Shown here: piece by piece, positions 1 through 64,000 of the stretch
Layout: the number at the start of each line of letters is the position of its first letter
Position numbering within the stretch: the first letter of the stretch is position 1
Notes under the pieces: generated by a model
The model's database searches: none
The model's input: only the letters and a program-made list of their open reading frames with translations
What the model was told of the DNA's origin: nothing
NCBI GenBank assembly: GCA_039801505.1
Contig: JBDRUV010000003.1
Coordinates: 1-64,000 of the forward strand
Source of the DNA: a candidate division WOR-3 bacterium
GTDB lineage: Bacteria; Hydrothermota; Tepidihabitantia; Tepidihabitantales; CAIPLT01
Reading direction: 5' to 3'
Length of the DNA stretch: 64,000 nt
Position numbers and translations under genes: made by a program

Positions 1-612
1 GCGCGGTTGATTTCGCCGCAGATTGTGCTTAGTGGTGCGAGTTTATGTTCGTTGAGGTTTTACATGATGCATGATCCTGGTTATTCTACGGTGCAGGAGA
101 GTGTGATTGTTGAGGTTTCGACTAATGGTACGACATTTAATCGTGTGGCGGCATTTCGGCGTTATGCGGCGACGCAGGCTTGGGAGGAGCATCGGGTGTA
201 TTTGGGGACGTTTAGTGGTCCGTTTTATGTGGCGTTTCGTGCGCTTTCTGGGTATGGTAACAACATGTATATTGACTATGTGCAGGTGTATGGTGCTAAT
301 CCTCAGGGCATTGAGATTAGTGGTGATGAGATGATTCGGACTGGGCTTTATGGTATTGGTCCGAATCCGGCCAAGGGTAGTGTGGTGGTGCGTTATGGGT
401 TAGCGAAGTCGGGGCTGGTGAAGCTGGTGGTATATGATGCCTCAGGGCGTCGGATAAAGACCTTGGTGCACGGGATGAAAGATACTGGTATCTATGAGGT
501 GCTCTGGGATGGAAGAGATGAAACCGGCAAGAGAGTCGCTGAAGGCATCTACTTCTATAACCTCGAAACACCTAACTACAAAGAGACAAAAAAACTGCTC
601 TATATCCGCTAA
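1..612 (+). CDS. Secreted protein, C-terminal part, with FlgD-like/T9SS-type sorting domain (5' end cut by window)
   Basis: The frame is open to the left edge, so only the C-terminal ~203 residues are visible. The first ~95 residues look like the end of a jelly-roll (choice-of-anchor J/MAM-like) domain, with motifs such as FYVAFRA and MYIDYVQVYG. The last ~90 residues form a FlgD-like C-terminal domain: GPNPAKGSVVVRYGL, VYDASGRRIKTL, GIYEVLWDGRDETG, GIYFYNLE. This domain type marks export and surface attachment in FCB bacteria. The gene is G/T-rich and A-poor up to about base 430 and becomes A-rich after that, unlike its neighbours. The enzymatic or adhesive role cannot be told from this fragment. 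It converges on cdd across a shared terminator. Confidence 0.85.
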   Translation, partial: ARLISPQIVLSGASLCSLRFYMMHDPGYSTVQESVIVEVSTNGTTFNRVAAFRRYAATQAWEEHRVYLGTFSGPFYVAFRALSGYGNNMYIDYVQVYGANPQGIEISGDEMIRTGLYGIGPNPAKGSVVVRYGLAKSGLVKLVVYDASGRRIKTLVHGMKDTGIYEVLWDGRDETGKRVAEGIYFYNLETPNYKETKKLLYIR

Positions 613-634
613 ATAAAGACACATAAATCTAAAT

Positions 635-670
635 AAGCCCGAGGGGCAAAAAAGCCCCTTGGGCTTTTTA
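635..670. terminator. Bidirectional intrinsic terminator between convergent genes
   Basis: A perfect 13-bp stem (635-647 with 654-666, one G-T pair) encloses a six-A loop. It is followed by T-runs on the + strand, and the A-run at its left gives T's on the - strand. It lies between the + strand secreted protein (stop 612) and the - strand cdd (stop 668), so it can end both transcripts. Confidence 0.9.
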
Positions 671-1066
671 TTTTAAAGCTTCTTTAGTAAATGGTTTGGG
701 TAAAAGGGAGGAAAGTTTTAACTGAGCTAGTTTGTTTTGTTTGTTGATTAATATTACTTCTAAATTCGGATTAAATTCCGCTAAGGTTTGGCGGCACGCA
801 CCGCAGGGGTAAGTAAATTCGTTCGTTGGAGTGTAGATCACTAATTTTTCTAGTTCTGATTCACCTTCGGATATTGCTTTAAATAGCGCAACTCGTTCGG
901 CACAAACAGTCAATCCGTATGAGGCATTTTCGATATTACATCCTGTAAAAATTCTGCCGTTTTTGGTTAGTAGCGCACATCCTACTTTAAACTTTGAATA
1001 TGGGGCATAAGCAAATTTTATGGCTTTTTTAGCCTCAGCGATTAACTCCTGCTCTTTATTTTTCAT
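668..1066 (-). CDS. cdd: Cytidine deaminase
   Basis: Hydrolytic deamination of cytidine/deoxycytidine to uridine/deoxyuridine in the cytosol, part of pyrimidine salvage. The 132 residues match the short tetrameric class. Zinc and catalytic motifs are intact: C55-A-E57 (general base Glu) and P87-C88-G-A-C91. The N-terminal FAYAPYSKFKVG and the substrate motif GCNIENASYG are typical. The start codon overlaps the deoB stop by 4 bases (ATGA), so the two genes are translationally coupled in one salvage operon behind tRNA-Leu. Confidence 0.97.
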   Translation of the reverse strand: MKNKEQELIAEAKKAIKFAYAPYSKFKVGCALLTKNGRIFTGCNIENASYGLTVCAERVALFKAISEGESELEKLVIYTPTNEFTYPCGACRQTLAEFNPNLEVILINKQNKLAQLKLSSLLPKPFTKEALK

Positions 1067-2232
1067 GGCCTAATATCTTTATAAAAACTTTTACCAAAAG
1101 CTAGCGGCGGTAATTGAAGGTATTCTGCAATTGTTTGCCCTAGATCCGCGAAGGTTTCCCGAATACCCAAATTAACGCCTTTTAGGATTTTTTTACCATA
1201 GACAATTAACGGCACATATTCTCGGGAATGATCAGTTGATGGCGTTGTTGGGTCATTGCCGTGATCCGCGGTAATAAACAAAATATCATTTTCGGCAAGA
1301 AGATTTAAAAGCTCAGTAAGTCTTTGGTCAAATTCCACTAGGCCCCGGTAAAAATTTTCGTAATCATTACGATGTCCCCAGTCCATATCAAACTGAATAA
1401 AATTGGTAAAAATTATACCATTGCGATATTTTTTCATAGCTTCTAATGTTAGATCAAAACATTCCATATTATTAACTGAATGAAAGGAAACTGTGTATCC
1501 ACGATGGGCAAAAAGTTCATCAACTTTGCCAATTGCAACAACTTCATACGAGTTCTCCCTAGCAATATCTAATAGAGTTGGCCGTGGTGGCTTTAAGGAA
1601 AAATCTCGGCGGTTTTTTGTGCGGATAAAGTTTCCTGGGGTTCCGGTAAATGGCCGGGCGATGACGCGAAGTACTGCATGTTCCCCTGTTAAAATTTTCC
1701 GAGCTATAAGACACATTTGATAGAGTTCTTCGACAGGAATAATCTCTTCGTGTGCTGCAATTTGGAATACACTATCAGCTGAGGTGTACACAATAGGCCG
1801 TTTAGTTCTTAAATGTTCCTCACCAAGCCGGTTAATAATTTCTGTTCCTGAAGCCGCAATGTTACCTAATACTTTGCGACCTATCGCTGATTCAAATTTT
1901 TCAATAATTTCCGGCGGAAACCCATTAGGATACACAGGAAATGGTTTATCTAACACTACCCCCATAAGTTCCCAATGGCCAGTTGTGGAATCTTTGCCCG
2001 GAGACTTTTCGGCCATTTTGCCGTAGCAGCCAAGTGGATAGCTGACTTTTTCAATTCCTTTTAAGTCTTCAATATGACCCAGGCCTAAAGTTTCTAAAGT
2101 GGGCAGACGAAAATTACGAATTTTTTCTGAGAGATGTTTTAGGGTATTAGAATCGGTATCATGATAAAACACAGCATCAGGCAGGGCCCCGATTCCAACA
2201 CCATCTAACAAGAGAATAATTGCCCGACGCAT
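1063..2232 (-). CDS. deoB: Phosphopentomutase
   Basis: Interconverts (deoxy)ribose 1-phosphate and 5-phosphate, linking nucleoside breakdown to central carbon metabolism. At 389 residues it has the usual DeoB length. Metal-binding motifs of the alkaline-phosphatase fold are present: N-terminal LLLDGVGIGALPDA, the DSTTGHWE loop, and C-terminal TADHGNDPTTPSTDHSRE. The ATG lies 13 bases after the 3' end of tRNA-Leu and has no Shine-Dalgarno sequence (spacer is A/T only). After tRNA 3' processing, its mRNA would have an almost absent leader. It forms an operon with cdd. Confidence 0.97.
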   Translation of the reverse strand: MRRAIILLLDGVGIGALPDAVFYHDTDSNTLKHLSEKIRNFRLPTLETLGLGHIEDLKGIEKVSYPLGCYGKMAEKSPGKDSTTGHWELMGVVLDKPFPVYPNGFPPEIIEKFESAIGRKVLGNIAASGTEIINRLGEEHLRTKRPIVYTSADSVFQIAAHEEIIPVEELYQMCLIARKILTGEHAVLRVIARPFTGTPGNFIRTKNRRDFSLKPPRPTLLDIARENSYEVVAIGKVDELFAHRGYTVSFHSVNNMECFDLTLEAMKKYRNGIIFTNFIQFDMDWGHRNDYENFYRGLVEFDQRLTELLNLLAENDILFITADHGNDPTTPSTDHSREYVPLIVYGKKILKGVNLGIRETFADLGQTIAEYLQLPPLAFGKSFYKDIRP

Positions 2233-2245
2233 TTAATAGAATAAA

Positions 2246-2328
2246 TGCCGGAGGCGGGAGTCGAACCCGCACGCCTTGACGGCCTACGCCCCTCAAACGT
2301 ATGTGTCTGCCAATTCCACCACCCCGGC
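2246..2328 (-). tRNA. tRNA-Leu (GAG)
   Basis: An 83-nt class II tRNA. The 7-bp acceptor stem (GCCGGGG with CTCCGGC, one G-T pair), D arm, long variable arm and T arm all fold. The anticodon loop TTGAGGG gives anticodon GAG. CCA is not encoded, so it must be added after transcription. deoB begins 13 bases downstream on the same strand. Confidence 0.95.
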
Positions 2329-2336
2329 ATAGATAA

Positions 2337-2365
2337 ATTATAATCAAGTTCTGTTGTTGTGTCAA
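2337..2365 (-). promoter_or_regulatory. Sigma-70 type promoter for tRNA-Leu, deoB and cdd
   Basis: On the - strand TTGACA (2360-2365) is followed after exactly 17 bases by TATAAT (2337-2342), a perfect consensus. The predicted +1 is about two bases before the tRNA 5' end. Confidence 0.85.
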
Positions 2366-2461
2366 CATAATATTGGTTTTGTTTATTTTTAGTATCGGGG
2401 CCACTTTTCTCGATGTGCTATAAGTGATTTATGAGATATTATCTCTGAATTATTTTTATTA

Positions 2462-2499
2462 TGTAGGGATGGTCCTAGGGACGCTATCGGGTAGGGGAC
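2462..2499 (-). repeat. Degenerate GGGAC-type intergenic palindromic element, copy A
   Basis: Read on the - strand it runs TACCCGATAGCGTCC, then AGGACCATCCCTACAT. It aligns base for base, with small gaps, to copy C at 58992-59025 and shares TAGCGT and CCTACA with copy B at 19081. It contains a short GTCC/GGAC inverted repeat. It lies in the 249-base gap between galE and tRNA-Leu, where I see no gene. It resembles REP-like intergenic elements but is too degenerate to name. Confidence 0.5.
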
Positions 2500-2577
2500 T
2501 AGTTTCTATCTGATTTTTCTCCTGATGTGGGCAATATGGTAATATTTTTATGCATTACTATATAGATGCTGAAATTA

Positions 2578-3576
2578 CTATTTATGGGGAAAAATTTTAT
2601 TTTTAAATTTATAGTATGTCCATGCGTCTTTGATGATTGTTTTCAGATCAGACTTGATGGGCTTAAAACCTAGTTCTTGTTTAATTTTAGTAGGATCCGC
2701 AACCAAAATCGGGCAATCACCTTTGCGTGGTCGTCCATAGCGAAACGGAATTTTTTTGCCTACCACTTCTTCAGCAGTTTTTAATACTTCGTAATTTGAA
2801 TGGCCCCGGCCAGTTCCGACATTATAAATTACACATGGTGTTCGCGGAGTATTAAGTGCCATTATATGAGCCATGGCTAAGTCGTATACATGGATATAAT
2901 CCCGGATACAAGTGCCATCGGGCGTTTGGTAATTTTTGCCGTAAATCGTAAATGTTTTATTGGTAGCCGCAGTTTCTAAAAGTAACGGAATAAGATGACT
3001 TTCCGGACGGTGATTTTCACCCCAGATACCGTGATTTGTGACATAGGCGCCAGCGACATTAAAATACCTAAGAATTACGGCGGTAATTAAATTGTCTCTT
3101 GCGTATTCTTGCAGAGAAAGTTCGAAAAGTTTTTTCGCCTGGCCATAAGGATTGATGGGCCGTAGTGTAGCATTTTCGGCAATCGGTACAGTTTCCGGAA
3201 TGCCATAAACAGCGGCAGTTGATGAATAGATAAATTTCGGGCACCGATATCTAACAGCAGTATCTAATAATTTAAGACCTTCTACAAAATTATTCTGAAA
3301 ATATTTTTGGGGATCAAGTACTGATTCTTCGACTCGGATTAATGCTGCAAAATGAATAATGCACCCGATTGGATATTTACGAAAGATCTTTTTCAATAAA
3401 GCTTCATCGCCGACGTTTCCGTAAAAAAAATGAACCCCATACGGTAATCCCTTTACTGAACCTGAGGAAAGGTTGTCGATTACTACTACCGGATAACCCT
3501 GCTCAACAAGTAATTGGCAAGTAACCGAGCCGATATAACCCGCGCCACCGGTTACTAATATCCATGACTTTTTCAT
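2578..3576 (-). CDS. galE: UDP-glucose 4-epimerase (or closely related sugar-nucleotide epimerase)
   Basis: NAD-dependent interconversion of UDP-glucose and UDP-galactose (or the N-acetyl forms), supplying envelope sugars. The 332-residue extended SDR protein has the NAD motif GGAGYIGS at 10-17, D34-N-L-S-S-G, the SST motif near 118-120 and the catalytic pair Y144xxxK148 in NPYGQAKK. The length and the GalE pattern YVTNHGIWGENHRPESHLIP support GalE over a dehydratase. The gene stands alone and is divergent from the sigma factor gene. Its promoter ends 8 bases before the ATG, so the message should be leaderless. Confidence 0.92.
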   Translation of the reverse strand: MKKSWILVTGGAGYIGSVTCQLLVEQGYPVVVIDNLSSGSVKGLPYGVHFFYGNVGDEALLKKIFRKYPIGCIIHFAALIRVEESVLDPQKYFQNNFVEGLKLLDTAVRYRCPKFIYSSTAAVYGIPETVPIAENATLRPINPYGQAKKLFELSLQEYARDNLITAVILRYFNVAGAYVTNHGIWGENHRPESHLIPLLLETAATNKTFTIYGKNYQTPDGTCIRDYIHVYDLAMAHIMALNTPRTPCVIYNVGTGRGHSNYEVLKTAEEVVGKKIPFRYGRPRKGDCPILVADPTKIKQELGFKPIKSDLKTIIKDAWTYYKFKNKIFPHK

Positions 3577-3584
3577 GTTCAGTT

Positions 3585-3613
3585 AAAATAACGAAAAACT
3601 ACAAATTAGTCAA
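3585..3613 (-). promoter_or_regulatory. Leaderless-type promoter of galE
   Basis: On the - strand TTGACT (3608-3613), a 17-base spacer and TATTTT (3585-3590). Eight bases separate the -10 box from the galE ATG, so +1 falls about two bases before the start codon and no Shine-Dalgarno sequence can be in the mRNA. Confidence 0.7.
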
Positions 3614-3627
3614 GATATCAGTTTTTG

Positions 3628-3656
3628 TTGACTTGGTTAATTTATCAGATTAAACT
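3628..3656 (+). promoter_or_regulatory. Promoter of the ECF sigma operon
   Basis: TTGACT (3628-3633), a 17-base spacer and TAAACT (3651-3656). The predicted +1 is near 3663, giving a leader of about 34 bases. It is back-to-back with the galE promoter. Confidence 0.6.
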
Positions 3657-3696
3657 TTTAGTAAAAAGTATTGTCTAATTAGATAGAGATAAATAA

Positions 3697-4314
3697 GTGT
3701 CCGAGCGCAATGGTCAAAATCAGAATGTGGGATGGAGTGAATTAAATGATACTGAAGTTATTAGAAGATTCAAAGCTGGAGATGAGAAGTCCTTTGAAAT
3801 TCTTTTCCGGCGATATTATGAAAAAATCTACCAATTGGCTTATCGTATGACGCACAATCAAGATGATGCCTTAGACTTGACCCAAGAAAGTTTTCTTCGG
3901 GCTTATAAAAATTTAAAAAAATTTCGGGAAGAGTCATCGTTTTATACTTGGCTATACCGAATCTGTCTTAATCTATGTTACAACTATTACAAAAAGAACA
4001 AGTCTTTAAAAAACGTCTTGCCGCTGGACTCAGAAAAAGAAAATATCGACGACAAAAACTTAATAGAAGATAGTGCCCGAGGGCAGCTAGAAAATACTTA
4101 TCGGCGCGAGTATCTTTCACGAAAACTTTCTTGGGCAATTAATAAATTACCCTTAAGGCAACGACTAATTTTCTTGATGCGGCATTTTGATGACCTAAAT
4201 TACGAACAAATCGCGAGTAAATTAAAAATTTCGGTCGGAGGCGTGAAATCAAATTATCACCATGCAATCCATAAATTACAAAAATTACTTAAGGGCTATT
4301 TAAATGAATTGTAA
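3697..4314 (+). CDS. ECF-family RNA polymerase sigma factor
   Basis: A group 4 sigma-70 factor of 205 residues. Sigma region 2 lies at about residues 26-95 (ILFRRYYEKIYQLAYRMTHNQDDALDLTQESFLRAY, FYTWLYRICLN) and region 4 at about 147-200 (INKLPLRQRLIFLMRHFDDLNYEQIASKLKIS, then a helix-turn-helix). The start is GTG at 3697; no in-frame ATG precedes region 2 and the Shine-Dalgarno sequence is poor. The next gene starts 11 bases before its stop and encodes a zinc anti-sigma factor, so the pair is a classic switch. The third gene, Spy/CpxP-like, points to envelope or metal stress as the signal. Confidence 0.93.
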   Translation: MSERNGQNQNVGWSELNDTEVIRRFKAGDEKSFEILFRRYYEKIYQLAYRMTHNQDDALDLTQESFLRAYKNLKKFREESSFYTWLYRICLNLCYNYYKKNKSLKNVLPLDSEKENIDDKNLIEDSARGQLENTYRREYLSRKLSWAINKLPLRQRLIFLMRHFDDLNYEQIASKLKISVGGVKSNYHHAIHKLQKLLKGYLNEL

Positions 4315-4930
4315 CCAAGTTACTAAAAAACTTAGTCAGTATTTATTAAATGAACTTAACACCACAGAACATGAAAAAATCGGTCGGCATTTAGCGATCT
4401 GCTCAAAATGTGCTAGTGTGCTTAATCAGTTTAAAATGGTTTTCGAGGCAGTTTCTGCATTAAGATCATTAAATGCCCCGTGCGATGTCGACAATGCTTT
4501 ATTAAGATTTAACCAAGAAATAAAATCTCAATCTAGACAGATGTCAATTAAATTTCTATTAGCACGACGATTTGTCTGGTCATTTTCTGTGATAGTATTG
4601 ATTATTCTTGCGGGAATTTTACAACACTACTTACGCAAACCAAATGATCTGGATACATCTTTTATAGATGAAGCAACAATGATATCTTTAACTTCAGAAT
4701 TTAGTACCGAACATGAAGCCGTCATTATTAAAGACGAACTTGAGAAAATATTGGCTAGTTCTAATTCTGATGAAATCTTCACGGTGATTCATGAGGAAAA
4801 TTTAGAGTCAGTTGATGAATTACTTATGATACTTGAGCCTCAAGAAAAGGAATATTTTATTGAGAAGTGTTTAACAAAATATAAAATACCATCAAATGAT
4901 AAACTTTTAAAAATAATAAAAGGAGGCTAA
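4304..4930 (+). CDS. Zinc-binding anti-sigma factor (zf-HC2), membrane-anchored
   Basis: 208 residues. The N-terminal zinc anti-sigma motif is complete: C3, H29, C33 and C36 in RHLAICSKCASVL. A single membrane segment follows near residues 90-110 (WSFSVIVLIILAGILQHYL), then an acidic, helical extracytoplasmic part of ~95 residues that I do not recognise. In the family this domain holds the sigma factor at the membrane until a signal or thiol change releases it. It overlaps the sigma gene by 11 bases and lies 3 bases before the Spy-like gene, with GGAGG between them. Confidence 0.9.
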   Translation: MNCNQVTKKLSQYLLNELNTTEHEKIGRHLAICSKCASVLNQFKMVFEAVSALRSLNAPCDVDNALLRFNQEIKSQSRQMSIKFLLARRFVWSFSVIVLIILAGILQHYLRKPNDLDTSFIDEATMISLTSEFSTEHEAVIIKDELEKILASSNSDEIFTVIHEENLESVDELLMILEPQEKEYFIEKCLTKYKIPSNDKLLKIIKGG

Positions 4931-4933
4931 ACT

Positions 4934-5485
4934 ATGATTAAAATAATTGCAACAGCCAGCATGATTTTGTTTAGTACCATATTGTATGCAGATTGTGATA
5001 TACCTTGTTCGGCACATTTTATGAATGATTGCATGATTAGAGATATTAAAAGTGCATTACCTAGAGATTTGGAAAAAGATCCGCGGGATATTGTTGAACG
5101 AGTGAGGGTTTACCGGTTAGCGGAATTATTAGATCTTACTGAGGAACAAAGCATTAGATTTTTCCCGCAACTAAAGGAGTTAAAACGACTTCGGGAAGAA
5201 TTTCGACTTAATCAGGAAAAAATTTTGCAACAGCTGGAAGAATGTTTAAGAAAACCCTTTAAGAAAGATACAGATTTAAAATCCCTCATTGATGAGTTAG
5301 AGCAGCTTAAAAGAAAATTTTACGAAGACGAAACCAAAATTCATAAAGAGATCAGCAAAATCCTTAGTCCTGAACAATATGCAAAATTCTTAATGTTTCA
5401 GGCGCATTTTGGCAAGGAAATTAGAGAAATGATACGCGAAGCAGCGCGACGACATAAGAAATTTCAACCGCGATTGCGGTTTTAA
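4934..5485 (+). CDS. Spy/CpxP-like periplasmic stress protein
   Basis: 183 residues with a signal peptide (MIKIIATASMILFSTILYA). The mature part is helical and charged, with an LTxxQ-like motif (LLDLTEEQSIRFFPQLKELKRLREEF) and a second one (ISKILSPEQYAKFLMFQ), the hallmark of the Spy/CpxP/heavy-metal-resistance family of periplasmic chaperone-sensors. GGAGG precedes the ATG. Sigma, anti-sigma and LTxxQ protein in a row suggest that this protein is either the sensor or the effector of the envelope-stress sigma factor. Four Cys after the signal peptide (residues 17-33) may respond to metals or redox state. Confidence 0.8.
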   Translation: MIKIIATASMILFSTILYADCDIPCSAHFMNDCMIRDIKSALPRDLEKDPRDIVERVRVYRLAELLDLTEEQSIRFFPQLKELKRLREEFRLNQEKILQQLEECLRKPFKKDTDLKSLIDELEQLKRKFYEDETKIHKEISKILSPEQYAKFLMFQAHFGKEIREMIREAARRHKKFQPRLRF

Positions 5486-5517
5486 CGATCGGCAATCTTA
5501 ATCAACCACCAAGTGAC

Positions 5518-5552
5518 AACAAGTGGAGTTCCAATCTCCACTTGTTTTTTTT
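5518..5552 (+). terminator. Intrinsic terminator of the sigma operon
   Basis: A 9-bp perfect stem (5520-5528 with 5536-5544, extendable to 11 bp) has a 7-base loop and is followed by eight T's. It closes the sigma/anti-sigma/Spy operon. TATAAT at 5564-5569 with TTGTTT at 5542-5547 (16-base spacer) could be the next promoter, which would place its -35 box on the terminator stem and T-run. Confidence 0.88.
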
Positions 5553-5581
5553 ATTTAGTAAACTATAATTTTAAGGACAAT

Positions 5582-6760
5582 ATGGTTTATTCTAAGAATA
5601 ATGACAAACATAAGGCTAGTCTTAAACTCCAACAAATATTTACATTGTTTCTGAAAATAGGTGCAATAAGTTTTGGTGGCGGGGCAACCACAATTGCTTT
5701 CCTTCAAAAATATTTGGTTATTGACAAAAATTTAATCACTGAGGACGATTTAGCTGTTGCAGTTACTTTAGGACAACTTATTCCCGGCCCGTTCATTCCT
5801 AATTATGTTGAATATGTTGGATATCAGCTAAAGGGCATCAAAGGTATGATTGTTTCTGTGGTGGGTTTTTTACTGCCAGGGACATTGGCGATGATAGGAT
5901 TGAGTGCTTGGTATTTTTCTTTAGCAAATGCTGAGTATTTAAGATTAATTTTTCGGTACTTAGCACCTGCTATAATTGGAATATTAATTTGGGCGACATT
6001 AAATATTTGTAGATGGTATATAAAAAATTCTCGAGATTTATTTGTTGCAATTTTGGCTCTGATATTGAGCATAATTAGAATTTCACCGGTTATTATTGTC
6101 TTGGGATGTGGATTATTGGGAATTTTATACCACATGTCATATAAAAAGACAAATGCTCTTTTGACCGGGTTATTTTGTGGGTCGTTACCAATGAGTAATA
6201 AATTATTTAATGCCCTAACAATCGGCGGTATATTTTTTTACATTGGCAGTATATCCTTCGGCGGCGGATATGCAGCAATTCCGTTTATCTTGAAGGAAAC
6301 ATCTATTTTGCGGAACTGGCTTACTTATCAAGAACTTTTAGTGGGAGTAGCTTTTTCTCAAATTACGCCCGGCCCCGTGGCTTTGCTATCAACTTTTGTT
6401 GGTTACAAAGTTTTAGGGATTTTAGGGGCATTGGTGGCGACAATAGCGATATTTTTGCCAGCGACGCTTATTTTATATTTGATATTACTAACAGGGAAAT
6501 ATCTTAAAGACAATCGCCGGTTTAATTTTTTGTCGACTTACCTAGAACATTTCATTAACGGTGTAAAACCATCGATAGCAGGTTATATGATATTTACTGT
6601 AGTAGCTATGGGAATAAATAACAGCGTATTAAATTCTCAATGGATTTTTAATCTTTTGTTTATTATAATAAGTTTTCTATTGATTCAGCGCTTTAAGCTT
6701 AATCCAATATGGATAATTTTAGGCGCTATTGCGATCGGTTTAATCTTGACAGTTTTCTAG
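5582..6760 (+). CDS. chrA: Chromate transporter family protein, two-domain (ChrA-like)
   Basis: 392 residues of membrane protein built as an internal duplication. Each half has the FGGG...PGP signature: FGGGATTIAFLQ with LGQLIPGPF in the first, and FGGGYAAIPFI with FSQITPGPV in the second. This is the long-chain CHR family; members move chromate or sulfate-like anions, and many in anaerobes have unknown substrates. I chose ATG 5582, with AAGGA 5-9 bases upstream; a longer frame from 5513 would run through the terminator. The next gene starts just after its stop. Confidence 0.88.
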   Translation: MVYSKNNDKHKASLKLQQIFTLFLKIGAISFGGGATTIAFLQKYLVIDKNLITEDDLAVAVTLGQLIPGPFIPNYVEYVGYQLKGIKGMIVSVVGFLLPGTLAMIGLSAWYFSLANAEYLRLIFRYLAPAIIGILIWATLNICRWYIKNSRDLFVAILALILSIIRISPVIIVLGCGLLGILYHMSYKKTNALLTGLFCGSLPMSNKLFNALTIGGIFFYIGSISFGGGYAAIPFILKETSILRNWLTYQELLVGVAFSQITPGPVALLSTFVGYKVLGILGALVATIAIFLPATLILYLILLTGKYLKDNRRFNFLSTYLEHFINGVKPSIAGYMIFTVVAMGINNSVLNSQWIFNLLFIIISFLLIQRFKLNPIWIILGAIAIGLILTVF

Positions 6761-6780
6761 CCATAATTAAAATACCGTAT

Positions 6781-9700
6781 ATGATTCTAAGTATTATGGG
6801 TTTACTGATATTTGGAAGCACGGCTTGGGCCTCTTTTAACTTTCGCGACATTGAAGTTATTAATTCTAGCAATGCCGGTGTTAAATTCAAATATGTTATT
6901 CAAGATCAAAATATTAGAGAAGAAAAATTTTTTATTGCAAACAAACTTTATACGATATTTGTTATTGACGGGACATTTCGCAAAGAATCGCCAGGTTCTT
7001 TTGATTTGCCTTCTAAAGAAGTTTTTGTGGGAATTCCCCAAGAAGGAGAAATCTCAATTACCGCTTATTCAGTAAGAAACTGTAACGTCACAAATGTTGA
7101 AATTCCGCCAGTTCCGTATAAATCTTGGGATATGCCATCTGTATATGAGATAAAGGACACATCGACAAAATTACTTTGCGAAGTTACAACAATTGGATAC
7201 TTTCGAGATAATCGTATTGCATGTTTGAAAATTAATCCAATACAATACGACTATTTAACAAAAGAAGCAACTATTAATACCGAAATTGTTGTTGATATAA
7301 AATTTGACGTTCCAGCTACTGATAATTACTATCAAGATTATTTTGATAACGTTGGAAGTGATTTTATATTAAACTGGGAAATTGCAAAACGTTGGAAAAG
7401 AACTACTGTATTTGAGAATTCTAATGGAGGAATATGCAATTATCCAACTGGATTTACAAATTGGTATAAAATAAAAATTGAGTCGACTGGTGTTTATAAA
7501 ATTAACTACCAAGAGCTTAAAAAGGTCGGTATTCCGGTAAATTTAATCGATCCTCGGACAATAAGAATATTTAACATTGGTGATTATGTATCAAATGTCT
7601 ATTATCCTGACACTTTAACTGAAATTCCTATATACGTTGCAGGCGAAGATGACGGTCGTTTCGATAAAAATGACTATATTTTATTTTTTGGACTGAGTCC
7701 TTCACGATTTTCTCGTAACCGGAGTAATTTTTTTATGAATCCTTTTACGAAATACAATTATTATTGGCTAACATGGGGGATATCACTTGCTACGTCGGGA
7801 CATGGTAAACGATATTCTAACATCTCAACTTATCCCAGCGGTGTTAATATTTATACTGCCTATGATTACGCTCATTTAGAACAGGATCGTGATTGTCCGG
7901 CCCGAAATGGCCTATTATGGATTTGGGAATATTTTTCGAAAGGAGAAGATATCCAAAGCAGAACATTTAGGATTCCGTTATCTTTATCCTATCCAGAGAC
8001 TTTAATAACTATATCCGGGCGACTGTATGGGAAAAGTACCAGTAACCGTGTAGGGGTCGGTGTTAATGGTATCTTACTTAATACCTTCACTTTTTCAGGG
8101 GCAACGACAAATCCGCCACCGTTCGACTTTGAAGTCAGTTGTTCACAATTATTAGTCGATAGTAATTTTGTAGAATTTATACTCTCGGGTAACCCCCAGC
8201 AAGAAGTCTTTCTAGATTACTTAAATTGCCGCTATAAAAAGCGACTAAATTTTACCCGAGATACACGTGAGTTGACTTTTTATTCACCACCCGGAAGTTA
8301 CAATTTTGTAATTGTGGGCAAATTTTCAAAACCACTTATTTTTGACATTACTGATTATCATAACCCCAAGATGGTTACCGAATTCCAATATGCTAACGAT
8401 ACGTTACAGTTTGCACTTAATATAATCGACACGGTTTATTTTTACATCACTGATGATGCTAAAGCACGCCGGGTATTAAAACTCGAACGCCGTAATGTAA
8501 CTTCAATTCCGGAATATGCCAATGCCCACTATTATATTGTAGCACCTGATGAGTTATATAATAGTGCATTAATAATAGAAAATTATCGGAGAAATAATCT
8601 TTCGGGAATTAACAATGCTAGAGTAAAAGCTGTCCCACTGTCGAAAATTTTCGACGATTTTACCTTTGGCATTGAGGAACCAGGGGCAATTAAAAGACTA
8701 TTTAAAAAATATCGACCATACTACGGATTACTTTTGGGTGATGGAACCTATGATTATCGTAATATATTAGGACTCGTGAACTTTCCAGCACTTCTTAGTT
8801 ACGAAGCCGGTTATGATATTGATTATCAGGTCTACTCAGCTAATGCGATCGCGTTGGATGCTTGGTATGCTGACTTTGAAGGCAATGGTCGAACTCCGGA
8901 TATGGCACTGGGGCGGGTAACCGCAAGAAACCCAGGTGAAGCGCGGCAGTTTTACAACAAATTGGTTAATTACGAAAATTTAAATGTTGGCGATTGGACA
9001 AGAAAATTTATATTTCTCAGCGACGACGAATGGAAAGGACAAGGTGTTGTCGATGAGTTTCGTTTCGAACATATAGTTAACAATGAAAATTTGGAATTTT
9101 CGCTGCTACACACAACAAATGGGCGTTTTAATTATTATGAACCTGTAAAAATTTATCTTACTGAATATCCGTTTAGTGAAAGCCGCGACAAACGAAAGGC
9201 ACGCGAGGCATTCTTAGACGCCGTAAATAAAGGTGCCACATTGCTATGCTTTTTTGGTCATGGCGCCGGATTTCAATTGTGTCACGAGCAAGTTTTACAT
9301 ATTACTCATATTCCATTAATCAATAATGGCCTTCGGAATTTTATAGGGTTTTTTGGAAGTTGTGGTGTTGGGCGTTTTGAGGACACAAAATACGAATCTA
9401 TCGCCGAGGAATTAGTGCGTCAAAATGATGGAGCAATCGTAACTATTGCATCAAGTAAAGCAACTTATTCCAATGTTAATTATGCGCTGGCCGTAAATTT
9501 TTTTCGTAATATAATAAATATAACTGACAGTACAATTGGCTCGATGTTTCTGCGGACCTGGATGTATGATTCGACATATCATTTTTTTGGTGACCCGGCA
9601 ACACGACCAGCAATACCTAATAAATTTTATACCTTATTTGCCCCGGATACTTTTAAAAGCGGCGAGCGAGTATACGCTCAAACGGTAATTACTAACAATA

Positions 9701-10686
9701 ATCCAGTTTATATCAGCGCAACAACCTCCCGTTGGCGTAGAACATATCAATCAGAGGTTGGTACAATCAATTACAATCTTAATGGCTACGATATCTTTCG
9801 GGGCATAACCCGTAGGCAGTGTTCCTCTGATACTACAACTTTTTATTTTGTAGTGCCCATAAGATTACCCCGTAAGGTCCGATACGACGTTTTAAACGGC
9901 GCTGGATATTATACGGAAATTTTTTCAAGCTCCCGAATCAGCGCAATTGGGTGTAATCAACAGGATCGATCCATTGATTGCTATTTGAAAGATTCAATTT
10001 TTTTCGACACAATAATGACTGCAACTAACTTAGATCGGGAAGGTCCGCAAATAAACTTTTTAACTGAAGGGCGAATTCTCAGAGATTGTGATACAATTAC
10101 ACCGGGTTCTATTATGACCGTAAATTTAGTCGATAGTTCAGGTATTCTTATTGCACCTGTAGTTGGTTATAATTTACGACTAAATATCAAAAAATTTCCA
10201 CATACTATAATTGATAATATTGACGTGTCAGCATATTTTATGTACGATATCGGAGATTTTACTCGTGGTCAAATACAATATCCAGTTTTGTTAGATACGG
10301 GCCGATATGTTTTCACTGTATATGCATCAGATAACCTTTGTAATTTATCAATAGATTCAATAATTCTAAATGTTGTTCCGTGCCCCAAATTGGAAGTATC
10401 AAATGCTCTCTTTTACATGTTACCTAGCAATAAGGGTTATTTCACGTTTGAGCTAAATAAACCGACATTTATTGAAATAAGGATATACTCTCTTGCGGGG
10501 AAATTGGTAAAGAGCTTTTATAATAATTGTCACTCCGGTTACAATCAAATTCTATGGGATTTAACTGATATTAACGAAAACCCTGTTGGTAATGGAGTTT
10601 ATCTGTACGAAATATCCGCTTCGTCGTTTAATCAAGGAATAAAAGAAAGCTATAAAACTATCGGTAAAATGATAATCTTTCGATGA
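6781..10686 (+). CDS. Secreted C25-family cysteine peptidase, PorU/gingipain-like, with sorting domain
   Basis: 1301 residues from the ATG that opens a signal peptide (MILSIMGLLIFGSTAWA); an in-frame ATG at 6709 would overlap chrA. The middle carries the PorU-like prodomain phrase WYKIKIESTGVYKINYQELKKVGIP. The C25 catalytic dyad is in place: His827 in CFFGHGAG and Cys861 in GSCGVG. The last ~90 residues are a C-terminal sorting domain (FELNKPTFIEIRIYSLAGKLVKSF, QILWDLTDINENPVGNGVYLYE). The family includes gingipains and the T9SS sortase PorU, which removes sorting domains and attaches cargo. The prodomain favours PorU, but no other T9SS gene is here, so a secreted digestive protease is also possible. 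It overlaps queH by 4 bases. Confidence 0.85.
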   Translation: MILSIMGLLIFGSTAWASFNFRDIEVINSSNAGVKFKYVIQDQNIREEKFFIANKLYTIFVIDGTFRKESPGSFDLPSKEVFVGIPQEGEISITAYSVRNCNVTNVEIPPVPYKSWDMPSVYEIKDTSTKLLCEVTTIGYFRDNRIACLKINPIQYDYLTKEATINTEIVVDIKFDVPATDNYYQDYFDNVGSDFILNWEIAKRWKRTTVFENSNGGICNYPTGFTNWYKIKIESTGVYKINYQELKKVGIPVNLIDPRTIRIFNIGDYVSNVYYPDTLTEIPIYVAGEDDGRFDKNDYILFFGLSPSRFSRNRSNFFMNPFTKYNYYWLTWGISLATSGHGKRYSNISTYPSGVNIYTAYDYAHLEQDRDCPARNGLLWIWEYFSKGEDIQSRTFRIPLSLSYPETLITISGRLYGKSTSNRVGVGVNGILLNTFTFSGATTNPPPFDFEVSCSQLLVDSNFVEFILSGNPQQEVFLDYLNCRYKKRLNFTRDTRELTFYSPPGSYNFVIVGKFSKPLIFDITDYHNPKMVTEFQYANDTLQFALNIIDTVYFYITDDAKARRVLKLERRNVTSIPEYANAHYYIVAPDELYNSALIIENYRRNNLSGINNARVKAVPLSKIFDDFTFGIEEPGAIKRLFKKYRPYYGLLLGDGTYDYRNILGLVNFPALLSYEAGYDIDYQVYSANAIALDAWYADFEGNGRTPDMALGRVTARNPGEARQFYNKLVNYENLNVGDWTRKFIFLSDDEWKGQGVVDEFRFEHIVNNENLEFSLLHTTNGRFNYYEPVKIYLTEYPFSESRDKRKAREAFLDAVNKGATLLCFFGHGAGFQLCHEQVLHITHIPLINNGLRNFIGFFGSCGVGRFEDTKYESIAEELVRQNDGAIVTIASSKATYSNVNYALAVNFFRNIINITDSTIGSMFLRTWMYDSTYHFFGDPATRPAIPNKFYTLFAPDTFKSGERVYAQTVITNNNPVYISATTSRWRRTYQSEVGTINYNLNGYDIFRGITRRQCSSDTTTFYFVVPIRLPRKVRYDVLNGAGYYTEIFSSSRISAIGCNQQDRSIDCYLKDSIFFDTIMTATNLDREGPQINFLTEGRILRDCDTITPGSIMTVNLVDSSGILIAPVVGYNLRLNIKKFPHTIIDNIDVSAYFMYDIGDFTRGQIQYPVLLDTGRYVFTVYASDNLCNLSIDSIILNVVPCPKLEVSNALFYMLPSNKGYFTFELNKPTFIEIRIYSLAGKLVKSFYNNCHSGYNQILWDLTDINENPVGNGVYLYEISASSFNQGIKESYKTIGKMIIFR

Positions 10687-11216
10687 CGATAGCGTATTCG
10701 AAAAAGTTACTGTTACATATTTGTTGTGCGATATGCACTAGTCGCGTAATCGAACAGTTAAAATCACAATTTGATACGATTGGATTTTTTTATAATCCGA
10801 ATATTGAACCAGTTGCCGAATACCAAAAACGATTAGATGCTACAATGGTTTTAGCTAACTACTATAATATTCCAATTATTGTTGGAGAATATGAAAACCA
10901 GTTGTGGCATAGCCATGTGAATGAATACAAAAATTTTCCTGAAAACAGTATTCGATGTGAAATTTGTTTTAAACTTCGTATGGAAAAAACTGCTACGATG
11001 TGCAAGATTAAAAACATCGAGAATTTCACAACCACTTTAGCAGCTAGTCCGCATAAAAATTCAACATTTATTAATCAGCTTGGTCAGAAACTTGCAACGG
11101 AGTATAAAATTAATTTTATTTTAATTCCTCAAACGCAATCATACCATTCTAATATTATACGAACGCTAAATTTATATCGGCAGAAATATTGTGGTTGTCT
11201 TTTCAGTTTGCGTTAA
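10683..11216 (+). CDS. queH: Epoxyqueuosine reductase QueH
   Basis: Reduces epoxyqueuosine to queuosine in tRNAs with GUN anticodons, the last step of the pathway. The 177-residue protein has the QueH (DUF208) metal-binding cysteines: LHICCAICTSR (C14, C15, C18), a CEIC pair in SIRCEICFKLRM, and C-terminal YCGC. It starts on the last bases of the C25 protease gene (ATGA overlap), an odd operon partner. A second, unrelated QueG-like iron-sulfur protein lies at 36497-37207. Its stop overlaps the convergent M28 gene by 4 bases. Confidence 0.9.
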   Translation: MTIAYSKKLLLHICCAICTSRVIEQLKSQFDTIGFFYNPNIEPVAEYQKRLDATMVLANYYNIPIIVGEYENQLWHSHVNEYKNFPENSIRCEICFKLRMEKTATMCKIKNIENFTTTLAASPHKNSTFINQLGQKLATEYKINFILIPQTQSYHSNIIRTLNLYRQKYCGCLFSLR

Positions 11217-13870
11217 TTATTTATATAAATAATTTTGGTTGTGTTGTGTTTGTCAATTATAAAATAAATACCGCCATTTATTTTTTGTCCATTGTCATCG
11301 GTTGCATCCCAGATTATCGGGAGCTGGCTTATTGTTTTAACTAATTTCCCTGTGACATCATAAATTTTTATTGATTTTTCTAATTGATGGTGTGGAGGAG
11401 TATTGTATTTAATCAAAGTTTTATGAACAAATGGATTAGGATATATAACAAAATGATTGTTAGTTTTATTGGTGACATTGGCAATTTCGGTAATAAAAAT
11501 CCCAGTTGGAGGTATTGTGGTGTACTTTATCGCTCGACCAGAAACAATTGGTGCAGCTGCGGGATGATAGGTATCATCAAACAAGTATTGTATACCAATG
11601 GTTTCTGAAGAATCTTCGATACCGATTGTTGAACTAGTGTAGCGATTGGCCGTCATATATTGAGCTATTATTACATTATCCAAAGTTGGTGTACTATATG
11701 TTGAGTCATAAATTATTAATTGAAATTTATCACGAATTGACGATGCCTGATAATAAGACAAACTGTCCCATTCGATAATTAAGCGTCTTTGGATTGGATC
11801 GTAATACCACCAAACTCCTCCAACACCTGAATTAGAATGTACCAAATCATCCCAGTTAACAGCGATTAGTGGCGAGGGGCCAGCACTTGACGGTATCGGA
11901 CTATTGGTATAAGCACGAGTTGTATCCGAGCCTAAAACAATAAAGCCGTCAACACTTATAGAGATCGTGTTATAAGCGCGACCATAAAATCGAATTATTC
12001 CAAATTCTTGAGGCAATGGTATTATTCGCACTTGGTCATTATGATCGAATAAAATGCGTGTGCCAATATTTTTTATTTCGATCCAATTATACGCTGGACA
12101 TTCTTGATATGCAGTATCGGTGTTGTCATATGCCCAATACCGGACAGGGTATCGGGGACCGTCTGGTATAGGGTGGGTGGTTGTAAATCGGCCTACCGGT
12201 ATGGAAAATATATAATTCCAACTTGTATCGCTACTAGTTACCGTTAACGAAAATTGGGCATTATAGCTAATAGGCGTTGATTCTGAGGCATATATAATAA
12301 ATGGGCTACTATTTGTGGTGGTATCCAAAGGGTATATTGTTCCATAATATGCTTGATTTTGTGTGATCGATATAAACGGATCTTGACAATAAATAGCAGC
12401 TGAAACTTGATGAGCCGTCTGTTGGCCAATGTTTTTTAAGGTTATATATAAATTTATAGTTTCAGCTGGATCCCAAAAATTATTGTTATTACCGTTAATT
12501 TCAGACAGTCTATATGAATGATACACTACCATTGGCCGATTGGGGTGAATCGGCTTGGCACATTCGGCCAGTGCGGCGACACCGGCTTTTATAACGTTGG
12601 TACAAAAGCTTAAGTTATTGAACCCAGCACCTATCGTATCAGATGTTAAATGATAATGAGGATTATTCAGGGGATAATCTTCAATGGCGCAAATACCAAC
12701 ATAGCCTCGTTGCCAAAATGAATTATGGTCTGAACCACTAAAACTACTGACCATCCGACGATTTACCGGTAAATCTGTGTACATATTGGCACACTGAATG
12801 AAAAAGTTTACTATAGTGCTACAATTAGGATTTGAGTGCTTGCCAAAGACTTCTAAATCTTCAGGGCTTATATCAGCATAGCCAATCATATCAAAATTAA
12901 GGACAGCTAATATTGAATCGCCTTGATTGCGGGCCTGTTGAGCATAGGCGTTACTTCCAATAAGTCCTTGTTCTTCGGCGCTAAAACATATATACCGAAT
13001 TGAGTATTCAAAATCAAAATCTTTCATTACCCGAGCTGCTTCTAAAACCGCACAGGTTCCGGAGCCATTATCATCAGCACCAGGACAAAAGTTTGGTTGT
13101 TGATTAGACGTGGCGTCAAAATGTCCGCACATTACAACATAAATATTATCAGGGTATAAGCGACCTCGTTTTATAGCTACAACATTGGGAGCATAAGTGG
13201 AACTGAAACTGTGGAGATATACACTATCGCAGTTGTATTCTATAAACTTACTTTTGAGCCAATTAGCCGCGGCACGACACGAGTCAGTAGTTGCGTAACG
13301 AGTTCTAAACCTCTGTAAGCGTCTTAAAAAAGTAATAATTGTATCTGAAGAGACGCTATTAACCATTTGTTGAACCAGAGGGTTAAATTCAATTTCAGGA
13401 TACCGGGGCGGTTTTTCAGACATTAATAATGGCGTGAAGTCTAATTTAACTAATTGCAATTGGAGTTTATTTAGTTCTGATATTTTATCAGATGTAGTTC
13501 TAACAATTAAATAGAAACCTTCATCGGAATAACCGCTATCAATTATTGCGGTATATTTTTGAATTACAGTTACCAGATGAGGATTATGAGGTAATACTAA
13601 ATAATAATCTTCATTAAAGTTAAGAGTATCGAGAACAATGTAATCAAATCCTAAAAGTTGAAATAATCGATTGTCAGAAATACGACAAATTACACCGTCG
13701 GAAAATTCAAATAAAATTTCGGTATGCTCATCTTTTAAATTCTTCATTATCTTATTTGATTTAGCGCAAATTTTTACCAGTAATTCATTACTAGCCTGGG
13801 CAATATTATACACATTTAGAAAAGCCAGTAAAAAAAAGTATAATAATAATTTTTTATTAATTTGCCGCAT
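11213..13870 (-). CDS. Secreted M28-family zinc aminopeptidase with sorting domain
   Basis: 885 residues. The signal peptide ends near AQA at 24-26. The M28 domain at about 165-430 has its zinc ligands and catalytic residues in order: H250 and D252 (CGHFDA), D266/D267 (GADDNGSG), E299/E300 (SAEEQGL), D327 (NFDMIGY), and the final His in NNPHYHLTSD. A beta-sandwich region follows, then a FlgD-like sorting domain (YPNPFVHKTLIKYN, IYDVTGKLVKTI, GGIYFI). The role is extracellular release of N-terminal amino acids, which fits a peptide-degrading life. The gene has its own leaderless-type promoter and converges on queH with no visible terminator. Confidence 0.92.
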   Translation of the reverse strand: MRQINKKLLLYFFLLAFLNVYNIAQASNELLVKICAKSNKIMKNLKDEHTEILFEFSDGVICRISDNRLFQLLGFDYIVLDTLNFNEDYYLVLPHNPHLVTVIQKYTAIIDSGYSDEGFYLIVRTTSDKISELNKLQLQLVKLDFTPLLMSEKPPRYPEIEFNPLVQQMVNSVSSDTIITFLRRLQRFRTRYATTDSCRAAANWLKSKFIEYNCDSVYLHSFSSTYAPNVVAIKRGRLYPDNIYVVMCGHFDATSNQQPNFCPGADDNGSGTCAVLEAARVMKDFDFEYSIRYICFSAEEQGLIGSNAYAQQARNQGDSILAVLNFDMIGYADISPEDLEVFGKHSNPNCSTIVNFFIQCANMYTDLPVNRRMVSSFSGSDHNSFWQRGYVGICAIEDYPLNNPHYHLTSDTIGAGFNNLSFCTNVIKAGVAALAECAKPIHPNRPMVVYHSYRLSEINGNNNNFWDPAETINLYITLKNIGQQTAHQVSAAIYCQDPFISITQNQAYYGTIYPLDTTTNSSPFIIYASESTPISYNAQFSLTVTSSDTSWNYIFSIPVGRFTTTHPIPDGPRYPVRYWAYDNTDTAYQECPAYNWIEIKNIGTRILFDHNDQVRIIPLPQEFGIIRFYGRAYNTISISVDGFIVLGSDTTRAYTNSPIPSSAGPSPLIAVNWDDLVHSNSGVGGVWWYYDPIQRRLIIEWDSLSYYQASSIRDKFQLIIYDSTYSTPTLDNVIIAQYMTANRYTSSTIGIEDSSETIGIQYLFDDTYHPAAAPIVSGRAIKYTTIPPTGIFITEIANVTNKTNNHFVIYPNPFVHKTLIKYNTPPHHQLEKSIKIYDVTGKLVKTISQLPIIWDATDDNGQKINGGIYFIIDKHNTTKIIYINN

Positions 13871-13876
13871 GTCTAT

Positions 13877-13904
13877 ATTTTAATTCAAAAACTGGTAATG
13901 TCAA
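13877..13904 (-). promoter_or_regulatory. Leaderless-type promoter of the M28 peptidase
   Basis: On the - strand TTGACA (13899-13904), a 16-base spacer and TAAAAT (13877-13882). The -10 box ends 6 bases before the ATG at 13870, so +1 coincides with the start codon. Confidence 0.7.
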
Positions 13905-13924
13905 TCTTTATTATGTTTTTTAAG

Positions 13925-15163
13925 TTATTCGTAGCGGAGAGCTTGTATTGGATCAAGTTGTGCAGCACGGTTTGCTGGATATATCCCGAAAAAAATTCCT
14001 ACTGCTGCTGAAAAGCTTATTCCTAATATAACAGTCCAAATAGGTGTGGCTGCTGGAAGCGGTGTCGCAGCACTTACTAGTTTTGCAATACCAATACCTA
14101 AAATAATTCCTAAAATGCCGCCGATTGTTGAAAGAATGACAGCTTCGATTAGAAACTGATAAAGAATACTACGAGTTGATGCACCAATTGCTTTTCTTAT
14201 GCCAATTTCTTTAGTCCGCTCAACGACGGCAACTAACATAATATTCATTATGCCAATCCCCCCAACAAGCAGCGAGATAGTAGCGACACCAATCATTACA
14301 ATAAAAGCGACACGAGTAATATTCTGATATATTTCTCGTAAAGTTTCTTGGGTATTTATACCGAAGTCATCAGGGTCATTGTAGCTTAGCCCCCGTCGTC
14401 GTCGTAATAATTCCCGAATTTGGTCTATTACCTTCTCTAAATGTTGAGTTTTTTTAGGTAGAACCTGAATGCTTAATCCTTGAAAAACAGCCTGATAACC
14501 AGTTGGCTTCGGGAAAATTTTTTCAAATGTTGATAAAGGTATGATTATAATATTATCTTGAGGTTGACCTAAAAATGAACCTTTCCGAGCTAATGTTCCA
14601 ATAACAATGAACCTTTTGCCACCTATTGTTAAATGTTTACCAATTGGATCTTCATTGTAAAAAAGATTATCAACAATATAACCTCCGATACAACAAACCT
14701 GTTGTTTATGATAATAATCTTCTTCATTTATAAACCGCCCAACTTCAACTGAGTAATTGGCTGTATACTGCAAATCTGAAGTTGAACCAATTATTTCAAT
14801 CTGCTTTACAACTTTTCCTTGGTAAGTCAGTGTTCCAATGTTGTAGTATTTGTGAGGTGCAACTTTATCTATATATGGCAATTTAGCAATGGCCCAAGCA
14901 TCTTCCAAAGTAAGATCCTTGCGTTTAGCAATCTCTTCGATATCCATGCGTCCTGTTCTCCAGCTGTATTTTTGAACAAATATTGTATTTGATCCCAATG
15001 ATTGAATTTGCCTTTCCACTGTAATATTAAGCCCCTGAATTAGCGAAAGAATTGCAATAATTGTCATTACTCCGATGACGATTCCTAAAATTGTAAGGAA
15101 TGATCGAAGCCGATGGGTCCGAAGCATTTCAAACGATGTAGAAATTAAATCTTTTAATTTCAT
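13925..15163 (-). CDS. macB: ABC transporter permease, MacB/FtsX family
   Basis: 412 residues: an N-terminal membrane segment (LRSFLTILGIVIGVMTIIAIL), a ~230-residue periplasmic MacB-type domain, and three C-terminal membrane segments with the FtsX signature VGGIGIMNIMLVAVVERTKEIGIRKAIGAS. With the ATPase, the MacA-like adaptor and a TolC-like channel of the same operon it should form a mechanotransmission-type efflux pump that drives a substrate from the periplasm across the outer membrane. The substrate is unknown (peptide, lipid or drug). The gene overlaps the ATPase gene by 4 bases. Confidence 0.93.
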   Translation of the reverse strand: MKLKDLISTSFEMLRTHRLRSFLTILGIVIGVMTIIAILSLIQGLNITVERQIQSLGSNTIFVQKYSWRTGRMDIEEIAKRKDLTLEDAWAIAKLPYIDKVAPHKYYNIGTLTYQGKVVKQIEIIGSTSDLQYTANYSVEVGRFINEEDYYHKQQVCCIGGYIVDNLFYNEDPIGKHLTIGGKRFIVIGTLARKGSFLGQPQDNIIIIPLSTFEKIFPKPTGYQAVFQGLSIQVLPKKTQHLEKVIDQIRELLRRRRGLSYNDPDDFGINTQETLREIYQNITRVAFIVMIGVATISLLVGGIGIMNIMLVAVVERTKEIGIRKAIGASTRSILYQFLIEAVILSTIGGILGIILGIGIAKLVSAATPLPAATPIWTVILGISFSAAVGIFFGIYPANRAAQLDPIQALRYE

Positions 15164-15840
15164 TTAAGCTTGTTATCTGAAATTATCTCTCCATCCAACA
15201 TACTAATCTGTCTTTTTGCATGTTGGGCAATATTAGGATCATGAGTTACTATAATAATTGTTCGGTTTTCCTTAGACAATTCGTCAAATAAATTCATAAT
15301 TTCTTGGCTAGTTTTTGAATCTAGGTTTCCTGTTGGTTCATCAGCTAAAATTACTTGGGGTTGGTTAATTAATGCACGGGCAATTGCAACGCGTTGCATT
15401 TCGCCCCCGGATAATTCATTCGGACGATGATCCTTTCGGTGAATTAATCCAACTCGGTTTAAAATTTCGATTATTTTTTCTTTGCGAATTTTTTCAGAAA
15501 CGCTGGCATAAACTAATGGCAATTCAACATTTTTTTGAACCGTAAGTCGTGGAAGAAGATTAAAGGTTTGGAAAACAAAACCAATTGATTTGTTTCTTAG
15601 ACGGGCTAGTTCTAGATCAGTTAAGGTAGTAATATCGATACCATTGAAAAAATATTTTCCATAAGTTGGAGTATCTAGACAACCAAGTAAATGCATAATG
15701 GTTGATTTACCGGAACCTGATGGTCCGGTAATTGCCACATATTCGCCTTCTTCGATACTTATTGATACATTTCGCACTGCTTGAACAACTGTTTTCCCTA
15801 GGTAGTAATATTTAGTTAGATTTTCAGTGCGGATTAGCAT
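15160..15840 (-). CDS. ABC transporter ATP-binding protein, MacB/LolD type
   Basis: 226 residues with Walker A (GPSGSGKST), signature [15 protein letters not shown], Walker [13 protein letters not shown] and the H-loop VTHDPNIA. It powers the FtsX-type permease encoded directly downstream. In Escherichia coli MacB the two parts are fused; here they are separate proteins. Start and stop abut or overlap both neighbours. Confidence 0.94.
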
Positions 15841-16928
15841 TATAGTTGATATTTTACCCGATCACCGTCTTTTAAGCTAATCAAAGTTTTATATGGACCA
15901 ATTACTACTAATTCATCTGGTTTAAGACCGTCGATAACTTCAACATCGGTTTCGCTAGCGATACCGGTTTTTATTGCTCGGAGTCGCACGATTCCTTGTT
16001 CGACAGTGAATACCGATTGAGTTTCAACGCCCTTGATTTTTCTTTTACCAACAGCTTGGATCGGTAATATCAAAACGCTATCTTTTCGACCGGGTACAAT
16101 TTCAGCACTAGCAGACATACCTGGCCGAAGAAGTTGTAAATTTTCATCTAGGATAATTTCTACTTCAAATTCTTTTGACTCATTAGTAGCATGGACCATA
16201 GTGAATTGTTGTTTAGGCATATAGCTAACTTTTGTAACTTTGCCAGTAAATAGAGAATCCGGAAATGCATCGATATGGATTAATGCTTCAAGTCCCGGCT
16301 TCACCAGAGGAACTTCAGTTTCGTCTAAATTTACTACAGCAATCATTCTGCTTAAATCCGCAATTGTCGCAAGAACTGTTCCGGAATTATTGAAAGTACC
16401 CACAATTGCTGTTTCACCTTCTTTGATATTAATTTGAGTTACAACGCCTGGAATCGGTGACGTAATTATAGTTTTTTGATACATATCCCGGGCTTGCTGT
16501 AAACGGGCCTTAGCAATACGATAATTAATAATGGAATTTTCTAATTCGAGTTTTGATATTAAATTTAATGCAAAAAGACTTTCTGCACGAATATAAGCCA
16601 ATTCAGCTTGTTCGAACTGGGCTTGAGCTAATTCCAAATTTGCTAAGGCATTTTCCTGTTCTAGGAGGCAGATTAAATCTCCTTGCTTTACTTTCATTCC
16701 TTCTTTTACGTAAATTTTTTCAACAACTCCCATTACTTGAGCTTGAATATTAACTTGGTTTTGGGCTCGGAGTTCTCCGCTGCCCGAAACTTTAGAGAAA
16801 ATACTTCCGTAGCTAACTTTCTGAACTTCGACTAAGATTTTTTCGTTTTGAAATACAACATTAAGAATGACAATTAGGATAATCAGAGTTACTACGCTGA
16901 CAATAATAATAATAATTTTTTTTCTCAT
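15840..16928 (-). CDS. macA: Periplasmic adaptor (membrane fusion) protein, MacA/HlyD family
   Basis: 362 residues. An N-terminal membrane anchor (IIIIIVSVVTLIILIVILNVVF) is followed by the biotinyl-lipoyl-like half (VKVSYGSIFSKVSGSGEL, IYVKEGMKVKQGDLICLLE), an alpha-hairpin at ~95-150, and the second half (IITSPIPGVVTQINIKEGE) with a beta-barrel. It links the ABC permease to the TolC-like channel. AGGAG lies upstream of the ATG. It shares its last base with the ATPase gene start. Confidence 0.93.
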   Translation of the reverse strand: MRKKIIIIIVSVVTLIILIVILNVVFQNEKILVEVQKVSYGSIFSKVSGSGELRAQNQVNIQAQVMGVVEKIYVKEGMKVKQGDLICLLEQENALANLELAQAQFEQAELAYIRAESLFALNLISKLELENSIINYRIAKARLQQARDMYQKTIITSPIPGVVTQINIKEGETAIVGTFNNSGTVLATIADLSRMIAVVNLDETEVPLVKPGLEALIHIDAFPDSLFTGKVTKVSYMPKQQFTMVHATNESKEFEVEIILDENLQLLRPGMSASAEIVPGRKDSVLILPIQAVGKRKIKGVETQSVFTVEQGIVRLRAIKTGIASETDVEVIDGLKPDELVVIGPYKTLISLKDGDRVKYQL

Positions 16929-16936
16929 TGCTGCTC

Positions 16937-18223
16937 CTATGGTTTTGAAATTTTTCCAACTAGATATTCAATTTGGGCATAATTTAAATAGACGTCATAT
17001 AGAGTGTTGTAATAATCGGCTTGGGCACGGTTAAAATTAATTTCGGCGTTTAATAAATCAAGCTGGGAAATTAATCCTAAACGATACTGTTCTTCGGCTA
17101 ATTTTAAGAGTTTTTGATTAAGTGCTAAATTTTTTAAGATATATGACAACCGAATTCGAGATTCTTGATAATTTTGAAAAACAGTAATGAATGTTTTGTA
17201 CAAAGATTGTTCGACGTTTTTTCTTTGTAGTTTGGCTCGTTGATATTCATGTCTTGCGTTAATGAGAGCAAGTAGATAAGTTTTAAAGTCGCTAATTGGA
17301 AAATATATTTTTAGCCCCCAGTTTACTACGTCGTAATTTTGCCAGTCCGATATTATCGGTGTTAATGAAGTATCATAATAGCTCCTAGTCCGATAATAAC
17401 TAATATTGGGGAATATATTACAAATTGCTTGAATGTAAGTCAACAGCGCAGTTTTTTGGTGAATTTTACTTGCCGTTAGCGAACAATTGTAATTGATAAT
17501 CAAATCCCAGATTTTATTAAAATCAAGTTCTTCACTAGGAGGATCTGGAATTGTTTGAGGCCGAATGAAAATTTTATCAGAAATTCCTATTAGCTGTTTT
17601 AACTCTGTCTCCTGAATTTCTAAGTTTTTTTGAGTATTCCACATTTCAAGTTCGGCTTGGCTTAAAAAACTTTCGCTTTGAAGTACTTCAAAATCTGTAA
17701 CCAATCCGAGATTATATTTTTCTTTTATGAAGCGATAATTTTCTTGGGCGCGCTTTAAAGCTGCCTGGGCATTTTCATATAAATTGTATGTTTTACATAG
17801 ATTATAATATGTAAGTTTAACATTATACGCAAGAAGCGTCTTTTTATCATCAGCTTGTGCCTGGTAGTAATAATAATAGAGTTTTCCTTTATATAAATTA
17901 CCAAAAATTTCGGCATTAAAAACGGGTTGCGTGATGTTAAGTGTTTTCGAATAACTAGAAGTAGTAGAAAATTGCGTTTTTTGTTTTTCATGGCTGGCAC
18001 TTAAGCTAATTGATGGCAGTATTTGGGATGAATTATTGAGCAGACTTATAAGTCCGCCTTTGCGATTAAGTCGGGCCTCGATTGCTTCTAAACTATGTTT
18101 TTGAGCCAGACGAATTGCTTCATCCAGTGATAGATAAAGTGTATCTTTTTCTGTAGCGTAGCTTAGCTGATACTGGATAGCAAATAAAAAAATTAAGATT
18201 AAATTGATTGTCCGCACTTTCAT
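16937..18223 (-). CDS. TolC-family outer membrane efflux protein
   Basis: 428 residues with a signal peptide (MKVRTINLILIFLFAIQYQLSYA). The family start LSLDEAIRLAQKHSLEAIEARL and the two-fold repeat (EKYNLGLVTDFEVLQSESFLSQAELE; EEQYRLGLISQLDLLNAEINFNRAQADYYN) are clear. It should form the trimeric outer membrane channel of the pump encoded by the next three genes. It starts 2 bases after the YIP1 gene ends. Confidence 0.93.
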   Translation of the reverse strand: MKVRTINLILIFLFAIQYQLSYATEKDTLYLSLDEAIRLAQKHSLEAIEARLNRKGGLISLLNNSSQILPSISLSASHEKQKTQFSTTSSYSKTLNITQPVFNAEIFGNLYKGKLYYYYYQAQADDKKTLLAYNVKLTYYNLCKTYNLYENAQAALKRAQENYRFIKEKYNLGLVTDFEVLQSESFLSQAELEMWNTQKNLEIQETELKQLIGISDKIFIRPQTIPDPPSEELDFNKIWDLIINYNCSLTASKIHQKTALLTYIQAICNIFPNISYYRTRSYYDTSLTPIISDWQNYDVVNWGLKIYFPISDFKTYLLALINARHEYQRAKLQRKNVEQSLYKTFITVFQNYQESRIRLSYILKNLALNQKLLKLAEEQYRLGLISQLDLLNAEINFNRAQADYYNTLYDVYLNYAQIEYLVGKISKP

Positions 18224-18225
18224 TT

Positions 18226-18891
18226 TTAAGTCCGAGAAATACCTTTAGGAGCTATTAGCGAGGTGAGAATAATATAAACAAGCCACAAAATAAAAATTAA
18301 ATAGTAAATTTTTTTGTCTTTCAGCTCGTAGGCTGTTTTTAGGCCAAAGCTGAGCAGTAGGAGTTCCCAAATGGTAAAGAAATCGAGTTTTGACAATAGC
18401 CGATAAGTAAAGGTGCTTTTATTAATAAATGGCGTAAATAGAGCAAAACTGGTTTCCACTAGGGGGTTTTTGGTAATTACGGTAATAATAATTCGTATTA
18501 AAATACCGGGTAGTCTTACCAACGCGGCACCGACCGTTACTGAAAATGTTAATAGATATTGTCCGGTTATTCCCAACAGTGTGAGAATAAAATTTACAAC
18601 CAGAGCAACAACCAGTAAAGTTATTGGTACCAATATTATTGTGCCAATAACTCCGGAGATAAAAGGTACTGGTCCTTTTAACATTTTTTCAGCTTGTTCT
18701 AATTGCTGCGGCGTCAAATTACGCTCTCGTAATTGAGCTAGGCGGTTTTCTAATGGTACCGAAGTAATGATTACGATCGTAAGAATTACCGAGGCCATAA
18801 TTAAAATTATTAACGGAATAATCCATTGGCGTTTTTCTTTTAATGATTGAAAGTATTTTAAAGGAGCAAGATAGACATCAATTAAATTCAT
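18226..18891 (-). CDS. YIP1-family integral membrane protein
   Basis: 221 residues with five or so hydrophobic segments and the YIP1-domain layout: an N-terminal VYLAPLKYFQSLKEKRQW amphipathic stretch, then IIPLIILIMASVILTIVIITS, VIGTIILVPITLLVVALVVNFIL and C-terminal KIYYLIFILWLVYIIL. In bacteria these proteins are often encoded beside MacB-type pumps; the function is unknown. It heads the efflux operon. GGAGG lies 6 bases before the ATG, inside a tiny upstream ORF. Confidence 0.8.
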   Translation of the reverse strand: MNLIDVYLAPLKYFQSLKEKRQWIIPLIILIMASVILTIVIITSVPLENRLAQLRERNLTPQQLEQAEKMLKGPVPFISGVIGTIILVPITLLVVALVVNFILTLLGITGQYLLTFSVTVGAALVRLPGILIRIIITVITKNPLVETSFALFTPFINKSTFTYRLLSKLDFFTIWELLLLSFGLKTAYELKDKKIYYLIFILWLVYIILTSLIAPKGISRT

Positions 18892-18922
18892 TGAGACCTC
18901 CGACTATTATTTTCGCTTTCAT
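18878..18922 (-). CDS. Possible 14-residue leader ORF upstream of the YIP1 gene
   Basis: ATG follows the -10 box by exactly 7 bases, the same spacing as in the leaderless genes of this window. It encodes MKAKIIVGGLNEFN. The stop lies 14 bases inside the YIP1 gene in another frame, and the YIP1 Shine-Dalgarno sequence GGAGG is within this ORF. If translated, it would couple leaderless initiation to Shine-Dalgarno initiation. This is inferred from position only; no homologue is known to me. Confidence 0.35.
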   Translation of the reverse strand: MKAKIIVGGLNEFN

Positions 18923-18929
18923 TGAGCTT

Positions 18930-18957
18930 ATTATATATATTTAAATTTCTTAGTCAA
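18930..18957 (-). promoter_or_regulatory. Promoter of the YIP1-TolC-MacA-MacB operon
   Basis: On the - strand TTGACT (18952-18957), a 16-base spacer and TATAAT (18930-18935). The predicted +1 is near 18923, ~32 bases before the YIP1 start codon and just before the tiny ORF. Confidence 0.7.
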
Positions 18958-19080
18958 TAACTAATTCCAGCACAATCCTGATCATAAAAATTGCAGACTA
19001 AATCTCATTAGTTAATACTAATAGTTTTAACAGATACATTTTTGATCGAACTCTTTGAATTTCAAGACAATGTAAAAACG

Positions 19081-19124
19081 TAGCGTACACCTAAGGGACA
19101 GCCCCCTACACGGTCCTTTGGTGT
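19081..19124 (+). repeat. Degenerate GGGAC-type intergenic palindromic element, copy B
   Basis: The sequence runs TAGCGTACACCTAAGGGAC, AGCCCCCTACACG, GTCCTTTGGTGT. It folds into a stem of ACACC with GGTGT plus AAGGGAC with GTCCTTT (one bulge, one G-T). TAGCGT and CCTACA are shared with copy A, and GGGAC with copy D. It lies in the 295-base divergent gap between the YIP1 gene and ptb. Confidence 0.5.
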
Positions 19125-19152
19125 TTTCAAATACACGATGATTTGTGTGGTA

Positions 19153-19180
19153 TTGACAAATATAAAATTTCTGATAAACT
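19153..19180 (+). promoter_or_regulatory. Leaderless-type promoter of ptb
   Basis: TTGACA (19153-19158), a 16-base spacer and TAAACT (19175-19180). Six bases separate the -10 box from the ATG at 19187, so +1 should be the A of ATG. Confidence 0.7.
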
Positions 19181-19186
19181 TATTTA

Positions 19187-20080
19187 ATGTTTACCAAATT
19201 TGAAGAAATGGTTAAATTAGCCCAAACACGTGGGCCAAAACGATGTGTTGTGGCCTGTGCTGAAGATTTCCCAACCATTGAAGCACTCTATGAGGCCCAA
19301 AAAGTCGGAATAGCCCATGGAGTTCTCTTCGGTAACAAAGCCAAAATATTAGAAATTATTAACCAGTTACAAATTAGTCCCACCGAGTTTGAAATTGTCG
19401 ATTGCGCCACCGAAAAAGAAGCGGTAATAAAAGCGGTTAAGGAAGTAGCCCAAAATGGTGATTTTCTAATGAAGGGTCAAATTACTACTTCGAATTTCTT
19501 GCGCGGTGTGCTGGATGAAAAACTCGGACTTCGTGGGGAACAGCTTTTAAGTCATATTGCGTTATTACAACCGGCTCTTTATCACAAAATACTCTTTGTT
19601 TCAGATGGCGGCATAAATGTTGATTTAGATTTAAAGAAAAAAATTGAGATAGTACGAAATGCAATAAATTTTGTCCGGCATTTAGGACTGTCATCTCCTA
19701 AGGTTGCGCTATTGTCAGCAATTGAACGGGTTAATCTCAATATGCAGGAAACTTTAGACTGGGCAATTATTACTCGCATGGGGGAGGAGGGAAGTTTTGG
19801 GGATTGCATAATCGAAGGACCACTAGCCCTTGATGTGGCATTTTCACCGTATGCGGCAAAAGTTAAAAAAGTTAAGACCCAAATTTCCGGGGATGTTGAT
19901 ATTCTGATTGTGCCGTCAATTGCAACGGGTAATATTATGTGTAAGGCGCTACAATATTTAGGTGGTGCCAAAATCTGTGGAATTATTGTCGGAGCTTTAA
20001 AACCAGTAGTGATGCTTTCTCGTTCTGATACCCGAGAAACCAAGTTATATTCATTAAGTTTAGGAAATATTGTTTCTTGA
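19187..20080 (+). CDS. ptb: Phosphate butyryltransferase (phosphate acyltransferase family)
   Basis: Exchanges acyl-CoA and phosphate for acyl phosphate and CoA; with a kinase this yields ATP. 297 residues, the usual Ptb length and shorter than most Pta proteins. Family phrases include GPKRCVVACAED, GVLFGNKAKI, DFLMKGQITTSNFLRGVLD, DGGINVDLDLKKKIEIVRNAI and DILIVPSIATGNIMCKALQYLGG. No butyrate kinase is seen in the window. The gene is followed closely by ridA and a hydrogenase-type protease, probably as one operon. Substrate may be butyryl- or branched-chain acyl-CoA from amino acid fermentation. Confidence 0.9.
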   Translation: MFTKFEEMVKLAQTRGPKRCVVACAEDFPTIEALYEAQKVGIAHGVLFGNKAKILEIINQLQISPTEFEIVDCATEKEAVIKAVKEVAQNGDFLMKGQITTSNFLRGVLDEKLGLRGEQLLSHIALLQPALYHKILFVSDGGINVDLDLKKKIEIVRNAINFVRHLGLSSPKVALLSAIERVNLNMQETLDWAIITRMGEEGSFGDCIIEGPLALDVAFSPYAAKVKKVKTQISGDVDILIVPSIATGNIMCKALQYLGGAKICGIIVGALKPVVMLSRSDTRETKLYSLSLGNIVS

Positions 20081-20086
20081 AAAGTT

Positions 20087-20473
20087 ATGACAAACAAAAA
20101 GATTGTTTTTACTGATCAAGCTCCGCGGCCAATTGGACCTTACAGCCAAGCAGTAATTTTCGATCGTTTGGTATTTATATCTGGACAAATTGGCATTGAT
20201 CCGCAAACTGGTGAATTAGTATCAGGCGGAGTAGCCGAAGAGACAAAACAGATTTTTAAAAATCTTAAAGAAATTCTAAGTGCGATTGGGCTTAATTTTT
20301 CCAATATTGTAAAAACTACGGTTTATCTTACTGATCTATCGACATTCAGTGTCATGAATGCAGTTTATGGTGAATATTTCGAAAGCAATTATCCAGCTCG
20401 TGCGACCGTTGAGGTTAAGGCACTTCCCAAAAAGGCCAAGGTAGAGATCGATGCAATAGCGGTACTCGAATAA
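20087..20473 (+). CDS. ridA: RidA-family reactive enamine/imine deaminase
   Basis: 128 residues, the full length of the YjgF/YER057c/UK114 family. Motifs: APRPIGPYSQAVIFDRLVFISGQIGIDPQTGELV, and near the C terminus the conserved Arg in NYPARATVEVKALPKKAKVEIDAIAV. It hydrolyses reactive 2-aminoacrylate-type enamines made by PLP enzymes, which fits amino acid catabolism. It starts 6 bases after ptb. Confidence 0.95.
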   Translation: MTNKKIVFTDQAPRPIGPYSQAVIFDRLVFISGQIGIDPQTGELVSGGVAEETKQIFKNLKEILSAIGLNFSNIVKTTVYLTDLSTFSVMNAVYGEYFESNYPARATVEVKALPKKAKVEIDAIAVLE

Positions 20474-20502
20474 CAGTCTAACCAGCAACCACGGTTCAAA
20501 AC

Positions 20503-20985
20503 GTGGTAATTATATTAGGAATTGGAAATCGTCTTAGAGGCGATGATGGTGTTGGAAGCATTATTGCGGAGGAGCTAAAAAAATACGAGCGTGAAAATTT
20601 TATTGTTTATGATTGCGAAACAACTCCCGAAAATTATATTGAGAAAGTTATTAGCGGAAATCCCCGGTGGATAATTTTTATCGATGCTTGCAATTTTAAT
20701 GCACCTGCCGGTACCTTTAAAATATTTGAAGAAACTGAAATTTCTCAAATTACCAGCAAAGTTATTTCTACCCACACTTTGCCGATTACAGTTCTGATCG
20801 CATTAATAAAGCGTTCTTTGCCAAAAGCTAGAATTTCTCTAATAGGTGTCCAACCTAAAAGATTAAACTTTTGTAATAAATTAAGCAATGAACTTAATAA
20901 AACTAAAGCGAAAATTATTGATTTTATTTTGAAAAATATAAAAAATGTTAGCTTCGCGGATGAAACATCTTATAAGTCTCTCTAA
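20503..20985 (+). CDS. Hydrogenase maturation protease family (HycI/HyaD-like)
   Basis: 160 residues with the family start ILGIGNRLRGDDGVG (metal-binding Asp), IIFIDACNFNAPAGTFKIF (second ligand region) and the STHTLPITVLIAL His motif. Members clip the C terminus of the [NiFe] hydrogenase large subunit after nickel insertion. No hydrogenase gene is in the window, so the target lies elsewhere. The start is GTG; it sits in a 6-bp hairpin (20488-20493 with 20502-20507) that could mask it. The end overlaps the convergent xer gene by 38 bases. Confidence 0.85.
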   Translation: MVIILGIGNRLRGDDGVGSIIAEELKKYERENFIVYDCETTPENYIEKVISGNPRWIIFIDACNFNAPAGTFKIFEETEISQITSKVISTHTLPITVLIALIKRSLPKARISLIGVQPKRLNFCNKLSNELNKTKAKIIDFILKNIKNVSFADETSYKSL

Positions 20986-21874
20986 GAAAAGTTCGATCAA
21001 TTTGAGTATATATCTGGGTAGTCGCAATATTAGCATGTCCTAACATTTCTTGAACAGCTCGTAAATTAGCCCCTCCTTCAAGAAGATGTGTAGCGAAACT
21101 ATGCCTAAAACTATGAGGTGTCACTTTTTTAGTAATTTTTGCTTTTTTAAGATATTCCTTGAGAATCTTGTGAAGCCCCATTCGAGAAAGTTTCTGACCT
21201 CTTGCGTTCACAAAAAGGTATGGAGAGTTATGTTTCTTTACGAAAAATGGTCGTGCAACTCTACAATATGTTGAAATTGCCTCTAACGCCGGTTTGCCAA
21301 TTGGGACAATCCGTTCTTTATTTCCTTTTCCGACTATCCTAACGAACCCGTCGGTAAAGGATATGTTATCTAATTCTAAAGAAAGCAGTTCTGAAGCCCG
21401 TAATCCAGTTCCATAAAGAACCTCAAAAATCGCCCGAGCCCGTAAATCTTTAGGAGTATTGTTATTTGCCGATTCAATAATTTTTATTATTTCTTCGTAG
21501 GACAATACTGTTGGCAGTTTTTGAGATATTTTTGGTGTTTCTATGTGTTCAGTAGGATTGTGTGCAATTAACTTTTCTGTTATTAAATAATTGAAAAACA
21601 TCTTAATTGAAGTCAGCTTCCGGGCTATTGAAGTCTGTGTCAGGGGTAATTGATGTAAAAATGATATATAATTACTGATATCATTTTCAGTAATATTGTA
21701 TAAATTTTTTTTTGTAGTAACAGCACTAAGGAATTGTTTAACATCTGTACTATAACAATCAACGGTACTACGTGCTAAACTTCGTTCAGTAATTAAGTAA
21801 TTAATAAACGATTTAACTATTTTATTTAACTTATTATTAGAAGAATTAGTAATTCGGCAAGTATTGCTCGTCAT
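20948..21874 (-). CDS. xerD: Tyrosine recombinase XerC/XerD type
   Basis: 308 residues: an N-terminal SAM-like core-binding domain (FINYLITERSLARSTVDCYSTDVKQFL) and a catalytic domain with R in YGTGLRASELLSLEL, K in VGKGNKERIVPIG, HxxR in HSFRHSFATHLLEGG, H in LGHANIATTQIYT and the terminal Tyr of that motif. Length and lack of phage or transposon context favour the chromosome-dimer resolution role at dif. It overlaps the end of nadB by 29 bases. Whether XerC, XerD or a single XerH-like enzyme cannot be decided here. Confidence 0.92.
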   Translation of the reverse strand: MTSNTCRITNSSNNKLNKIVKSFINYLITERSLARSTVDCYSTDVKQFLSAVTTKKNLYNITENDISNYISFLHQLPLTQTSIARKLTSIKMFFNYLITEKLIAHNPTEHIETPKISQKLPTVLSYEEIIKIIESANNNTPKDLRARAIFEVLYGTGLRASELLSLELDNISFTDGFVRIVGKGNKERIVPIGKPALEAISTYCRVARPFFVKKHNSPYLFVNARGQKLSRMGLHKILKEYLKKAKITKKVTPHSFRHSFATHLLEGGANLRAVQEMLGHANIATTQIYTQIDRTFLRETYKMFHPRS

Positions 21875-23453
21875 CTTTTGACTTTTGAAGAACAGTATCT
21901 TTCAAAAAATGTTCATTGTCAATATATGGATAATCTTCTTTATAATGAAGACCTCGAGATTCATTCCTCAGGAAAGCACTTTTTAATACTAAATAGCCTA
22001 CAGTAATCATATTATTAAGTTCGATTAAATCAATCGAGAGAGGTTGAATTTTTTTTGCATGCTTAGCAATTTCAGCAAGTTCAGCTAATGCATTATCAAT
22101 TCGATTATTAGATCGCACAATACCTGCGCCGTTCCACATTATTTTTTGTAGTTTGTCAATTAATATCTTCACCTTGGGATTTTTTTGAATTTCAATCCTT
22201 TTATTATTGTTACAAATGATCTTTTGATATTGTATTTCATGTTTACAGGCAGTCTCTTTAACCCGTCTTGCGGCTTGTTCAGCAAACACTAATGCTTCAA
22301 GCAAGGAATTCGATGCTAAGCGATTCGCTCCATGAAGCCCAGAATGAGCACATTCTCCAATTGCTAAAAGTCCCGGGATGTTGGTTTCACCCCATTGATT
22401 GATTTCGATGCCTCCACAAATGTAATGGGCTGCTGGTACGACAGGTATTGGTTCTTTTGTAATGTCATAACCTAATTGCAAACAAGTATTATAGATGTTA
22501 GGAAAGCGTAATTTTATTCTTTCCGGGTCAAGGTGGGTAACATCAAGTAAAACGTAGTTAGCTCCGCGCTTCTTCATTTCATTATCAATCGCTCGAGCAA
22601 CAATATCCCGTGGTGCTAGGCAGCCCTTTTCATGATAGTTTTCCATGAATGTATTACCATCAATTGTTCGTAGGATACCACCCTCACCCCGAACTGCTTC
22701 AGAAATTAAGAAATATCGATTATCAATTTTTTTACCGTATAATGCTGTTGGGTGAAATTGAATAAACTCCATGTTAGAAACTAATGCACCATTTTTGTAT
22801 GCAATTGCTATACCGTCACCAGTAGCTATTGGAGGATTAGTGGTATGAAGATAAATTTGCCCGATGCCGCCTGTTGCTAATACCATTGCTTTCCCTAAAA
22901 AACAATATACTTTGCCTGTTTTGGTATCAACGGCTTCTACGCCAATACACCGGTTGGTTTTATCTATTATTAAATCAAAAACTAAAAAATGTTCGTAAAA
23001 TACGCAACGTTCTTTAAGTAGTCGGATTAAGCCAGTTTCGATTTCTCGGCCTGTATAATCTTTAGCGTGAACAATTCTTGCTCGACTATGACCTCCTTCT
23101 TTTCCCAAATCAAAACGTTTTATACCTTTAGAATTATAGTAAGTACTGAAATTAATTCCAACTTCATATAGCTCATTGACCAAGCGTGGTCCCATTTCAC
23201 AAACCATACGAACAATTTCGGGCCGGGCTAGACCTTGTCCATTTTTAAGTGTATCCTGATAATGAATTTCTGGAGTATCATCAATTCCTAAGGCTGCGGC
23301 TATTCCACCCTGGGCATAATTGGTATTAGATTCAGTGTTTTCTTTCTTTGTTAATATACATACTTGTCCACTATTAAGAACTCGATACGAAAACCACAAT
23401 CCGGCAATTCCCGAACCAACAACTATGAAGTCAGTAATGATAGTATTACTCAT
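21846..23453 (-). CDS. nadB: L-aspartate oxidase
   Basis: FAD enzyme that makes iminoaspartate from aspartate, first step of NAD synthesis; anaerobes use fumarate as acceptor. 535 residues, full length. FAD motif VGSGIAGLW near residue 12, NYAQGGIAAALG, and the NadB/SdhA catalytic region EGGHSRARIVHAKDYTGREIE; also SLLEALVFAEQAARR and the C-terminal helical domain. nadA and nadC are not in the window. The ATG abuts the stop of the DUF5683-like gene with no spacer. Confidence 0.95.
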   Translation of the reverse strand: MSNTIITDFIVVGSGIAGLWFSYRVLNSGQVCILTKKENTESNTNYAQGGIAAALGIDDTPEIHYQDTLKNGQGLARPEIVRMVCEMGPRLVNELYEVGINFSTYYNSKGIKRFDLGKEGGHSRARIVHAKDYTGREIETGLIRLLKERCVFYEHFLVFDLIIDKTNRCIGVEAVDTKTGKVYCFLGKAMVLATGGIGQIYLHTTNPPIATGDGIAIAYKNGALVSNMEFIQFHPTALYGKKIDNRYFLISEAVRGEGGILRTIDGNTFMENYHEKGCLAPRDIVARAIDNEMKKRGANYVLLDVTHLDPERIKLRFPNIYNTCLQLGYDITKEPIPVVPAAHYICGGIEINQWGETNIPGLLAIGECAHSGLHGANRLASNSLLEALVFAEQAARRVKETACKHEIQYQKIICNNNKRIEIQKNPKVKILIDKLQKIMWNGAGIVRSNNRIDNALAELAEIAKHAKKIQPLSIDLIELNNMITVGYLVLKSAFLRNESRGLHYKEDYPYIDNEHFLKDTVLQKSKDDEQYLPNY

Positions 23454-24107
23454 TTAAAATCTATATTCGATACCTAATTCAGTCTTGTTTAATGAGGTCC
23501 TAAAATTAACTCTCGAAAGTTTATTGAAAGAAAAGTAGTAGCAATCAATTATACTAATGACTCGGTTAAGTAATGAAGCACCAATACAAAAACTGGCGCG
23601 AGTAAATGCTTGTTTTGCTTTTCGTCGTTGATCCCAGTAACGAAATCGTAGCGATTCGCTTTTCCAAGTCCACACTGAATCCCCAAAGTAACCGTTGTTA
23701 TAAAAATAATTAAGCTGTGCTTGAGGATCGTTGGGATATAATGCTCGAGCTTCTCGCCGAATTGCAATGTTATATTCTTCGGCTGAGTTATAGCGTTCAA
23801 GAGCACGAAAATATTTTTCTGATTTTATTTTGATATTAGCGTTTGCATATCTTCGAGCAAACAACAAAGCATCATTGGTTTGAAAAACGCCATATCGGTA
23901 GAAGCCTGAATATAATAACCAAATTGCACTTTCAGCCCAGAGCATAATTTCGCCTTTGTCTTGATCTTTGTTCAGAAATTGTCCCCAACCTGGGATTGCT
24001 GCTGAAGCAAATATGACTTTTGTTTCAGGTCTTAATGCCTGAGCGATTCCTGCTGTTATGTTTAATAGAACTGTTCCCGCAAGAAAAAAAAACATTGGTT
24101 TTATCAT
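23454..24107 (-). CDS. DUF5683-like membrane protein of unknown function
   Basis: 217 residues. A signal-like hydrophobic start (MFFFLAGTVLLNITAGIAQA) precedes the family phrase FASAAIPGWGQFLNKDQDKGEIMLWAESAIWLLYSG, typical of small membrane proteins common in FCB bacteria. Tyr- and Arg-rich soluble stretches follow, and a final hydrophobic segment near 175-190. AAGGA precedes the ATG. Function unknown; it may be an envelope protein. It lies between the M6 protease and nadB in one leftward operon. Confidence 0.6.
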   Translation of the reverse strand: MIKPMFFFLAGTVLLNITAGIAQALRPETKVIFASAAIPGWGQFLNKDQDKGEIMLWAESAIWLLYSGFYRYGVFQTNDALLFARRYANANIKIKSEKYFRALERYNSAEEYNIAIRREARALYPNDPQAQLNYFYNNGYFGDSVWTWKSESLRFRYWDQRRKAKQAFTRASFCIGASLLNRVISIIDCYYFSFNKLSRVNFRTSLNKTELGIEYRF

Positions 24108-24117
24108 GTTTTTATCC

Positions 24118-27100
24118 TTACTTTACAACAGCGAATTTGTAAAATTTTGTTTCTATTTTATTCTTTCCTATAACCTCTAAACGTAGAATGTATATTCCAT
24201 TTTTAATATCATCTAATTTGATTTTAGTTTCATTATCTATTAATGGTATCGAACTGCCCGCAAACTCACAAATTGGTTTTCCTAAAATGTCTAAAAGTGA
24301 TAGTTTAACGTTTGTGACATCAAGTCCTAGCCAATATCTTATTACAATTTCCTGGTCAGCTGGATTAGGATAACTAAAAAAATCTTTGATGAGTGACCCA
24401 GAAATTTGAGGAACTTCAAGAGGTTTATTATATAAATTCCAGTGAGCCGATCCACCTAAATATTGACCCCAAAATATTTGATTAGTTGCCCCTGGTATAT
24501 CCCAGCCATATAAAATTCCATTATTTGAGCCAACGATAATTTCAACATCTCCATCGCTATCAATATCGGCAATTAAAGGAGTAGCACTGATACTGCTAGC
24601 CGAGAGGAGTGGAAAATAATCTATTGTGGTTTGGGTTTTGCCATCAAATCCCAAAAGTCCCCATTGTGGTGAGCCGATTATTACATCACAATACCCATCA
24701 CAATTAAGATCAGCAATCACTGGGGTTGATGCAAATACGAAAGGAATATCAATTGTTATTAGATAATTACCTACTAATTCAGTTTGGGAATAGGTGGAAT
24801 CTAAAATTATTGGATAATTAGTAAGAAGCGCGCCATTAAAATTAAATGCATAAATCTTATTAGCAGCAGCTAAAATAATATCTAAAAATCCGTCTTTATT
24901 TAAATCCGCAACTGCAATTCCTGACGATACTGGTCGTGTAATAATTGGTGTGCTGGAATATTTTATATTTCCCACTAAATCAACTATAACTAATTGTGAG
25001 TTTTTTTCTTTGTGAATAACAACTGCTATTTCTTTATTTCCGTCATTATCAAAATCAGCAATAACTGGGGGAATTGCATTGTACAAAGCGCTATACGACA
25101 AGGTAATGGGAAACTTATTGTGGATTACAGCATCCTGCGGGTTAATTAAAAATAGTTTATGGTCACTACCGAAGGCGACAATTTGGGGGGTGATAGTGTC
25201 AGTAATCCCTACAGCTGAGCGTAACTCGGAATTAAGCAACATTGGAAAGCCAGGAAAGTTGCTACCATCACCTCTCCAGATGTATAGTTTCATGTCAGTT
25301 GATCCGACAATAATTTCTTGTTTTCCGTCGCCGTCTAAATCAGCAAGAGTCGGTGACGACAAAATTCGTCCTTGAGTGTGTAGCTGTAAAACTGGTAAGA
25401 TTCCTTGGTAAGAAAATACGTAAATTGTGCCATTTTCGCAAGTACAAACAATTTCAAGGTTTGAATCGCCTAGTACGTCGCCAATCGCTGGGCTATTAGA
25501 GAGCGGTCCAGGTAATTGAGCAAAATTACCTTGCATATTAGGTAAATATGAAGTACCATCATAATTAAAAACATAAATTCGACCGGCACTATCAGCGATT
25601 ACTATTTCTTGATTCATGTCACGGTTCAAATCGGCAACATGAGGGGAAAAAAGTTTACCACCACGACCAAGATTTATTGGAAAACCTTGTTGATTCAGGT
25701 CAAAATTAACACTTAGATACATTACAGTGTCCGGTTCAGATAGTACTTTGATCGTTATGAAACTTTTACCCGTGTACCCGTCGGACGATGGAGTAGTATT
25801 TACTGAGAACTCATTGTTAATTCCTCCGACAAAAAATGGATCATATGGGGACCCATAATACTGGTAATTTCTATTATATAAAATGTTAAAATCATAATCT
25901 TGGATTCCATCAGCTTCTTCTAAGTCCACTCCTTTGTGAGAGATTTGAGAGATATTTATAGCATTATAAGGTCCGTATTGATCAATAATATTTTCGTCAA
26001 TATGCCAAATCAAAATACCAGAACCAGGTTGCATAAAATCATATTCACCGTCTTCAACCCAGATTAAAACCCCGTCTTCTAAATCTACCACCACGGTATC
26101 TTTTTTACTAACATCACATTGTCGGTTCTCAATTAGAAAATACTCTGTTTCAGTTATTGGCACCTTAATAATAAGTGGTCGTTGAATATTATTATAAAAA
26201 GAAAATCTAGTTGTATCCATACTTGCTGAATATAACGGAATACTTTCTAGCGGCAGATTAACAACTACCGGTTCAATCCATCCGAAATAAACCCGGTGAA
26301 AAGCATCAAGCATACTAGGTATTGCACCTGGGGGGATACCAAGACTATAATCACCGAGCCACGCCCCGGTGCCCATTAAGCTCCAAGAACCAACCCCGAT
26401 TGTGGCACCTGTAACATCATATAAGTCATATCCGCCTAACAGATGAACAAACTCATGGTACAAAGTTCCAGGGTAGCCTAACATTCCTAAAATATTAATC
26501 TGACCGTCGAGAAGCGTATCTTGGCGCATCATTTCAGGCATAATCATTGCTGAATAGATTCTAGTTTGACCTTCGTCAGCTAAAATATAAGGTGTTCCCA
26601 AGTATCGTTCAAATGCAGATGAGGGAATTGTACCTGCCAACAGATCAAATGGACTGTCGCCTCTTAGGTCTGATTGTGGTGCTGAACCAGCGCGAAAGAT
26701 GATTAATAAGTCATAATCACTAAATCGGATGTCTGGATCTCGATCGGCAATTTGAATCGCGTCATATACCAAGCGACATAAACCAGTTTCAGCACCTTCA
26801 TAATCATAGTAAGGGTATTTCCACATAGTATCACCATAGTACATCATAGGATGCGGGAGCACATAAGTTCCTAAGACGCTATTAGGCATTACCCGATAAT
26901 CAATGTATAGTGTCCCCATAGAATTTAGCCAAAAATAATTTTTGAGACCTTCAAGGTGTCGTTCAAAATATCTTCGGGTATGCGGGGGGTCATAGAACAA
27001 TCCATCGTTAGGAGTAAGAAAACCGGCAAGGTCCATTTTACCATTTCCAGTCGTAAGCGGGGTAGTATCTTCCTGAAATTCTACTCGGAGTGCTAATACC

Positions 27101-27339
27101 CTAATAGTATCAACTTGACGAGTTTTTGCAGCATTCCGGATACGAGCCAGCAGATTTCGATAGTGTAGATTTTTGTTTTCTTTTATTCTTATTTGGTTTA
27201 CCAAAAACGTTCTCGTTCGTTCATAATATTGCGTGTTATGCGGTAATGGGATTTTTTTTATTGTGATTCTTTCAGCAATTGCAGTTGAAATAATAAAAGA
27301 AATTCCAAAAAAAAGTAAGTGTTTATATTTAATTAACAT
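24118..27339 (-). CDS. Secreted M6-like metalloprotease with FG-GAP repeats and sorting domain
   Basis: 1073 residues with a signal peptide (FFGISFIISTAIA). The protease domain (about 75-480) has the zinc motif H295-E-F-V-H299 followed by LLGGYDLYD, as in immune-inhibitor-A (M6) peptidases. Residues ~555-960 carry several FG-GAP/VCBS repeats of the form ADLxxDGxxEIIVG..xLYxW, which usually build a beta-propeller and bind Ca2+. A FlgD-like sorting domain ends the protein (SYPNPADQEIVIRYWLG, LLDILGKPI, GIYILRLEV). The ATG lies 16 bases after tRNA-Ser, without a Shine-Dalgarno sequence. Confidence 0.9.
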   Translation of the reverse strand: MLIKYKHLLFFGISFIISTAIAERITIKKIPLPHNTQYYERTRTFLVNQIRIKENKNLHYRNLLARIRNAAKTRQVDTIRVLALRVEFQEDTTPLTTGNGKMDLAGFLTPNDGLFYDPPHTRRYFERHLEGLKNYFWLNSMGTLYIDYRVMPNSVLGTYVLPHPMMYYGDTMWKYPYYDYEGAETGLCRLVYDAIQIADRDPDIRFSDYDLLIIFRAGSAPQSDLRGDSPFDLLAGTIPSSAFERYLGTPYILADEGQTRIYSAMIMPEMMRQDTLLDGQINILGMLGYPGTLYHEFVHLLGGYDLYDVTGATIGVGSWSLMGTGAWLGDYSLGIPPGAIPSMLDAFHRVYFGWIEPVVVNLPLESIPLYSASMDTTRFSFYNNIQRPLIIKVPITETEYFLIENRQCDVSKKDTVVVDLEDGVLIWVEDGEYDFMQPGSGILIWHIDENIIDQYGPYNAINISQISHKGVDLEEADGIQDYDFNILYNRNYQYYGSPYDPFFVGGINNEFSVNTTPSSDGYTGKSFITIKVLSEPDTVMYLSVNFDLNQQGFPINLGRGGKLFSPHVADLNRDMNQEIVIADSAGRIYVFNYDGTSYLPNMQGNFAQLPGPLSNSPAIGDVLGDSNLEIVCTCENGTIYVFSYQGILPVLQLHTQGRILSSPTLADLDGDGKQEIIVGSTDMKLYIWRGDGSNFPGFPMLLNSELRSAVGITDTITPQIVAFGSDHKLFLINPQDAVIHNKFPITLSYSALYNAIPPVIADFDNDGNKEIAVVIHKEKNSQLVIVDLVGNIKYSSTPIITRPVSSGIAVADLNKDGFLDIILAAANKIYAFNFNGALLTNYPIILDSTYSQTELVGNYLITIDIPFVFASTPVIADLNCDGYCDVIIGSPQWGLLGFDGKTQTTIDYFPLLSASSISATPLIADIDSDGDVEIIVGSNNGILYGWDIPGATNQIFWGQYLGGSAHWNLYNKPLEVPQISGSLIKDFFSYPNPADQEIVIRYWLGLDVTNVKLSLLDILGKPICEFAGSSIPLIDNETKIKLDDIKNGIYILRLEVIGKNKIETKFYKFAVVK

Positions 27340-27355
27340 TATCGTAATAAATAAC

Positions 27356-27442
27356 CGGAGAGAGGGGGATTCGAACCCCCGTTTGCCTTACGGCAAAACA
27401 TGATTTCGAGTCATGCGCCTTCGTCCACTCGGCCATCTCTCC
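27356..27442 (-). tRNA. tRNA-Ser (CGA)
   Basis: An 87-nt class II tRNA with a 7-bp acceptor stem (GGAGAGA with TCTCTCC), long variable arm (TTGCCGTAAGGCAA) and anticodon loop CTCGAAA, giving CGA. CCA is not encoded. The M6 protease gene starts 16 bases downstream on the same strand, and tadA ends 78 bases upstream. Confidence 0.95.
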
Positions 27443-27520
27443 ATTATAATTAGACCTAATTTTAGTACATTGCGTTACCATTTTTAAATGATACTAATAT
27501 TTTGGCCAATTATCAATAGA

Positions 27521-27991
27521 TTAGTGAAGAACTTTTTTACGGTGTTTTTTAAAAAACTGTGTAAGAAGTCTTCGACTTTCGTCGGCTAAAACGCCAGATT
27601 TGACTTGGAATTTATGGTTGAGTTTATTGTCTAAAGGAACATTGTAAACTGAACCGCAGGCACCGAATTTGGGGTCAAATGCAGCAAATACTAATTTTTT
27701 GATTCGAGCTAAAATCAGCGCGCCAGTACACATTACACATGGTTCTAAGGTTACATACACTAATGCTTCAGTAAGTCGCCAGTTGTTAAGGTAATTACTT
27801 GCAGCACTTAGAGCAATGATTTCAGCATGTGCAGTAGGATCGCGAAGCTTTTCGGTTTGATTATGGCCTTGTCCAATGATTTTATTGTTATAAACAACTA
27901 CAGCACCCACCGGAACTTCATCTTCCTCAAATGCTTTTTGTGCCTCAACCAAGGCTAATTGCATCCAGTATTCATCCGAAAAGTTACGCAT
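27521..27991 (-). CDS. tadA: tRNA-specific adenosine deaminase
   Basis: Converts A34 to inosine in tRNA-Arg(ACG). 156 residues from ATG 27991; a longer frame to 28063 would read through a tRNA gene and is rejected. Catalytic motifs: HAEIIAL (zinc His and catalytic Glu) and LEPCVMCTGAL (PCxxC). The gene starts 13 bases after the 3' end of tRNA-Arg(ACG), the enzyme's own substrate, and has no Shine-Dalgarno sequence, so both are likely made from one transcript. Confidence 0.96.
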   Translation of the reverse strand: MRNFSDEYWMQLALVEAQKAFEEDEVPVGAVVVYNNKIIGQGHNQTEKLRDPTAHAEIIALSAASNYLNNWRLTEALVYVTLEPCVMCTGALILARIKKLVFAAFDPKFGACGSVYNVPLDNKLNHKFQVKSGVLADESRRLLTQFFKKHRKKVLH

Positions 27992-28004
27992 TGTAAATAT
28001 CTTA

Positions 28005-28078
28005 CGCGCCCGGCGCGACTCGAACGCGCAACCTACGGATTCGTAGTCCGGCACTCTATCCAATTGAGCTACGGGCGC
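28005..28078 (-). tRNA. tRNA-Arg (ACG)
   Basis: A 74-nt tRNA with a 7-bp acceptor stem (GCGCCCG with CGGGCGC) and T arm GCGCG-TTCGAGT-CGCGC. The anticodon loop CTACGAA gives ACG, whose A34 is edited to inosine by TadA. The first pair of the anticodon stem (27-43) is a C-U mismatch. CCA is not encoded. Confidence 0.94.
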
Positions 28079-28091
28079 ATATCTAAATATT

Positions 28092-28119
28092 ATTTTACAA
28101 GAAAATTTATTATTGTCAA
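28092..28119 (-). promoter_or_regulatory. Promoter of tRNA-Arg and tadA
   Basis: On the - strand TTGACA (28114-28119), a 16-base spacer and TAAAAT (28092-28097). +1 is about 7-8 bases before the tRNA 5' end. Confidence 0.65.
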
Positions 28120-28162
28120 TGGAAAATTATACATTCGACGTGTCCTAATTTAGGTGTGATTG

Positions 28163-28207
28163 CTAAATAAAAAGGGTGTAACCGTCGAGATGTACGGTTA
28201 CACCCTT
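28163..28207 (-). terminator. Intrinsic terminator of the kelch/CARDB surface protein gene
   Basis: A perfect 14-bp stem (28172-28185 with 28194-28207) with an 8-base loop. On the - strand it is followed by TTTTTATTT. It lies 22 bases after the stop of the gene ending at 28229 and insulates the tRNA-Arg promoter. Confidence 0.9.
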
Positions 28208-28228
28208 AGAGAGGGGGTAGGTTTGCGT

Positions 28229-31200
28229 TTACTTTTTGATGATGACTTTTTCGGTAAGCGCTTTATTGTCAGCGTCTAATTTTACAAAGTAAATACCTGC
28301 CGGAAGTTTGGGGAGATTAATCGTAAGCACGCTGTTGTTAGCGGGTGTTAATTCAGAACTAAAGCTGGCAACGAGCTGTCCGTTGATGGTATATAATTTA
28401 GTAATAAGCGAAGTAGCGGTAGTTGTGGTATAATTAATTTTAAGAGTTGTAGATACAATATTAGAATTGAGGTTTAAGCTAACTTGGCCAAGTTCTGTCG
28501 TTTTCTCGGTAGTTATCGCTTTCTGGGTATGAAGACTCAAGATATTCTCATCGTTCATATTAGGATTCGGTTTATACTTAAAGAAGTCTGGCGTATTGTT
28601 ACCCTTTAAGGCATAAATTGTGCCGTCAACTGCGGTAAGAGCCGCACCAGCACCGACTTTCTTATTGTAAGCTGGACTATTGATAATGTTATCACAAGCG
28701 CGCCAGCTGTTGGTTTGGATGTTATAACGCCAAAATTCGTAGCTATTACCTTTTAGCGCATAGATTTGGGGCACGAAGTTAGTAATCGTATAGGCAAGAG
28801 CGGTTCCTTTGCCAATTTTTTTGGCGTTCGGAAACGTTGTTGGGATTCCATCTAGGTTGATCCAAGTATCGCTTGAAACATTATATAGATAGAACTCGCT
28901 CACGGTACCGCCTTTTACTAAGTAGATAAAATACTGACCGTCAGTAGTAATCGCACTGCCATCTTTTACTTTAGCTTTACCTGTTGGGCCTAGTGGAATT
29001 TGCGCAACTAAAGTATCCCACGTATCCGCAGCAATCTTGTATCGGAAGAACTGCGTGGTGTTATTACCCTTAACCAAGTACACATAGTCGCCATTCTCAG
29101 ACTTGACATAAGCTAGGCCGGCGCCACCAGCGATCTTTACTTCTTTTTTCGAATTCGGAGCTCTGAGCGGTACATCTTGCAGTTCATTCCATGTGTCACG
29201 AGCAATATTATACATTAAAAACTTAGTTGTTTTGTTGCCAACAATTGCGTATATGTTGTTTTCACCATCGTTACATAAGCTGGCACCATTGCCGACAAAA
29301 AGTCCGTTTGGTAGACTTCGTTTTGGCGTCCACGTATTATTTTCGATGTTGTAGTGATAGAAAAGGTTAGTTTTATTGCCGACAAAAGCGTATATACCTT
29401 TCTGAGGTACATAAGTTAACGCACCACCGTCTTTGACGCGATAAGTTTGTGAAATTGGCGCCAAACTCGACCAACCATAATCTTGGACTTCAGTAACTGT
29501 CACGGTAGTATCCCGGTGATTGTTACTTACTTGCTGGTCGCCGTCTAGTAGCACCGTGCATCTTACGGTATAAGTACCGGTATTGGCAGCCCAATTCGGG
29601 AAGTAAATAATCTGCGAGGTGCGTCGTGGTAGTTCGACAGTTGCTTCGCTAACGTACACCGGAAAACTTTGATTGCGCGGATAAATTTTCAATTGCACAA
29701 TAAATTCTTCGGTAGTATTGCCAAAGTTATGAATTACCACCTGGGTTGGTAAGAAGCCAATTGATTTACGACCAGTCGGTTCTGAAATTCTAGCTACGCC
29801 AACATCCCGATATACATTTTGAAATGCTCGAAAACTCAAACCTATGCGGTTATCGGTAGTATCAATATCACCGCCAACCGAGACTTCCGAGGAGATATAA
29901 TATTCTCCGGGATCAGTAATTTGATTACAAGGATCGAAAACGATGGTGCGTTCTTCATTAGGCATTAGAGGAATCGAGATGTACGCAGTAGACGAGTAGA
30001 TGATGTCTTTTGTAGTGCTATTGGTAATATCCGTCGTAACCGATCCAGTAAACGGCACGTTACCGTTATTTTTAACTCTTACTCGCGGATAGATGGTTCT
30101 TCCAGCTTGGACCGTATCGGTTGGTGACTTAATACTCACGAGCGAAATGTTTATTGTCGGAGAGGTTACGACAAAAACTTTGCTAATTTCATCATTATTC
30201 GGATTTAAATCATAAGGGAAAATCGTTCGGAAGGTAATTTCGTAAGTTCCAGTTTGCGGTGGTTGCCATTCAGGGAAGAAGACCATCCCGGAGACGCTAT
30301 CGAATACCGTGACATAGTTGGTATCCGTCCAAATCGGCACTCCAGCGTATTTTATCACCAACTCGACCGGGGTGTTAATATAATAGTTACTATAATTGTT
30401 AATTACAGCACGAGGAATAAATCCAGCGTGCGGTATTGTATCTTCCGGGGCCTCGATATAAACCGGTGCGACATCCCTGTAGGGCACAAACAAGGTGCGC
30501 ACAACCGAATCATTCGTCGGGTTATTATCACCGGGTAGGGTTGTTTTACAAATAAGTTTATAGCGACCAGGAGCTGTTGTCCACGAAGTATAGTTAACTG
30601 TATCATCGTCACAGAAACCTAATTGAGTACTAGCTGTTGCGGAATATACTACACCAATTCCGATTTTTTCAATTCGGAAAATTGACGGAATATTTATGGT
30701 TTGAGTTATAAAACTCCGATTAGCAATTCGAGCCTGTGGGATAAGGTTGATTGTAGGTTCAACAATTTCAATGTTCGGTCTAGTGATATCAATTACTTTA
30801 GCATCATATTGAGGAATCCAGGTTGAAGCCCGTGCGGTATCATTGGCGCGGTTCTGATCAGCTGGGAGCATTGTAAAAGCAACTACCTCGTAAGGATATA
30901 CGCTGGCTTGAGGATTCCAGGGGATCCGATATTCAATTTCATGGCTCACAAGCGAAGGTAATGCAATTGTCGTCTCAGCTAAATACACAACTTGTGTTTG
31001 ATAGTTTTTAATCTGTAGTTTAGTTACAAATGTTTCAGCTTGAGAACCGTAGTTTTTTACGATAATTTTAGGATATACCGGAAACTCTGTAACTTCGCCG
31101 ACCGGCTTAATAATACTTAAAACCCCAACATCCCGATAAGTTGGAGCCACAACCCGGAAAATTCGCGACATCGTATCATTAGCTGGATTCATGTCGCCAG

Positions 31201-32110
31201 TATGGCATTTACCGTAAGTAGCATTTAGAGTTTGGAATTTTACTTTATAAGTTCCTTCCGACAGAGTAATTTCACGAAAAACTGCATCACCAGTTCCATT
31301 AGCCAGTAAGGATTGGATATTTAACGAATCAACATAGAGTTGCGTTCCTTGGGGGAGACGAGTAATATAACACTTTACCTTAAATGATGTAATTTCGGTT
31401 CCAAAATTTTTCACAACTGCTTGGGGATTAAATGGAGTCGGCGTTATTACCGTGTCAGGTGCTTTAATTTCAATAACGCCAACATCAAGTGGTGGTTTTC
31501 TTATTGTTCCGCCAACGTCGTCGATAAACACCCCGTGACGATTCGGATTATCAGCACAATACCGGAATGCCACATAGATTGGTTGGTTAATAAATGAAGC
31601 AAGCGACACCGTTCGTAATGTATAGTCCCAGGTTTTTATGCTAAAAGCGTCCACCCGATAGCCAGTGGCCGGATTCATAAAATCCTGTGGCGTATTTCCA
31701 GCTCGCGATACCCAAACTTCCAAACTTTCTTTTTGATTTTGGGTGTATCCTCGATACCAGAAGGTTAAAGTATATCCTGTAGTCGTCGGATATATTCTTG
31801 GTGTCACTAACCAGTCGTTATTCGGAACCTGCGGATTCCCACCTTGCCCACCACCATAGGTTTTAGGGCAAAATGCACAACCCGGTTGACTGCGTGGGCC
31901 ACGACCATCCTGTTGCCATTCGGATTTATCATAAGGTGCGGTTGAATCTTCTAAATTATAAACAGTCCACCCAGCCGGTGGAAATATCGGCCCATTAAAA
32001 GATTCCGAGAAATACTGGGCAAATGTTATATTGCCTAAAATAAATAAAATTAGCAATACCCGATTCATAAGCCCCCCTCTCGTTTCGGTTTTACCTAACA
32101 TTTTTTTCAT
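28229..32110 (-). CDS. Large secreted surface protein: choice-of-anchor J, CARDB-like repeats, kelch propeller, sorting domain
   Basis: 1293 residues, or 1279 from an internal ATG at 32068 that begins the signal peptide MNRVLLILFILGNITFAQ; both starts have a Shine-Dalgarno sequence (AAGGAG and GAGGGGGG). Order: a choice-of-anchor J jelly roll (ESFNGPIFPPAGWTVYN ... VFIDDVGG, to ~205); about seven CARDB-like Ig repeats of the form RDVGVxxIxxP...PxxxVxNYG (to ~905); five or six kelch-like blades with YNIxxDTW and LVKGxxTxxFxxY; and a C-terminal sorting domain. Probably an adhesin or surface-layer protein rather than an enzyme. Monocistronic, with a good terminator. Confidence 0.85.
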   Translation of the reverse strand: MKKMLGKTETRGGLMNRVLLILFILGNITFAQYFSESFNGPIFPPAGWTVYNLEDSTAPYDKSEWQQDGRGPRSQPGCAFCPKTYGGGQGGNPQVPNNDWLVTPRIYPTTTGYTLTFWYRGYTQNQKESLEVWVSRAGNTPQDFMNPATGYRVDAFSIKTWDYTLRTVSLASFINQPIYVAFRYCADNPNRHGVFIDDVGGTIRKPPLDVGVIEIKAPDTVITPTPFNPQAVVKNFGTEITSFKVKCYITRLPQGTQLYVDSLNIQSLLANGTGDAVFREITLSEGTYKVKFQTLNATYGKCHTGDMNPANDTMSRIFRVVAPTYRDVGVLSIIKPVGEVTEFPVYPKIIVKNYGSQAETFVTKLQIKNYQTQVVYLAETTIALPSLVSHEIEYRIPWNPQASVYPYEVVAFTMLPADQNRANDTARASTWIPQYDAKVIDITRPNIEIVEPTINLIPQARIANRSFITQTINIPSIFRIEKIGIGVVYSATASTQLGFCDDDTVNYTSWTTAPGRYKLICKTTLPGDNNPTNDSVVRTLFVPYRDVAPVYIEAPEDTIPHAGFIPRAVINNYSNYYINTPVELVIKYAGVPIWTDTNYVTVFDSVSGMVFFPEWQPPQTGTYEITFRTIFPYDLNPNNDEISKVFVVTSPTINISLVSIKSPTDTVQAGRTIYPRVRVKNNGNVPFTGSVTTDITNSTTKDIIYSSTAYISIPLMPNEERTIVFDPCNQITDPGEYYISSEVSVGGDIDTTDNRIGLSFRAFQNVYRDVGVARISEPTGRKSIGFLPTQVVIHNFGNTTEEFIVQLKIYPRNQSFPVYVSEATVELPRRTSQIIYFPNWAANTGTYTVRCTVLLDGDQQVSNNHRDTTVTVTEVQDYGWSSLAPISQTYRVKDGGALTYVPQKGIYAFVGNKTNLFYHYNIENNTWTPKRSLPNGLFVGNGASLCNDGENNIYAIVGNKTTKFLMYNIARDTWNELQDVPLRAPNSKKEVKIAGGAGLAYVKSENGDYVYLVKGNNTTQFFRYKIAADTWDTLVAQIPLGPTGKAKVKDGSAITTDGQYFIYLVKGGTVSEFYLYNVSSDTWINLDGIPTTFPNAKKIGKGTALAYTITNFVPQIYALKGNSYEFWRYNIQTNSWRACDNIINSPAYNKKVGAGAALTAVDGTIYALKGNNTPDFFKYKPNPNMNDENILSLHTQKAITTEKTTELGQVSLNLNSNIVSTTLKINYTTTTATSLITKLYTINGQLVASFSSELTPANNSVLTINLPKLPAGIYFVKLDADNKALTEKVIIKK

Positions 32111-32218
32111 TATTTTCTCCTTTCTTTTATTTTCATAAACTTTTACTACATAAATTAGACTCCCAATTTATGAACTCGATTCTATTTCTCGGGATTTATA
32201 GGAGTGAATAGACACAAC

Positions 32219-32284
32219 TCAATTATTATAAACTTCTAAATTGATTACACCAAATAAGTTATGAAGTTCAATCAATTCTTTCAC
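32219..32284 (-). CDS. Possible 21-residue leader ORF of the kelch protein gene
   Basis: A GTG lies 4 bases after the predicted -10 box, at the expected +1, and opens a 22-codon frame including the stop (it begins MKELIELHNLFGV when GTG is read as Met). The ~172-base leader of the kelch gene otherwise shows nothing. It could be chance in AT-rich DNA. Confidence 0.2.
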   Translation of the reverse strand: MKELIELHNLFGVINLEVYNN

Positions 32285-32288
32285 TTTT

Positions 32289-32317
32289 AATATACATAAA
32301 TAATTCAAGTTTGTCAA
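32289..32317 (-). promoter_or_regulatory. Promoter of the kelch/CARDB surface protein gene
   Basis: On the - strand TTGACA (32312-32317), a 17-base spacer and TATATT (32289-32294). The leader would be about 172 bases with AAGGAG before the ATG at 32110. The rest of the 310-base gap to the pyrophosphatase gene (32318-32420) holds nothing I can name. Confidence 0.65.
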
Positions 32318-32420
32318 GAAAAACTTTATCTCACGTTGAATTTTTAATACAATGATTTTCAATGTGTTAGATCAAAAATAAAATTTTTGTCAATTTTTTC
32401 TGTGTAAAATCGTCGAGTGG

Positions 32421-34538
32421 TTATCTAAATAGTGAATATCTGAGGATAAAACCTAGAAAAACAATTGAAACCATAGACATTAGTTTAATAAGAATGTTAA
32501 GTGACGGTCCCGCGGCATCTTTAAATGGGTCGCCGACAGTATCACCGACAACACTTGCTTTATGAGCGGTAGAGCCTTTTCCGCCATAATTGCCTTTTTC
32601 GATATATTTTTTAGCATTATCCCAGGCACCACCAGCATTAGCCATCATAATTGCCACGACAAATCCGGAAGCTAAAGCGCCAACTAAAAGTCCGATGACG
32701 CCCTCTGGACCTAATAACAAGCCGACAATAATTGGGGCAATAATTGCGCTTAAGGCTGGAATAATCATTTCTTTTTGAGCTGCTTGAGTACATATTTTTA
32801 CTGCCCGGGCATAATCGGGTCGAGCAGTACCTTCTAATAACCCCTTAATTTCACGAAATTGTCGTCGTACCTCTTCAACAATGGCACTCGCAGTTCGCCC
32901 AACTGCTTTCATAATTAACGACGCAATACTATAGGGCATCATGGCGCCGATTAAAGCCCCAGCGATCAATCGAGCGTTCATTAGATTGGCGTCTAACTCC
33001 CGAACTGCATTAAACATCCGCAGACCTACGAGACGAACTTCATCCCGATATGATGCAATAAGAGCTAAAGCAGTAAGAGCTGCTGATCCGATAGCAAATC
33101 CCTTACCTGTTGCGGCAGTGGTATTCCCCAAAGCATCTAACGCATCGGTTCGTTCTCGGACGTTTGGTTCTTGCTTCGTCATTTGGGCATTTCCACCGGC
33201 ATTATCAGCAACTGGTCCGTAAGCATCGGTGGCTAAAGTTATTCCTAAAGTCGAAAGCATCCCAACTGCTGAAATACCAATTCCGTAAAGTCCTAAAGCT
33301 AAATTGTTAAAGCCTCCTGAAAGATAAAAACTTAAAACAATTGCGATTGCAACAACAGCAACAATTGCTGTCGTCGAGAGCATTCCGACTGATATCCCCT
33401 CAATAATTACTGTGGCTGGCGAAGTTGTGGCTGACTTGGCAATTCCCCGCGTTGGTGAATAAGAATCAGAAGTAAAGAATTCGGTAAAGAATCCGATAAT
33501 AACCCCAGCTAAAAGTCCCGATAAAATTGCCCAGTAAATATAATAGTATTCTTTTAACATCACTCGGCAAGCAATAAAACTTAATATTGCCACCAGGGCT
33601 GCCGAACTATAAATACCTTTTCTCAATGCTTGTAATAACACACTTTGTTCGGCTTTTTCTTCAGCTCGTACTAAAAAATTTCCTAAAATAGAACTTACTA
33701 CTCCAATACCGGCAATGACCATCGGAAGCAACACTCCAGTAACACCTAAACCAGCTGTTGCCGCAAGTGACATACTTGCAACAATTGAGCCGACATAAGA
33801 CTCATACAAGTCAGCCCCCATCCCGGCTATATCTCCGACGTTATCACCAACATTATCAGCAATAACCGCCGGGTTTCTTGGATCATCTTCGGGGATACCG
33901 GCCTCTACTTTACCAACCAAGTCGGCCCCAACATCCGCGGCTTTTGTAAAAATTCCCCCACCGACCCTAGCAAATAACGCTTGAGAACTTGCACCAATTC
34001 CAAACGCTAACATTGTTGATGTAATGGCTTCAAGTTTTGATATCCCCACTGGTAAATGGGCCTGATTAGAATAATACCAATTCAAAATCGCATACCAAAT
34101 ACTCAAATCTAAAAGTCCCAAGCCTACAACCGTTAAACCCATTACCATCCCCGATGAGAAGGCAATACGTAACGCCGAATTTAGACTATTTTTTGCTGCA
34201 TTCGTTGTTCGAGCACTTGAACGGACCCCAATTGACATTCCAATAAAACCAGCTAGTCCTGAAAAGAAACCTCCGGTGAGAAATGCAAATGGTACAAAAA
34301 TTACTTGCATGCCTCTTAGTGTTAAGATCAGTAGGATAATAAAGACCACAAGAAAGTACAGTGATACACCTTTATACTGCTGTTTTAGATACGCAACCGC
34401 ACCTTCACGGACTGCTTGGGCTACATTAATCATTTCTGGGGTGCCTTCGCTTTTTTTAAGAATTCTTAGGGCCAGATATAATGCGAATAATAATGCTATT
34501 AAAGAACTTATAGGTGCAATATAATATAAGCTGGTCAT
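32421..34538 (-). CDS. hppA: K+-dependent, probably Na+-translocating membrane pyrophosphatase
   Basis: 705 residues and about 16 membrane segments. Pyrophosphate hydrolysis at the inner membrane drives ion export. The substrate site is intact: KAADVGADLVGK (199-210), EDDPRNPAVIADNVGDNVGD (217-236), DAYGPVADNAGG and the C-terminal VGDTVGDPFKDAAGPSLNIL. GNTTAATGKG at 471-480 has Ala where K+-independent enzymes carry Lys. Glu246 (ADLYESYVG) sits where Na+-pumping enzymes such as the Thermotoga one have Glu246. Na+ specificity is therefore inferred, not proven. The message should be leaderless. Confidence 0.93.
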   Translation of the reverse strand: MTSLYYIAPISSLIALLFALYLALRILKKSEGTPEMINVAQAVREGAVAYLKQQYKGVSLYFLVVFIILLILTLRGMQVIFVPFAFLTGGFFSGLAGFIGMSIGVRSSARTTNAAKNSLNSALRIAFSSGMVMGLTVVGLGLLDLSIWYAILNWYYSNQAHLPVGISKLEAITSTMLAFGIGASSQALFARVGGGIFTKAADVGADLVGKVEAGIPEDDPRNPAVIADNVGDNVGDIAGMGADLYESYVGSIVASMSLAATAGLGVTGVLLPMVIAGIGVVSSILGNFLVRAEEKAEQSVLLQALRKGIYSSAALVAILSFIACRVMLKEYYYIYWAILSGLLAGVIIGFFTEFFTSDSYSPTRGIAKSATTSPATVIIEGISVGMLSTTAIVAVVAIAIVLSFYLSGGFNNLALGLYGIGISAVGMLSTLGITLATDAYGPVADNAGGNAQMTKQEPNVRERTDALDALGNTTAATGKGFAIGSAALTALALIASYRDEVRLVGLRMFNAVRELDANLMNARLIAGALIGAMMPYSIASLIMKAVGRTASAIVEEVRRQFREIKGLLEGTARPDYARAVKICTQAAQKEMIIPALSAIIAPIIVGLLLGPEGVIGLLVGALASGFVVAIMMANAGGAWDNAKKYIEKGNYGGKGSTAHKASVVGDTVGDPFKDAAGPSLNILIKLMSMVSIVFLGFILRYSLFR

Positions 34539-34546
34539 AGAAAATA

Positions 34547-34575
34547 ATTATATACAAATTTTCGTAAATTGTCAA
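34547..34575 (-). promoter_or_regulatory. Leaderless-type promoter of hppA
   Basis: On the - strand TTGACA (34570-34575), 17 bases, TATAAT (34547-34552): perfect consensus. The -10 box ends 8 bases before the ATG at 34538, giving a leader of ~2 bases. Confidence 0.85.
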
Positions 34576-34597
34576 ATAATTCCATAGTGTTCAGTGC

Positions 34598-34626
34598 TTG
34601 ACATTATTAGTTTTGAGTAATAAAAT
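34598..34626 (+). promoter_or_regulatory. Leaderless-type promoter of mnmG
   Basis: TTGACA (34598-34603), 17 bases, TAAAAT (34621-34626). The expected +1 is 34633, exactly the A of the mnmG ATG. It is back-to-back with the hppA promoter, 22 bases between the -35 boxes. Confidence 0.8.
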
Positions 34627-34632
34627 TTTTTG

Positions 34633-36495
34633 ATGGAAGTATACGATGTAATCGTCGTTGGGGGAGGGCATGCCGGTATTGAAGCGTGTTTAGCCGCAGC
34701 GCGTATGGGATGTCGCACATTACTTTTAACTATGAACATCGATACAATTGGGTTAATGTCTTGTAACCCGGCAATTGGAGGAATAGGTAAAGGTCAATTA
34801 GTAAAAGAAATTGACGCACTAGGTGGCGAGATGGCTAAAAATACCGATCGGGCAGGAATTCAGTTTCGCCAGTTAAATACTAAGAAAGGACAAGCCGTTC
34901 ATTCATCGCGAGCGCAGACAGATAGATATTTATATAAGAAAAAAATAAGAGAAGTTCTGGATGAAGAAAAAAACTTAATCCTGAAATCAGCTACCGTAAC
35001 TAGGATTTTAACAGAAGGCAAAAAGGCAATTGGAGTAGAAACTACGTTGGGGGAAAAATTTTTTGGCAAGACCGTTATTATTGCTCCCGGAACATTTTTA
35101 TCAGGGTTGATTCACATTGGACTAAAACAATTTCCTGGAGGCCGATTGGGCGAGTTGCCAGCAAATGAACTTGCAGAATGTATTAAAAGATTAGGGTTTC
35201 GAATGGGGCGATTTAAAACTGGAACTCCACCTCGTCTTGATGGCCGAACTATTAATTTTTCAGCATTTGAGGTGCAATACGGCGATGAACCGCCAACGCC
35301 ATTTTCTTTTTGGACCGAGGGGCCGGTAAAAAATTATTTTCCGTGTTATATCACCTACACAAATTCCAAAACCCACGAAATTGTTAAGAGCGGACTTAAA
35401 TATTCCCCATTGTACACCGGCGTTATAAAAGGCACAGGTGTGCGGTATTGTCCATCTATTGAGGATAAAGTGATAAAATTTTCTGATCGTGATCGACATC
35501 AAATTTTTATTGAGCCTGAAGGGTTTAATAATACCGAATATTATCCAAACGGTATCTCAACGAGTCTGCCAGTAGAATTCCAAATTAAAATGCTACGAAC
35601 AATACCAGGACTAGAGAAAGTTGAAATCACTCGACCTGGTTACGCTATTGAACATGATTATGTTGATCCAACCCAACTTAAGCTAACTTTAGAGACTAAA
35701 CTGTATGAAAACTTGTATTTTGCGGGTCAAATTAACGGAACTACTGGTTATGAAGAAGCAGCTGCTCAGGGGTTAATTGCTGGAATTAACGCTACTCTTA
35801 GAGCAAAAAATAAAGGAGAATTTATAATAAGCCGTGCCGAAGGTTACATCGGAGTATTAATTGATGATCTTATATTTAAGGGCACAAATGAACCTTACCG
35901 AATGTTTACTTCCAGGGTTGAATATCGGCTACTTTTAAGAGAGGACAATGCTGACCTTCGACTAACTCCTAAAGGATATGAATTAGGGCTAATATCCGAA
36001 GGCAATTACCAAAAAGTTTTTAAAAAAAAGCACCTTATTGATGAAATAAAGCATTGGCTCATGGTTACAAAAATTAGACCTGATGAGAAAGTGAATCAAA
36101 AACTCAAAGCGTGGGGATCATCTTCTATAAAACAGGTTACTACTCTTGAAGAACTTCTTCGCCGTCCCGAAATCAGCTTTTCGCATCTTTTAGAATTAAC
36201 AGATCATAGCTTTGACAACTTAAATGAAACCGCAATTTGGAATATTGAAATCGAAATAAAATATCGGGGCTATATTGATCGTACACTACGTGATCTTGAA
36301 AAGTTTAAGGAGTTAGAAAATTTTAAAATTCCATCCACTTTAGACTTTTATGTAGTACCTGGTTTATCCAATGAAGTAAAAGAAAAACTTAGCAAATTTC
36401 GACCAGCTAATTTAGCTCAAGCCCAAAATATTTCCGGTGTAACTCCAGCTGCTATTATGAATTTATTGATGTTTCTTGGAAAACATAAATTCTAA
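34633..36495 (+). CDS. mnmG: tRNA uridine-5-carboxymethylaminomethyl synthase MnmG (GidA)
   Basis: FAD subunit of the MnmEG complex that modifies U34 of tRNAs reading two-codon boxes. 620 residues, full length. FAD motif [11 protein letters not shown] near residue 10, [63 protein letters not shown] and the C-terminal MnmE-interaction domain ([16 protein letters not shown]). I chose ATG 34633 over TTG 34630 because the promoter places +1 there. mnmE is not in the window. Confidence 0.96.
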
Positions 36496-36496
36496 A

Positions 36497-37207
36497 ATGA
36501 AACCAGAAAATATATTTCAAGAAATAAAAAGAATTGCGTACACAAATGGTGCTAAACTAATTGGAATTGCCGATCTTAAGAAAATAGATATAGATGATTT
36601 TTTAATTAACAAGGATGTATTACAGAAATTTACCTGTGCAATTAGCATTGCTGTACCATTACTTCGAGGAATTTTCCAAGAAATCGTTGATCATCCAACT
36701 CTACTGTATTTTCACCATTATCGTCAGATCAATAATTTATTAGATAGGATTGCGTTAGAAATAGCTCAATACATAGAAAATACTGACAAAAATTTTTTAG
36801 CTATGCCAATACCAGCTTCTCAAATTGTTGATTGGCAAACTCAACGCGGGCATTTATCTCATAAACGAATTGCCGTACAGGCTGGACTGGGGTGGTTGGG
36901 CAGAAACAATTTATTAGTGACCAAAGAATACGGCGCTCAGGTTCGATTGACAACAATTCTTACAAACATCGAGTTTCCGTTGAGTATTTTCTTAAAATCC
37001 ATACCGTTTAGTTGTGGTGAATGTGAAAAATGTCTTAAAGGATGTCCCGCAAGTGCGATTAATACAAACCCAGACGAGTTCGATCACTTTAAATGTTTTG
37101 AAAAATTAAAAGAATTTCAGCGTAAAGGATATACACATCAATATATTTGTGGAATCTGTGTTAAAGTTTGTGGCCCACAGTTTTCAAATAGCGCCACGGG
37201 GATTTGA
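36497..37207 (+). CDS. QueG-like double [4Fe-4S] protein (short epoxyqueuosine-reductase family)
   Basis: 236 residues versus ~310-380 for true QueG. It keeps the DUF1730-like part (SIAVPLLRGIFQEI ... QTQRGHLSHKRIAVQAGLGWLGRNNLLV) and eight cluster cysteines: C173, C176, C179, C183, then C200, C218, C221, C225. The C-terminal HEAT region of QueG is absent. With queH at 10683, this may be a second epoxyqueuosine reductase or a cobamide/iron-sulfur reductase of other function. The ATG lies one base after the mnmG stop. Its last six codons lie antisense to the T arm and acceptor of tRNA-Glu (19-base overlap). Confidence 0.75.
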   Translation: MKPENIFQEIKRIAYTNGAKLIGIADLKKIDIDDFLINKDVLQKFTCAISIAVPLLRGIFQEIVDHPTLLYFHHYRQINNLLDRIALEIAQYIENTDKNFLAMPIPASQIVDWQTQRGHLSHKRIAVQAGLGWLGRNNLLVTKEYGAQVRLTTILTNIEFPLSIFLKSIPFSCGECEKCLKGCPASAINTNPDEFDHFKCFEKLKEFQRKGYTHQYICGICVKVCGPQFSNSATGI

Positions 37208-37263
37208 ACCCCGGTCTTCTGGCTGAGAACCAGATGTCCTAGACCAGACTAGACGATGGCGCC
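37189..37263 (-). tRNA. tRNA-Glu (CTC)
   Basis: A 75-nt tRNA: acceptor GGCGCCA with TGGCGCT (first pair is G-T), D arm GTCT...AGGAC, anticodon arm TCTGG-TTCTCAG-CCAGA (anticodon CTC), T arm CGGGG-TTCAAAT-CCCCG. CCA is not encoded. The 3' end overlaps the convergent QueG-like gene by 19 bases. It lies 37 bases after the last V-ATPase gene on the same strand. Confidence 0.93.
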
Positions 37264-37275
37264 ATTAGTTTAGTA

Positions 37276-37304
37276 ATAATAACTAAATTTAAAACGAAAT
37301 TCAA
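37276..37304 (-). promoter_or_regulatory. Promoter of tRNA-Glu
   Basis: On the - strand TTGAAT (37299-37304), a 17-base spacer and TATTAT (37276-37281). +1 is ~6 bases before the tRNA. The -35 box overlaps the stop codon of the ATPase E gene. Confidence 0.55.
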
Positions 37305-37855
37305 GAATTTTCTTTTGAAAAAAGAATTTTAGCTACGTTGTCGACTATTGTTTTCTTTAATTTTGTGACAATTAAGTCAAGTGTGTAGTTTAATTCAGTA
37401 CGTTCTTTTTTTATTATAATGCCCCCGGTAATTGATTGGTGAACATATATTTGAATATGAGGAAAAGCTGATTGTAACACAGAACGGTCTCTTTCATTGG
37501 CTAAAATAACACTTTGAGAATCAGCAAACTTAGCCGTTAATTTATTTAAAATCTGGTAGTACGACGGAGAATTCATAAAATTCTGACATGCTTCGTCAAA
37601 AACCTCATTGAGTATATCCCATTTTGCTTTTATAATTTTTTCTTGGTTTTTTATGGTCTGTTCAGAAAGGACTTGTTTTTTAAGTTGTTCTACCTTTTTA
37701 TTTATTAAGACTTCGTATTCGGTAATTTGGGCATTTATTATTTCACCAACTTTCTTTTTCCTTTCCTTAGTTACTTCCTCTGTTTGTATTCTGATTTCTT
37801 CGGCTTTTTTTCTTGCCGATTCAATGATCGCTGTTTTTAACTTGTCAAAGGACAT
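37301..37855 (-). CDS. atpE: V/A-type ATPase subunit E
   Basis: 184 residues. The N-terminal half is a long charged helix (ESARKKAEEIRIQTEEVTKERKKKVGEIINAQ) that pairs with the G/H subunit as a peripheral stalk. The C-terminal globular part has KAKWDILNEVFDEACQNF and GGIIIKKERTELNYTLDLIV, typical of subunit E. It is the last ATPase gene here: the catalytic A and B and the C, D and F subunits are not in this window. Confidence 0.85.
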   Translation of the reverse strand: MSFDKLKTAIIESARKKAEEIRIQTEEVTKERKKKVGEIINAQITEYEVLINKKVEQLKKQVLSEQTIKNQEKIIKAKWDILNEVFDEACQNFMNSPSYYQILNKLTAKFADSQSVILANERDRSVLQSAFPHIQIYVHQSITGGIIIKKERTELNYTLDLIVTKLKKTIVDNVAKILFSKENS

Positions 37856-37857
37856 TT

Positions 37858-40598
<2,741 letters not shown>

Positions 40599-40599
40599 G

Positions 40600-40923
40600 T
40601 TACTTTTGAAATTCTTCTAACAACTTTTCTAAAATAAATTTTACCGCTTTCTCGTAGTTCCTTTGGGCTTGCACCTTAATTTCTTCGATTTTTTCTTGCG
40701 ATTTTTTAGATAAATCTTGAATTATTATCTGAAGTTGAGCCTGTGCTTCGTTTACTTTCTGATTTTCTAGTGCCTTCAGCTTTTCTTGGGTTTTTGAGAC
40801 CAAAGCCTGTAGTTCAAGTTCAGTTTGCATTAGTTTTTCTTTTGCTTCACGTTCAGCATTGGCAACAATTTCATCAGCAAGGGCTTCTACTTTTTTAACC
40901 TCAGAAATTAAATCAAAATCCAT
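40600..40923 (-). CDS. V/A-type ATPase subunit G/H (peripheral stalk coiled coil)
   Basis: 107 residues that are almost entirely one charged helix (VEALADEIVANAEREAKEKLMQTELELQ ...). Position ahead of subunits I, K and E, and the size, match subunit G/H, which dimerises with E. The start lies 2 bases after the DUF4438 stop and the stop lies 1 base before subunit I, so it is in the kor operon. Confidence 0.8.
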   Translation of the reverse strand: MDFDLISEVKKVEALADEIVANAEREAKEKLMQTELELQALVSKTQEKLKALENQKVNEAQAQLQIIIQDLSKKSQEKIEEIKVQAQRNYEKAVKFILEKLLEEFQK

Positions 40924-40925
40924 TT

Positions 40926-41786
40926 TTATCTCAAATTAAGATAATAAGCAATATTTGCGTTTTTGTTTAGCTTAGGTCTAATTTTTCCAGTTGCGGATGT
41001 TGCAATAGTAGTTACGCCTGGTCCATGGCCTGCAATAATGCAATCTGAATGAACCACCACTCCTACTGAAGCCGCGCCTTGTTTATAGCAGCGCCCATAG
41101 GTATTATCAGTATCAGCAAGGTAAACTAAATCACCAAATCGTAGGCTCTCTAGTTTTAAGGTTTTAATCATGTTATAATCTTGAGTAGTTATATCGTAAT
41201 CACCAGATGCCGCCGTTTCGCTTCCTAATCCTGATCCCATTAATACTGGAGGAATAATGTGGGCGACAGGAAATTCTAAGTACCCATTTTTTAATTGCGG
41301 ATTGATTTTTATAAGCAAATTCGGATCAATACTGAAAAATTTAACTTCTGGTAAATTAATTACCTGAAGACCTTGCCCGCACGCTCGGATCTGGATCGTA
41401 TCACCAATTGTCAATTTTTCGATTACCCGGTCCGGGAACCATATAAGGATATGTTCAATCCCACCGTGCTTGCCCGTAACGACCCCTATAGATCCTTTTG
41501 CTTCGCCGGTGAGAACATATGCTTTATTACCGATACAGGAGTAAAGATTTAAGGCTCGATTTTCATTTTCATCTTTATTTTTTACTGATACCCCGGGTTC
41601 AATGTGGTCACCGACCCACCCGAAAACCGGATCGCCGACTTTAACATTATAGGTAATACCCCCGGTCCCCGGAAATACAGTTGCTTCCCCTTGATGATTA
41701 AGTCGGTAGTTTTGACGACGGGTTGGGGAAGCAATTTGACCGATTACTGAAATAACTATTAATTTGTCTTTATTTGTTTTCAACAT
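40926..41786 (-). CDS. DUF4438 protein of unknown function
   Basis: 286 residues. DUF4438-type features: VFPGTGGITYNVKVGDPVFGWVGDHIEPGVS, KGSIGVVTGKHGGIEHILIWF, AHIIPPVLMGSGLGSE and VVHSDCIIAGHGPGVTTIATS. Function is unknown; the beta-rich fold and the many Gly and conserved Asp/His suggest an enzyme or ligand binder. I chose ATG 41786, six bases after GGAG; TTG at 41792 would overlap that site. It lies between korC and the V-ATPase genes in one operon, so a role in 2-oxoacid or ion metabolism is possible. Confidence 0.8.
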   Translation of the reverse strand: MLKTNKDKLIVISVIGQIASPTRRQNYRLNHQGEATVFPGTGGITYNVKVGDPVFGWVGDHIEPGVSVKNKDENENRALNLYSCIGNKAYVLTGEAKGSIGVVTGKHGGIEHILIWFPDRVIEKLTIGDTIQIRACGQGLQVINLPEVKFFSIDPNLLIKINPQLKNGYLEFPVAHIIPPVLMGSGLGSETAASGDYDITTQDYNMIKTLKLESLRFGDLVYLADTDNTYGRCYKQGAASVGVVVHSDCIIAGHGPGVTTIATSATGKIRPKLNKNANIAYYLNLR

Positions 41787-41797
41787 TGACAACTCCT

Positions 41798-42349
41798 TTA
41801 TTTTTGAAGTTTAAAAATTTCCTGGACTTTGTGATAACCGATTTCGAGTCCTTGAATATTTATCTCGGTAAATTTTGGCGAAACATTTTCTTTAATAGCG
41901 TTTAGTAATGATTGTTTAGAGACAATTTTGGTTATTGACGACAAAGCTCCTAACATAATCATATTTCCGACAACCGTAGAACGAAGTTCCTTTAGAGCCA
42001 TGTCTACAGCTGGAACTGCGTATTGTTGAGAAAACCCGTTGGGAACAATCATACTAGAGTCATATAAAACGAAGCCTGTAGATTTCAGCTGTTTGAAATA
42101 TTTATTATATCCCTCTTGGGACAGTGCGATTAGGATATCAATTTCTTCAACGAATGGTGCGGAAATAAACTGGTCATCTATTATAACCTGAGAGGTGGTA
42201 AGTCCTCCACGGGCTGCAGAACCATATTCGCCAATTGCACTGCTTTCTTTACCATCGAGCATCGCCGCAAAGGCTAAAATTTCTCCAGCTAGGATTATGC
42301 CCTGTCCACCATAGCCGGTGAGTTTAATTTTCGTCATAATACTCGCCAA
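41798..42349 (-). CDS. korC: 2-oxoacid:ferredoxin oxidoreductase, gamma subunit
   Basis: 183 residues with the gamma-subunit start LTGYGGQGIILAGEILAFAAMLDGKE, YGSAARGGLTTSQVIID and TVVGNMIMLGALSSI. It is one of four separate subunits; the complex oxidises a 2-oxoacid with CoA to acyl-CoA, CO2 and reduced ferredoxin. It overlaps korB by 26 bases. Confidence 0.93.
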   Translation of the reverse strand: MASIMTKIKLTGYGGQGIILAGEILAFAAMLDGKESSAIGEYGSAARGGLTTSQVIIDDQFISAPFVEEIDILIALSQEGYNKYFKQLKSTGFVLYDSSMIVPNGFSQQYAVPAVDMALKELRSTVVGNMIMLGALSSITKIVSKQSLLNAIKENVSPKFTEINIQGLEIGYHKVQEIFKLQK

Positions 42350-43088
42350 TTATAATTTTTCCGGATAGTTCTTCCGGCTTAAGTTCTTTTAAAGAGTTAT
42401 AATGAACTACACGGGTTTTTATGTCGCTGTACATATCAAAAAGTGTTAGAAGTTGGTTTCGTCTACCATATTGAGTCGGACAGGGGGAAATAACATCGAT
42501 AAAAGCAAACTGATTAGCGCTTAGTGCTGTTTTTATCGCTTTAATCAATGGTTTGGTGTGAAATACTGTATATCGAACAACGTATTTTGCACCACAAGAC
42601 TTAACCAGCTTACATAGATCAAAAGCTTCTTCAGGATTACCGGTCATGGTTGTCATTGTTTTGCTGTTTTTTGGGGTAGTGGGGGATAGTTGCCCGCCAG
42701 TCATTCCGTAAATATTGTTATTAGCACAAATTACAGTTATTGGAACATTTCTTCGTGCGGCATGGATTAGGTGATTGCCTCCAATTGCTGCCAGGTCACC
42801 ATCACCTGAGATAACAACAACATTTAGTTCGGGATTCATTTTTTTTACACCAGTAGCGTAGGCTACTGGTCGACCATGAAGTGTGTGTAGGGTATCAGCT
42901 CGAAAATGTGGGCTAGGTATCCAGGCTCCGCACCCGATACCAGAAACGAATACTACTTTTTGGAAATCTAAGTTTAACTCATCAACTGCGCGCAAAATTG
43001 CGCCCATTAAAATGCCGTGTCCGCAACCCGGGCAAAACGGTGTTGGAAAAACTTCGGTGCGAAGATATTTATATAAATACTCACTCAT
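42324..43088 (-). CDS. korB: 2-oxoacid:ferredoxin oxidoreductase, beta (TPP) subunit
   Basis: 254 residues. Thiamine diphosphate motif GDGDLAAIGGNHLIHAARRN...NNNIYGMTGGQ and N-terminal FCPGCGHGILMGAI. ISPCPTQYGRRN near residue 200 is typical of the 2-oxoglutarate-type (Kor) rather than pyruvate-type enzymes, but a branched-chain (Vor) substrate cannot be excluded. It overlaps korA by 8 bases. Confidence 0.93.
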   Translation of the reverse strand: MSEYLYKYLRTEVFPTPFCPGCGHGILMGAILRAVDELNLDFQKVVFVSGIGCGAWIPSPHFRADTLHTLHGRPVAYATGVKKMNPELNVVVISGDGDLAAIGGNHLIHAARRNVPITVICANNNIYGMTGGQLSPTTPKNSKTMTTMTGNPEEAFDLCKLVKSCGAKYVVRYTVFHTKPLIKAIKTALSANQFAFIDVISPCPTQYGRRNQLLTLFDMYSDIKTRVVHYNSLKELKPEELSGKIIIGEYYDEN

Positions 43089-44226
43089 AATGTTCTCGAA
43101 ATACTTTTATGATATCCGAAGGATAAATTGCTTCACCCCGAGTTTTAGAAATTCCCACTACTTTTTTATCTGGTAAAACTCGCTTTATTTCTAGTATTAA
43201 TTGTCCTTGGTTCATTTCAGGAACAAAAACAACTCGAGATTTTTGGGCACAATTTATTAATGTTTCTTCATCAAAAGGCCATATTGTAAGGTATCGCAAT
43301 AGTCCTGCTTTAACTTGAGATTTTTGTAATTCTTGAATTACCGCGTAACTGCTTCTGGCGGTTATGCCGTAGGCAACGAAGAGATATTCAGCATCATCAG
43401 TGTAATACTTTTCTGTTAGACATATATCCTTTTTGTGATTATCAATTTTTTTGCACAATCGCAACACTAACCGTTCATGTACATCGGGATCTGCAACTTT
43501 TCGTATACCATATTCGTTATGGGTAGAACCGGTAATAAGTAATTGAGCCCCCTGGCCAAAACAAGGCATTGGTGGAACGCCATCTTCTTCTTCAGTCCCA
43601 AAAGGAGTTTTGGTAATAGTTTGGTCGCGATTATAAATTTCGATTTCCGGTTTTACAACAAAGCTTTCTTTAAGATGCGCAACAACTTCATCTGCCAAAA
43701 GTATTGTGGGCACACGATATTTTTCAGATAAATTAAATGCTGTTATAGTTAGATCATACATTTCTTGAACTGACCAAGGGGCCAGGGCAATGATTCGATA
43801 ATCACCATGTGCACCCCAACGGGCTTGCATTATATCACCCTGAGCTGGTTTCGTGGCCTGACCAGTAGCCGGTCCAGCTCGTTGTACATCAACAATTACA
43901 CACGGTGTTTCAGTCATTACCGCATAGCCGATACCCTCAAGCATTAAACTAAAGCCCGGTCCGGATGTTGCGGTCATTACTTTAGCGCCTGTCCAGGCAG
44001 CACCGATCATTGAACAGATTGACGCAATTTCGTCTTCCATTTGCATAAATACTCCGCCAACCTCGGGTAGTCGTTTTGAGAGGTGTTCCATGATTTCTGA
44101 AGATGGTGTTATCGGATAACCGGCATAGTACCGACATCCGGCAGCTAAAGCACCTTCGGCACAAGCGATATTTCCTTGCATAAAATATTTTCGAGGGGCT
44201 AAAAGGCTTTTAACAATCGTTTTCAT
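43081..44226 (-). CDS. korA: 2-oxoacid:ferredoxin oxidoreductase, alpha subunit
   Basis: 381 residues. Motifs: QGNIACAEGALAAGCRYYAGYPITPSSEIMEHL, MEDEIASICSMIGAAWTGAKVMTATSGPGFSLM, RAGPATGQATKPAQGDIMQARWG and FVPEMNQGQLILEIKRVL. This is the pyrimidine-binding subunit that works with KorB. Probable substrates: 2-oxoglutarate or the oxoacids of branched-chain amino acids. Confidence 0.94.
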   Translation of the reverse strand: MKTIVKSLLAPRKYFMQGNIACAEGALAAGCRYYAGYPITPSSEIMEHLSKRLPEVGGVFMQMEDEIASICSMIGAAWTGAKVMTATSGPGFSLMLEGIGYAVMTETPCVIVDVQRAGPATGQATKPAQGDIMQARWGAHGDYRIIALAPWSVQEMYDLTITAFNLSEKYRVPTILLADEVVAHLKESFVVKPEIEIYNRDQTITKTPFGTEEEDGVPPMPCFGQGAQLLITGSTHNEYGIRKVADPDVHERLVLRLCKKIDNHKKDICLTEKYYTDDAEYLFVAYGITARSSYAVIQELQKSQVKAGLLRYLTIWPFDEETLINCAQKSRVVFVPEMNQGQLILEIKRVLPDKKVVGISKTRGEAIYPSDIIKVFREHYE

Positions 44227-44232
44227 GGGTTG

Positions 44233-44463
44233 TTAGATGTTTCTGAAGCTTAGTGTTTTTTTGCCAATAACTGTGATCGCTAAATCAGGACAAAGATATT
44301 CGCACAACTGACATTCAATACATTTTTCCGGATTTTTTATAATGATTTCTTGAAAGCCACGTGAAGAGACTTTACTATCACGGGTATAAACATCTTTGGG
44401 GCATATTTCGATGCAAAATCCACATCCTTTACACCACTGCTGGTTGATTTTTATTTCTGGCAT
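44233..44463 (-). CDS. korD: 2-oxoacid:ferredoxin oxidoreductase, delta subunit (2x[4Fe-4S] ferredoxin)
   Basis: 76 residues with two complete cluster motifs, CKGCGFCIEICP and CIECQLCEYLCP. It carries electrons from the TPP site to free ferredoxin. It is the first gene of the nine-gene operon and should be translated from a leaderless mRNA. Confidence 0.95.
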   Translation of the reverse strand: MPEIKINQQWCKGCGFCIEICPKDVYTRDSKVSSRGFQEIIIKNPEKCIECQLCEYLCPDLAITVIGKKTLSFRNI

Positions 44464-44471
44464 ATTAAACC

Positions 44472-44499
44472 ATTATAAATAAAAATTGCAGTTAGTCAA
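44472..44499 (-). promoter_or_regulatory. Leaderless-type promoter of the kor/V-ATPase operon
   Basis: On the - strand TTGACT (44494-44499), 16 bases, TATAAT (44472-44477). The -10 box ends 8 bases before the korD ATG at 44463. Confidence 0.75.
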
Positions 44500-44581
44500 G
44501 TTATTACTTTATACTTTTATGTTAACATCATTTTAAAATTTTTATTAAACTGAATTAGCTATCAAAAAATATTTCATAAGC

Positions 44582-44615
44582 AACCTCGATACCTTGGAGG
44601 GACGGTCCCCTGGTT
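44582..44615 (+). repeat. Degenerate GGGAC-type intergenic palindromic element, copy D
   Basis: The core GGAGGGACGGTCCCCTGG is the best palindrome of the family (GGGAC-G-GTCCC), flanked by AACC and GGTT. It lies in the 387-base divergent gap between korD and the CoA-transferase gene; apart from the two promoters the gap shows nothing else. Confidence 0.5.
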
Positions 44616-44814
44616 AATCAAATGAATTTTGTGCCGCTTCTTTGAAATCAGTAAGTTTCTATTAAATTCGAATATCTGAAACATGTTATTTTTAAATGAT
44701 ACTTTGAGTGAATGCGGTAGTATGTCGGAAATTAAAATAATATAATAACAGTGCTTCTCATTGGTTTGCAATTAACCTCAAATATATAAGTTGCATGGGG
44801 TTTATCAATTATTG

Positions 44815-44843
44815 TTGACAAAGTAGCAATTTTAGCTTATTAT
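44815..44843 (+). promoter_or_regulatory. Leaderless-type promoter of the CoA-transferase operon
   Basis: TTGACA (44815-44820), 17 bases, TATTAT (44838-44843). Seven bases separate the -10 box from the ATG at 44851, so +1 falls at the start codon. Confidence 0.8.
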
Positions 44844-44850
44844 CAACTCT

Positions 44851-46683
44851 ATGAGGGATTGGAAAAGTCGAATTGTAAAGCCAGAAGAGGCATTACGAGC
44901 AATAAAATCAGGAAACCGAGTATTCATTGGTTCAGCTTGTGGTGTGCCCAGATCATTAATTAAGGCTTTCACGAAAATTCCAGCTGAGGATGTTGAAATT
45001 ACCCAAATATTAAATTTAGGAATTATTGATTACACTCAGGAAGCATTGCTGTCAAAATTTCGATTTAATACGTTCTTTATTGGTAAGGATCTCCGGGATA
45101 AAGTTCAAAAAGGGTTGGCCGATTATACGCCAATTTTTCTATCCGAAATTCCGCGGCTATTTAAATCTGGTTTAGTGCCCATTGATGTAGCTTTGATTAC
45201 AGTTTCGCCGCCGGATGAACATGGTTACTGTAGTTATGGAATATCAGTTGATATTACAAAACCAGCGGCTGAAAGTGCTGAGATCGTTATCGCCGAAATC
45301 AATCCTAATATGCCCCGAACCCTGGGTGATTCTTTTATTCATATTAGTGATATTGATTATCTGGTTTATTCTGAAGAACCAATTTTAGAATATACGGTTA
45401 AAGCCCAGCCAGAAATTGTTAAAAGAATCGCGAAAAATGTATCCGATTTAATTGAAGACGGTTCCACGATCCAAGTTGGATACGGCGGCGTGCCAAATGC
45501 GATTTTAGAGTTTTTGTATCACAAAAAAGATCTAGGACTTCACACTGAGGTGTTTTCTGACAATATTATTGATTTAATCGAAAAAGGAGTAATTACCAAC
45601 CGTCGCAAAACGTTACATCCCGGAAAGTGTATTGCGGCATTCGCCATGGGGACTGTGCGATTATATCAGTACTTGCACAATAATCCGTTTTTTGAATTTC
45701 ATCCCGTAGATTATACCAATGATCCTTTTGTTATTGCTCAAAACGAAAAAATGGTTTCGATTAATTCCGCAATCGAAATTGACCTTACGGGACAAGTTTG
45801 TGCCGATTCGATTGGCTATAAATTTTATTCAGGAATTGGTGGTCAATTGGACTTTGTTCGTGGCGCGGCCCGAGCTAAAGACGGTAAGCCAATAATAGTT
45901 GTGCCCTCCTTACGTTCTGATGGTACTTCCCGAATTGTTGCTTCACTTTCAGAAGGAGCTGGGGTCGTTACAACTCGAGGCGATGTTCATTATGTGGCAA
46001 CTGAATGGGGAATTGCCAATCTGTACGGCAAAACTATTCGGGAACGTGCGTTATCGTTAATTGCAATTGCTCATCCTAAATATCGTAGTGAGTTGCTGAG
46101 AAAAGCCAAGGAGTTAAATTATGTTTATCAGGATCAGCCTGAATTACCGTTGGTTCAGGCTCGATATCCAGAAGAATTTGAGCATTGGGCGGAAACCAAG
46201 ACCGGTCTTAAAATCTTTATTCGTCCGATAAAACCCACTGATGAACCCTTGATGCGGGAACTGTTTTATAGTTTTTCGAAAGATACTATTTATTATCGGT
46301 ATTTTTCCTACTTGCAGGCAATGCCTCACGACAAACTTTCGAAATTTGTTAATGTTGATTACGAAAACGAAATGGCCCTTGTAGCAACAATTAAAAGGGG
46401 CGGCGAAGAGAAAATTATTGGTGTAGCACGTTATGCATTAGATAAAGCAACTGGTTTAGCTGAATTTGCTTTTGAAGTAGCCGATCAATATCAGCGCCAA
46501 GGAGTGGGAACGGTTTTGTTTTCAGACTTAATAAAGATAGCCAAAATGAAAAGAATAAAAGGTTTCGTGGGATATGTTTTAGATACGAATATCGCCGCCT
46601 ATCGTCTTACTCATAAGATGGGTTACCCGGTGAATACTAAGTGGCAAGATGGAGTTTATACCTTAACAATTTATTTTGAATAA
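44851..46683 (+). CDS. Acetyl-CoA hydrolase/transferase-family CoA-transferase fused to a GNAT acetyltransferase
   Basis: 610 residues in two parts. Residues 1-~435 are a class I CoA-transferase of the acetyl-CoA hydrolase/4-hydroxybutyrate CoA-transferase type: VALITVSPPDEHGYCSYGIS, IQVGYGGVPNAIL, the VFSDNIID segment and GIGGQLDFVRGAARAKDGKPIIVVPS. Residues ~450-610 are a GNAT domain (IFIRPIKPTDEPLMRELF, YQRQGVGTVLFSDLI with the acetyl-CoA P-loop, AYRLTHKMGYP). Such fusions occur in other anaerobes. The GNAT part may acetylate lysines of a partner, possibly the synthetase encoded next; this is inference. Leaderless promoter. Confidence 0.9.
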   Translation: MRDWKSRIVKPEEALRAIKSGNRVFIGSACGVPRSLIKAFTKIPAEDVEITQILNLGIIDYTQEALLSKFRFNTFFIGKDLRDKVQKGLADYTPIFLSEIPRLFKSGLVPIDVALITVSPPDEHGYCSYGISVDITKPAAESAEIVIAEINPNMPRTLGDSFIHISDIDYLVYSEEPILEYTVKAQPEIVKRIAKNVSDLIEDGSTIQVGYGGVPNAILEFLYHKKDLGLHTEVFSDNIIDLIEKGVITNRRKTLHPGKCIAAFAMGTVRLYQYLHNNPFFEFHPVDYTNDPFVIAQNEKMVSINSAIEIDLTGQVCADSIGYKFYSGIGGQLDFVRGAARAKDGKPIIVVPSLRSDGTSRIVASLSEGAGVVTTRGDVHYVATEWGIANLYGKTIRERALSLIAIAHPKYRSELLRKAKELNYVYQDQPELPLVQARYPEEFEHWAETKTGLKIFIRPIKPTDEPLMRELFYSFSKDTIYYRYFSYLQAMPHDKLSKFVNVDYENEMALVATIKRGGEEKIIGVARYALDKATGLAEFAFEVADQYQRQGVGTVLFSDLIKIAKMKRIKGFVGYVLDTNIAAYRLTHKMGYPVNTKWQDGVYTLTIYFE

Positions 46684-46696
46684 TAAATTTTGAATT

Positions 46697-48808
46697 ATGA
46701 ATCCCAATCTTCAGTTTATTTTTTGGCCACGCTCGATAGCCGTAATTGGTGCTTCAACTCGACCAGGTAGTGTCGGACATGCCACTTTTGCTAACATCTT
46801 AATAAATGGTTACACTGGCGTTGTATACCCGGTCAACCCTAATGTTCGAAGTGTTTTGGGAGTAAAAGCATACCCCTCAGTACTTCACGTCCCCGATGAA
46901 GTAGATTTAGCTGTGGTGATTGTCCCCGCAGCTGTTGTTCCCGAAGTAATAGAAGAGTGCGGCCAGAAAAAAGTTAAGGGGGCGATTATTATTTCGGCTG
47001 GCTTTAAAGAAATAGGTGAAACTGGTGCAAAATTAGAACAAAGAGTAAAAGAAATTGCTCGCAAGCATAATCTGTCGCTTATCGGACCAAATTGTTTTGG
47101 AATGATCAACTCTGACCATCGTGTAAAACTTAACGCCACATTTGGTAAAGCCCTGCCGCCTCCAGGTAATATTGCGTTTATTTCTCAAAGTGGCGCTGTT
47201 GGCGTTACTGCGTTAGAATATGCGGAAGCCGAAGGGATTGGGTTATCGAAATTTATTTCTATTGGGAATAAAGCTGATATTAACGAAAATGATTTATTAG
47301 AGTATCTCAAAGACGACGAGCAAACTAAAGTTATCATTCTGTATTTAGAGGATTTAGTTGAACCCAAGAAATTCATGGATGTTGCCTTTGAGGTTACATC
47401 ACGAATTGGTAAACCAATCTTAGCTATTAAATCAGGTCGAACTTATGAAGGAGCTAAAGCAGCATCCTCGCACACTGGAGCGTTAGCTGGTTCTGATGAA
47501 GCCTATAATGCTTTCTTACACCAATGTGGTATTATCCGGGTTGACACGGTTAGCGAACTTTTTGATTACGCAAAAGCCTTTTCTGGACAACCACTACCTA
47601 AGTCTCGAAACATTGCAATTATCACTAATGCCGGAGGTATGGGTATAATGGCTACGGATTCCGTAATTAGAAATGGTTTAAAACTTGCCCAATACGAAGA
47701 AGCAACAGTCAGAAAGCTTAAAACATTTATGCCTCCGCAAGCCAACATTGGTAATCCATTGGATGTAATAGGAGATTCTGACGAAGTTCGTTATGGTAAT
47801 GCTCTTAAAGCGCTTATCGAAGATAAAAATATCGAAGGAATTATATGTATTTGGACCCCGACTTTAATGGCCGAAACTAAAACAGTCGCGCAGGTGATTA
47901 GCGAAATTTCCAAAAATTGTGAAAAACCTATAATGGGATGTTTGCTTTCATTAGAAAACACTAAAGAAGTTATTCAGACTCTCTGGCAGGCAAAAATTCC
48001 TTATTATCCGTTTCCGGAAATTGCCGCCCAAGCACTTGCTAGCATGTGTGAATTTTACGAGTGGACCCAGTTACCACCGAGTGAGGTTAAAATTTTTGAA
48101 GATGTTGAACCACAAATTGTTGATGAAATAATCAAAAAAGCCAAAAAAAGAGCCACACCTTATATTTTCGAATATGAGGGATACGAAATTTTAAGTGCTT
48201 ACCGGTTACCGATACTGCCTTATGCTTTTGTGAAAGATCGTGACGCCTTACTAACCGAAGCTCATAAAATTGGTTATCCAGTAGTGCTAAAAGTAGTTTC
48301 CGCTGACATCATACATAAAACCGAATTCGGTGGTGTGGCAGTTGATATCTCAAACGACGACGAACTGCTAACGAAATACACAGAAATGGAGCAGCGGATT
48401 AAAACCCTAAAACCAGATGCAAAAATTGAAGGTTATCTTTTGCAAAAAATGGCCGAGCCTGGAATTGAAACAATATTAGGTATTAAAAAAGATCCCCAAT
48501 TCGGATCGATAATTATGTTCGGATTGGGCGGAATATATGTCGAAGTTTTAAAAGATGTAAGTTTTAGAATTTGTCCGATTCGAGCTCTTTCCGCCCGTCA
48601 CATGATTCAAGAGATAAAAAGCTATAGAATCCTCCAAGGATTTCGAGGTCGCAAACCAGCTGATATAAGAATTATTGAAGAATCTTTACAAAGGCTTTCT
48701 CAGTTGGCTACCGATTTCCCAGAGTTTTCTGAGATCGATATTAATCCATTCATAGTATATGAAGAAAATCAAGGTGCCTATGCGATTGATGCGCGATTTT
48801 TATTATAA
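46697..48808 (+). CDS. acd: ADP-forming acyl-CoA (acetyl-CoA) synthetase, fused alpha-beta
   Basis: Acyl-CoA + ADP + Pi gives acid + CoA + ATP, the main substrate-level phosphorylation of many peptide-fermenting anaerobes. 703 residues: CoA-binding domain (FWPRSIAVIGASTRPGSVGHATFANIL), succinyl-CoA-ligase-like domains with the phosphorylated His in KAASSHTGALAGSDEAY, and a C-terminal ATP-grasp (YPVVLKVVSADIIHKTEFGGVAV, EIDINPFIV). It pairs with kor and with the CoA-transferase upstream. Acetate, isovalerate and aryl acids are possible products. Confidence 0.94.
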   Translation: MNPNLQFIFWPRSIAVIGASTRPGSVGHATFANILINGYTGVVYPVNPNVRSVLGVKAYPSVLHVPDEVDLAVVIVPAAVVPEVIEECGQKKVKGAIIISAGFKEIGETGAKLEQRVKEIARKHNLSLIGPNCFGMINSDHRVKLNATFGKALPPPGNIAFISQSGAVGVTALEYAEAEGIGLSKFISIGNKADINENDLLEYLKDDEQTKVIILYLEDLVEPKKFMDVAFEVTSRIGKPILAIKSGRTYEGAKAASSHTGALAGSDEAYNAFLHQCGIIRVDTVSELFDYAKAFSGQPLPKSRNIAIITNAGGMGIMATDSVIRNGLKLAQYEEATVRKLKTFMPPQANIGNPLDVIGDSDEVRYGNALKALIEDKNIEGIICIWTPTLMAETKTVAQVISEISKNCEKPIMGCLLSLENTKEVIQTLWQAKIPYYPFPEIAAQALASMCEFYEWTQLPPSEVKIFEDVEPQIVDEIIKKAKKRATPYIFEYEGYEILSAYRLPILPYAFVKDRDALLTEAHKIGYPVVLKVVSADIIHKTEFGGVAVDISNDDELLTKYTEMEQRIKTLKPDAKIEGYLLQKMAEPGIETILGIKKDPQFGSIIMFGLGGIYVEVLKDVSFRICPIRALSARHMIQEIKSYRILQGFRGRKPADIRIIEESLQRLSQLATDFPEFSEIDINPFIVYEENQGAYAIDARFLL

Positions 48809-50166
48809 TGCCATCCGGATTATTCATGAATAGATCCGAATTTAAAAAAATTATTGAATTTCTTATTTTTATACTTGTTGCATTTGCTGTTTATCTTATT
48901 CCAATTCCAGGGTTATGTGAAGCGGGCAAGCGAACTCTTTCCATCTTACTACTAGCTGCATTACTTTGGGTTACAGAAATTATTCCAGTTTATGTGACAT
49001 CCTTTGTAATTTTATTTTCACAGGCGATTTTTCTAACCCGTCCCATGGAAGTTAATTTTCGAGTGTTTTTAACGCCGTTTTTTGATTCGGTAATTGTGTT
49101 GTTTTTGGGAGGATTAATATTAGCGCAAGCACTTAAAAAGTATGAACTAGACGAGTGGTTTGTTTTTTTAATTCTTAAAAAGATTGGCAATACTCCAATA
49201 AAAATTCTTTTGGGACTCATGGGGGTAACAGCATTTCTTTCTATGTGGATGTCTAATACTGCAGCTACCGCGTTAATGATTGGACTTGTATTGGTGCTCA
49301 CCGAAAACATTCCTAAAGATGACCCTTTGCTTTACGCATTGGCTTTAGGAATTCCATTTTCTGCAAATATCGGAGGCATTGCGACACCGATTGGGACACC
49401 ACCTAATGTGCTAACGATTAGTATTCTACGAAACAAGGGAATAAATATTTCGTTTGTTGGATGGATGGCATTTGCATTGCCTCTAACCTTATTGCTTTTT
49501 TTATTAATTTTTTGGGTATTATCAAGTTCTTTTAAGAGCAAAGTAAAATTTGTCCCTATGGTGACATCAAAAGAATTTATATTTGATGTAAAACAAAAAA
49601 CTGTTTTGTGGGTTTTCGTTATCACACTGCTATTATGGCTTACAGGTGAACTTCATAAAATTCCTGCAAGTATCGTTTCGCTAATTCCCATTATAGTCTT
49701 TCATGGCTTTGGGCTACTTAATGAAGAAGATTTTGGCACCTTGGGTTGGGATACTTTAATGCTAATGGGAGGCGGCTTATCGTTAGGAATGAGTATTGAA
49801 AAAAGTGGTCTTTCAAGTTGGTTCGTTAATGCCGTTCGATTACAGTCGTTTCCGAATATTTTGCTCTTAGCCGGTTTAGCCCTAATAACAATTCTTTTAA
49901 CAACTTTTATCTCTAATACTTCAGCCGCTGCAATATTATTGCCAATAGCCGTAGGAACATCCCAGCGGTTTATCGATACCGCCTTAATTGTGGGAATTTC
50001 AGCATCAATTGCCATGATTTTACCAATTAGCACGCCTCCAAATGCTATTGCTTATGGTGCTGGCATAATTCGATTGCGCGATATGGTAAAATATGGCAGT
50101 GTTATTGCTGTTGGCTCGGGCATAATTATTGTTGGCTTTATAAAAATTTTAACTTTAATCATTTAG
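48808..50166 (+). CDS. DASS (SLC13) family sodium:dicarboxylate/anion symporter
   Basis: 452 residues with 11-12 membrane segments. The two SNTAAT-type motifs are present (MWMSNTAATALMIGL and TFISNTSAAAILLPIA), each followed by a family Pro-Thr/Ser-Pro-Pro segment (GTPPNVL and STPPNAIAYG). Members import di- and tricarboxylates or sulfate with Na+, which fits the sodium circuit suggested elsewhere. The start shares one base with the acd stop; an alternative ATG is at 48826. Confidence 0.9.
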   Translation: MPSGLFMNRSEFKKIIEFLIFILVAFAVYLIPIPGLCEAGKRTLSILLLAALLWVTEIIPVYVTSFVILFSQAIFLTRPMEVNFRVFLTPFFDSVIVLFLGGLILAQALKKYELDEWFVFLILKKIGNTPIKILLGLMGVTAFLSMWMSNTAATALMIGLVLVLTENIPKDDPLLYALALGIPFSANIGGIATPIGTPPNVLTISILRNKGINISFVGWMAFALPLTLLLFLLIFWVLSSSFKSKVKFVPMVTSKEFIFDVKQKTVLWVFVITLLLWLTGELHKIPASIVSLIPIIVFHGFGLLNEEDFGTLGWDTLMLMGGGLSLGMSIEKSGLSSWFVNAVRLQSFPNILLLAGLALITILLTTFISNTSAAAILLPIAVGTSQRFIDTALIVGISASIAMILPISTPPNAIAYGAGIIRLRDMVKYGSVIAVGSGIIIVGFIKILTLII

Positions 50167-50181
50167 GATAACAAGGTGGCC

Positions 50182-50544
50182 ATGGAGGATGCTAAAAAAG
50201 AAAGTTGCCCGTATTGTCAGGGAACTGAGTTAAAAAATTACGTGTATGTAAAAACCGGCGAGCATATCCGAGTGTATGTGGAATGTGTGCGATGTCAAAA
50301 ATTTGTAGCGCGATATACTTTAATCACTTATACTTCTGATAAACCATATGATGTGCTACGCAAACGTCTTAAATGTTTAGAATATGCAAGTGGCAAAAAG
50401 GCGTTGCGTGAATTAGAAGAATACAGCCGCGCGATCGATGAAGAATTTTCCAAAGTTAAATATCTTGCCGAACGACACCAAGAAAAAACTGTCGAGGAAA
50501 TGATAAAAGAAAAATATGAACAAGAAAGTTCTCAAGGAATATAG
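50182..50544 (+). CDS. Small zinc-ribbon protein of unknown function
   Basis: 120 residues. CPYCQG at ~8-13 and CVRCQ at ~34-38 form a two-CxxC zinc ribbon. The rest is helical and charged (ALRELEEYSRAIDEEFSKVKYLAERHQEKT). ATG 50182 is preferred over GTG 50176, which would overlap the AAGGTGG ribosome site. It follows the DASS gene by 15 bases. No function can be assigned. Confidence 0.75.
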   Translation: MEDAKKESCPYCQGTELKNYVYVKTGEHIRVYVECVRCQKFVARYTLITYTSDKPYDVLRKRLKCLEYASGKKALRELEEYSRAIDEEFSKVKYLAERHQEKTVEEMIKEKYEQESSQGI

Positions 50545-50767
50545 CCGAAATTGGTTTAGAATTATTTGGCGTTGCTATAATATTATTTAGAATTGGTGTT
50601 ATTCCAAATATGCTATTGGTATTTCGTGGTTCCGCTTCTATTTTTCCAAACTTTGCGATGCTATCCGGCTCGATACTAACGTTAGTTAGCTGGCTGGTAG
50701 GGGATACCGTAGGGTGGATGGTGGTTGATTTAGTAGCAAGATTTGGAGCGGGGACAATAGAACTTAA
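50545..50767. other. Gap of 223 bases with a perfect 12-bp palindrome and no confident gene
   Basis: The gap holds ACTAACGTTAGT (50675-50686, perfect palindrome) and a possible fifth copy of the GGGAC-type element at 50697-50714. A hydrophobic frame without a clear start (ATG at 50610, end 50792) crosses it and runs 25 bases into lptF. It has no Shine-Dalgarno sequence and no family I know, so I treat the gap as non-coding. Confidence 0.4.
50697..50714 (-). repeat. Possible GGGAC-type intergenic element, copy E (weak)
   Basis: On the - strand the segment CCCTACGGTATCCCCTAC resembles copy C (TACGATCCCCTACAT) with a 2-base insertion. Only about 15 bases align, so this may be chance. Confidence 0.25.
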
Positions 50768-52009
50768 ATGCGCGTATTGTATCGGGAGATAATAAAAGAA
50801 TTTGTACCACCGTTAATTTTAGCTAATTTTATCATGACCGGTATTTTACTTTTGGATCGGGTATTTCTTTTAATTGATTTACTGGTTAAAAAGGGAGTAA
50901 GTTTCGGAGTTGTGGGCGAATTGATGGTTTATAGTTTACCTTTTGTGCTATCATTTAGTATTCCGATCAGCGTGCTAGTGGCTAGCATTATTAGTTTTGG
51001 TCGATTAAGCCAAGATAATGAACTTCTAGCAATAAGAAGTTTAGGCATTAACCCGCTGGTCCTATTTTTACCAACCGGTATTATAGTCGTAATAATAGCG
51101 ATTGGGATGATATTTTTTAATGGTTATATATTACCAGAATCACTGCACCGAGCTCGAAATCTGCTTGCAGACATATCTCAAAAAAAGCCCAATGTCCGAA
51201 TTTACGAAAAGATTTTCATTGAAGATTTTCCCGGCTATATATTGTACTTTGGCCAGGTTGACGAAAGAACCGGCAATGTTAAAGAAATTTCCATATGGCA
51301 AAAACAAAGTTCGGGACTAAAACCTATATTAATTCAAGCTCAAGAAGGTAGAGTTTCATTAAGCACTGATGAAAAATATTTTGTAATCCAACTACAAAAT
51401 GGTTCAATTTCGGAATTGCTTCCTGATAATAAATATCGGCATATAAATTTTGTAACCCATGCGATAAACTTAGAAGTTGATTGGGAGTTAATTCGCCGCG
51501 AGCGCAAATATCGACCGCCTCGGGAATTATTGCATAAAGATTTATACCAACGGATATCAGGAATTCGAAAAGAACTTCGAGCATTAACAGAGGCGTATAC
51601 GCAATTAGAAAAAGAATCAAAGTCGGAAATAATTGATTACTATCTTCTAGACACTAAGGCCAAGATAAAAAGCAAAACCCAAGAGTATATTAGATACGCA
51701 ACTGAACTAGAAAAACGACATGTATTAGCGATCTCGTGTTTATTGTTGTTCTTTATGGGCTCAGGTTTGGGAATTCTTTTAAGACGAACCGGCTTGGGGT
51801 ATGGTTTTGTACTCGGCCTTTTAGTATACGCCGGCTATTATATTATTTTACTAGCTGGGGAAGAACTTTCATATTTAATAAAAGGCTCTTATCCCTTAAT
51901 TATCTGGCTACCTAATTTTGTGTTAATTCCGTTTGCTATTGAAGTTGTATGGACAACTATAACCGAGGATTCGTTGATTACGAAACTTAAACGACGCCAT
52001 GCCTATTAA
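50768..52009 (+). CDS. lptF: LptF/LptG-family permease (lipopolysaccharide export)
   Basis: 413 residues of the YjgP/YjgQ family: N-terminal membrane segments (FVPPLILANFIMTGILLLDRVFLLIDLLV; VYSLPFVLSFSIPISVLVASIISFGRLSQDNELLAIRSLGI), a ~190-residue periplasmic beta-jellyroll, then three C-terminal segments ending in FVLIPFAIEVVWT. With LptG and the LptB ATPase it lifts lipid A-type lipids from the inner membrane. Its presence argues for a true LPS-like outer membrane. Confidence 0.92.
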   Translation: MRVLYREIIKEFVPPLILANFIMTGILLLDRVFLLIDLLVKKGVSFGVVGELMVYSLPFVLSFSIPISVLVASIISFGRLSQDNELLAIRSLGINPLVLFLPTGIIVVIIAIGMIFFNGYILPESLHRARNLLADISQKKPNVRIYEKIFIEDFPGYILYFGQVDERTGNVKEISIWQKQSSGLKPILIQAQEGRVSLSTDEKYFVIQLQNGSISELLPDNKYRHINFVTHAINLEVDWELIRRERKYRPPRELLHKDLYQRISGIRKELRALTEAYTQLEKESKSEIIDYYLLDTKAKIKSKTQEYIRYATELEKRHVLAISCLLLFFMGSGLGILLRRTGLGYGFVLGLLVYAGYYIILLAGEELSYLIKGSYPLIIWLPNFVLIPFAIEVVWTTITEDSLITKLKRRHAY

Positions 52010-52025
52010 ATAGTTCTATTAACAA

Positions 52026-53132
52026 ATGAAGATTTTCGACCGCTATCTTGTGTCAGAATTTTTAAAATTTTTGGTCTTAGCGTTATTAGCATTAGTAACA
52101 ATTTATGTGTTAATCGATCTGTTTAGCGAATTAGATTACTATCTTAATCGCCATACACCTTTTTTTACAGTAATTAAGTATTATTTCTTTTATATCCCCT
52201 CAGGAATTAGTTTGCTTTTTCCTTCAGCGGTCATATGTGCCTGTTTTTTGGTTTATGGCCGTCTAATTCGAGAACAGAGTATTTTGGTTTTAGAATCAGC
52301 TGGAATTAGTATATATCGATTACTTATGCCTCTTGTTACACTAGGCACAGTTTTTGTTTTGCTTCAATTCACTTTTTACGAATTTATTACTATTCCTTGT
52401 AATCAAATTCTAAATTCGATAAGGATATACGAAATCGAGCGACAAGCACAGTTGATTAAATCTCGTCGTTATAACCTATTTGTGCGTGACCTTGAGAGAA
52501 CTATGTATTATATTAAAGAATACCAAGCTGACCTTTTGGGCAAAAAAATTACACAGGCCGAAATGCGTGATTTTGTTATTATTAATTTTGCGCAAGATGG
52601 GACTATTATACGTCGAGCTGACGGCGCTGTAGCTCGTTATGTGAATCACCAGTGGATTGGACAAGAGGTTGTAATCCGTAATTTTGAAGGAGAAAAGCAA
52701 GAAACTTACGAATATTACCCAGAAATGGCGCTCCCAATTACTCAAAAACCCGACTTTTTTCTAGAAGAATTACATAATATCGAAGAATTACAAATATGGA
52801 ATCTTTTCAGGTGCCTTGCTGAGCTTAAAAGGTCAGGTTCGCATCCAGCTAAGGTTGAGTTGGAATTACATTTCCGTTTTGCCAATGCAATTGCAGTTTT
52901 TATTATTATAGTTTTTAGTCTGTTTCTGGCTATTTTAATAAGAAAAACCGGCATAATGTTCGGTTTAGCTCTTGGGCTTTTGTTTGCATTTCTTTACTGG
53001 GGGTTAATTCAAGTCTCGAAAGCCTATGGCCAGATCTTGGTTTTAAGCCCTCCAATTGCTGCGTGGCTAATTAATATTATTTTCATTATTTGTGACATTA
53101 TTTTACTCTGGAAGGTAAAGAATGTTGTCTAA
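52026..53132 (+). CDS. lptG: LptF/LptG-family permease (lipopolysaccharide export)
   Basis: 368 residues. Family start FDRYLVSEFLKFLVLALLALVTIYVLIDLFSELDYYLNRH, then YYFFYIPSGISLLFPSAVICACFLVYGRLIREQSILVLESAGIS, a periplasmic jellyroll and three C-terminal segments (IFVFAILIRKTGIMFGLALGLLFAFLYWG-like). Second subunit of the Lpt ABC transporter, 16 bases after lptF. Its 3' end overlaps the convergent radical SAM gene by 35 bases. Confidence 0.92.
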   Translation: MKIFDRYLVSEFLKFLVLALLALVTIYVLIDLFSELDYYLNRHTPFFTVIKYYFFYIPSGISLLFPSAVICACFLVYGRLIREQSILVLESAGISIYRLLMPLVTLGTVFVLLQFTFYEFITIPCNQILNSIRIYEIERQAQLIKSRRYNLFVRDLERTMYYIKEYQADLLGKKITQAEMRDFVIINFAQDGTIIRRADGAVARYVNHQWIGQEVVIRNFEGEKQETYEYYPEMALPITQKPDFFLEELHNIEELQIWNLFRCLAELKRSGSHPAKVELELHFRFANAIAVFIIIVFSLFLAILIRKTGIMFGLALGLLFAFLYWGLIQVSKAYGQILVLSPPIAAWLINIIFIICDIILLWKVKNVV

Positions 53133-54423
53133 CTTTTACAAGGTATTTTTTTAATTCAGCCATTTTATTTTTATTTTCGTCGTCTAAAAGTGGAAATATA
53201 ATGTTATTATGAAATAACGGTTCAGCAAGAATTTCGGTGAAATAATTTTGGTAAATTTTTGTCTTGGGAATTGGTGAATATTCCGCCAAATGTGGTATTA
53301 CGCCCAGGGAAAGTACAAAATTAATACTTTCCTTTACACTTGAAAAATCGAAATCGGGTAATCCAATAAGTAAATAGGCATGAATTTGTTGGTTTTCGAA
53401 ACCTGCTCTCCTAAGACATTTTACAGCGTAAACAAAATCATTTTCTGTTACCTTTCGATCATAGCGCTTATGAAGTTTGGAGCTGGTTGTTTCCAAACTA
53501 AGATAAATTGAAACAAAATTGGCTTCTTTCATTTGGAAAGCTAATTCTTCAGTAATGTAACGAGGGTGAAGTCCATTGGGGGTATGAAATTGAAAAGAAA
53601 ACCGGCGTTTTTTGATTTCGCTCAGAATATTAGAAAAATTTGGATTAGCTAGCAGAGCATCATCGTAAAATACAATGTTTTTAATCTGTCTTTGTGCATA
53701 AATTTCTAATTCATCAATCACGGATTGCGTTGAGCGATAAATAAAATTAGGAGTAAGCTGAGGAACAGCACAGTAATCACATTTGAATACACATCCTCGA
53801 GAGGTAAGCAGTGTGACATAATCCAATTTGTAATATAGATCAAATGCAGGATAAGGAAGATCAAAAAACGAATACTCGGGAATTTCCGGAAACAAACTAT
53901 TAATTTTAACTTCCAAAGGACCAGGAAGTACGAAATCGGCACCGGAAAATTTTATTGCATGTTCATAGCATAAGGTTGCATAAATACCACCTAAAATAAT
54001 CGGGATTTTGGGTAACGTTTCTTTTAGTATTTTTATCACTGAAAACACTCCTAAATACCAATAAGTAATTATTGAAGTAATAAAAATTACATCTGGTTTC
54101 GGCAGTTCATAAAGAATTTTACAGAAGATTTCTTCAGGTATTCCATAGCGTTTATATTGTCTGGGATAATTTTTATATACTTCTGGTTTAGGAATTGGTT
54201 GGGCTATGAATTTCCCTCGTCCGTATTCATCAACTTTTGGTAATTTTGTTGTCGATTGTAATAATTTGGGGTGATAACGGTCAAGACAGTCGATTAGATA
54301 AACTGTCCAATTATGCTTTCGAAGCAGTGCTCCTAAATAAAGCAGACCTAAAGGTTTACTCCAAAAATCAAATGCTTTAAAATCGTATATCCACGGATTT
54401 ATCAATAATGCTATTTTTTTCAT
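53098..54423 (-). CDS. B12-binding-type radical SAM protein
   Basis: 441 residues. The N-terminal Rossmann half resembles the cobalamin-binding domain (LINPWIYDFKAFDFWSKPLGLLYLGALLRKHNWTVYLIDCLD) but the usual DxHxxG cobalamin His motif is not evident. The radical SAM motif is C211-VFK-C215-DY-C218, followed by NIVFYDDALLANP, HTPNGLHPRYI, SLETTSSKLHKRYDRK and YLLIGLPDF. The substrate is unknown. The gene stands alone, convergent with lptG. Confidence 0.88.
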   Translation of the reverse strand: MKKIALLINPWIYDFKAFDFWSKPLGLLYLGALLRKHNWTVYLIDCLDRYHPKLLQSTTKLPKVDEYGRGKFIAQPIPKPEVYKNYPRQYKRYGIPEEIFCKILYELPKPDVIFITSIITYWYLGVFSVIKILKETLPKIPIILGGIYATLCYEHAIKFSGADFVLPGPLEVKINSLFPEIPEYSFFDLPYPAFDLYYKLDYVTLLTSRGCVFKCDYCAVPQLTPNFIYRSTQSVIDELEIYAQRQIKNIVFYDDALLANPNFSNILSEIKKRRFSFQFHTPNGLHPRYITEELAFQMKEANFVSIYLSLETTSSKLHKRYDRKVTENDFVYAVKCLRRAGFENQQIHAYLLIGLPDFDFSSVKESINFVLSLGVIPHLAEYSPIPKTKIYQNYFTEILAEPLFHNNIIFPLLDDENKNKMAELKKYLVKVRQHSLPSRVK

Positions 54424-54448
54424 AAAAATAAAAATTTAACTTGGTGGA

Positions 54449-55525
54449 TTATACTCGTAATTTTGTTGATAAATGAAAGATAATTAGCTTACGGTTGAGA
54501 TTAAGATCAATTTCGTTAATTAAATTTAATATATTATCAATTCTAACGAGTAATTCACTATAACCCAATTTTTTAGAAATCTTTTCAATAAAACTATGCC
54601 TGTAGGTAATAGGAATGTTTAATTTGTAAAAAAGAGCTTGTCGATATAAAAACAATGCCGATGATAGCATCGTTTCAATCGCCAAGTCATTGCATAAAAC
54701 TTCGTTATTAGCTATTGCCATAACGAATTTATCTGAACTGGTCTTTGCTCGGTCTAACAGGTCAATAAATTCTTCATTAGGCAGTAACTTCTGAGGCTCG
54801 GACAAAAAAATCAGAGCGTTCCTTATGCGCCCGTTTGCGAATTTACTTGCCAGTTCCGCTTGATTTTCATTTATATTTTTTTGGTCAATCAGATAATTTT
54901 TTATCTCGGAGGGGATTAATTTACGAAAGAAAATTAATTGACACCGCGAACGTATTGTTGGTAAAACCTGAGTTACACGATCGGCAGTTAAAATGAAAAC
55001 TGTATCTTTTTGGGGCTCTTCTAAAATTTTTAATAATGCATTAGCTGACTCTTGGCGGATTTTGTGAACATCGAGAATAATGACGACCTTATAACGACAT
55101 ACGACTGGGCGATATGCCATTTCGTTTTTGATATGGTGAATAACTGATAAAGGATGGTAATTTGTCTTAGAAAGCGTTGGGCGTGTTTCTCCTAATCGAT
55201 AAGACATTAAATTTTCAGTAATGAATGTTAATGCGTCGTCTGGTGAGTCATTTTCTGGTGAGCTTCTTCGCTGCGGAACCGGAAAATACAATTTAACATC
55301 GAAGCAGCTTAAATTCTTGATTTGCTGACATCGAACACATTCATTTTTTTCAACATCACTAGAATCAGGACAGTTAATGACTTGCGCAAAATTTAATGCT
55401 GTTGTACGTTTTCCGACGCCGGTTGGGCCAATAAAAAGCAATGGTGGATAATGTTTTTCTAAAAATAATTGCGATAAGATTTTTTTGGCAAGTTCTTGAC
55501 CAACGATTTTTGAAAAAAGTTCCAT
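54449..55525 (-). CDS. holB: DNA polymerase III delta-prime subunit
   Basis: Clamp-loader AAA+ subunit, 358 residues from ATG 55525; the longer frame to 55618 overlaps the upstream envC-like gene and has no family match there. Walker A-type loop GPTGVGKRTT, zinc cysteines in INCPDSSDVEKNECVRCQQIKNLSC, VIILDVHKIRQESANALLKILEEP and the SRC motif (PTIRSRCQLIFF). An intact Walker A is unlike E. coli delta-prime and closer to DnaX, but length and the EEP/SRC pattern support HolB. Confidence 0.88.
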   Translation of the reverse strand: MELFSKIVGQELAKKILSQLFLEKHYPPLLFIGPTGVGKRTTALNFAQVINCPDSSDVEKNECVRCQQIKNLSCFDVKLYFPVPQRRSSPENDSPDDALTFITENLMSYRLGETRPTLSKTNYHPLSVIHHIKNEMAYRPVVCRYKVVIILDVHKIRQESANALLKILEEPQKDTVFILTADRVTQVLPTIRSRCQLIFFRKLIPSEIKNYLIDQKNINENQAELASKFANGRIRNALIFLSEPQKLLPNEEFIDLLDRAKTSSDKFVMAIANNEVLCNDLAIETMLSSALFLYRQALFYKLNIPITYRHSFIEKISKKLGYSELLVRIDNILNLINEIDLNLNRKLIIFHLSTKLRV

Positions 55526-55532
55526 AAGAAAA

Positions 55533-56687
55533 CTACCGGCTAAGCCATTGAAATGGATCAACTGCTTTGCCTTCAGCGCGAAACTCGAAATGTAAAATAT
55601 CTTGGGACCGACCGACAATATCGCCTGATTCTAGCTTATCATCGATTGCGCAGTTAAGTTCTGAAAGATTAGAATATACCGTATAATATCCTTCACCATG
55701 GTCTAGTATTACCGTATTTCCGTATCCCATAAAACGCGAAGCAAAAACAACCTTACCGGGGGCAATAGCTTTAACTGGATAATCATAGCCGCATTTTATG
55801 TCAATTCCATTGTTTCTTATTTTTGTTTTATATTTCGGGTCTTCAAATGAACCAAAAAAGCTAACGACTTCGCCGACGCAAGGCCAAGGAAGTTTTCCTT
55901 TCATTACTTCTAAATAGTGAGTCCCGGGAAGCAATTTTCGGGCCTGACGTTTTGCTTCTAGTTCCCTGATAAGCTTTTCTAGTTTCTCGGCTGCAATTTT
56001 TAATTCTTGGGCTATTATGGTTTTTTGTTCTTTTTCCTTAGTTACTTTTGACAGTAAATTTCTTTCAGTGGTTTGAAGTGCAATTAAATTTTTTTCTTCT
56101 TTTTGTTTTTGTGCCCGGAGGTTTTCTAATTCTAGTTTTATTTTAACCGCTTCATTTTTCTGTTTCTCTAAGGATTGCCGTAATGAAGTAAGTTCAAGAA
56201 TCGAGGTTCGCTGTTGTTGAGTAATTAACCGCAGGTAAAGAAATTTTTGATAAATTTTGGCATAGGAATTTTCTAATATCGTAAGTTCCAATGGTAAAAC
56301 TTGTTGCATTTTGTAATAAGCGACTAAAATTTTATTAATATTCCTATAATGATAATTAATGCTTTTTATCGTGGTATTGATTTCTTCTTCTAATTTTTTT
56401 AATTCTTCGCTTTTGATATTAATCATAACTTGAAGTTTTTTTAGATATCTTTTCGTTAAGTTTATTTTTTCGTTATAAGCCTCAATGCGTTGGAGGATAT
56501 TTTTTTCTTCCTTAGAAAGCTTCTGAATTGTTTTTTCAACATTTTGAAGCTGACTGCGTATTGCTTCAAGTTCCCGTCGGCTTTTATCAAGATCTTCTTG
56601 TCCAAATACCCAGTTATTAAAACTAACCCCAATTATCAAAACTGCGATCAACAGGTAAAAGTTGTCTCGTGTTTTATGAAAAATCAT
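55533..56687 (-). CDS. envC: EnvC-like murein hydrolase activator with degenerate LytM (M23) domain
   Basis: 384 residues from ATG 56687, which overlaps the ftsX stop (ATGA). Signal-anchor YLLIAVLIIGVSFNNWVFG, then a long coiled coil (~30-270), then the LytM domain. The zinc site is damaged: the HxGxD His is Asn (NNGIDI), the YxHL His is Asn (VYSNLSEL), and the first His of HLH is Ile (DILHFEF). So it should activate amidases rather than cut peptidoglycan, as EnvC does downstream of FtsEX. The gene order ftsE-ftsX-envC supports this. Confidence 0.92.
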   Translation of the reverse strand: MIFHKTRDNFYLLIAVLIIGVSFNNWVFGQEDLDKSRRELEAIRSQLQNVEKTIQKLSKEEKNILQRIEAYNEKINLTKRYLKKLQVMINIKSEELKKLEEEINTTIKSINYHYRNINKILVAYYKMQQVLPLELTILENSYAKIYQKFLYLRLITQQQRTSILELTSLRQSLEKQKNEAVKIKLELENLRAQKQKEEKNLIALQTTERNLLSKVTKEKEQKTIIAQELKIAAEKLEKLIRELEAKRQARKLLPGTHYLEVMKGKLPWPCVGEVVSFFGSFEDPKYKTKIRNNGIDIKCGYDYPVKAIAPGKVVFASRFMGYGNTVILDHGEGYYTVYSNLSELNCAIDDKLESGDIVGRSQDILHFEFRAEGKAVDPFQWLSR

Positions 56688-57535
56688 TTTGTAATAATGC
56701 GGGAAAGGCCTAAATAACTTCCCCCGACACCTAAAAATACACCTAAAAAGAGATTCACGGGAATTATTAGCCAATAAGCGAAATCTATCATCGGAAAATG
56801 CCAAGATATGATATATCCAAACACTAAGAAAACGACAATCGTGATAATTGTGCCGAAAAACCCATTAAGAAATCCCTGCAGGTAAAAGGGTATGGTGACG
56901 GTTTTATTGGAGGCACCGACTAACTTCATAATCTCGATTTCTTGGGCTCGGCTGACAATAGTCGCCTCGATGCTTCGGGACACAATATAAATTATTGCAA
57001 TAAAAACAATTAACATGATGATGAAATCAAAACTTATAACAGTACGGACGATTCTTTGTAATTTAATTAATAAATCAGCTCCCAACCAAACATCAGATAT
57101 CCCGGGTAAAATTTTTATTTTATTTTCTAATTGGGCTAAATTTTCTTTAGTAAGTTTGTAGCTAGGATCGATTTTTATTCGAAAAGAAGCTGGTAGGGGA
57201 TTATAGTCAAGGATATCTACGAAAACCTGATGCGAACTTAATTCTTTTTTCAATTCATCATAGGCGTCATCGGCTGATATAAATATTGCGCTGCGCACGC
57301 CTTGAAGCTTCTCTAATTTTTCTTGTAGAACTTGCGGTTCAGCTGATTTATCTAAAAACACTAAAATTTCGTACTTGTCTTCAATTTGGGCCTTAATTTT
57401 GAGAATATTAATTGTAAGAACCAAGAAAATTGAAAATAGAAGCATACATAGAGCGCAGACAACTGAAGATAAGACGAAATTCGATTTATTTCGAAAAATA
57501 TTCTTTATTCCTTCAGAAAGTAAAAATCTAACCAT
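56684..57535 (-). CDS. ftsX: Cell division protein FtsX
   Basis: 283 residues: one N-terminal membrane segment (FVLSSVVCALCMLLFSIFLVLTINI), a periplasmic domain of ~130 residues that should bind the EnvC coiled coil, and three C-terminal segments (FDFIIMLIVFIAIIYIVSRSIEATIVSRAQEIEIMKLVGASNKT). It overlaps ftsE by 8 bases and envC by 4. With FtsE it turns ATP hydrolysis into amidase activation at the septum. Confidence 0.95.
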   Translation of the reverse strand: MVRFLLSEGIKNIFRNKSNFVLSSVVCALCMLLFSIFLVLTINILKIKAQIEDKYEILVFLDKSAEPQVLQEKLEKLQGVRSAIFISADDAYDELKKELSSHQVFVDILDYNPLPASFRIKIDPSYKLTKENLAQLENKIKILPGISDVWLGADLLIKLQRIVRTVISFDFIIMLIVFIAIIYIVSRSIEATIVSRAQEIEIMKLVGASNKTVTIPFYLQGFLNGFFGTIITIVVFLVFGYIISWHFPMIDFAYWLIIPVNLFLGVFLGVGGSYLGLSRIITK

Positions 57536-58193
57536 TGTCAGATTTTATTTTACCGTTTTCTAATTGAATAATTCTTTTCTTACTGGATTCAGCTAAAATA
57601 TGATCATGGGTCGCCATAATTACCGTAGTTCCCGCATAATTAATTTCCTTTAGTAGTCCGATAATTTCATCGGTACCTTTATAATCAATATTGGCGGTTG
57701 GTTCATCGGCAAGTAAAATTTCCGGATTTTTGGCCAGGGCTCGGGCGATTGCCACTTTTTGCTGTTCACCGCCAGAAAGCTGATAGGGGTAAAAGTCTCG
57801 ACGGTTGTAAAGGCCGACTTTGTTTAACGATTCGGCAACAATAATGGGTATCAGATTTCTTTTGACTCCGATCACCTGCAGGGCAAATTCGATGTTTTCC
57901 TGCACTGTGCGGTCCATTAAAAGCCTAAAATCTTGAAAGATAATGCCAATTCGTCTGCGTAGGGCAGTAATTTCCTGATCGCTAATATTATTGTTTAGCA
58001 CATAATCGAGTACCTGTAGTGTTCCCGAGGTAACTCGATCGCCAGCATAGATTAGTCGTAATAGGGTGCTTTTTCCGGCACCAGTAGGACCAACGATGAA
58101 TACGAATTCTCCTTTAGCGATGTGTAAGTTGATATCAAATAGCGCAGTCCACTTGTTTGGAAACACCTTAGTCACATGCTCAAAAATAACCAT
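57528..58193 (-). CDS. ftsE: Cell division ATP-binding protein FtsE
   Basis: 221 residues: Walker A GPTGAGKST, signature LSGGEQQKVAIARAL, Walker B EILLADEPTANID, H-loop MATHDH. It has its own near-consensus promoter in the 39-base gap after the glycosyltransferase gene, with the -10 box 6 bases from the ATG. Confidence 0.95.
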   Translation of the reverse strand: MVIFEHVTKVFPNKWTALFDINLHIAKGEFVFIVGPTGAGKSTLLRLIYAGDRVTSGTLQVLDYVLNNNISDQEITALRRRIGIIFQDFRLLMDRTVQENIEFALQVIGVKRNLIPIIVAESLNKVGLYNRRDFYPYQLSGGEQQKVAIARALAKNPEILLADEPTANIDYKGTDEIIGLLKEINYAGTTVIMATHDHILAESSKKRIIQLENGKIKSDNG

Positions 58194-58199
58194 GGATTT

Positions 58200-58227
58200 A
58201 TTATAGTTATTTTTAAATTTCTGTCAA
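58200..58227 (-). promoter_or_regulatory. Leaderless-type promoter of ftsEX-envC-holB
   Basis: On the - strand TTGACA (58222-58227), 16 bases, TATAAT (58200-58205). Six bases remain to the ATG at 58193. Confidence 0.8.
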
Positions 58228-58232
58228 TAAAA

Positions 58233-58889
58233 CTAAAACCACCACTTGAATAATTCTTTAATGGCAACAAATGCGTCTTTCATGCCAATCTTTTTGCCCT
58301 GTTTGCGGGCTTGATAATCAATTGGAACTTCTTTAATTTTAATACCTTTGCGCAGAAGCTTGGCGGTAATTTCTGGTTCAATCTCAAACCTCTTAGCGGT
58401 AAGATTAAGCCCCGCGAGCACTTCGCGCCGAATCATTTTATAACCGGTTTCCATATCGGTTAATTTACTGGAATAAAGTAGATTAGTAAGAATCACCAAG
58501 AAATAATTGGCCAGTTTACTTAAAAATAAAAATCGACTTCGACCTTTAAAACGTGAACCATATACCGCCTGAGTTTTTTCATTTGTAAAAGCGGCTAGAA
58601 GTTTTAGACAGTCCGCTGGATTATATTCTAGGTCCGCGTCCTGAATAATTACTAAATCGCCTTGAGCAACCTTAAGTCCAGTTCGAATCGCAGCACCTTT
58701 ACCTTGGTTTTTTAAATGCGAGACTAATTTTATATCAGAAATCGTCCGCAAGACCTCTTGGGTTCCATCATTGGAGGCGTCATCAACGACAATGATTTCT
58801 TTATCAATAGGAATTTTTTTGATCTTTTCGATAACATCCCTAATCGATTCCCGTTCATTATAAACCGGAATAATTACCGATAGTTTCAT
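58233..58889 (-). CDS. Glycosyltransferase family 2 (dolichol-phosphate mannosyltransferase-like)
   Basis: 218 residues, a single GT-A domain: VIIPVYNERESIRDVIEKI at the start, EIIVVDDASNDGT, GAAIRTGLKVAQGDLVIIQDADLEYNP (DxD metal motif) and TDMETGYKMIRREVL. No C-terminal membrane segments. Probably transfers a sugar to undecaprenyl or polyprenyl phosphate for envelope glycans. Leaderless-type promoter. Confidence 0.88.
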   Translation of the reverse strand: MKLSVIIPVYNERESIRDVIEKIKKIPIDKEIIVVDDASNDGTQEVLRTISDIKLVSHLKNQGKGAAIRTGLKVAQGDLVIIQDADLEYNPADCLKLLAAFTNEKTQAVYGSRFKGRSRFLFLSKLANYFLVILTNLLYSSKLTDMETGYKMIRREVLAGLNLTAKRFEIEPEITAKLLRKGIKIKEVPIDYQARKQGKKIGMKDAFVAIKELFKWWF

Positions 58890-58897
58890 TTTGGGGA

Positions 58898-58926
58898 ATT
58901 ATAATATGATAATTATACTTCGTCAA
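58898..58926 (-). promoter_or_regulatory. Leaderless-type promoter of the glycosyltransferase gene
   Basis: On the - strand TTGACG (58921-58926), 17 bases, TATAAT (58898-58903), then 8 bases to the ATG at 58889. Confidence 0.75.
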
Positions 58927-58991
58927 TCCGTAAATCTTGGTTATTATCACTTAATTTTAAATAGCTCAATATAACCATAGGCCGACATATC

Positions 58992-59025
58992 GTACCGGGT
59001 AGCATCCGGATACGATCCCCTACAT
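58992..59025 (+). repeat. Degenerate GGGAC-type intergenic palindromic element, copy C
   Basis: The sequence TACCGGGTAGCATCC, GGATACGATCCCCTACAT matches copy A read on the - strand (TACC, TAGC, TCC, GGA, ATCCC, CTACAT in order). It contains the palindrome ATCCGGAT. It lies in the 339-base divergent gap between the glycosyltransferase and the Omp28-like gene. Confidence 0.5.
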
Positions 59026-59063
59026 CTTACAGCTTAAAACTTGTTAATGAGTCATAAAATATC

Positions 59064-59092
59064 TTGACAAGATGCTACTTCTGAATTAATAT
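59064..59092 (+). promoter_or_regulatory. Promoter of the Omp28-like operon
   Basis: TTGACA (59064-59069), 17 bases, TAATAT (59087-59092). +1 is near 59099, ~130 bases before the start at 59229, which has AAGGAG. Confidence 0.65.
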
Positions 59093-59102
59093 CTTTGTAG
59101 CC

Positions 59103-59141
59103 ATGAGATTAGTAACTCAAAATCAAAAGGTGCTGTGGTGA
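59103..59141 (+). CDS. Possible 12-residue leader ORF
   Basis: ATG lies 10 bases after the -10 box, about 4 bases after the predicted +1, and opens MRLVTQNQKVLW before a TGA. It sits in the otherwise empty leader of the Omp28-like gene. Weak on its own; reported because two other promoters show the same layout. Confidence 0.2.
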   Translation: MRLVTQNQKVLW

Positions 59142-59228
59142 ACTTAAAATTTAAAAAACCAGGACTGGTCAAGTCCACAAACCATATACTATCCAATAAC
59201 ATTATCATAAAAAATAAGGAGATAATCT

Positions 59229-60245
59229 ATGAGACCGAGAGTTGTATTTATATGCACTTTTTTATTTTTAGGGTTAGTTAATTTTACACATGCTGTGCAA
59301 CGCACGGTGCTTGCTGAACAGTTCACTGGAACTTGGTGTCAATACTGTCCGGGCGCTCAGATGGGGCTACGAAATCTTAAACATCAAGTCGGTGATTCTT
59401 TAACAATTTTAGCCTATCATTTAAGCGACCCGTTTACGGTGCCTGAATGCAATGTGCGGTCAAGTTATTATGGGGTAAGCGGTATACCACACGTAAAATT
59501 TGATGGGGTGCTAACCAGGATTGGCGGTTCTAATACTCAACCAGTAAATTATCGCGATTTATTTGATGCCCGCCGGGCGGCGCCACCGTTAGTAGATATA
59601 AGTCTTAGTAATAACGGTTATAATCCTCAAACTGGAGCTGGTGCGGTATTAGCTCGGGTTACTAATATCGCAGCCGCAAATATTACTGGAAACTTACGAT
59701 TCGCAATGGTTGGCAAAGAGACCGCATATGCGTGGCAAGGACAAAATTATCTGTATGAAGTTGTTTTAGGTATGTTTCCTAATGGTGCCACTGGTGCTGA
59801 AATTGCACTTACACCCGGTGAATATCTGTTACGCAGCTACAATTACACAATTCCTTCGGCTTGGCGTAATAGACAATGTGCCATTGTAGCGTTTGTCCAA
59901 AACGACGGCACCAAAGAAGTTTATAACGCCAAAGAAATGTCAGTTTATCCATTAGAAGTCGCTGAAAATCAATTACATACTCTAAGGAATGAATTAACTG
60001 TTTCGCCTAACCCGGTGCGTAATTCCAGTAATGTGTGTTTCGTTTTTAACAATTATTCCAACATTGCTGTAAACATTTATGATAGTCGAGGTTCGATAAT
60101 TAACACATTCGATAATATCCATTCTCGCGAGCTAAATTGGAATCTCAAGGATAAACTGGGTCATAAAATTAATTCCGGAATTTACTTTGTAGAAATAAAG
60201 TCGGGTAGTGCAACAACTACTAAAAAACTTATTGTTTTGAATTAA
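59229..60245 (+). CDS. Omp28-like secreted protein with thioredoxin-type CxxC and sorting domain
   Basis: 338 residues with a signal peptide (FICTFLFLGLVNFTHA). The thioredoxin-like part begins VLAEQFTGTWCQYCPGAQMGL (C37-x-x-C40) and continues GVSGIPHVKFDG with the cis-Pro. After a beta-sandwich region the last ~85 residues are a sorting domain (VSPNPVRNSSNVCFVFNN, IYDSRGSIINTF, NSGIYFVEIKSG). AAGGAG precedes the ATG. Likely a surface redox or disulfide protein; its partner is not known. Confidence 0.85.
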   Translation: MRPRVVFICTFLFLGLVNFTHAVQRTVLAEQFTGTWCQYCPGAQMGLRNLKHQVGDSLTILAYHLSDPFTVPECNVRSSYYGVSGIPHVKFDGVLTRIGGSNTQPVNYRDLFDARRAAPPLVDISLSNNGYNPQTGAGAVLARVTNIAAANITGNLRFAMVGKETAYAWQGQNYLYEVVLGMFPNGATGAEIALTPGEYLLRSYNYTIPSAWRNRQCAIVAFVQNDGTKEVYNAKEMSVYPLEVAENQLHTLRNELTVSPNPVRNSSNVCFVFNNYSNIAVNIYDSRGSIINTFDNIHSRELNWNLKDKLGHKINSGIYFVEIKSGSATTTKKLIVLN

Positions 60246-60248
60246 AAA

Positions 60249-61391
60249 GTGGCTAAAGCTAAACTTTATTTGTTTATTTATATTGGTATTCTCTTCTTAT
60301 CATGCTCGCAAGCCCCAATAAATCCGTTTGAAAATACCGGACGGAATGTATTAGCGGAACTCTTTACCTGGGCGCGATGTGTGTATTGTCCCTATGCAGC
60401 TCAAGCTCTTGATAGTTTAGCTAAGGAATATGCTGACAGTGTAATTGTGATTGCTTATCATCGGCGAATCTCTCAAGATACACTAAGTCCAATTTATGTC
60501 GAAAATCGCCGAGAGTTTTATTATAATACCGGGGCCGAACCGGTGGTGTTTTTCGATGGCAATGGACCGGTGCGCACCGAAAATCCTTCAATGAATTATA
60601 ATACGTATAAGGGGTATATCCAATTGGCCCGCAGTCGTCCGGCTCCCTTAAAAATTCTTTTGACAACCCAGGTTGTAAATGATAGCGCCGTAGTAAATGC
60701 CAAATTGATTCCCACCGGTTTAATCAACTCTAACAATTTACGTGTGCTATTTGTTGTAACCGAAGACCGAATTCGTTTTAGCCTTTCTGGGGCGACGGAC
60801 AGTATATTTAACAATGTAATGCGAGCTATGCTACCCACCGAAACGGGTATTTCCTACATTCCCCAAATAGGGGAGACCACCAACTTTGAAATTAAATTTC
60901 CCATTCATCCTAGTTGGGACCGAGCTAACCTTAAAGTTGTTGCCTTTGTTCAGGATTTTAACACCAAAGAAATTATCCAATCAGCCCAAAAAAGACTAAT
61001 AGATTTAAATATCTATGATTTCACCCTCCACTGTCTCACCGACACTTTTCAAGTTACATCCCCCAATAGTCTTGCTGAATATCATTTCTTACTTACTAAT
61101 ACCGGTACGCAACGCGATGTGTACGAGATTACAAGTCAAATTCTCGATAGTGTTCCAGGTTGGGATGTAATCTTTTGTGTTCGCGGCAGTTGTGCGCAAC
61201 CAGGTGGAGTTTTTTATGATACTTTAAACGTTGGAGCCGCAGACAGTACAATATGTGTAACCGTATTTACTGGTCAAAATTCAGGAACCGAAGTTACAGC
61301 ACTAAGGGTCCGCTCATTAGCAGAGCCAACAAAACAAAAAACAATAAGAGTGTATACTCAAGTTAATAAAAAAACTGGTGGTGAACCATGA
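60249..61391 (+). CDS. Omp28-like lipoprotein with thioredoxin-type CxxC
   Basis: 380 residues, GTG start 3 bases after the preceding stop. A probable lipoprotein signal ends in FLSC19. The thioredoxin-like part has VLAELFTWARCVYCPYAAQAL (C44-x-x-C47) and EPVVFFDG with cis-Pro, and pairs by homology with the gene upstream, but the sorting domain is replaced by an Ig-like domain (~255-375) carrying two Cys (FCVRGSC). A tandem duplication with different anchoring, lipid versus sorting domain, seems likely. Confidence 0.8.
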   Translation: MAKAKLYLFIYIGILFLSCSQAPINPFENTGRNVLAELFTWARCVYCPYAAQALDSLAKEYADSVIVIAYHRRISQDTLSPIYVENRREFYYNTGAEPVVFFDGNGPVRTENPSMNYNTYKGYIQLARSRPAPLKILLTTQVVNDSAVVNAKLIPTGLINSNNLRVLFVVTEDRIRFSLSGATDSIFNNVMRAMLPTETGISYIPQIGETTNFEIKFPIHPSWDRANLKVVAFVQDFNTKEIIQSAQKRLIDLNIYDFTLHCLTDTFQVTSPNSLAEYHFLLTNTGTQRDVYEITSQILDSVPGWDVIFCVRGSCAQPGGVFYDTLNVGAADSTICVTVFTGQNSGTEVTALRVRSLAEPTKQKTIRVYTQVNKKTGGEP

Positions 61392-62221
61392 AGATAGTTA
61401 TTATTGTGATGATTCTAACTTTATTTATCGGCATTATCGACGCTACACCCCTGGTTTGGCATAGCGCCCATGTTCTAAAAACGAAAAGCTTCCTTTTCCA
61501 AACAAATTTTTCGTATACTAAAACTTCTTATCGATATGACTACAATACTAATAGTTGGCAAATCCTGTCTAGTAACACTGCGACCACAACATTTAGTCCT
61601 GAGTTAATGCTTGGCTATGGTGTTTTTAATAATTTTGAGATTAAGATCGCGATACCTATTGCGTATAAATCAAAGGCTTCCGATCGTTCATTTGGTTTTG
61701 GGGATGTGATGATAAAAACCCGTTACAACCTGATAAACCGAAAATCAATTCTATTTACAATTGCCGGCGCAATGACGCTTCCCACATCACCAACAACAGC
61801 TAATCCATTAATTGACGATCATACCTTGGATATCGCATTTGGTGGGTATTTATTTACAAAAGAGTATAAACGGTTCACAAGTGATTTTCGTTTTGGCTAC
61901 TTTTATAATGGCACAAATAATAATATCAAAATTGGTAATCTGTTTGAATATTTTATAAAGTTTGATTATAAGCTTACACCGGGGTTAATTCCTTATGTGT
62001 CCTTCTTTGGAACTATTCAGGCAAAAAACAAAAACCTGGCAAATAATTTATTAGTACCTAATTCTGAAAGAGTTCGTCATAATTTTCAATTAGGAGGGGT
62101 CTATAAAATAAGTAACGAACTCACCTTAAGAGTTAGAATCATTAAGCCGCTTAAAATAATTTCTAAAGGCGGGGAAATCCCCAACTATAGTTTTGGAATC
62201 GATTTTTGGTTTATAAAATAA
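61388..62221 (+). CDS. Outer membrane beta-barrel protein (phenol-pathway MetA-like family)
   Basis: 277 residues with a signal peptide (IVIIVMILTLFIGIIDA). Alternating aromatic strands (FSYTKTSYRYDY, SPELMLGYGVFNNFEIKIAIPIAYK, FGDVMIKTRYNL, AGAMTLPTSP, FGIDFWFIK with terminal aromatic) fit the transporter-like barrel family PF13557. It overlaps the lipoprotein gene by 4 bases (ATGA), so the two Omp28-like proteins and this barrel may work as one outer membrane unit. Confidence 0.75.
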   Translation: MKIVIIVMILTLFIGIIDATPLVWHSAHVLKTKSFLFQTNFSYTKTSYRYDYNTNSWQILSSNTATTTFSPELMLGYGVFNNFEIKIAIPIAYKSKASDRSFGFGDVMIKTRYNLINRKSILFTIAGAMTLPTSPTTANPLIDDHTLDIAFGGYLFTKEYKRFTSDFRFGYFYNGTNNNIKIGNLFEYFIKFDYKLTPGLIPYVSFFGTIQAKNKNLANNLLVPNSERVRHNFQLGGVYKISNELTLRVRIIKPLKIISKGGEIPNYSFGIDFWFIK

Positions 62222-62239
62222 AAATAGGAGGTTAAAAAT

Positions 62240-63511
62240 ATGGTTAATAAATACGAGAAGATGTGGCAGGAATTAGGACTTGATGTTCCATTACATAATA
62301 AATTATTAGCCACAATTGAAGAAAATTTTCTGAAAACAGTTGGCGCTCAGGCCAATCGACCTCAAATGATGAGTTATTTTGACAATATCTTAGCTCAATC
62401 CCACGGGGCGCGGGTTGCGGAGTTACTAGAATACAAACAGCAAGGTAAAAAAATCGTCGGTACTTTTTGTATCTATGTGCCGGATGAAATTATATTAGCC
62501 CTCGGTGCAGTTCCCATTGCACTGTGTGGCGGTACTCAGTCTTCTATTCCATATGCTGAGCAGCTATTTCCTCGAGATATTTGCCCGCTAATTAAATCGA
62601 CTTTAGGTTTGGCATTTTCTAAAACTTGTCCATACGCGCCAATTAAATCCTTGGCGGTTGGTGAGACAACGTGCGATGGCAAAAAAAAGACGTGGGAGAT
62701 ATTAGCTCGAAAGGTTAATTTCCATGTTCTAGAAGTACCACAGAAAAAAAACTCCCTAGATTTAACCCTGTGGCAACAAGAAATAATGGAATTTAAGGAC
62801 AAAATGGAGTCACTGTGTGAAAGCAAATTAACTCCATCTAGTCTTCGTCAAGCTATTACCACTACAAACAATAAACGAAGAGCATTACAAAAATTAAACG
62901 AATTTAGAAAATTTGACCCGACACCGATATCCGGTCTCGATGCGTTAGTTATAATGCAAGCGGCTTTAAACGACGAACCAAGTCGGTTTACGGAAAATCT
63001 TAATAAATTAAACCTCGAACTTGGTGAACGGATTAAACAAAATATTTCAGCTTTCAAAAAAGGAACTAAGCGAATAATGATTGCAGGTTGTCCAGCCGTC
63101 ATGGGAAACTGGAAAGTTCATTATTTAGTAGAAAAAGCAGGGGCAGCAATTGTTGTTGACGAAACTTGCACCGGTACACGATATTTTGAAAATCTGATTT
63201 CCGAAAATGGGGAAACAATAGATGAACTCTTAAAGGCAATCGCAGAGCGTTATATGAAAATAACTTGCTCATGCTTCACGCCCAATGACGAACGCCTCGA
63301 GAAAATCCTTCAAAAAATTGAAGAATATCAGGTCGATGGGGTAATTCATTATGTATTACAATATTGTCATGGTTATAATATTGAAACCTTAAAAATTGAC
63401 AATGCGTTGAAGAACAAAAATATTCCAAGCTTAAAAATTATAACCGATTATTCCGAGGAAGATATTGGACAGCTGCGGACTCGAATTGATGCATTTTTAG
63501 AGACCTTATAA
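62240..63511 (+). CDS. Double-cubane-cluster reductase (DCCP), 2-hydroxyacyl-CoA dehydratase-related
   Basis: 423 residues with AGGAGG before the ATG. It matches the double-cubane-cluster protein group: FCIYVPDEIILALGAVPIALCGG (C77, C96), RDICPLIKS (C115), KTCPYAP (C130), VGETTCDGKKKTWE (C145), AGCPAV (C284), DETCTGTRYF (C310), TCSCFTPND (C343, C345) and QYCHGYN (C376). Known members carry an [8Fe-9S] cluster and do very low-potential, ATP-driven reductions of small molecules; the physiological substrate is not settled. The activating ATPase follows directly. Confidence 0.88.
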   Translation: MVNKYEKMWQELGLDVPLHNKLLATIEENFLKTVGAQANRPQMMSYFDNILAQSHGARVAELLEYKQQGKKIVGTFCIYVPDEIILALGAVPIALCGGTQSSIPYAEQLFPRDICPLIKSTLGLAFSKTCPYAPIKSLAVGETTCDGKKKTWEILARKVNFHVLEVPQKKNSLDLTLWQQEIMEFKDKMESLCESKLTPSSLRQAITTTNNKRRALQKLNEFRKFDPTPISGLDALVIMQAALNDEPSRFTENLNKLNLELGERIKQNISAFKKGTKRIMIAGCPAVMGNWKVHYLVEKAGAAIVVDETCTGTRYFENLISENGETIDELLKAIAERYMKITCSCFTPNDERLEKILQKIEEYQVDGVIHYVLQYCHGYNIETLKIDNALKNKNIPSLKIITDYSEEDIGQLRTRIDAFLETL

Positions 63512-63542
63512 TGATATTGTAAGATCTATTTTTGAGCAGCTG

Positions 63543-64000
63543 ATGGTGATCGGTGGTCTCGATATTGGTTCGCGGACAATTAAATTTGTGCTTTTAGAAG
63601 ATAAAACACTAAAAGATTATATTATTTTAGATACCGGCGTTGACCCTCTTGATAAGATTAAAAAAATTTTAGCTAACTACAACTGTGAGCAAGTTATCGC
63701 TACAGGTTATGGACGATATCTCATTCAAAAAACATTAGGTTTTCCAATCGTTAGTGAAATTAAAGCGCATGCCCAAGGTGCTTGTTTTTTTTGTCCAAAT
63801 TGTCGGACAGTTATTGATATTGGCGGACAAGATTCTAAGGTAATTCGTGTTCGAAACAAAAGGGTAGAAAATTTTGAAATGAATGATCGTTGTGCCGCAG
63901 GGACTGGGCGATTTTTAGAAGTTATGGCCACAACATTAGGATTTAGTATCGACGATTTTAGTAAATATGCGCTTCAAGCAAAAAACTCAATTAATCTAAA
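63543..64000 (+). CDS. ATP-dependent activase of the double-cubane/2-hydroxyacyl-CoA dehydratase family (3' end cut by window)
   Basis: The frame from ATG 63543 stays open to the window end (152 codons). ASKHA-fold motifs: GGLDIGSRTIKFVLL (phosphate 1), ATGYGRYLI, VIDIGGQDSKVIRV (phosphate 2) and NDRCAAGTGRFLEVMA with the cluster Cys. The homodimer binds one [4Fe-4S] cluster and fires single electrons into the reductase at the cost of ATP. It follows that reductase by 31 bases. Confidence 0.92.
   Translation, partial: MVIGGLDIGSRTIKFVLLEDKTLKDYIILDTGVDPLDKIKKILANYNCEQVIATGYGRYLIQKTLGFPIVSEIKAHAQGACFFCPNCRTVIDIGGQDSKVIRVRNKRVENFEMNDRCAAGTGRFLEVMATTLGFSIDDFSKYALQAKNSINL

Follow-up and report, generated by a model that had tools for sequence, protein, structure and literature searches.

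That a tRNA can share a transcript with a protein acting on it is already known. In Escherichia coli, the tufB operon (thrU-tyrU-glyT-thrT-tufB) places tRNA genes in one transcription unit with the gene for a tRNA-binding protein, EF-Tu; as this protein binds every elongator tRNA, the operon differs from the locus described here in having no single-substrate match. The pylT-pylS clusters, which are dedicated code-expansion cassettes, link a tRNA to the enzyme acting on that one tRNA, whereas tadA and tRNA-Arg(ACG) are core translation genes and are unlinked in other phyla sampled. In mitochondrial tRNA punctuation, the coding sequence is bordered by tRNAs, with spacers of a few bases or none, and can extend into a tRNA. 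The present locus shares the tRNA-flanked coding sequence but lies on a bacterial chromosome, and as far as seen the arrangement is limited to one block.

The metY-nusA-infB operon of E. coli is headed by an initiator tRNA gene and encodes IF2, and the tRNA is cut from the polycistronic RNA (PMC6511841). As in the locus analyzed here, a tRNA gene heads an operon with a protein acting on that tRNA class. The two arrangements differ in that metY is a minor copy, infB, several genes away, is served by promoters of its own, and IF2 acts as a partner rather than a modifier of the tRNA, whereas at the locus from candidate division WOR-3 the only ACG tRNA found abuts its predicted editing enzyme. In Bacillus, scr-dnaX lies downstream of tadA (PMC10454642). 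This locus and those of Nitrospira and Deltaproteobacteria MAGs also place tadA beside structured RNA genes, with tRNA-Ser(CGA) downstream, but without tRNA-Arg(ACG) upstream.

An earlier sequence-only reading of this DNA knew of no described substrate–enzyme operon of this type. For tadA this agrees with the literature searched, most subscription journals lying outside it, in which we found no description of a link to tRNA-Arg(ACG); the general idea, however, has a precedent in metY-nusA-infB (PMC6511841). The distinct feature is a single-substrate enzyme that abuts the only gene for its substrate, phylum-wide.

The tRNA-Arg(ACG)-tadA-tRNA-Ser(CGA) locus

The window, the whole 64,000-nucleotide stretch that was analyzed, belongs to a 1.94-Mb genome that is ~96% complete. 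The features of the locus, in the direction of transcription, are as follows.

28172–28207 (−): terminator-like hairpin closing the upstream gene (28229–32110); 14-pair stem, T tail TTTATTTAGC
28092–28119 (−): sigma-70-like promoter TTGACA-16-TAAAAT before the tRNA, 11/12 consensus positions; equivalent sites in relatives
28005–28078 (−): tRNA-Arg(ACG), predicted TadA substrate; ARAGORN and Rfam, 63.4 bits
27992–28004 (−): 13-nt spacer TAAGATATTTACA, without Shine-Dalgarno motif, predicted unpaired
27521–27991 (−): tadA, 156 aa; NCBIfam equivalog, PDB match, motifs
27356–27442 (−): tRNA-Ser(CGA), conserved third member of the block; ARAGORN, Rfam, relatives
24118–27339 (−): ORF of 1073 aa, M6-type metallopeptidase-like (family from reading the sequence), starting 16 nt after tRNA-Ser

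The tRNA-Arg forms a cloverleaf, with the ACG anticodon within a CUACGAA loop, and CCA is not encoded. The tadA ORF follows on the same strand after 13 nt; ARAGORN, Rfam and the TadA equivalog model bore out the gene order given by the sequence-only reading. The protein matched the NCBIfam TadA equivalog NF008113 over its full length (188.9 bits vs a cut-off of 150), gave the TadA chain 1z3a as its best PDB match, and aligned over its length with solved TadA chains. Additionally, it contains the HAE and PCxxC zinc/catalytic deaminase motifs (TAHAEI and EPCVMC, read directly in the protein). Judged by these features, the ORF is a genuine tadA, encoding tRNA adenosine(34) deaminase, which is predicted to deaminate A34 of tRNA-Arg(ACG). 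The same reading had described the unit as tRNA-Arg plus tadA; the pair is real, but tRNA-Ser(CGA), located 77 nt past the tadA stop, had been overlooked.

With the pattern used, tRNA-Arg(ACG) was found once in this genome, so its whole supply would come from this unit; only one further Arg-NCG tRNA was seen (TCG). By our own arithmetic, if this one tRNA were placed at random in a 1.94-Mb genome, it would fall ≤45 nt upstream of tadA, in the same orientation, with a chance of ~1e-5. On the 3′ side of tRNA-Ser, the 1073-aa metallopeptidase-like, 217-aa and nadB-like ORFs follow each other nearly without gaps (21846–27339, −), and the transcript may therefore extend further. The 1073-aa ORF is a possible further member of it, and a similar ORF also comes after the block in an order-level relative (G006).

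Conservation of the block within and outside the phylum

With ARAGORN, we located the tRNAs around tadA in 60 relatives, elsewhere in the phylum and in the class to which an Ignavibacteria genome belongs; for the phylum, upstream Arg(ACG) was counted at loci whose upstream flank measured 600 nt or more (n = 103). At the class level, Arg(ACG) lies upstream on the same strand in 43 of the 47 tadA loci; of the exceptions, two are truncated or damaged where their contigs end. Across the phylum the corresponding number is 67/103, with a gap ≤45 nt in 38; the pair is missing in the other 36. The sequence-only reading had proposed a survey of relatives and would have been refuted by a lack of conservation; instead, the adjacency is kept across the phylum, the gap being as short as 3–41 nt, a range retained in several separate clades. 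Where a same-strand tRNA lies ≤500 nt upstream of tadA (n = 67), the closest one is Arg(ACG) in 65 loci and Lys(CTT) in two. The TadA of locus L031 (candidate division WOR-3 bacterium SKYB20), which is matched by the tadA contig of the same-genus relative G001, is 82% identical to that of the window.

The members of the block can also occur singly. Arg(ACG) lies ≤500 nt from tadA without Ser(CGA), the flank being present, in 12 loci, and Ser(CGA) without Arg(ACG) in eight. In three relatives (G006, G031 and G053), the genes flanking the block differ and the block stays. On a weakly supported TadA tree of 149 rows, the Arg label changes 11 times and the Ser label 14 times, so each appears to be clustered by descent, with several gains or losses.

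Co-loss of tadA and tRNA-Arg(ACG) was considered and set aside. Genomes without a tadA match are also without an intact ACG tRNA, but they are mostly fragmentary, and adjacency makes joint absence trivial in incomplete assemblies. The single-contig G043 has only 30 tRNAs, and flank tracing revealed no clean deletion scar. In-frame stops in some tadA matches probably reflect alignments that reach or pass the gene end. Truncated tRNA-Arg-like halves with no tadA nearby (1493–1540 of L155 from G049, ACG; 1490–1550 of L148 from G047) look like remnants or assembly breaks, and Rfam detected no group I introns in them. In several class-level relatives (L006 and L009–L015), a similar-looking imperfect inverted repeat lies right after tRNA-Arg(ACG) and is followed by a TCCCGAG-like motif. 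It has no Rfam match at the gathering threshold and may represent a repeat element or an RNA acting in cis.

Among the loci sampled outside the phylum, the tadA-Arg(ACG) pair was found only in Ignavibacteria/Bacteroidota, in a looser form. About half of the loci in the Ignavibacteria class have Arg(ACG) and/or Arg(TCG) near tadA, at 15–1200 nt and in either orientation. No Arg(ACG) was detected beside tadA in the Proteobacteria, Actinobacteria, Firmicutes, Nitrospira and other phyla sampled, mostly with 3-kb flanks. Since Nitrospira and Deltaproteobacteria MAGs have the order tadA-Ser(CGA)-Ser(GGA)-SRP RNA without Arg(ACG) upstream, Ser(CGA) is probably the older tadA neighbor; Arg(ACG) is probably a feature of WOR-3 and Ignavibacteria.

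Transcription of the block and the tadA stop codon

Promoters were sought as sigma-70-like pairs matching at least 9/12 positions, in the 55 nt before the tRNA vs inside the tRNA and gap, with shuffles as the control. Among the 39 tight loci (gap ≤45 nt, one short-flank locus included), such a site precedes the tRNA in 35, vs 23% of shuffles, and lies inside the tRNA and gap in two, vs 6% of shuffles. In the window, the consensus scan placed an 11/12 site before the tRNA and none clear in the spacer, consistent with the single promoter that the sequence-only reading had put ahead of both genes. The spacer also lacks a terminator; among linked loci, only L030 has a terminator-like hairpin between tRNA-Arg and tadA. 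Because gaps of 3–41 nt give tadA no room for a promoter in the gap, joint transcription is very likely. The co-transcription suggested by that reading is therefore well supported by these gaps and by the promoter placement. In other families of the class, the gaps are looser (47–449 nt), so that a separate tadA promoter is possible there; a promoter-like site occurs in the last 80 nt in 8/27.

The spacer between tRNA-Arg and tadA varies in length and sequence among relatives, and the tRNA with its spacer folds no better than shuffles (z-scores near zero), by which a special structure was rejected. The missing Shine-Dalgarno motif was likewise discarded as a peculiarity of tadA: most window ORFs are without one, and only 9/43 have a similar motif. 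This scarcity, together with some TATAAT-like boxes just before starts, hints at common leaderless initiation in the window. As for tRNA 3′ processing, on which the release of tadA mRNA would depend according to the sequence-only reading, the best match to the RNase Z model TIGR02651 in the ~96% complete assembly reached 37.9 bits vs a cut-off of 293, and the only candidate is a 275-aa metallo-beta-lactamase-like protein.

Ser(CGA) is directly downstream of tadA in 64/108 phylum loci, and in 17 phylum loci the tadA frame ends inside it. In nine genomes (L296, L302, L303, L304, L308, L313, L316, L317 and L328), the frame terminates at the TGA in the D-arm of the tRNA; at eight of these nine loci, TadA has the C-terminus ...RRDG, encoded by the tRNA gene. 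In the other eight (L005, L020, L026, L126, L287, L291, L326 and L333), the frame runs 23–47 nt into the tRNA. The window genome, with its 77-nt spacer, has no such overlap. With the stop located inside tRNA-Ser, cleavage by RNase P would strip the tadA message of its stop in the 17 loci. A self-limiting block, in which tRNA maturation and TadA synthesis would compete for one RNA, and the action of TadA or of tRNA nucleases on the flanking tRNAs would set how much tadA message survives, is conceivable but doubtful; in the 17 loci, a transcript would then give either tRNA-Ser or repeated TadA translation.

Competing explanations and TadA dosage

What can be read in the DNA is the identity of the genes, their order, strand and spacing, where the promoter lies, and how deeply the block is conserved; from this we infer a joint transcript. 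The arrangement that we consider the probable one is a mixed tRNA-mRNA-tRNA unit, consisting of tRNA-Arg(ACG), tadA and tRNA-Ser(CGA) and served by one promoter before tRNA-Arg. RNA polymerase would make a single precursor, from which RNase P and 3′-end nucleases would excise the tRNAs, with the tadA message left between them. Each transcript would thereby provide one tRNA substrate and one potential TadA message. Since the sole tRNA-Arg(ACG) gene found sits in the unit, TadA supply would follow tRNA supply.

Two other readings concern the leader of tadA. If tadA were transcribed from a separate promoter, located in the spacer or in the 3′ portion of the tRNA, it would be expressed from a nearly leaderless message and the genes would be mere neighbors. 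The low frequency of Shine-Dalgarno-like motifs noted above, the TATAAT-like boxes near the start of several window ORFs, and a weak −10-like TAAGAT in the spacer TAAGATATTTACA are compatible with this. A separate promoter is also what the sequence-only reading had named as evidence against the operon; in the tight loci, however, sites inside the tRNA and gap (2/39) are no commoner than in shuffles, and gaps of 3–8 nt are too short to hold one, which makes this explanation very unlikely. Alternatively, TadA might bind the unprocessed tRNA-Arg precursor in the tadA 5′ leader, slowing tRNA release or tadA translation. The leader does hold a natural TadA substrate, with its UACG anticodon loop, 13 nt upstream of tadA, and E. 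coli TadA also edits mRNAs presenting such stem-loops (PMC13170351). The variable length and sequence of the spacer, the lack of a conserved structure in it, and the shuffle-like folding of the tRNA plus spacer argue against such feedback, and we judge it unlikely.

A further possibility, which we consider less probable than the mixed unit with matched supply, is that the genes are co-transcribed only through inheritance of an ancestral tadA/tRNA neighborhood, without functional coupling, the enzyme–substrate match being coincidental. Ser(CGA), which is not a TadA substrate, is kept too and is just as conserved; the tadA-Ser(CGA)-Ser(GGA)-SRP RNA order of the Nitrospira and Deltaproteobacteria MAGs points to an old tRNA-rich neighborhood; and the Ignavibacteria have Arg(ACG)/Arg(TCG) near tadA at variable distance, even in opposite orientation. 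Furthermore, other tRNA species keep protein neighbors over the same divergence. In a control comparison of the class-level relatives G006 and G031, 11 of the 41 shared tRNA species keep some protein neighbor within 1.2 kb: among them are Trp with tuf and ribosomal-protein-operon genes, Gln with ispE and a ribosomal-protein gene, Ser with gltX, Pro(CGG) with pcm, and Arg(CCG) with a nitroreductase (names from sequence reading). These neighbors are kept without substrate–enzyme logic, so retention alone is no proof of function. Against mere inheritance stand the identity of the closest upstream tRNA (Arg(ACG) in 65/67), the gap that stays at 3–41 nt in several separate clades, and the persistence of the pair where Ser(CGA) has been lost or the flanking genes have changed. 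tadA was also the only neighbor in the control recognized as a modifier of the adjacent tRNA. We also examined TilS, another anticodon editor, which acts on tRNA-Ile; none of its loci in 23 relatives is flanked by a tRNA (0/23), and enzyme–substrate linkage is therefore no general habit of these genomes.

In the same pair of genomes, the nitroreductase-like gene lies downstream of tRNA-Arg(CCG), the other CGN tRNA (G031 L222, G006 L189), and Ala(CGC) keeps a pyruvoyl-dependent arginine decarboxylase-like gene (G006 L185, G031 L216).

For the mixed unit with a common promoter, the remaining question is why the order was kept. In E. coli, mRNAs and tRNA-Arg2 compete for TadA: mRNA editing falls when extra tRNA-Arg2 is supplied, and hundreds of mRNAs are edited when TadA is in surplus (PMC13170351). 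B. subtilis is viable without TadA (PMC10454642), so tight TadA dosage is not universally vital. By analogy with the E. coli findings, the reason that we favor, tentatively and with less confidence than the joint transcript, is that TadA supply may be matched to its substrate.

The locus bears on how cells match the amount of a tRNA-editing enzyme to that of its substrate; too little TadA leaves A34 unedited. The tadA stop codon that overlaps tRNA-Ser in some members of the phylum is, in addition, an unusual coding arrangement for a bacterial chromosome. A phylum in which a tRNA is transcribed together with its editor would amount to a natural experiment in hard-wired stoichiometry, and the tRNA-Arg-tadA unit offers a simple construct with which to test whether uncoupling matters.
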